From a virus: 25,385 nt of DNA. Location: IMG/VR virus record IMGVR_UViG_3300009129_000082, positions 1 through 25,385 of that record, one strand, 5' to 3'. A program made the position numbers and the translations under genes. Shown in pieces: positions 1 through 25,385 of the stretch (position 1 is the first letter of the stretch; each line of letters opens with the position of its first letter). Under the pieces are notes generated by a model. The model had not been told where the DNA came from. It did not search any database and was given only the letters and a program-made list of their open reading frames with translations.

Positions 1-1269
1 AAAGGATATTTTAATGATCCAACAAATGACAAGTTCAAAATAGAAGGGCCTTCAAAAACGGTCGAATTTGTAAGATCTAGATTAGATGGTATTTCATTGG
101 AGTTTAACGAAGCAACATATGCAGATATCGCAGCAAATGCGGATATTCAGTCATTTGGTGAATTGGCAGAATCTGGTATTTCTGGAAACTTTGATTTTAA
201 CGCTGCATTAATTTATTATGAACTATATGATCCATTAAATCCTGTTGATCAGGTAAAGAATCTTTTCGGTGTTCTTTTCCTTGATAACGTTGATCCTAAA
301 ACAGGTGGTGGTGGAGAAATTCCTAGATTACCAAAATACAAACCCAACCCTCTTACAGGAGAAAACGGTAATGCATATTCATTAAAAGTAAATCTTAAAT
401 TCGATGTATCAGCAGATGACGCTGCCGTAGAAACTACAATTAATGACTATAACACATTTTCGTTAGAACTCTATATCGATGCACTTAATGAATTAAAAGA
501 AACCACACGAATATTTCAAGAGAATAGTGCTAAACTAGTAGAAATTGAAAATACGCTCTCTGAAACTAGAGGATTAGTATTGGATAATCCTACTGCTGAG
601 GAGGTTACACAAAGACTTGATGATCTTGAGACTATTATTAATGAGTCACAAGAAATATTTGCAAGTAATGATCAACTTAATAGTTTAATCCAAAGAAACT
701 ATGAAGAGATATTAAATATCTATAATGGGCAAACATCATTAGAGGTTGCATATAACCTAAATGTAATCCAAGAGGGTCCTGGAATTGATATTGATAGGAC
801 ATCAAATCAGTTCATTAAAATATCTTCTGATAATCAAGCATTTAATCTTACAACAAGTCCTCGAGTAAGTTTAGTGAGTGACTTTATTATTTCGCCTGAA
901 AGGTATTCATATACTGTGAAATTAATGAACTTTTCAAATTATATGAAAATAACAGATGGTTCTGCTGGTACACCCTTTAATTTAGATAGGGACATTGCAT
1001 TATTTATTAACGATTTTCCTGATACATGGAAAGCAGGCCAGCGTTTCAGGATATCATTTACAAACGGTTTGGATATGAGTAATACAAATGGCAACTTTAA
1101 TCTTTTATTATATACTGATGCACCCGATGTATTAAATACTGGATTTACTTATTCGGCACAGGTAGGAGTTGTAGGTTGGGAAGAGTTCGAGGCAAAAAAT
1201 GGTAAACCGTTAATTGAGATTATATGTATCGATCCAACAACGTTCGATTTTGATATTGACATATTTTAG
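1..1269 (+). CDS. Phage structural protein, 5'-partial, with central coiled coil
   Basis: The reading frame is open from base 1, so the gene starts upstream of the window; 422 residues are visible before the TAG stop. A TTG at 97 could be read as a start but nothing favours it, because the frame continues upstream without a stop. Residues about 161-245 are rich in Glu, Leu, Asn and Ile with heptad-like spacing and probably form a coiled coil. The C-terminal part, about 260-422, has alternating polar and hydrophobic residues typical of beta-rich virion proteins and ends in an acidic Asp/Phe/Ile tail. It lies 21 bases before the next large structural gene, which suggests one late tail/baseplate operon. 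I do not recognise the family. A role as baseplate or fibre component is inferred from context only. Confidence 0.8.
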   Translation, partial: KGYFNDPTNDKFKIEGPSKTVEFVRSRLDGISLEFNEATYADIAANADIQSFGELAESGISGNFDFNAALIYYELYDPLNPVDQVKNLFGVLFLDNVDPKTGGGGEIPRLPKYKPNPLTGENGNAYSLKVNLKFDVSADDAAVETTINDYNTFSLELYIDALNELKETTRIFQENSAKLVEIENTLSETRGLVLDNPTAEEVTQRLDDLETIINESQEIFASNDQLNSLIQRNYEEILNIYNGQTSLEVAYNLNVIQEGPGIDIDRTSNQFIKISSDNQAFNLTTSPRVSLVSDFIISPERYSYTVKLMNFSNYMKITDGSAGTPFNLDRDIALFINDFPDTWKAGQRFRISFTNGLDMSNTNGNFNLLLYTDAPDVLNTGFTYSAQVGVVGWEEFEAKNGKPLIEIICIDPTTFDFDIDIF

Positions 1270-1290
1270 ACTAAAATAAAAATTGATTAG

Positions 1291-4200
1291 ATGGCAGAAA
1301 CAACAAATAGCTTTTCATCAGTATTAGCACAGTTTACAAGGTTACAAACACAGGTTTTGGAAATACTCCAAGGTCTTACTGAGGCCGTAGGAACTAGTGC
1401 AGAGACTGTTACATTAACATTCAAAACTGATACAGGTGAAGATGTGACCTACACTGTCCCTGGCTTTGGCTATCTTGAAGCACAAATTCAAAGATTGGAC
1501 ACCACCGTGATTAAACTAATGGGATTGGATTCATCCGATGCTAATATTAGAATGCCTGATGGTTCATTCAAAAAAATATATCAATCACGATTAATCAATG
1601 CACCTACACGAATCTCCGGATTAACTGTGCCTGACGAATTTGCTTATAAGAATAATTGGTTCTTTGAATCCTTTCTAAGCCCTGCATTATATATTCCTAT
1701 TGACATTTCTCAGTACGTATTACCAGATGCTGATAAAATATTAGTCAAAAGAATAATCCTAAATACAACAACAGAGGATGAAATAGAATATTTTAATCAA
1801 ACCTATAATGGCAAAAATAATGTTAATTACGAAGATCTTATTATTAGCCTTCAACAAAACAATATTACATTTTTCCAAGATGAAGAGGTAAAAGATCTTC
1901 CGTTATCTGTTATTAGATACGATGGAACATTCGCAGTTTTCAAATATGAAGATATAACCCAAGAAAATCCTGATGGCACAACGTCAAAACGTAGAAAATA
2001 TTTCCTAGATAAACTAACATACTCTGATGGTCTGCTAAATACTTTGGATACTATTGATCTTAAAGTAGATGACCAATTAGTTTCGGGTGAGTCAATATAT
2101 AAAGTAGATACAATAGATATTGCTAATAATGCTATAACAGTTAAAAAGGTATCAGGATATGATGGAATATCTATTGGCGTGGACTCATTAAGAATTTACT
2201 CAGAAAAATTTGCCACAAGGGAAGCTCAAGTAGGTGTTGGATTTGGTGAAAGACAAATAGTTTTTCTTAAGGCAGTTGACCCTAACTTTAATATAGTATC
2301 TACTGATTGGTCTGATGGAATAGGATTTTATTCAAATGACTTAATAATTGCAACATCAGTAGGTCAAAAAACTTTAGAACAATTCTATAATACTGAGGTT
2401 ACTGACTTCGGTCAACAATTTCTATCAGCAGCGAAAGAAAAGGTGGTACCTTCATTATATGGCGAAACACCAACTGCACCTACATTAGATGCAGAGAATC
2501 TGAAGGTAACTAGAATTAATGATCATAAGCTTAATACTGATGAGGTTGAAAATGTAAATAAAAAGGCTGCTGACAAAGTAAGACTCAATTCTGAGATAAA
2601 GGAATTAGACGCATCGATTGATAAAAAGAAGGAAGAGTTATCAAATACTAAATTTAGTTCTGATGCCGAACGCAGGGGTGTAAAAAATGAATTGGATTCG
2701 CTAATACGCGAGAAGACATCCAAATCAAGTTTATATGCATCGATAGTTCAGGAATTAGCAGTATTAGGCGAGGATAAACCATCGGCACTAGATAAACCTA
2801 AATTTAGAATCAGAGGATTTTTTGAAATACCAGAACCTAAAACAAATGATAAAACAGGAAACCAATATGTAATTCAGTTTATTAAAGAATACCGATACAT
2901 TAAGGTTGATGGCAGTGCAACAGAAGCTAAACAATATGAGTTTGTTGATGCAGAAGGTCAATTACTAAGAGGTACATATTCAAATTGGAATGTAATCAAA
3001 TCTGATATTAGAAAGAAATATTACAATGATGAGACAGGTTTATATGAGTGGGCAACCGAAGACATTGAAAATGCTGATATTACAAATATAAACCAATTTG
3101 ACATCCCTATAAGTAAAGGTGAAAATGTTGAGATTCGTGTACGTAGTATATCGGAGGCTGGGTGGCCAATCAATCCACTGATATCTGATTATTCGGAAAC
3201 TGTGACAATTGAATTTCCAGCAGAATTAATAACAGAGGATGAGGCTACGATAGCAATTCAACAAGCAACTGATGAGGCTAATAGAGTAGCATTTCAGCAA
3301 GAACTTGATTCTCGTGGATTAGATATTCATTTATCAAGATCCTTTACAGTTGGTGACAAATATTATGCACACGAGGCAGAAAGAATTGCATCGGGATTTT
3401 TTACTGATGAAGGAAGTGTTATAACACTTCTTGAAAAGTTACGAACAATGCAGACGGAAATAGAATTCTTAAGAGCTAAGGTTGAAGAGATTAAAGGGGA
3501 ACTGTCTATTACAATTATAGATCCAAGCGGTAATAAAACATCTATTAATAACGGTGATAAGGTTAACTTTTTCGCAGGATTCTATAAAGATTTCGTTGAT
3601 GCATTACCAGTAGGCGAAAGAAAGGGTGCTATTGTATCAGCAGCATATAAGATTTTATTAGAAAATGCTGAAAGTACACCATTGGAATTAATATCTAGGT
3701 TACCTGGTGGTATCGGTGAGCGTGTACCTAATACAGTGGATCCTGGTAATAATACTACTATACCTTCATTCTTTGGAACTGGATATAGTTGGGTTAATGA
3801 GGCAATATCTCCACCTGATAAGGACTATAATGCATCGAGACGATATGATCTTGTACCCGTAGTAAATAATTCTATAGATCCTAGTGAAACAAATACTGGC
3901 TCTAAAATATCTTCGAACTTTCACCAAAGTCAACAACTACCTTCGCAATTTCTATACGCGAGATATACTGATATCGGACTTAAATCTAATTCAGGTGATT
4001 TATTCTATGACTCTGACGGTGCAACAGTAGAAACTAGATATGACGGATCATATGATCCAACATTAAGATCACTTATACCTGATACCCCAATACCTGGCTC
4101 AACTGCATTTATTTGGGATGGGACATATACTGGCGTGACACCCAATGGTACAGGTAATATTACAGATTTTTGTATACATACCGATCATCCGCTACTTAAT

Positions 4201-5064
4201 AATGATTTAGCAACTGCATATACGGAATTACAACAACCAGAGATTATATTGAATGGCTATGAAGAGGATGATGTATTTGGCTTTGTTCCAATAACAGATA
4301 CTGATGAAATAACACCAGCATTTAGACATTCATTGGGTATTAATGTCCAAAATTTGCCAATTACATTACCAATAAAATTTATTACAAAACTACAAGGTGC
4401 TAAGGTAACACAACTGAATTATAGAAACAACTGGAAAGAATTAGGAAATAGTAATTGGTTATCATTGATTAATTCCACACCCGAGAATGCTATACCTGCT
4501 GCTGATGTAGAATCTGCTGTATATCCTGCAACAATAGCTAGTGGCGGTTACGATATTACATTACCACAGGAATACATATTACCTGATAAATTCGGATTTA
4601 CAGATAATGATAGATATCTAATTGGTAAGAATACTTGTGGCTCATACCTTTATTTGGCCCCATCAACCGTTGATCAATTATTTGTGGATGGTACTGATGT
4701 AAGAGCAAGTAAATTTGTTCAAAATGGCGATGGTAATGGAATTGAAATTCCTATTATCTTTCAGTTTAGGATGACTGACTATTTTGGTGAGGGTAATACT
4801 GGTACTGGAATTGTAGGTGGGTATGATTCAAGTGCAACTGTACAACTTACTGCCAAAAGAAAAAAAATTAACTTGGCATACACAAGACAGGTTGGGATAG
4901 ACATTTATGTAAGAAACGAGACTATATTTTCCTTTGACCTACAACTCACTGCCAAGTATAGAAGGGAAAGCCTATCTCAGAAAATCGACATAGTTGGTAA
5001 AAAGGTTTCAAAATCTCGTGAACAAATAAGAGTCAAAAAATCGCAAATAAAAAATCTTAGATAA
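1291..5064 (+). CDS. Large tail structural protein (1257 aa) with FN3-like domain and coiled coils
   Basis: The ATG follows an A-rich stretch with no Shine-Dalgarno sequence. The N-terminus (1-80) resembles an oligomerisation helix followed by short beta strands. Residues about 420-490 are highly charged (Lys/Glu/Asp/Ser) and likely a coiled coil. Residues about 500-645 look like a fibronectin type III-like domain: a FFEIPEP strand, a Tyr-rich middle, then VEIRVRSISEAGWP and SDYSETVTIEFP, which are typical FN3 F- and G-strand features also seen in central tail/host-specificity proteins. A second short coiled coil lies near 713-740. The C-terminal ~30 residues are strongly basic. The stop codon overlaps the ATG of the next gene by one base (TAATG), suggesting coupled translation. 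Probably a baseplate-hub or fibre-attachment protein. The coding call is secure, the exact role is not. Confidence 0.85.
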   Translation: MAETTNSFSSVLAQFTRLQTQVLEILQGLTEAVGTSAETVTLTFKTDTGEDVTYTVPGFGYLEAQIQRLDTTVIKLMGLDSSDANIRMPDGSFKKIYQSRLINAPTRISGLTVPDEFAYKNNWFFESFLSPALYIPIDISQYVLPDADKILVKRIILNTTTEDEIEYFNQTYNGKNNVNYEDLIISLQQNNITFFQDEEVKDLPLSVIRYDGTFAVFKYEDITQENPDGTTSKRRKYFLDKLTYSDGLLNTLDTIDLKVDDQLVSGESIYKVDTIDIANNAITVKKVSGYDGISIGVDSLRIYSEKFATREAQVGVGFGERQIVFLKAVDPNFNIVSTDWSDGIGFYSNDLIIATSVGQKTLEQFYNTEVTDFGQQFLSAAKEKVVPSLYGETPTAPTLDAENLKVTRINDHKLNTDEVENVNKKAADKVRLNSEIKELDASIDKKKEELSNTKFSSDAERRGVKNELDSLIREKTSKSSLYASIVQELAVLGEDKPSALDKPKFRIRGFFEIPEPKTNDKTGNQYVIQFIKEYRYIKVDGSATEAKQYEFVDAEGQLLRGTYSNWNVIKSDIRKKYYNDETGLYEWATEDIENADITNINQFDIPISKGENVEIRVRSISEAGWPINPLISDYSETVTIEFPAELITEDEATIAIQQATDEANRVAFQQELDSRGLDIHLSRSFTVGDKYYAHEAERIASGFFTDEGSVITLLEKLRTMQTEIEFLRAKVEEIKGELSITIIDPSGNKTSINNGDKVNFFAGFYKDFVDALPVGERKGAIVSAAYKILLENAESTPLELISRLPGGIGERVPNTVDPGNNTTIPSFFGTGYSWVNEAISPPDKDYNASRRYDLVPVVNNSIDPSETNTGSKISSNFHQSQQLPSQFLYARYTDIGLKSNSGDLFYDSDGATVETRYDGSYDPTLRSLIPDTPIPGSTAFIWDGTYTGVTPNGTGNITDFCIHTDHPLLNNDLATAYTELQQPEIILNGYEEDDVFGFVPITDTDEITPAFRHSLGINVQNLPITLPIKFITKLQGAKVTQLNYRNNWKELGNSNWLSLINSTPENAIPAADVESAVYPATIASGGYDITLPQEYILPDKFGFTDNDRYLIGKNTCGSYLYLAPSTVDQLFVDGTDVRASKFVQNGDGNGIEIPIIFQFRMTDYFGEGNTGTGIVGGYDSSATVQLTAKRKKINLAYTRQVGIDIYVRNETIFSFDLQLTAKYRRESLSQKIDIVGKKVSKSREQIRVKKSQIKNLR

Positions 5065-8000
5065 TGGCAGACTTTATCGATAATGCCAATTGGTATTCTT
5101 TTAATTTTTCTAATGAACAGATACTTCAAGGCAAACAAACTAAGTTTCTTAGATTTCAGAATAATATTCATAATATAGATCCGGCAACACATTCGGGTCC
5201 CTCTTTTGTTGCAGGTGCCGAGAATATGTATATTATAGCAATTCCGGAAATAATTAATGTTGATCCTAACACACAAACAAGTACAACAGATGATCCTTAT
5301 GAAGGTCAAGTATTCTTCAATGGCGGTGACATACAAAAAATTCAAAGGGCTCTTAAGGATGAACTTAAAGACACTAACTTTAATACAGAGGCAACCGATA
5401 ACTATGGAACCTCAACTAATGACATGTTTTGGTATGGCGGGCCAGAAACAGGTACATCAGCTAATGACTATAAACAGTATATTCCTAATCCATCATCTAT
5501 ATCCAGTCTAGGATATTTAGAATTATTGCCTAGCGGTGCATTAATTACACAATACACTGATGAACCAATTAATGGTATTAATGGCGTTCCATTGCCAAAT
5601 CCTGGTGAAAAGCATAATTTTAGAATAGATTATACAGGTGATAAACCTGTGGTGGTAAAGATCACATTTTTGATCACAACTGCAAATCCAAAGTTACCAT
5701 TAACAACCTTTGCTAACTTTGCCCCCTTAATTAATCCAGGTATACCCAAAGATGGTGATGTGCAACTAAATGTGAATACGTGGGAATATTTTGATGGTGG
5801 CTGGAATCCATTAGGCTTTGACACTACATTGGGTGAATGGCCAACGTATGGGATAAAACATTTACATGAAAAGGAACAATGGACACCATCTACATTATGG
5901 GATGGTCATTGGTTTGATTTCCAAGAAACTTATATATTTTGTTATCCAGAAAGTACCGAGAAGCCTTCTAGGGAAACAGATTATTGGATTGATAAGGAAT
6001 TATCTCCCGCTAGTATAAATAATGACGAATCCTCATTTATGCTAATGAGAACAAATCCAAAACTAAGTGGGAATGTTAAAATAGTTATTGATTCGGCCGG
6101 GACAATGTTTATGGATACAATAGAGGCAAATGATGAATTATCAAATGCAAAATATAAGAAAAATAAGTTAAGTCCTAATGGTAGCTATCCAGTAGATTTG
6201 CATAAATATTTCTCTGGGTTATCACCTGAAATAATGTATGATCTTAAGCAAATTGATGACCAATATCTTAATGCTAAACAAACATATGCAGAGCAATATG
6301 ATTTTTTCTATGGATACGGTGCAGAGCAATTGCCTAGTAAGTACTATGAAGAAAATTTCAAACTTTTTGCACCTTTATGGGCAAGAAAGGAATTACCAGA
6401 TTTCTTTGTTATATTTAAGGCGCCAGGACCTATCAACCAAGATACATTCTTAAATAATTCAAAGGAAACAATTCTTAACGAATTTATGAGCGGTGCAAGT
6501 ATTATTGACACATTCGACATGAGACCAGGATCAAATCTCGGTGAATATTTAGGTAAAATGGTTAACGATTCTAGGTTTAATGAACAACCGCTTAAAATAT
6601 CATATGAAAATGACACGCTATCTACATGGTCAGGTATTTCATATCCAGATGGAATTCTTTGCGAGAAGGGTGAATTCTTATATGATACACTAAGAACAGA
6701 TCAATCTATAACTGACTTTGAAGAATTCATAACAACTGGATTTCAGCGCAATCAAATGATCTCATCAAATCTATTTAATTTAGAATTTTTGTTTGATGAT
6801 GAAGAAGCAAATGATTATGAAATTAATCGGTATTTTGGATTATACATCAACGAAATTGAATTGGCAAAATTTGAAATATTCGGTGATATGTTCAAACATA
6901 TTAATGGTCAAACACCAGAACCTAAAAAGGATGTTGACGCGGAACCATACTCAGTAAAACCATTTAATCAAACAAACTTAAATGGAATTATCCTTCCTGT
7001 AGATTATTATCAAGGAATAGGTCCAATTGGAGAACCGGAAAATGTAGGATTAGTCCAAGGAAAATTACCTTATAGTACCAGTGTAGATGATCCATTCCGA
7101 GTATTTTATGTTAGAGATAGAAACGATGTAATTGATAGAATAAAATCAATAAATGAATTTGAAATAGGTATACCTGATACTGTAGGATATCATAAGTATA
7201 CAGGACTTCAGTTAATAGACACAAAGGCTAATATATCCGATTACGCAGGAATAAGTAAGCTTACAACTCAAATACCTGCAGGATTATTGAGCAAGGGCCA
7301 TTCACAGATAGTAATAGATTTCGAGGAAACTATTATTGGCGAATCTATTCTAGAAAGCTTGGAAATATTAGAAATAGAATGGGTGGATATTAATCAGGAT
7401 AAGCAACTGTGGAAATGCGTGGCAAATCCTACTGGATTACAGCCTGGCGATGCTTGGGATTTCCCTGTTTACAACCCAGATGAATTTCTATATGTCAATA
7501 CATTCTCACCTGAAGGAACCGCAGAAACTGTTGCACAGGCCTTTACAACCTGTATTAATAGCTTTAATAACAAAGCATTTGAGGCATGGAATGATGGTTC
7601 ACGAGTTTATATTAAATCGGAATTGGCAGGAACTGTTGGTAATGGCTTTATATTCAGGCGTAAATTGGTACTTAATTCAATTATAGATAATGTTAAATTC
7701 TATGGTTTCAAACCAAACTTTACAGGAAATTATACCGATATCACACCTACACTGGATGGTACAACGGATGGTAGCTTACTTTATTTTTCTGAGGATCCTG
7801 TGGATTCACAAGCTAATGAATATGAGATTAAAATCATTAACATTATTAAGACATACAAATTAATTATAGAATTATCTTCTCAGCTTTTAGGTGGTGAGCA
7901 ATTTACAATAAATGGCGTGCAATTTACCGAAACCGCAGTACCTGCATTACCAGGAGATTTTACAATGTCAGGCATAAGTGCTGCACAAGATATTATAATT

Positions 8001-11000
8001 ATTCAGAATATTATTGATTCTACATATATTCCTGATTTTGCTTCATCAGCTGTAAATGCTACAACACTAGAAATGGTATTTACATCTGCAATACCTTATA
8101 CTGAGGATGTTGCAACAGTGGCATACACATTCAATCCTGCTGCACCATCTGGCATCGGCCCCAATGACTATGAAACATCATCGGCGCAAGTAGAGGTACG
8201 CAAAAACGGTGGGATTGTTGCTACGCCATCACTAGTATTAGAAGGTCCTATTGTATTTAATACATATGATGACTTTGGAATTAAATTTGGGCTTGAAGCA
8301 TTTCCAGGTGTGATCTATAACATTAATGATATCTGGGTAATCAAATCCGCGGATACTACAATTGAACAAAGATTTATTGGCGGAAATGATAGAAATCGTG
8401 CAAGATCATCAGCAACAATTATTAACACGGAAAACATCAATCCTTTACATTGGTTCCAAGCACAAAAAGGAAAATATTCAAGATTGAAACAATGGGATGT
8501 TCAGGGTAATAGTGTTTATAAGTTACCAAATCTTGAAAATCCAATCTTAGACAATTCTTCAACTTTAAGTGGATACGCTGACTTGGCAACCGATGTGATA
8601 ATTCAGTTAAGTGATAAAGACTTTGAGTTCTATAAGACATTAGAAAATAAGATAGTTGGATTTGATGCCTTTGAGCCAACCCTAGGAATTATGTCATTCT
8701 TGCCAGTAAAAGACTTCGATTTTGACTGGATTCTATCCGATTATGCATATTCACCAAACGCAGAACTTTTACGATATTACGAAAAATTTGAAATTCCACC
8801 ATCTGAGTATCAAGAACTTGAATTATATCAATCATATGAAATTACACAAGGTGAGGTACAATTACAAGGATGGAATACAATCACAGATGTATGGGAAAAT
8901 ATTCAAATTACTGAAGGGCAAAGATGGTCAGGTAATGTAATATATGATACCATCTCAGTACCTAATTTTAATACATTTCTGCCTAATTACTATTATGACA
9001 CATTCTTAACTTCAGGGAAGATTATTGACGCAGATCCTGTAGATGCAAGGACACAATGGAATTACTTACATAGAAACTATAAAGCTATGACCGAAGTACA
9101 AAATTATTCAAAATTTAGAGTATGTAATATCGGTCTTGTGGATAATGCCATTATTGAAAAATACACGTATTCACTAGATAAGAATCTAGATGCATTTAAT
9201 GGATTTTTAGGATTAAGCGATTTCTTTTCTTCCGAGGATGAAAATGAACTGGAAATATTAATACAAAATGGAGATATTGAGAGATTCTTCTTTGATCAAC
9301 TAATATCTGAGTACGATAGATTACGAGAAAACTTTAATAAAGAATATGCAGTCAAATCAAAGGTTGTACCATATATTAATAAATGGACACAAACAGGAAC
9401 GGACTGTCGTGATAATAAATATAGACTTAATACTTCACTTGCGTTTGGAATAACTAACTTTTCGCCTGATACAGAGATTCGTGAAAGAAATCCTAGATTG
9501 CATACACATGAATTTTATTACTTAGATGAATTCCCAGATGATTTCCCAACAGATCTTTTAGCAAATTCAAGATCACATTTCTTTCAAAATATATCAGAAC
9601 CTGTAAATGGCATACAATCATGGTACGATCTATTTAAGCAAAATGATAATGATTGGTTTAGCAAATACTTTACCATAGGATATCCTACTGAACTGGACCG
9701 CGATAATGGTAATAAAGTAGAAAAGAAAACAGAGCAACGTTATATAACCACTGACTTTGTCAAGGGCGATGAAACGGTTCAAGGATTATTTCGGGGTGGA
9801 AAATTTAGAATTATTGAGGTTGATCCTATTACAGGTGAAAATATTCCAAGCTCGAAAAAATATGATAGCTATAAGTTCTCATCAATACTTCGGATCAAAC
9901 GCCTTGCCTTTGATTTAACAGAGCCACCTGCAGAAATTGAATTTATAGCAAATGATAAGTTCAAAACAATACTAATGATCACTACATTATACATAAGTGA
10001 TTATCGAATACAGGCTGGTGGTTATGGATATACATTCTTATATGCAGGTGCTGATTTACTAGATGGATCCAACGTTAAATTTGAAAACATGAATGTGTCA
10101 TCAGTTCTTGATGATTATGCACAGCAATCTTATTTAACCAGTGTAGAGGTTCAAAGACACTTTGATTCTTTCTTCGGCGGTGGACTAATTAAATATGCTG
10201 ATATAAAATTAAGCGGGATATTTGATACATCTATTAGTCCAATAAATGTAACGCCAAGAGTATTAAATGCTATTACGGTTACGTCAGAAGAATTTAGCCC
10301 CACAAATGAAATGTTCTCTGTTGATGGGCAAGACTATGATATGAATGTGTTTTATAATCCAGATGCAATAGATTTCGGGCAACTTAAAATTAATGTCATG
10401 GAACGAGGTGAATTTTCAGAAATTTCTCAGTTCATACCTGATTATCCTAGTACATTGCCACTCAATTACATAATAAATAACCAAGCAGGGCTTGATCAAA
10501 ATATAATAATAGATTCTGACAAAATAACTATAGCAGGTGATTTTAATCTACCATATTCATCGATAGGTGCAGAACGTAGCCCAGCAGGATTTCCAATAAG
10601 AAAGCGTGATTATATACCTAATATTCCATTAGATAATAATTATGTATCAGCAAATGCATGGTATCTTTCTGCGGGTAAAGACTATCTTAATAAAAGATTG
10701 GAGGAAATCTCTTACGGGGAACTTTTGAATAAAATTAATAGTAATGATAGGTCAGTTACCTATAATACTATCACTGATTCTGGAATAGTAGAAGGGAACT
10801 ATTTCTTCCAATTACTTGACTTTGATAGAATAGATAAACAAAATAGATTGATGGTTATAGAAGATCTTGATAAACCAGAGGTTTATCAAGAGACCAGCTT
10901 AGTAGGTTTTGATATTATTGATGAATCCGAGACCGAAACCATTTTCAGACATCGCGGAAGATTTGAACCAAAAACTTTACCTATTGTTAATTATTGGCTT

Positions 11001-11882
11001 AGGGAAGATTCTACCATGACTAATCATTATAACATTGATTACTTATTATCCAATACCAGATTTGGTATAGAGTATAATAACTTTGGCATATTAAGCAATC
11101 TATTTTACTCAAAGATTTCTGATGGGCAATTAATGAAAATATCTTCGACATCGGAATACAAAAGTTTATATCCTTTAATTGGTGAGGTTGCAATAAATAA
11201 TAAAAACTTCTTTGCATTCAATAGTAACTGGGACAATAATTACTATGACTTTTATATTTCTACCGAATCTTCAGATCCAAAGGAAGGCACATATGAACTT
11301 AAGGAACAAAAATCATTTTTTGGGAGTAAATTAATGAACACACCTAAAGTATACGAAATCAATACATTTAATGATACTGAGATAACATATGAGCTATCAA
11401 CACCGCTACTATCCACCGATATACCTACCCTAACCGATGGTAAAAAAGGAGCCATATTACCAGACTCTGCAAAACCTGCAATCAATATTAAGTTATTTGC
11501 GGATACACGATTAATCCGTGAAATGATAGATAACGGTGCTACTGACGAATTCCTAAAACTTAAAGCGTTAGGAATAACAAGATTTGCCACGCTAACAGAT
11601 GATGAAATAATAGAAGCTACTAAGGAATATCTTAGATTAAATATTCTAAACTTATACACTGTAACCAACGTATCTGTCTATGTAAAATCTGATGCCGATG
11701 AAGAAACTGATGAAATTATCAGAATTGATTTGACAGAGTCACAGAAAAATGCGTTGAATTATATTCTTACAAAAGACTCTAAAATAAATCAAATAGAGGA
11801 TTATTACTTTGAGATTCAACAGGAAATTGATACAAAAAAATATAGATCATTTTCTTTCTCTATAACTTTAGAAAGAATATGA
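5064..11882 (+). CDS. Giant virion protein (2272 aa), probable tail/baseplate or fibre component
   Basis: One uninterrupted frame of 2272 codons, far longer than any T4 tail protein (gp34, the largest, is about 1290 aa). It is rich in Asn, Asp, Tyr, Phe and Ile and lacks a signal peptide or membrane segment. No catalytic motif is evident. Two stretches, about residues 812-866 and 942-1022, resemble a small alpha/beta module common in phage sheath and baseplate proteins: a TAETVAQAF-type helix, then strands ending in AGTVGNGF, and in the second copy GGEQFTINGVQFTE followed by a helix and strands. The last ~150 residues are helical and charged. It begins inside the stop of the preceding structural gene and is followed 31 bases later by the collagen-like fibre gene, so virion assembly is the natural context. 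I cannot assign a T4 gene number. Confidence 0.85.
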   Translation: MADFIDNANWYSFNFSNEQILQGKQTKFLRFQNNIHNIDPATHSGPSFVAGAENMYIIAIPEIINVDPNTQTSTTDDPYEGQVFFNGGDIQKIQRALKDELKDTNFNTEATDNYGTSTNDMFWYGGPETGTSANDYKQYIPNPSSISSLGYLELLPSGALITQYTDEPINGINGVPLPNPGEKHNFRIDYTGDKPVVVKITFLITTANPKLPLTTFANFAPLINPGIPKDGDVQLNVNTWEYFDGGWNPLGFDTTLGEWPTYGIKHLHEKEQWTPSTLWDGHWFDFQETYIFCYPESTEKPSRETDYWIDKELSPASINNDESSFMLMRTNPKLSGNVKIVIDSAGTMFMDTIEANDELSNAKYKKNKLSPNGSYPVDLHKYFSGLSPEIMYDLKQIDDQYLNAKQTYAEQYDFFYGYGAEQLPSKYYEENFKLFAPLWARKELPDFFVIFKAPGPINQDTFLNNSKETILNEFMSGASIIDTFDMRPGSNLGEYLGKMVNDSRFNEQPLKISYENDTLSTWSGISYPDGILCEKGEFLYDTLRTDQSITDFEEFITTGFQRNQMISSNLFNLEFLFDDEEANDYEINRYFGLYINEIELAKFEIFGDMFKHINGQTPEPKKDVDAEPYSVKPFNQTNLNGIILPVDYYQGIGPIGEPENVGLVQGKLPYSTSVDDPFRVFYVRDRNDVIDRIKSINEFEIGIPDTVGYHKYTGLQLIDTKANISDYAGISKLTTQIPAGLLSKGHSQIVIDFEETIIGESILESLEILEIEWVDINQDKQLWKCVANPTGLQPGDAWDFPVYNPDEFLYVNTFSPEGTAETVAQAFTTCINSFNNKAFEAWNDGSRVYIKSELAGTVGNGFIFRRKLVLNSIIDNVKFYGFKPNFTGNYTDITPTLDGTTDGSLLYFSEDPVDSQANEYEIKIINIIKTYKLIIELSSQLLGGEQFTINGVQFTETAVPALPGDFTMSGISAAQDIIIIQNIIDSTYIPDFASSAVNATTLEMVFTSAIPYTEDVATVAYTFNPAAPSGIGPNDYETSSAQVEVRKNGGIVATPSLVLEGPIVFNTYDDFGIKFGLEAFPGVIYNINDIWVIKSADTTIEQRFIGGNDRNRARSSATIINTENINPLHWFQAQKGKYSRLKQWDVQGNSVYKLPNLENPILDNSSTLSGYADLATDVIIQLSDKDFEFYKTLENKIVGFDAFEPTLGIMSFLPVKDFDFDWILSDYAYSPNAELLRYYEKFEIPPSEYQELELYQSYEITQGEVQLQGWNTITDVWENIQITEGQRWSGNVIYDTISVPNFNTFLPNYYYDTFLTSGKIIDADPVDARTQWNYLHRNYKAMTEVQNYSKFRVCNIGLVDNAIIEKYTYSLDKNLDAFNGFLGLSDFFSSEDENELEILIQNGDIERFFFDQLISEYDRLRENFNKEYAVKSKVVPYINKWTQTGTDCRDNKYRLNTSLAFGITNFSPDTEIRERNPRLHTHEFYYLDEFPDDFPTDLLANSRSHFFQNISEPVNGIQSWYDLFKQNDNDWFSKYFTIGYPTELDRDNGNKVEKKTEQRYITTDFVKGDETVQGLFRGGKFRIIEVDPITGENIPSSKKYDSYKFSSILRIKRLAFDLTEPPAEIEFIANDKFKTILMITTLYISDYRIQAGGYGYTFLYAGADLLDGSNVKFENMNVSSVLDDYAQQSYLTSVEVQRHFDSFFGGGLIKYADIKLSGIFDTSISPINVTPRVLNAITVTSEEFSPTNEMFSVDGQDYDMNVFYNPDAIDFGQLKINVMERGEFSEISQFIPDYPSTLPLNYIINNQAGLDQNIIIDSDKITIAGDFNLPYSSIGAERSPAGFPIRKRDYIPNIPLDNNYVSANAWYLSAGKDYLNKRLEEISYGELLNKINSNDRSVTYNTITDSGIVEGNYFFQLLDFDRIDKQNRLMVIEDLDKPEVYQETSLVGFDIIDESETETIFRHRGRFEPKTLPIVNYWLREDSTMTNHYNIDYLLSNTRFGIEYNNFGILSNLFYSKISDGQLMKISSTSEYKSLYPLIGEVAINNKNFFAFNSNWDNNYYDFYISTESSDPKEGTYELKEQKSFFGSKLMNTPKVYEINTFNDTEITYELSTPLLSTDIPTLTDGKKGAILPDSAKPAINIKLFADTRLIREMIDNGATDEFLKLKALGITRFATLTDDEIIEATKEYLRLNILNLYTVTNVSVYVKSDADEETDEIIRIDLTESQKNALNYILTKDSKINQIEDYYFEIQQEIDTKKYRSFSFSITLERI

Positions 11883-11890
11883 ATATATAC
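11881..11890 (+). promoter_or_regulatory. Promoter-like GAATATATAC motif before the collagen-like fibre gene
   Basis: GAATATATAC overlaps the last bases of the giant structural gene and lies 23 bases before the ATG of the fibre gene. It matches similar motifs at 18757, 20882 and 25311, all at gene boundaries. It could be the -10 element of a phage late promoter, comparable to but different from T4's TATAAATA. This is inferred from recurrence only. Confidence 0.35.
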
Positions 11891-11913
11891 ATAAAGGAAA
11901 AAACTAAAATACA

Positions 11914-14547
11914 ATGCCAACATTAAACTTACAACAACTTATTAGTGGGGACGATATAGGTACGCTTGTTGAAAAGCTTAACCAGAACTTCGCACAGTTG
12001 GCCACAGTAGGTGGCGGACCACAAGGAAGTCGAGGTTCACAAGGACCTCCTGGTTTACCAGGATTACGCGGAGAATCAGGTCCTGCAGGTGATGCAGGTT
12101 CCAATGGTAATAAAGTTACATTGGTTGATGACGATGCTAATTGGCCTTCACAATATGCAGGTGATCCTAACCCCGCAACTACCACAAGTGCTGCCGCAGC
12201 AATTGCCTTAGGATATAATGCAGGTGATGTGTGGATAGATAATTCGGCAGGTGTATTTTATGATATTCACGAAGAACCTGTAGGTAGTGGAATTTATGTT
12301 TTTCAAGCTCATCCAATTTCATTGGCTGTCGCGGCTGCAGGCGAATTTTGGATAACAGATACCCTATATAATAACAATGATGATACTGTTGACCAGGGTT
12401 TACGGTTATCACATAGGTATGGTACACTATCTTTAACTGGCGAAGCATCGACCGGTGCAGTGCCTCCTAACCAATTTTTATCAAGTGCATATAATGATAT
12501 TTCCACATTAGGCATTAATACAGGATCTGTTTTTGGGTATAAGAGAGCAGCATTCAAATTAAGCATTGATAATAGAGGAATGGAATCATTGGTGGTCCCT
12601 CTTAGAATTTCCGATAACGTGGATGGCTCAGGTACGGATCTTGCAATATTTAACCAGACACAGGAATTTTTCACACCTACATTATTTCTAAATTCAGAAG
12701 GTGGTGGAGATAACGGTTTTGGATTCTTACATGGAAAATTAACAGATGGATCAAAGGAATCAACTGTATTAACATTGCGCAATCAAATAAACGGTGTAGG
12801 TCAAACGGATAGTACATTATTTATGTTGGATGTGCCGTATACAATTTCCACATCGCAAAATCTAACATTCATGAAATCTGCGGATCTTGCAAATGATCCT
12901 ATTAAATCATTTTCGTTTATGGATGTTGATCGTAATGGATCCAAAAATTCATCCACGGATTTAGGTCTTTGGTTATCATTTTCATCATATAGTAATCCAG
13001 CAGAAGTTATTCACCCAACCAATGATCTTTATAATTCGTTCGGAATCAAGCTTCTTAAAACTGATGCAGGCGTTGCTGGTATTTCCGCATATGTTCATGA
13101 TAGAATAACTGCATCATCAGTAGATCCTGTAAACCTAGCCACAGATCATGTAATTGGAATAAGTCCTAATAATGTTCATATTACTTCTAATGACGGGGTT
13201 AAAACATCCGCCTCAAATCTTTCACGGCTATATAAACTTACAGTAGAACCTGAAACTACAGGAAATACTATTAAGCGTATTGCTGGATTTAGAAATAATA
13301 GAACAGTAGGCGCTGAATCATCAGTAACATTAGGTATTGGAATGGCGAAAGATGGACCAACCGATACTTATCCTGCTATTTATGGAATATCAGGCGGGGT
13401 ATATCCATCATCTGCACTTAAACCTATCATATTACAGCCTGGTGAATCTTTAATGTCTGGAACTATCTCAGGTACGGCAGGGTCTATTAATTCTGGTGAT
13501 CATGGAGTGTTCATTGGAGATCAATTATATAGTTCTAGGCTAGGTGTTCATGGTAATATGACAATAGCAAGAACCGTAAATTATACAAGTACGCCGGCAC
13601 CAATTTGGGGCGCTACTATTGAGGGCGATACTTGTATTGGTCACTATCAAATACCAGCAGCCGTGGATATGCCATTAACAGTATCTGCGTATGCCAATAC
13701 GGATCCGAAATTATCTATTAGGGACCAAGGTTTTCAATGGTCATTTATTGGAGACCACTCTTCAACTAAGGAATCTATGCTTACCTTTGCATCCGATGAT
13801 CTTGCCGGAAGAATTATATACAATAATATCGTGCCTGGGAGTGCCCTGCTAGCTAGAGAAAATCTAGTACTTGGCATAGATTATCCAACAGGAGGTCCTG
13901 GTCCACCACCATCATTCACAAGCGATATGTTTATTATTCAATCAACAGGAAACATAGGTATTGGCCGAGCCCCCGCAGTAGGATTAGATGCTTTGGGTTT
14001 GAACTATCGCCAAGTTATTACTAAAAGTGTTGGTATTGCAGATGGTATTCAAATTACAGATAGCTCAATTGGTTATGCATTAAACAGAGGATTTATACTA
14101 GGAACATTGGATAGTAATGCGTTTATTAAAAATTGCGAACCTAGTAATTTATCGCTATGGACAGATGACGAAGAAAGATTTAGAATGACACCTGGTGGAA
14201 GATCCATCTTACATCCATACGAGACTGGAATTTCAAATCCTGAAGGTACCGCGATAATGGAATTCAAATATGGGGATTCAACAGAACAGTTAAAAGATTC
14301 TATTTCAATAGGTACATTTAACAATGATCTCATAAATACACTTGGTGCCCGTGGTAATACATATGTAGGCTATAATGCTGAATATGATGATACAACAAAT
14401 GATGTTACATACCATACCAGGCACAACGATACAGGTAACTCTGCTGCAGGGACAATTACATTCTCGGATAATGGTGGAAGATGGCATGTTGCATGCTATA
14501 AGCTATGGGACGCAGCGGAAGGCAATGATTATAACCCACCAATATAA
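11914..14547 (+). CDS. Tail fibre-type protein (877 aa) with collagen-like repeat
   Basis: After a short N-terminal helix with the motif VEKLNQNFAQL, common in fibre attachment regions, residues 35-64 are ten uninterrupted Gly-X-Y triplets (starting GPQGSRGSQGPPGLPGLRG), a collagen-like triple-helix segment. The rest (65-877) is Gly-, Ser-, Thr- and Asn-rich with many short beta strands, as expected for a trimeric fibre. No hydrolase motif is visible. It has its own leader of 31 bases with a TATATAC motif, and the next gene encodes a small glycine-rich protein that may form the distal tip. Probably a long or short tail fibre, or a baseplate-attached whisker, used in host binding. T4 fibres lack such a collagen segment, but collagen-like repeats are known in fibres of many other phages. 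Confidence 0.85.
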   Translation: MPTLNLQQLISGDDIGTLVEKLNQNFAQLATVGGGPQGSRGSQGPPGLPGLRGESGPAGDAGSNGNKVTLVDDDANWPSQYAGDPNPATTTSAAAAIALGYNAGDVWIDNSAGVFYDIHEEPVGSGIYVFQAHPISLAVAAAGEFWITDTLYNNNDDTVDQGLRLSHRYGTLSLTGEASTGAVPPNQFLSSAYNDISTLGINTGSVFGYKRAAFKLSIDNRGMESLVVPLRISDNVDGSGTDLAIFNQTQEFFTPTLFLNSEGGGDNGFGFLHGKLTDGSKESTVLTLRNQINGVGQTDSTLFMLDVPYTISTSQNLTFMKSADLANDPIKSFSFMDVDRNGSKNSSTDLGLWLSFSSYSNPAEVIHPTNDLYNSFGIKLLKTDAGVAGISAYVHDRITASSVDPVNLATDHVIGISPNNVHITSNDGVKTSASNLSRLYKLTVEPETTGNTIKRIAGFRNNRTVGAESSVTLGIGMAKDGPTDTYPAIYGISGGVYPSSALKPIILQPGESLMSGTISGTAGSINSGDHGVFIGDQLYSSRLGVHGNMTIARTVNYTSTPAPIWGATIEGDTCIGHYQIPAAVDMPLTVSAYANTDPKLSIRDQGFQWSFIGDHSSTKESMLTFASDDLAGRIIYNNIVPGSALLARENLVLGIDYPTGGPGPPPSFTSDMFIIQSTGNIGIGRAPAVGLDALGLNYRQVITKSVGIADGIQITDSSIGYALNRGFILGTLDSNAFIKNCEPSNLSLWTDDEERFRMTPGGRSILHPYETGISNPEGTAIMEFKYGDSTEQLKDSISIGTFNNDLINTLGARGNTYVGYNAEYDDTTNDVTYHTRHNDTGNSAAGTITFSDNGGRWHVACYKLWDAAEGNDYNPPI
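12016..12105 (+). repeat. Collagen-like (Gly-X-Y)10 coding segment
   Basis: Ten successive Gly-X-Y codon triplets lie inside the 877-aa fibre gene. The X/Y positions include Pro, Arg, Glu, Ser and Ala. The local base composition is more G+C-rich than the surrounding AT-rich gene because of the Gly and Pro codons. It is expected to form a short triple-helical stalk in the trimer. Confidence 0.8.
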
Positions 14548-14567
14548 AAAAATGAAAATAGAAAATT

Positions 14568-15218
14568 ATGGCAATAACTAGAAGCACGGCAAACTCGGAA
14601 GTACATGACGATATTATACTCACTGTTAGTCCTGATCACAACGGGATAGTTAGTGTTAAACAACCAAATCCAGACCAAGCAACCTTTCAGGTTGATGATC
14701 CTAATTGCAGGCTTATCAACAGTGATAATAATGGCACTAAAATCAATAATATTGGTGGTGCAGAGTTACATGCTAGTTGGATTCCGGATATTGTCTTTGA
14801 CCCTTCATTTTATCGAGAGGGTAGTAGAGTATTTATGGAGGGCAGAATAAGGCTGACAAATGCCTTTGGGTGGAGCAGTGGCCTCGGTAATGTCATAATG
14901 ACATTACCACCTGGATATCGCCCTGCACAACCTAGATTATTTAATGTTAGTGCATGGTTACAAGTAACTGCTGTTGGCCCACCGGGTGGAGTAGTGGCCT
15001 CTATTGGATCCATGCGCCTTTCTATGACAGCAACAATAGGAATAGGTGTCACTGGAGGGGTCTGGTTAGATAGTGCTAGTGGATTTGATACAGGATTAGG
15101 AGGTTCATATGGCTTTGCAACAAATAACTTTGGCATTAATGGCGTGGGCGTGACAGTTGTTGGGTCGTGGATTGAATTCTCAGGTGTAAACTTTCAATGT
15201 TCTGGTACTCCAACTTAA
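14568..15218 (+). CDS. Small glycine-rich fibre tip or knob candidate (216 aa)
   Basis: The ATG lies 20 bases after the collagen-like fibre gene, preceded by an A-rich stretch. The N-terminal third is polar. From about residue 85 the protein is Gly/Val/Ser/Trp-rich with repeated beta-strand patterns, for instance VIMTLPPGYRPAQPRLFNVSAW, where LPPGYRP followed by a polar beta sandwich is typical of C-terminal head domains of phage fibres. No signal peptide, membrane segment or enzyme motif was seen. Its position suggests it binds the fibre end and contacts the receptor. It could instead be a minor baseplate component or a virion decoration protein. Confidence 0.8.
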   Translation: MAITRSTANSEVHDDIILTVSPDHNGIVSVKQPNPDQATFQVDDPNCRLINSDNNGTKINNIGGAELHASWIPDIVFDPSFYREGSRVFMEGRIRLTNAFGWSSGLGNVIMTLPPGYRPAQPRLFNVSAWLQVTAVGPPGGVVASIGSMRLSMTATIGIGVTGGVWLDSASGFDTGLGGSYGFATNNFGINGVGVTVVGSWIEFSGVNFQCSGTPT

Positions 15219-15227
15219 AAACTAATT

Positions 15228-16052
15228 ATGATACAAATATTACAAAAAATACTAGAGTTTCTAAAAGAACCTAAAACACAAAGAAACATCCTTGCAATAG
15301 CATTAATTGCTGTCATCATATTTTTTAGGGGTTGCAGTAAAAATGACATTGATGTTTTCAAATATGAGCAAAATATTTCTGCATTACAGGATACTATAAG
15401 AACATATGAGACTAAAAATGGTGATCTTGTCCATGAAAAACTTGCATACATTGCAAATGAAAAAGAATTGTCTAAGTATAACCAGGATCTAAAGGATGAG
15501 GTTAAACACCTCAAAGATAATCCTTTGGTTGTAACAAAATATGTTACCAAGATTGTTCATGATACAGTCTGGATTAAACCTGAGATTGATGTTAATAACA
15601 TATCTTTTAGTGAAGATAGCTCAATTAGAATAATACCTTTTACTTGGGCAGATAGTACTATACATAACAATGATAACTATCGATACTTATCAGGATCATA
15701 TATTATTGAAGTTGATACTGGGCTTAATGTTTCAACTAAAGAATTTGGAATATTAGCAGATGAAATTGGATTATCATTCACTACTGGATTAACAGAGAAT
15801 TCTAATGATCAGGTAGAGATATTTATTAAGTCAGATTACCCAGGATTTGTACCCACCTCGATAGAAGGTGCACTATTTGATCCTCGAGATTCTGACGTAA
15901 TTAAGAAATTTTTTCCACCTAAGCGATGGGCAATTGGATTATATGGTGGATATGGATTTTACTTTGATCCTCAAAAGGTTACACTGGGTTCTGGTGTTCA
16001 GATTGGGATAGGATTGCAATACAATATTTTGCAATGGAATTTCAAAAAATAA
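15228..16052 (+). CDS. Membrane-anchored coiled-coil protein (274 aa), DUF6808-like, spanin candidate
   Basis: An N-terminal amphipathic helix is followed by one hydrophobic segment (residues about 20-34), then Cys36. There is no proper lipobox, since FRGC precedes it. Residues about 44-95 are a probable coiled coil. Next comes KYVTKIVHDTVWIKP, a pattern like the 'VDTV' strand region of DUF6808-type proteins in Bacteroidota phages. The C-terminus (about 233-274) carries RWAIGLYGGYGFYF and GSGVQIGIGLQYNI, alternating residues like outer-membrane beta strands. A membrane anchor, a coiled coil spanning the periplasm and a membrane-active C-terminus would suit an envelope-fusing spanin. That role is inference; the family assignment is from memory of its general pattern. 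It sits between fibre and tail genes rather than in an obvious lysis cassette. Confidence 0.75.
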   Translation: MIQILQKILEFLKEPKTQRNILAIALIAVIIFFRGCSKNDIDVFKYEQNISALQDTIRTYETKNGDLVHEKLAYIANEKELSKYNQDLKDEVKHLKDNPLVVTKYVTKIVHDTVWIKPEIDVNNISFSEDSSIRIIPFTWADSTIHNNDNYRYLSGSYIIEVDTGLNVSTKEFGILADEIGLSFTTGLTENSNDQVEIFIKSDYPGFVPTSIEGALFDPRDSDVIKKFFPPKRWAIGLYGGYGFYFDPQKVTLGSGVQIGIGLQYNILQWNFKK

Positions 16053-16060
16053 GATAAAAA

Positions 16061-18214
16061 ATGGCAACATCAAGATACGTACAAATTACAGATTGGGCAT
16101 TATTGGAATATGAATATGCAAGTGAGACAATTCAAAATAATGTTGCAGGTGCATATAAAATTACTAATGATTATGATGAGAGCATTCAATTTGTCAATGG
16201 CAATATTGCACTCAATCTAACTGGTAACGTTCAGGATAAAAGTTCCGCGGTCCAAAGTACTGTAGGAAATAAATGGGGCTATTTAGATATTGATTCAATT
16301 ATACCTATAATTAACAGTGATTCCAATCTAACATTAACAAACGAATCTAGCAATCTAACATCTGATATTGACTATGACCTGGTAAAAATTCATATTGTAT
16401 CAGGATTTAACCTAGAAGATTTAGATGGAATAATTGCACAGATAAGTATTAATGAAAGGAGCGGAAAGAGAGTAGACTTATCCAATTTTACATTTCTATC
16501 ATCGGAGAATGACTATAAACTCAATACCACGCCTTTATTCATTGGCGATAGGCTATATGATAAGTATATTGAATTTAAGATACCTGCTTTAAGCTGGATT
16601 CAAAGTGAATATTATGCAAATACTGCAAACCCAGGAAACTTTGGTTATATTTATTCGTCAAATAATGAAGGGTTTGTTAAGGAAGGGTTTATTGACTTTA
16701 CATTGCATGAAATTACACAAACAACTGTTACCAATGGTAATAAATTCTTTGTCACTGGCAATAAATATCAATTATCATTTTTACCTGCAGATCAATTTGG
16801 ATTGCTTGGAGCCACAATTAAAGAAAGCGATGAGGGCGATTATTTCGAGTATTATGGTACATGGGATAATGGCTTTCCAGGTGATTATATAACAAACCTT
16901 AATGATGGCGGTGCAGATTGGATCATCATCCACCAATTAGATATATTTGAACAATTAGGTCTTATACCAGTTAGAACAAATAATATGACAATAATGCAAG
17001 ATGTTGATTATGATAAGCCTAATCTTATTAGACCTGTAATTATTAACTCTGACATTGCATCATCCTTCTCAATTGACTATAAAATGAGATTTTTGAATCG
17101 TGCCGATGGTCAACAAATAATTAGAGAATCATCTGTCACATCATTTGACCCTAAAAAGTATGGCAAAGAATTTGAGAAAATCACAGTATCACAGGGTTAT
17201 AGACCCATGAAAGTTTACAATAAAATTGTTAGCGGGGAAGAAGAGGCATCATCAACATCATTTCAACAAAGTTCACCTGGTACATTCAAAACAATTGTCA
17301 CAACTAAATATGTTCCGAACTTCTACGATAATACTAATATTTCCATCTCTACAATTGGGCAAAATGCACAGGAACTTGATGATAATATTTGGGGACAGGG
17401 AAGTGCAATTATTCTACTTAATGAATTTGATAATTTAATAAGATTCAAGGTTTTTGATCGAAGCCCATCTGATAATGTATTAGAACAATTGGACTTAACT
17501 ACAGAGCCTTCTATCTTATTAAGCTTTGTATATGATGATGGAACAAAATTGTATGTTGAGCAATCAATTAATAATGAAACGGATCCTACCGCAGGTGAAG
17601 TTGAGTTTTTGATTACAGGTGAACATGCCACTAAAATATTAGAACAAGATAATAAACGATTCTATATAATTTCTAGAGGCGGAAATGATGATACCGAAAC
17701 TGTGTTATATCAAGGGGAATACGATAATTTTGTTAACAGAGAGGATGTTAATAATAGATTGACCGATGTAAGGGAATCTGACATTGAAATTAAATTAAAA
17801 GAACTTCGCGCAGAGCAAGAGGAATTAGCAACTAGGAAAACTTCATTACAGCAAACAATTATAGAAAATCAAGAATTAGAAGCTGAAATAGTTCGCGAGC
17901 GAGTGTTATCAGCAAAAAGATCCAAGAAACAATTGTCGGAGAAATCTAAGCAAACTGCAACTCTTTTACAGGCACAAAATGCACAGCGACAAAAACTTGC
18001 AGAGGAATCTGCTGCAATTAGTAAACAAATATTAGATCTACAACAATTAATTTCACAGTTGCCACCTAAACAAAGGAGAATTTATAACTGGAGAATGAGG
18101 GAAGTACCAGGCAAGTCATTGGATCTTTCAATAGGTTTTAAGAGGATGAAACCTAAGGTTATTAAACCATCAAATCCTAATACTAACATTGAAAATATTC
18201 AAACCAATAAATGA
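16061..18214 (+). CDS. Structural protein (717 aa) with long C-terminal coiled coil
   Basis: The ATG follows the A-rich run AAGATAAAAA, eight bases after the previous stop. The first ~560 residues look beta-rich, with many Asn, Asp, Tyr and Ile, as in baseplate and fibre proteins. Residues about 569-667 are dominated by Glu, Lys, Gln and Leu in heptad spacing and should form a long coiled coil. A basic, Pro/Asn-rich tail follows. There is no transmembrane segment and no enzyme motif. The stop overlaps the start of the tail-tube-like gene by four bases (ATGA), so the two products are probably co-translated and may act at the same site in the tail. I do not recognise the family. Confidence 0.85.
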   Translation: MATSRYVQITDWALLEYEYASETIQNNVAGAYKITNDYDESIQFVNGNIALNLTGNVQDKSSAVQSTVGNKWGYLDIDSIIPIINSDSNLTLTNESSNLTSDIDYDLVKIHIVSGFNLEDLDGIIAQISINERSGKRVDLSNFTFLSSENDYKLNTTPLFIGDRLYDKYIEFKIPALSWIQSEYYANTANPGNFGYIYSSNNEGFVKEGFIDFTLHEITQTTVTNGNKFFVTGNKYQLSFLPADQFGLLGATIKESDEGDYFEYYGTWDNGFPGDYITNLNDGGADWIIIHQLDIFEQLGLIPVRTNNMTIMQDVDYDKPNLIRPVIINSDIASSFSIDYKMRFLNRADGQQIIRESSVTSFDPKKYGKEFEKITVSQGYRPMKVYNKIVSGEEEASSTSFQQSSPGTFKTIVTTKYVPNFYDNTNISISTIGQNAQELDDNIWGQGSAIILLNEFDNLIRFKVFDRSPSDNVLEQLDLTTEPSILLSFVYDDGTKLYVEQSINNETDPTAGEVEFLITGEHATKILEQDNKRFYIISRGGNDDTETVLYQGEYDNFVNREDVNNRLTDVRESDIEIKLKELRAEQEELATRKTSLQQTIIENQELEAEIVRERVLSAKRSKKQLSEKSKQTATLLQAQNAQRQKLAEESAAISKQILDLQQLISQLPPKQRRIYNWRMREVPGKSLDLSIGFKRMKPKVIKPSNPNTNIENIQTNK

Positions 18215-18756
18215 TTCTTAATTCAAGAAACGCCAATTACATAATTTCATTTCCACGGAACTTTCTTTATCAGGGTGTTCAGGATAGATATGCCCCGCTA
18301 CTAAAAAGATTACCACTACCATATGATAGCGTGACTGATTATCTCAATGCAAGTATTCAGCAATTTACATTTCCTGGAATTTCGACTGAGAATGTGGAAC
18401 AAATACTATATGAAGATCGTGTACAATGGAAAGGCGGTTTTCGTTTAGGTAAACAGATTGAAAAGGACTTTCAAATGACATTCAAAAGTTATGAAGGTTA
18501 TATTAATTACTGGATGATGTTTGATCAATTCCAAGAATATCTTTCATATGATAATGAAAATGAATTCTTACCTAATTTGACATTATCATTTTTAGACCAG
18601 GATGGATTTGAATTGGTAGTATTTGAGTTCAAACAAATTCTTATGAAAGGAATATCAGAACTTGAGTTAAACTTTTCAAGTAATACGGCAGAATTTAATA
18701 ACTTTACCTGTGATTTTCATTATAACTACTTTGAAATCAAAAGGAGACTAGATTAA
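18211..18756 (+). CDS. Tail-tube-fold protein (gp19/gp54-like, 181 aa)
   Basis: Length and strand pattern resemble T4 gp19 (163 aa) and related tube proteins. There is an N-terminal strand (NYIISFPRNF), a FTFPGIS turn where T4 gp19 has its LPAGI segment, a central strand-helix segment (DFQMTFKSYEGYINYWMMFDQF), and a C-terminal beta hairpin ending NNFTCDFHYNYFEI that parallels gp19's FEVTLALDYW. These proteins form the hexameric inner tube of contractile tails or the tube initiator on the baseplate. The location at the end of a baseplate/fibre block, coupled to the 717-aa gene, favours a tube initiator or baseplate cap over the major tube protein, but I cannot decide from sequence alone. Confidence 0.75.
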   Translation: MILNSRNANYIISFPRNFLYQGVQDRYAPLLKRLPLPYDSVTDYLNASIQQFTFPGISTENVEQILYEDRVQWKGGFRLGKQIEKDFQMTFKSYEGYINYWMMFDQFQEYLSYDNENEFLPNLTLSFLDQDGFELVVFEFKQILMKGISELELNFSSNTAEFNNFTCDFHYNYFEIKRRLD

Positions 18757-18765
18757 GATATATAC
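18757..18765 (+). promoter_or_regulatory. Promoter-like GATATATAC motif before the glycine-zipper gene
   Basis: GATATATAC immediately follows the stop of the tail-tube-like gene and ends only three bases before the next ATG. The motif recurs at other gene boundaries. If it is a -10 box here, the transcript of the next gene would be leaderless or would start inside it. It may instead serve the downstream RuvC-like gene. Confidence 0.3.
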
Positions 18766-18768
18766 ATT

Positions 18769-19110
18769 ATGGAAAATTACAAACAATTTATCAACCAGCC
18801 TGAAAGCGGTAAAATTTTCGAAGCTCATGAAGTTGAGGATTGGACTCCAACTGAAATTATAGAGGGCGAAAGAATCTATACTGAAATGATGAGTATTTAT
18901 GAATCTGAAGGTATTCAAGGATTAAATAATCTAGATGAGGGTTTTCTTAGCAAATTAATTGGCGGTGCAGCAGGATTTATTATTGGACCATCAGTTGGAA
19001 AGGTAATCGCTAAAGCTTTAGGCGTAGAAAAGGGCATACTTTACGATATGTTTACATCGAGACTAGTTGGCGCTGCACTTGGCGCTGCACTCACAAAATC
19101 ACTTAAATGA
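18769..19110 (+). CDS. Small protein (113 aa) with glycine-zipper hydrophobic C-terminus
   Basis: The acidic N-terminal half (1-60, starting MENYKQFI) is followed by two Gly/Ala-rich hydrophobic stretches, about 63-85 (IGGAAGFIIGPSVGKVIAKA) and 97-113 (RLVGAALGAALTKSL). GxxxG-type spacing suggests helix packing in a membrane or between subunits. There is no signal peptide and no lysis motif I recognise. A perfect 12-base tandem duplication encodes the ALGAAL end. The stop overlaps the RuvC-like start by four bases (ATGA). It could be a small membrane or assembly factor; function unknown. Confidence 0.7.
   Translation: MENYKQFINQPESGKIFEAHEVEDWTPTEIIEGERIYTEMMSIYESEGIQGLNNLDEGFLSKLIGGAAGFIIGPSVGKVIAKALGVEKGILYDMFTSRLVGAALGAALTKSLK
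19067..19090 (+). repeat. Perfect 12-bp tandem duplication
   Basis: TTGGCGCTGCAC occurs twice back to back inside the 113-aa gene and encodes the repeated Gly-Ala-Ala-Leu-type residues of its second hydrophobic segment. In-frame slippage of this unit would change helix length by four residues. Confidence 0.85.
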
Positions 19111-19793
19111 TAGTAGGAATTGACTACTCTATAAACTCTCCTGGTATATGTATTCTTAATGAGGATGGTATTCACTTTGGAACCCTTGCACGAAATCATG
19201 TTGCAAAACCAGAATTTTTTGAAACTTTGCGAAACTATAATGTTCATACTTGGGATCACCCAAGATATAAAGCAATAGGTAATTCTACTATAGACGCCCA
19301 AGGTTTTACTGATGATGCAATGCAACAGGCAATAGCATTATCTGAAATGTGCAAAACAATAAACCAAGGCAAAGGTGATACCGAAGAAAACATTGCAGTA
19401 TTTGAGGGTTTTTCATTTGGATCAAAAGGAAATCGTTTAGCCCAACTTGCAGGATATCAATACGTTGCTCGAGCTCAAATGATTTCTCAGATTATTAATT
19501 ACAAAAATCTACATGTATATGCTCCACAAACTGTCAAATCTATTGCAGGTGCAGCAAAAAGAGGTGAGGGAAAGGTTGGAATGGTCCAAAGGTTTATTGA
19601 ACATGAAGATAAGCTACCTGGTTTAGAAGATCATCCGTTTTATATTGAAATGTCCAAGAATGAAGATTCCTCATTAAGAAAGAAACCCACCAAAAGAAAA
19701 CCTATTGGTGACTGGATAAAACCGGTCGATGATATCATTGATTCATATTGGATTCTTTATACTTATTTACAAAAGAATAACATTGAGATATAG
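19107..19793 (+). CDS. RuvC-like (RNase H-fold) Holliday-junction resolvase
   Basis: This 228-aa protein shows the acidic motifs of the RuvC/RNase H superfamily in order: GIDYS with Asp6 on the first strand, AVFEGFSFG with Glu100, and VDDIIDSYWI with Asp208/Asp209 and Asp212 on the last helix. The middle contains the basic KSIAGAAKRGEGK segment typical of RuvC-type DNA contact regions. These enzymes cut branched DNA such as Holliday junctions with two metal ions. In T4 the equivalent task in clearing branches before packaging is done by the unrelated endonuclease VII (gp49). The gene overlaps the preceding one by four bases and is followed by a chain of small genes leading to the SSB. I am confident of the superfamily, less so of the exact substrate. 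Confidence 0.8.
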   Translation: MIVGIDYSINSPGICILNEDGIHFGTLARNHVAKPEFFETLRNYNVHTWDHPRYKAIGNSTIDAQGFTDDAMQQAIALSEMCKTINQGKGDTEENIAVFEGFSFGSKGNRLAQLAGYQYVARAQMISQIINYKNLHVYAPQTVKSIAGAAKRGEGKVGMVQRFIEHEDKLPGLEDHPFYIEMSKNEDSSLRKKPTKRKPIGDWIKPVDDIIDSYWILYTYLQKNNIEI

Positions 19794-19801
19794 ATAAATA
19801 A

Positions 19802-19820
19802 GAAACTATTTAATAGTCTC
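19802..19820 (+). promoter_or_regulatory. Imperfect palindrome between the RuvC-like gene and the small-gene chain
   Basis: GAAACTATTTAATAGTCTC pairs with itself except for one A-C mismatch, giving a short AT-rich stem. It lies in the 55-base gap after the resolvase. A run TGTATATAATC follows just downstream (from 19821), resembling the promoter-like motifs elsewhere. It could be an operator or weak hairpin; there is no U-tract for an intrinsic terminator. Confidence 0.3.
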
Positions 19821-19848
19821 TGTATATAATCTATATAAATTAAAAAAT

Positions 19849-20013
19849 ATGCCTACTTATTTTTTCAAACCAAGGAATTGCAAAAAGGATGAAGTTGTTG
19901 GATTAACAAAAGCAACTGATGAATATGAAGCTACCTTAATATTTGCAGAAACGAAGAAATTAACCATTAAGGCGTTTACACGTATTTATGAAGTTAAAGA
20001 ACGAAAATCTTAA
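19849..20013 (+). CDS. Small protein, 54 aa, unknown function
   Basis: The ATG follows TTAAAAAAT, the A-rich context seen before other genes here. The product begins MPTYFFKPRNCKKDEV and contains DEYEATLIFAETKKLT, a compact alpha/beta pattern ending in RIYEVKERKS. There is no membrane segment. It overlaps the next gene by 26 bases, which supports translational coupling. Coding is supported by context, overlap and a non-random amino-acid pattern. I do not recognise the family. Confidence 0.6.
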   Translation: MPTYFFKPRNCKKDEVVGLTKATDEYEATLIFAETKKLTIKAFTRIYEVKERKS

Positions 20014-20284
20014 AAATAGCTTGAATCATGAGACTTTGCAAAAGTTCATGGCAATAGCAGAAAGGCACCAGACCATTAAGGACAATCTAAATGAGGTATC
20101 TAATGTTATAGATGTTGCATCTAGAAAGATTGATGAGTTGATGTCAGAACTTACAGTAACCCGCGACTCTGAAAACGAATTGTATTTACAATTGGCTAGA
20201 AAACATGACATTAGTGTCGAGATAGTAAAGGAATCTGTGGTAAGACTATTATTGGAAAATGGAATAAAATCTGCAGATGATTGA
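19988..20284 (+). CDS. Coiled-coil small protein, 98 aa
   Basis: Residues about 20-70 are strongly helical with hydrophobic heptads. The C-terminus LARKHDISVEIVKESVVRLLLENGI looks like two further helices. An internal in-frame ATG at 20048 (Met21) is an alternative start, which would avoid overlapping the 54-aa gene. In T4 the genes upstream of gene 32 are 33 (late-transcription coactivator) and 59 (helicase loader), so this or the 114-aa protein could be a positional counterpart. No sequence motif proves that. Confidence 0.65.
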   Translation: MKLKNENLKNSLNHETLQKFMAIAERHQTIKDNLNEVSNVIDVASRKIDELMSELTVTRDSENELYLQLARKHDISVEIVKESVVRLLLENGIKSADD

Positions 20285-20378
20285 TTGGGTTGTAACGGTA
20301 ACAGATAATACTCCTATTTTTGAATTACCTGAATGGGCAAATTATGAATACATTGAAGAGGCGTATATTATCGATTAG
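20277..20378 (+). CDS. Very short protein, 33 aa, tentative
   Basis: The ATG overlaps the end of the 98-aa gene by eight bases. The product begins MIDWVVTVTDNTP, contains Trp, Tyr and several acidic residues, and ends TAG. It overlaps the next small gene by 35 bases. A gene this short can arise by chance; its fit into the run of overlapping genes is the main support. Alternatively this stretch is simply the upstream part of the membrane-protein gene. Confidence 0.4.
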   Translation: MIDWVVTVTDNTPIFELPEWANYEYIEEAYIID

Positions 20379-20505
20379 CAAGATTGTGAGTCTCCTAGTT
20401 GGATTTGTAATTGCATGTATCATAGTATTATGTGCTTTCATAATTGGGCTAATAGGATATCCTTTTTACTTAATTAAGTACTATACTAAAAAGTTATATA
20501 AATGA
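20344..20505 (+). CDS. Small single-span membrane protein, 53 aa
   Basis: A basic N-terminus (MNTLKRRILSISK) precedes a hydrophobic stretch of about 30 residues rich in Val, Ile, Leu and Cys, then a basic, aromatic end (YYTKKLYK). This suggests one long or two tight membrane helices. I prefer the ATG at 20344; another ATG at 20320 in the same frame would add eight residues but overlaps the 33-aa gene more. The stop overlaps the next start by four bases (ATGA). A holin-like or envelope-modifying role is possible but unsupported. Confidence 0.6.
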   Translation: MNTLKRRILSISKIVSLLVGFVIACIIVLCAFIIGLIGYPFYLIKYYTKKLYK

Positions 20506-20846
20506 AAAGTAAAAAATTACCCGATACTGTATCGGCATATATTCAAGCAATGCATGATATAATGGAGTGTGATCAACAAATGAAAACTGATATACTTGAG
20601 AATCAATTATTTTCTCAGGATATTTATTGGAAATTATTTGAAGGTAAGGCTATGTTAAATTACGTTGATAATGATGGTGATCCTGCATTAACACCTGAGC
20701 AATTTAAGGAGGTCGGTCTCAGTGCCATGAAAATTGCAATGGAAGGAAGTTTGCAAAAGATGGTAAACCTGGGTTTGCTTGAAGAACATGAAGATGGATT
20801 CAAAATAACTCAAAAAGGAAAAGATACCTTTGAAAATAATATCTAA
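20502..20846 (+). CDS. Small protein, 114 aa, with winged-helix-like C-terminus
   Basis: The N-terminal two thirds are helical and polar. Residues about 84-111 read LQKMVNLGLLEEHEDGFKITQKGKDTF, the helix-loop-wing pattern (a leucine helix, GLL, a beta turn, then the ITQKGK signature) seen in winged-helix DNA-binding proteins. Its position just upstream of the gp32 homologue matches T4's 33-59-32 order, so a role in late transcription or replisome loading is conceivable, but this rests on position alone. The gene is followed by a 139-base leader region. Confidence 0.7.
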   Translation: MKSKKLPDTVSAYIQAMHDIMECDQQMKTDILENQLFSQDIYWKLFEGKAMLNYVDNDGDPALTPEQFKEVGLSAMKIAMEGSLQKMVNLGLLEEHEDGFKITQKGKDTFENNI

Positions 20847-20870
20847 AAATTCTTTTCTTATATGAAAACC

Positions 20871-20892
20871 TTTTTCAATTAAGGATATATAA
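20871..20892 (+). promoter_or_regulatory. Candidate promoter of the SSB gene: TTTTTC-N5-AGGATATATA
   Basis: TTTTTC at 20871-20876 is followed five bases later by AGGATATATA at 20882-20891. The same pair, with three bases between, occurs at 25302-25320. It lies about 95 bases before the SSB start, the right position for a promoter that would produce the hairpin leader described separately. It does not match the canonical Bacteroidota TAnnTTTG -7 box, which would fit a phage-specific sigma or coactivator. Confidence 0.4.
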
Positions 20893-20908
20893 TATCTAAA
20901 TAACTAAC

Positions 20909-20955
20909 GAGAATCTTAACAATCTTAATTACCTTATAGAAAACTTAAGCTTCTC
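20909..20955 (+). promoter_or_regulatory. Hairpin in the SSB (gene 32-like) mRNA leader
   Basis: GAGAATCTTAA (20909-20919) pairs with TTAAGCTTCTC (20945-20955) over eleven positions with one T-C mismatch, enclosing a 25-base loop. A second AATCTTAA at 20921-20928 repeats part of the left arm and could pair alternatively with the right arm. The 30 bases between the stem and the ATG (20956-20985) are A-rich, with a single G, and look unstructured. T4 gene 32 has an upstream pseudoknot followed by an unstructured A/U-rich stretch through which gp32 represses its own translation. The layout here is the same in outline. I found no obvious second stem of a pseudoknot. Confidence 0.5.
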
Positions 20956-20985
20956 AAATAACAACTCAAAATAAACTAAAAAGTA

Positions 20986-21936
20986 ATGGAAAATCTAAAT
21001 GATCTATTTAATTTGCAAGCTGACGATCTAGTTCAGAAGCAAACGTCAAGTAAAACTGACATCTACAAGCCCACAGCCGATAAAGGTAAAGAGGGCGTTT
21101 ATTCAGCAGTCGTGCGATTTATACCTTGGCACGAGAATCCGAAGAAATCAATAATGAAAAAATGGACTTGCTGGTTGGTGGATCCACTAACCGATAAAGG
21201 TCGTTATGTTGATTGCCCTTCCTCTGCTGGAGAAAAATCTATTTTGCAAGACATGTATTGGAAACTTAAAAAATCTGATAGTGTTGCAGAACAAAAATTA
21301 GCTGATAACTTTTCTCGAAGACAATCAATGTCAACACTAATCCAAGTTATTAAGGATGATAACAATCCTGATATGGTTGGAAAGGTTATGGTTTGGCCTT
21401 TTGGCGTAAAAATCTATAATAAAATTCAAGATGTAATGCAACCTGAGTTTGGTACACCTCACATTCCTTTTGATCTATTTGAAGGGAAGGCATTCCACAT
21501 AAAAATTAAAAAGGTTGCAGGATATAATAACTACGATGATTGTAAATTCTTAGATAACGTTGCCCCTATTACAATAGATGATGAGCCAATGTCAAAAACT
21601 CCAGAGAATATGCAAAAAATAGTTGAATATTTGAAAGATGCTTCTCCAGATCTTAACAAATATGACTTCACACCTTGGGATCAGGATACTACATCATATG
21701 TTAATAATGTAGTACAAAATTCAGTACCAGGACACCGAATGGTTGAGGCAGTATCTAAAACTAATGCTGCGCAATCTGCATCGGTTGCACCTAAAGTTGT
21801 AAATGATCCAACAGCACAGGTAAAACCTCAGGCCGCGCCAGCCACAACTACTGCGGAATTACCCGATCTTGATACGGCTAGTGATTTAACATTAGACGAT
21901 ACTAGTTTTGATGATGACCTCTACGCAGACCTCTAA
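20986..21936 (+). CDS. 32: Single-stranded DNA-binding protein, T4 gp32-like
   Basis: This 316-aa protein (T4 gp32 is 301) matches gp32 at several sites. AVVRFIPW (41-48) corresponds to T4's AVIRFLP, GKVMVWPFGVKIYNKI (132-147) to GKVFKYRFGKKIWDKI, and VAGYNNYDDCKFL (177-189) followed by IDDE to VSGFSNYDESKFL. The C-terminus (about 290-316) is acidic, ending SFDDDLYADL, like gp32's protein-interaction tail. gp32 coats replication and recombination intermediates cooperatively. The zinc site is not intact: the T4 Cys87/Cys90 pair has no counterpart, and only Cys62 and Cys77 are present in that region. Its start is clear (A-rich context, ATG at 20986). It overlaps the primase gene at its end. Likely autoregulated through its leader hairpin. 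Confidence 0.92.
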   Translation: MENLNDLFNLQADDLVQKQTSSKTDIYKPTADKGKEGVYSAVVRFIPWHENPKKSIMKKWTCWLVDPLTDKGRYVDCPSSAGEKSILQDMYWKLKKSDSVAEQKLADNFSRRQSMSTLIQVIKDDNNPDMVGKVMVWPFGVKIYNKIQDVMQPEFGTPHIPFDLFEGKAFHIKIKKVAGYNNYDDCKFLDNVAPITIDDEPMSKTPENMQKIVEYLKDASPDLNKYDFTPWDQDTTSYVNNVVQNSVPGHRMVEAVSKTNAAQSASVAPKVVNDPTAQVKPQAAPATTTAELPDLDTASDLTLDDTSFDDDLYADL

Positions 21937-23062
21937 TCAAGAAGATGATAATAAAAGAACACCGGACTTAGGTTCGGTGTTCAACATATCATTCGATCAA
22001 ACAAATGATACAAATCCTGAAGAATTTATTGTCAAGGCACAATCGGAGATATCAGAGATATTACGTAAACGTTTTCCAACGGATGGATTGAAACAAGAAG
22101 TTGTACCTAAACATGACAGGTTAAATTTTGCATGTCCATACTGCGGGGATTCGGCAACAGATTCGTGGAAGAAAAGAGCTAATGTTTATCAACATGGCTT
22201 TAATTATCATTGTTTTAATTGTGGTGAACATACCACGTACGAAAAGTTTCTTAAAGACTTTGATAAAGATGTTGATCCTAAAGACATCCCTTTTCTAAAA
22301 GACCAACATAAGAAATACGCAACAGCAAATACTAAAATAGGTAGTTTAGATCCATATCTATTTTTAGAATTAAATCATGTAGAGAAATGGGCAGTTGATA
22401 GATTAGATCTTATAAAGCGTATGGGCTACACCGAAGCCCGCGGCACAAAAATAGAAATGTATCTCAAGAAGCGATTGCAAATGGATATGAACAGATTTGC
22501 ATGGAATCAAAAGGCACAAAAGCTGCTGATATTTAATTTGACATCTGATGGTAAAAAGGTTTTAGGATTTCAAATAAGAAATTTTGTTGCAAAGCCTAAA
22601 TACTTGACATTCAAACTTGAGCGTATATACAACGAAATTTTTGAAAAGGAAACACCCGAGGACGAAACATTTGAATATGCAAATTCCGTTTCGATACTTT
22701 TTGGTATCATGAATATTGATATTAATAAGCCTATAACAGGTTTCGAAGGACCGCTCGATGCTTTTTTATTTAATAACTCTGTAGCTGTGTGTTCAGCAAA
22801 AAATGATTGGCCATTTGACATTCCAATTAGATGGTTATATGATTATGATAGCCCAGGGAAAACAGAAGCGTTAAAAAGAATTAAAAACAATGAATCGGTA
22901 TTTCTTTGGAAAAAGTTTATACAAGATTCGCAATGTGGAATTAATACCACTAAGAAAATTGATTTAACCGATATAATGGTGTATTCAATTAGAAAAAAGA
23001 TAATGTTACCTAATTTTAGTGAATATTTTTCAAAATCAAAGTATGATGTTTATTGGATCTGA
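21911..23062 (+). CDS. 61: DNA primase, T4 gp61-like
   Basis: The product of 383 aa has a four-Cys zinc finger (Cys75-Pro-Tyr-Cys78 and Cys101-Phe-Asn-Cys104) in the N-terminal third, as in phage and bacterial primases. TOPRIM-like motifs follow: FEGPLDAFL with Glu279 and WLYDYDSPGK with Asp311 and Asp313. T4 gp61 is 342 aa. The enzyme makes RNA primers at the replication fork together with the helicase (gp41 in T4). Two in-frame ATGs at 21911 and 21914 overlap the end of the SSB gene by about 25 bases. A TTG at 21908 is also possible but less likely. The SSB-primase order suggests coordinated replisome production. Confidence 0.88.
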   Translation: MMTSTQTSNQEDDNKRTPDLGSVFNISFDQTNDTNPEEFIVKAQSEISEILRKRFPTDGLKQEVVPKHDRLNFACPYCGDSATDSWKKRANVYQHGFNYHCFNCGEHTTYEKFLKDFDKDVDPKDIPFLKDQHKKYATANTKIGSLDPYLFLELNHVEKWAVDRLDLIKRMGYTEARGTKIEMYLKKRLQMDMNRFAWNQKAQKLLIFNLTSDGKKVLGFQIRNFVAKPKYLTFKLERIYNEIFEKETPEDETFEYANSVSILFGIMNIDINKPITGFEGPLDAFLFNNSVAVCSAKNDWPFDIPIRWLYDYDSPGKTEALKRIKNNESVFLWKKFIQDSQCGINTTKKIDLTDIMVYSIRKKIMLPNFSEYFSKSKYDVYWI

Positions 23063-23267
23063 TGAAGACATATTAGGATTACCACCGGAATCCAAAGGAA
23101 TATCTACACCTGTCGAGCACTCGTTTGATTTTGACTTGGAAGAAAAACCAAAGAACAAAAATTTCACACCAACAGAACCTAAGAAAAAGAAGCCGGTGAC
23201 AATAATTGAAAAAAGTAAAAAAGATGGCAAAAGACAAGAAAGTGGAAAATCATCCAATCTTTTCTGA
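23043..23267 (+). CDS. Small lysine-rich protein (74 aa) between primase and UvsY
   Basis: ATGs at 23043 and 23046 lie inside the last bases of the primase gene, and a GTG at 23019 is in the same frame. The protein has an acidic N-terminus (FIGSDEDILGLPPE) and a long Lys/Pro-rich stretch from about residue 34, with almost no hydrophobic core, so it is probably disordered. It ends GKSSNLF; a C-terminal leucine-phenylalanine pair can act as a sliding-clamp docking peptide, but this is speculative. It overlaps the UvsY start by 44 bases. Function unknown; perhaps a replisome accessory. Confidence 0.6.
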   Translation: MMFIGSDEDILGLPPESKGISTPVEHSFDFDLEEKPKNKNFTPTEPKKKKPVTIIEKSKKDGKRQESGKSSNLF

Positions 23268-23745
23268 ATTTGAAAATATTAAGCCTGTTGGTAATCCAGA
23301 TGATATTAATCCAGATCAACGGGAAGAAACAATAGCAGAGCGTTTTAATCGTGAAAGGCGTGAATGGGAAGATAAGGTTAAAGGATTATCAAAAAGGATT
23401 CGTGATATTAATAGTATTGCAGAGCTTCAGGTGGACGTTTATAGTTCAAGACAACAGTTAGTTGAATATTATCATTACCTTGTAAGTCTTATAGGACAAA
23501 AGAATAATGAGATTCGTAAGCAGCAGAGAGAACGAATGGAATTCTACAGAACGGGGTATGATTATAAACTTGACAAAGAACAAAAAAACTTGTACATTCG
23601 TGTGGATTTAGAATCTTTATTTACGGTTAGGGATGAAATGGAAAATCATATGAAATATATTAGTGCAACTATGAGCACTATCGATAATATAATCTTTGGC
23701 ATTAAACATAGGATTACATTGGAAGAATATAGAAGGCGTTTATGA
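23224..23745 (+). CDS. uvsY: Recombination mediator, T4 UvsY-like
   Basis: The product is 173 aa from the ATG at 23224; the upstream TTG at 23206 is unlikely. Residues about 60-173 match the UvsY pattern: helices with YYHYLVSLIGQKNNEIRKQQ, then ERMEFYRTGYD (T4: ALKARLDYYSG), a charged middle, and a final helix TIDNIIFGIKHRI (T4: ALDAIKSRGFAIKHI). The N-terminal ~50 residues are an extra acidic and basic extension relative to T4's 137 aa. UvsY displaces gp32 and loads the UvsX recombinase on single-stranded DNA. It lies directly before uvsW, and in T4 these two genes are also neighbours. The stop overlaps the uvsW start by four bases. Confidence 0.75.
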   Translation: MAKDKKVENHPIFSEFENIKPVGNPDDINPDQREETIAERFNRERREWEDKVKGLSKRIRDINSIAELQVDVYSSRQQLVEYYHYLVSLIGQKNNEIRKQQRERMEFYRTGYDYKLDKEQKNLYIRVDLESLFTVRDEMENHMKYISATMSTIDNIIFGIKHRITLEEYRRRL

Positions 23746-25301
23746 AAGCAAGTGTTACAGATGATGGAAGATTTATTCAGCTCATTGATTATACAGAAAT
23801 TGAGTTTGAGCAAATGCAATATTCCTTTAAGAAAAGGATAGGTCACTGGAGATTCCATCCATTGGTTAAGAAAAAGATATGGGATGGGTATATCAAGTTC
23901 ATTGATAAATACAATCGTATACCTTTAGGCTTATGGTGGAGACTTTCTGAGGAATGTAAAAAATACAATTTTAATCTTGAGTTCGAAGGTGGAGAACATT
24001 TAATTAACCAAGAATTTGACAATACTGAATTTGAAACATGGCTATGGAAATTCTTCAAAGATACCAGGTATGGTCAGGGCGGCGACCGAGAACTCCGGGA
24101 TTACCAAGTGCAAGCTGCATCCGATACATTGAAATACTATAAATCAAGACAAGAATTAGCTACCAATGCAGGGAAAACAATAATTATGTTTATTGTTTTT
24201 GCATATCTTGTACATAAGAAATGGGCACTTAAACATGTAATTATTGTGCCAAACACTTCACTGGTAATACAAACTTCAGAAGGATTTGAAGAATACGCAG
24301 AAGGTACACCATTTGAAAATAAATTTAAGATTCAAATGATGGGTGGAGGCAGAAGCAAAGTAAAAAAGGATGCTGACATTGTTATTGGCACTTATCAAAC
24401 ATTAAGATCTTTAGGATCTGAGTTTTACGATGATATTGAATGCATTGCAGTTGACGAGGCACATCATACCCATGCAAAAAGTATTAAAGATATCATAGTG
24501 AAATCATATGATTCTAAATATCGTTATGGAATGTCAGGAACAATGAGTGCAGGCGATTCAGCAGATTCCATGACACTTGATGCTTATTTAGGACCTATAG
24601 TAAATAAAGTATCTGCCAAATTTCTGATATCTAATGAATTTGCTACTCCTATCTATGTAAAATCCGTTCAACTTGATTACATGGATGAAGAGGGAAAGCA
24701 AAAGCTTTATGAACTTCGTACACGAAAACATGGTTCTGATGGAATAGACGGTGCAAAGTTATTAGATATTGAAAGGAAGTTGGTTATTGAAAACCGAGCT
24801 AGGTTCAAATATATATGTGATATAATAGGCAAGACTACCAAAAATGCACTAGTATTATTCCTAGATGTCAAATATGGATATGGCAAAAGAATTTATCAAT
24901 ATGCACGAGAAAACTTTGATGATAAGGTTGCATATTATGTTGATGGTGGAACAGCCCAAGATATTAGAGAGGAATATAAAGCAGGAATGGAAACCGGAGA
25001 TAATAGAATACTTGTAGCATCATTTGGTACATTCGCACAAGGGATATCAATTAATAATCTTCACCATATTTTCTTTGTTGAAAGTTACAAATCTGATAGG
25101 CTTGTTAGGCAATCAATTGGTCGTGGAATGCGATTAAAGGATGGAAAAGACAAGGTTTACTTATGGGACTTTGTTGATGACTTTAGATATGGTACCGATA
25201 ATCGATATAAGAACAATTACCTATTCAGGCACGGTAAAGAACGCATCAAAACTTATAACACCCAAGGCTTTCCTAATAAAACTTATCAGGTTAAACTTTA
25301 G
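23742..25301 (+). CDS. uvsW: ATP-dependent DNA helicase, T4 UvsW-like
   Basis: The 519-aa protein carries superfamily-2 helicase motifs in order: a Q-like LRDYQVQAA (118-126), motif I ATNAGKTI with Lys145, motif II DEAH (238-241), motif III MSGT (264-267), motif V ASFGTFAQGISI (426-437), and motif VI QSIGRGMR (457-464). The N-terminal ~100 residues, containing IGHWRFHPLVKKKIWDGY, correspond to UvsW's DNA-binding domain. T4 UvsW (503 aa) unwinds R-loops and stalled forks and drives branch migration, switching replication from origin- to recombination-dependent mode. The start overlaps the uvsY stop (ATGA). After its TAG stop comes another copy of the TATATAC motif. The assignment is strong. 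Confidence 0.93.
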   Translation: MKASVTDDGRFIQLIDYTEIEFEQMQYSFKKRIGHWRFHPLVKKKIWDGYIKFIDKYNRIPLGLWWRLSEECKKYNFNLEFEGGEHLINQEFDNTEFETWLWKFFKDTRYGQGGDRELRDYQVQAASDTLKYYKSRQELATNAGKTIIMFIVFAYLVHKKWALKHVIIVPNTSLVIQTSEGFEEYAEGTPFENKFKIQMMGGGRSKVKKDADIVIGTYQTLRSLGSEFYDDIECIAVDEAHHTHAKSIKDIIVKSYDSKYRYGMSGTMSAGDSADSMTLDAYLGPIVNKVSAKFLISNEFATPIYVKSVQLDYMDEEGKQKLYELRTRKHGSDGIDGAKLLDIERKLVIENRARFKYICDIIGKTTKNALVLFLDVKYGYGKRIYQYARENFDDKVAYYVDGGTAQDIREEYKAGMETGDNRILVASFGTFAQGISINNLHHIFFVESYKSDRLVRQSIGRGMRLKDGKDKVYLWDFVDDFRYGTDNRYKNNYLFRHGKERIKTYNTQGFPNKTYQVKL

Positions 25302-25321
25302 TTTTTCGATAGGATATATAC
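25302..25321 (+). promoter_or_regulatory. Promoter-like TTTTTC-N3-AGGATATATAC after uvsW
   Basis: TTTTTC (25302-25307) and AGGATATATAC (25311-25321) directly follow the uvsW stop. The arrangement copies that ahead of the SSB gene. It would drive whatever gene begins after 25330. Confidence 0.4.
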
Positions 25322-25355
25322 TTTACAAAAATAATATCCATTTGTGGTAAAGTAT
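25318..25355 (+). promoter_or_regulatory. Inverted repeat downstream of the uvsW-side promoter motif
   Basis: ATACTTTAC (25318-25326) is exactly complementary to GTAAAGTAT (25347-25355), with 20 bases between. An outer T-G wobble would extend it to ten base pairs in RNA. It overlaps the end of the promoter-like motif, so it could be an operator for a repressor or a leader hairpin. A possible gene start, ATG at 25366, follows but is cut off by the window end. Confidence 0.4.
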
Positions 25356-25365
25356 GTAAAATTAT

Positions 25366-25385
25366 ATGAAGAGTTCAATGCTGGT
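25366..25385 (+). CDS. Possible start of the next gene, 3'-truncated
   Basis: An ATG at 25366 opens a frame reading Met-Lys-Ser-Ser-Met-Leu to the window edge. It follows an AT-rich leader with a promoter-like motif and hairpin about 45 bases upstream. Too short to judge. Confidence 0.25.

Follow-up and report, generated by a model that had tools for sequence, protein, structure and literature searches.

The DNA analysed here, referred to as the window, is a virus fragment of 25,385 bases from IMG/VR, in which a gene for an SSB is preceded by a short leader. The features of this region are the following, with the basis of each assignment in brackets.

20864..20893, + strand: putative phage promoter, GAAAACCTTTTT..GGATATATAAT (clade conservation)
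20896..20980, + strand: nine CU(U/C)A(A) elements, evenly spaced (shuffles, counts compared with other genes)
20909..20919, + strand: 5' arm of a hairpin, GAGAAUCUUAA (folding, shuffles)
20920..20944, + strand: hairpin loop, 25 nt (sequence)
20945..20955, + strand: 3' arm of the hairpin, UUAAGCUUCUC (folding, shuffles)
20956..20985, + strand: A-rich unstructured tail that reaches the start codon and contains the final two elements of the array (unpaired probability)
20986..21936, + strand: SSB gene, gp32 fold, acidic C-terminal tail (PF08804, phrog_224, AlphaFold model)

The gene downstream of the leader encodes an SSB of the gp32 fold. Its product matches PF08804 (gp32) with an E value of 4e-14 in a profile search and phrog_224 with an E value of 6e-36, and an AlphaFold model (mean pLDDT 69.8, ends disordered) matches the T4/RB69 gp32 core with an E value of about 1e-13, the Foldseek TM score by target against 1gpc/2a1k being about 0.77. 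Among named records, the nearest (34–39% identity) belong to Prevotella Lak megaphages and to a 462-kb uncultured phage, and the closest SSBs in IMG/VR are 58–62% identical to that of the window. A first protein query against IMG/VR gave no match; alignment queries did, and yielded two partly overlapping sets of 80 SSB loci. A DNA search with the leader in a phage collection returned short weak matches only, and no strains of more than 80% identity to the window were found in the collections searched. One locus with a related SSB and leader (L173) is filed under an Aenigmatarchaeota MAG and is probably a misbinned phage contig.

The original prediction described an 11-position stem with one mismatch, a 25-base loop and a 30-nt A-rich tail, and both reading and folding of the leader bear this out. 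Ten of the 11 arm positions are paired, with pair probabilities of 0.86–1.00 and a mismatch at U20914/C20950. The MFE of 20893-20985 is -7.9 kcal/mol, with z between -2.5 (200 shuffles) and -2.9; equally stable folds occur in 1.3% of 2000 shuffles, which makes the stability modestly unusual, and in a wider 174-nt context z is only -0.9. The loop resembles the leader of a relative, L112 (UUACCUUAUAGAA / GUACCUUAUAGAA). In the tail, 20 of the 30 nt before the ATG at 20986 are A and the mean unpaired probability is 0.89. Against an average of 48% A (sd 12%) for 15 further window leaders, the 67% found here is a mild excess, which, taken alone, could be due to the usual mode of initiation in hosts of the Bacteroidota type. 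No Rfam family was matched at gathering score in the window and 20 related loci.

Two further pairings were considered and rejected. The sequence AATCTTAA is present twice, at 20912 and 20921, and it had been proposed that the copies offer competing pairings that could act as a switch. Blocking the first copy leaves the leader with a best fold of only -0.9 kcal/mol as compared to -7.9 kcal/mol, and a two-state switch from this repeat was rejected on these energies. A pseudoknot between the loop and the start region was also discarded, since the duplex (-4.7 kcal/mol) is no better than the shuffle mean (-4.8 kcal/mol) and 48% of the shuffles do as well, nested folding being a method that cannot reveal complex knots.

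The leader further contains a repeat array that the original prediction overlooked. Its nine elements start at 20896, 20904, 20915, 20924, 20933, 20944, 20953, 20965 and 20976, thus with spacings of 8, 11, 9, 9, 11, 9, 12 and 11 nt, and the array runs through the hairpin too, the loop containing two whole elements and the beginning of a third, to end a few bases before the AUG. A run of at least eight elements all 8–12 nt apart occurred in 0 of 20000 dinucleotide shuffles, and the next longest runs in the window have three elements on the + strand and four on the - strand. The element count alone is not above that in the dinucleotide shuffles (9 against a mean of 7.3, P 0.15) because these preserve composition; it is the spacing that is unusual. 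Counted as CT[TC]?AA, a unit defined after inspection of the leaders, the window SSB leader holds 8 elements, against a mean of 0.87 and a maximum of 3 in the 15 other leaders. The SSB leader has the highest such count in five of six phages compared, and in the remaining one (L009) it ties with two others.

The array recurs in the clade to which the window belongs. In 43 clade SSB leaders, which are distinct but share ancestry and hence are not independent, CU(U/C)AA elements average 5.05 per 80 nt, as compared to 0.73 per 80 nt in 262 leaders of other genes at these loci, for which crude ORFs served as gene calls. The SSB leaders are periodic, with z values of 12.3 at 8 nt, 9 at 9 nt, 6–7 at 16/17 nt and about 4 at 24/25 nt, and no such periodicity was found in the leaders of other genes at the same loci. 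The clade leaders are also poor in G (7.6%). Only three other leaders have five or more elements, and all of these precede homing endonuclease ORFs directly upstream of SSB (L018 2237-2749, L139 2233-2943, L150 2381-2914). These ORFs are situated between the promoter and array and the SSB gene, with array on both sides; phrog_314 is matched by all three and a GIY-YIG domain is present in those of L018 and L150, a neighbourhood similar to that in T4, where SegG lies beside gene 32. When whole records were scanned, an exact pattern of three CTAAA units was confined to the SSB leader (L008, L010, L015), whereas a looser CTNAA pattern also matched elsewhere in eight records, partly in coding repeats, and the specificity of the array therefore rests on the leader counts. 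Judged by these, the CU(U/C)AA array is an SSB-specific and conserved feature of the leader. One SSB group (L130, L138, L143-L171; 11 tree rows) has no CU array. Several of its members (L143, L147, L156, L164 and kin) carry a GGGAAAC motif just past TATATA, with short complementary arms on the flanks (CUAAG/CUUAG, CCUAG/CUUAGG).

Upstream of the array, the clade shares a putative promoter with the consensus AAAACTTT, about 14 nt, TGAATATATAA, and an AAAC element upstream of the promoter box is conserved as well. Of the 43 leaders of the window clade, 27 have the box [A/G]ATATATA in the 200 nt before SSB, as do all 46 leaders of a sister clade with GGCA units, against a background of 0.05 per 200 nt. 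It is missing within 200 nt of SSB in the nearest kin L008, L009, L108 and L110; the close kin without it near SSB (L008, L108-L110, L112-L115) presumably use a promoter further upstream. Since the promoter lies at 20864-20893, window transcripts should include the hairpin. A transcript start downstream of the hairpin, which would have spoken against the original prediction, is thus made less plausible by a conserved promoter upstream of it. More [A/G]ATATATA boxes are present at 11882, 18757 and 25313 of the window, either just before the start of an ORF or close to the end of the window, and are probably further phage promoters.

In its exact form, the GAGAA/UUCUC stem is peculiar to the window phage. 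Hairpins of the nearest kin, with SSBs 60–62% identical to that of the window, differ and are weaker or unrecognisable, four of these leaders (L008, L009, L108, L110) being without a clear hairpin, and the three IMG/VR contigs with the exact stem pattern, none among the SSB loci, were taken as chance matches. Clade leaders as a whole show no global excess of structure over shuffles (mean z +0.29). Palindromes of at least 8 nt are nevertheless found in 60% of them, against 21% of shuffles and 15% of other genes, with the cores GGTACC, AGCGCT, GGCGCC and AGGCCT; the window leader lacks a G+C-rich core and has CTTAAG only. Of the clade leaders, 34 have a palindromic core that can be recognised, and in these the flanks of the core pair better with their own partner than with a permuted one (-4.25 versus -2.83 kcal/mol, z -5.1, 0 of 3000 permutations), a preference that was repeated in a 29-leader set below 70% identity. 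Among the controls, reversal gave z -0.7 and sliding of the 5' flank z -0.4, and sliding of the 3' flank gave z -2.4, which is not fully flat. The pairing of flanks with their own partners argues that the clade maintains a hairpin in the interval from promoter to start codon with its sequence left free, and that the window carries its own version. In some relatives (L014, L107, L128, L137), the apical part of the hairpin contains perfect G+C-rich palindromes (GGTACC, AGCGCT, GGCGCC); apical palindromes possibly allow leader–leader kissing or form a DNA operator.

Sister lineages have periodic leaders with other units. In a large GGC[AG] group there are 5.15 units per SSB leader, against 0.33 in other genes, spaced 10–13 nt apart, and TTAAAG-type units, 7–11 nt apart, are found in L023-L030 and in the Lak phages; the type of unit matches the groups of the SSB protein tree. 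Subgroup alignments of the GGCA clade reveal hairpins with compensatory pairs, while Alifold found nothing over the whole set because the subgroups misalign. Compensating changes in relatives, proposed earlier as a check on the stem, were encountered as some compensatory pairs in the GGCA clade and as partner-specific flanks in the window clade, whereas the window stem itself is absent from kin. The Lak leaders have an upstream hairpin (L002, 2813-2822 paired with 2860-2868, AAATTAGAAC/GTTCAATTT; equivalents in L003 and L005), the upper stem of which, compared by eye, covaries from strain to strain (GGCAC/GTGTC, GGCGTT/AACGTC, AAACAC/GTGTTT). Like the window, Lak megaphages and their uncultured relatives combine a TATATAA promoter-like box, a hairpin and periodic repeats to the start codon, with TTTAAAG or GGCA/G as the unit instead of CU(U/C)AA; their SSB leaders carry no annotation in the records used.

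Among known operators, the closest is that of T4 gene 32, in which a 5' pseudoknot that serves for nucleation and UUAAA/UAAA repeats extending to the ribosome site are both needed for repression (PMC535899). As in the window, a structured 5' element is followed by short repeats in a weakly structured, A/U-rich region and by a gp32-fold SSB gene; the T4 repeats overlap the initiation site (PMC535899) and the window array reaches near the AUG. The window differs from T4 in having a simple hairpin instead of a pseudoknot, a unit spacing of 8–12 nt for CU(U/C)AA against 4–5 nt for the T4 TTAA units, and nine units that include the hairpin; the T4-type UAAA is contained in only some of them. The gene 32 leader of RB49 retains UUAA/UUAAA repeats without a pseudoknot, according to a description of the sequence only (PMC535899), so that there, as in the window clade, the repeat array outlasts the structured element, although the unit differs from CU(U/C)AA. 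The T4/RB69 gene 43 operator differs in that it belongs to a DNA polymerase gene, has a conserved loop sequence and lacks a repeat array. The T4-like plan that had been proposed for the window recurs in its clade and in sister clades, with pairing kept despite sequence change; what that proposal lacked was the array.

From these comparisons we consider it probable that the 90-nt leader is a T4-like autogenous translational operator of the SSB gene. Transcription would start just past the TATATAAT box, at about 20898-20905, and the mRNA would offer a hairpin together with an array of CU(U/C)AA units, poor in G and largely unpaired, about one SSB site (8–12 nt) apart. The site size of T4 gp32 is roughly 7 nt, and the array spacing is near that value. 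When SSB is in excess of the available single-stranded DNA, it would bind the array cooperatively, roughly one molecule per unit and possibly nucleating at the hairpin, and by covering the initiation region it would stop translation.

The array could instead be a translation enhancer or standby site for strong SD-independent initiation, bound by the ribosome or bS1 and without autoregulation. Bacteroidota, which may not be the phylum of the host, initiate without SD, with A-rich motifs before the start and low structure (PMC6847099), and the clade leaders are G-poor and no more folded than shuffles. For an enhancer there would be no need of a strict 8-nt phase or of a unit that changes with the lineage along the SSB tree, and array and periodicity are absent from other genes of the same phages; we regard this explanation as unlikely. 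A different RNA-binding protein of phage or host, RegA-like or other, might also read the array and regulate the SSB mRNA, given that SSB is not the sole protein able to bind such repeats and that T4 RegA represses via unstructured initiation regions (PMC3014915). Proteins of the RegA type have many target genes, whereas the array is found at the SSB leader alone and its unit type follows SSB phylogeny, which leaves such a regulator distinctly improbable; PF01818 was unmatched in 8 records, and this is uninformative since a control gave no signal either.

Other objections concern the paired element. It is doubtful, but to be taken seriously, that the window hairpin is a chance fold without a role of its own, with only promoter and array mattering: the frequency of equally stable shuffles, the positive mean z of the clade and the absence of the stem sequence from kin all fit this, whereas relatives with a palindromic core maintain a hairpin at the same place by pairing, and, measured against shuffles, only one of the 43 clade leaders exceeds the window stem in stability. 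A chance hairpin would be compatible with the operator explanation, and a role for the array leaves room for one of the hairpin. Alternatively, the palindromes that follow the promoter might be operators in the DNA, bound by a dimeric transcription factor, with control at transcription. Their enrichment over shuffles agrees with this, as does the fact that the four cores listed above are palindromic to the centre, which a hairpin would not require. The flanks, however, pair past the core with partner-specific complementarity, the window has CTTAAG in place of a G+C-rich core, and the array is left unexplained, so that transcriptional control through these palindromes appears very improbable.

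How gp32-type proteins, with little sequence preference, pick their own mRNA has been described as unclear (PMC535899). A unit that differs between SSB lineages at near-constant spacing would be a natural experiment on specificity, in which sequence, phasing and lack of structure could be separated by lineage swaps. Such leaders are also a recognisable mark of SSB control regions in huge uncultured phages. A wider and more tentative proposal, which we hold to be possible though short of an even chance, is that a large group of huge gp32-bearing uncultured phages controls SSB by lineage-specific leader arrays, phased at roughly one SSB footprint, that co-evolve with the SSB, and that in many of these phages two leaders may pair through self-complementary hairpin loops; an SSB, a type of protein usually considered sequence-independent, would then read a phased RNA code.

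Two observations on sister lineages may be added. In L019, L025 and L031-L087, a conserved leader RNA lies some 150 nt ahead of the SSB start. It has 5–6 GGCA/GGCG units, two hairpins in which some pairs are compensatory, and AAAAGGCA immediately before the start codon; the members that were scanned matched no Rfam family, and the RNA is a candidate new structured RNA. In a Lak record (L005), a RecA-like ORF at 4238-5212 has a C-terminal part resembling the beginning of an intein, and a homing-endonuclease-like ORF comes next.
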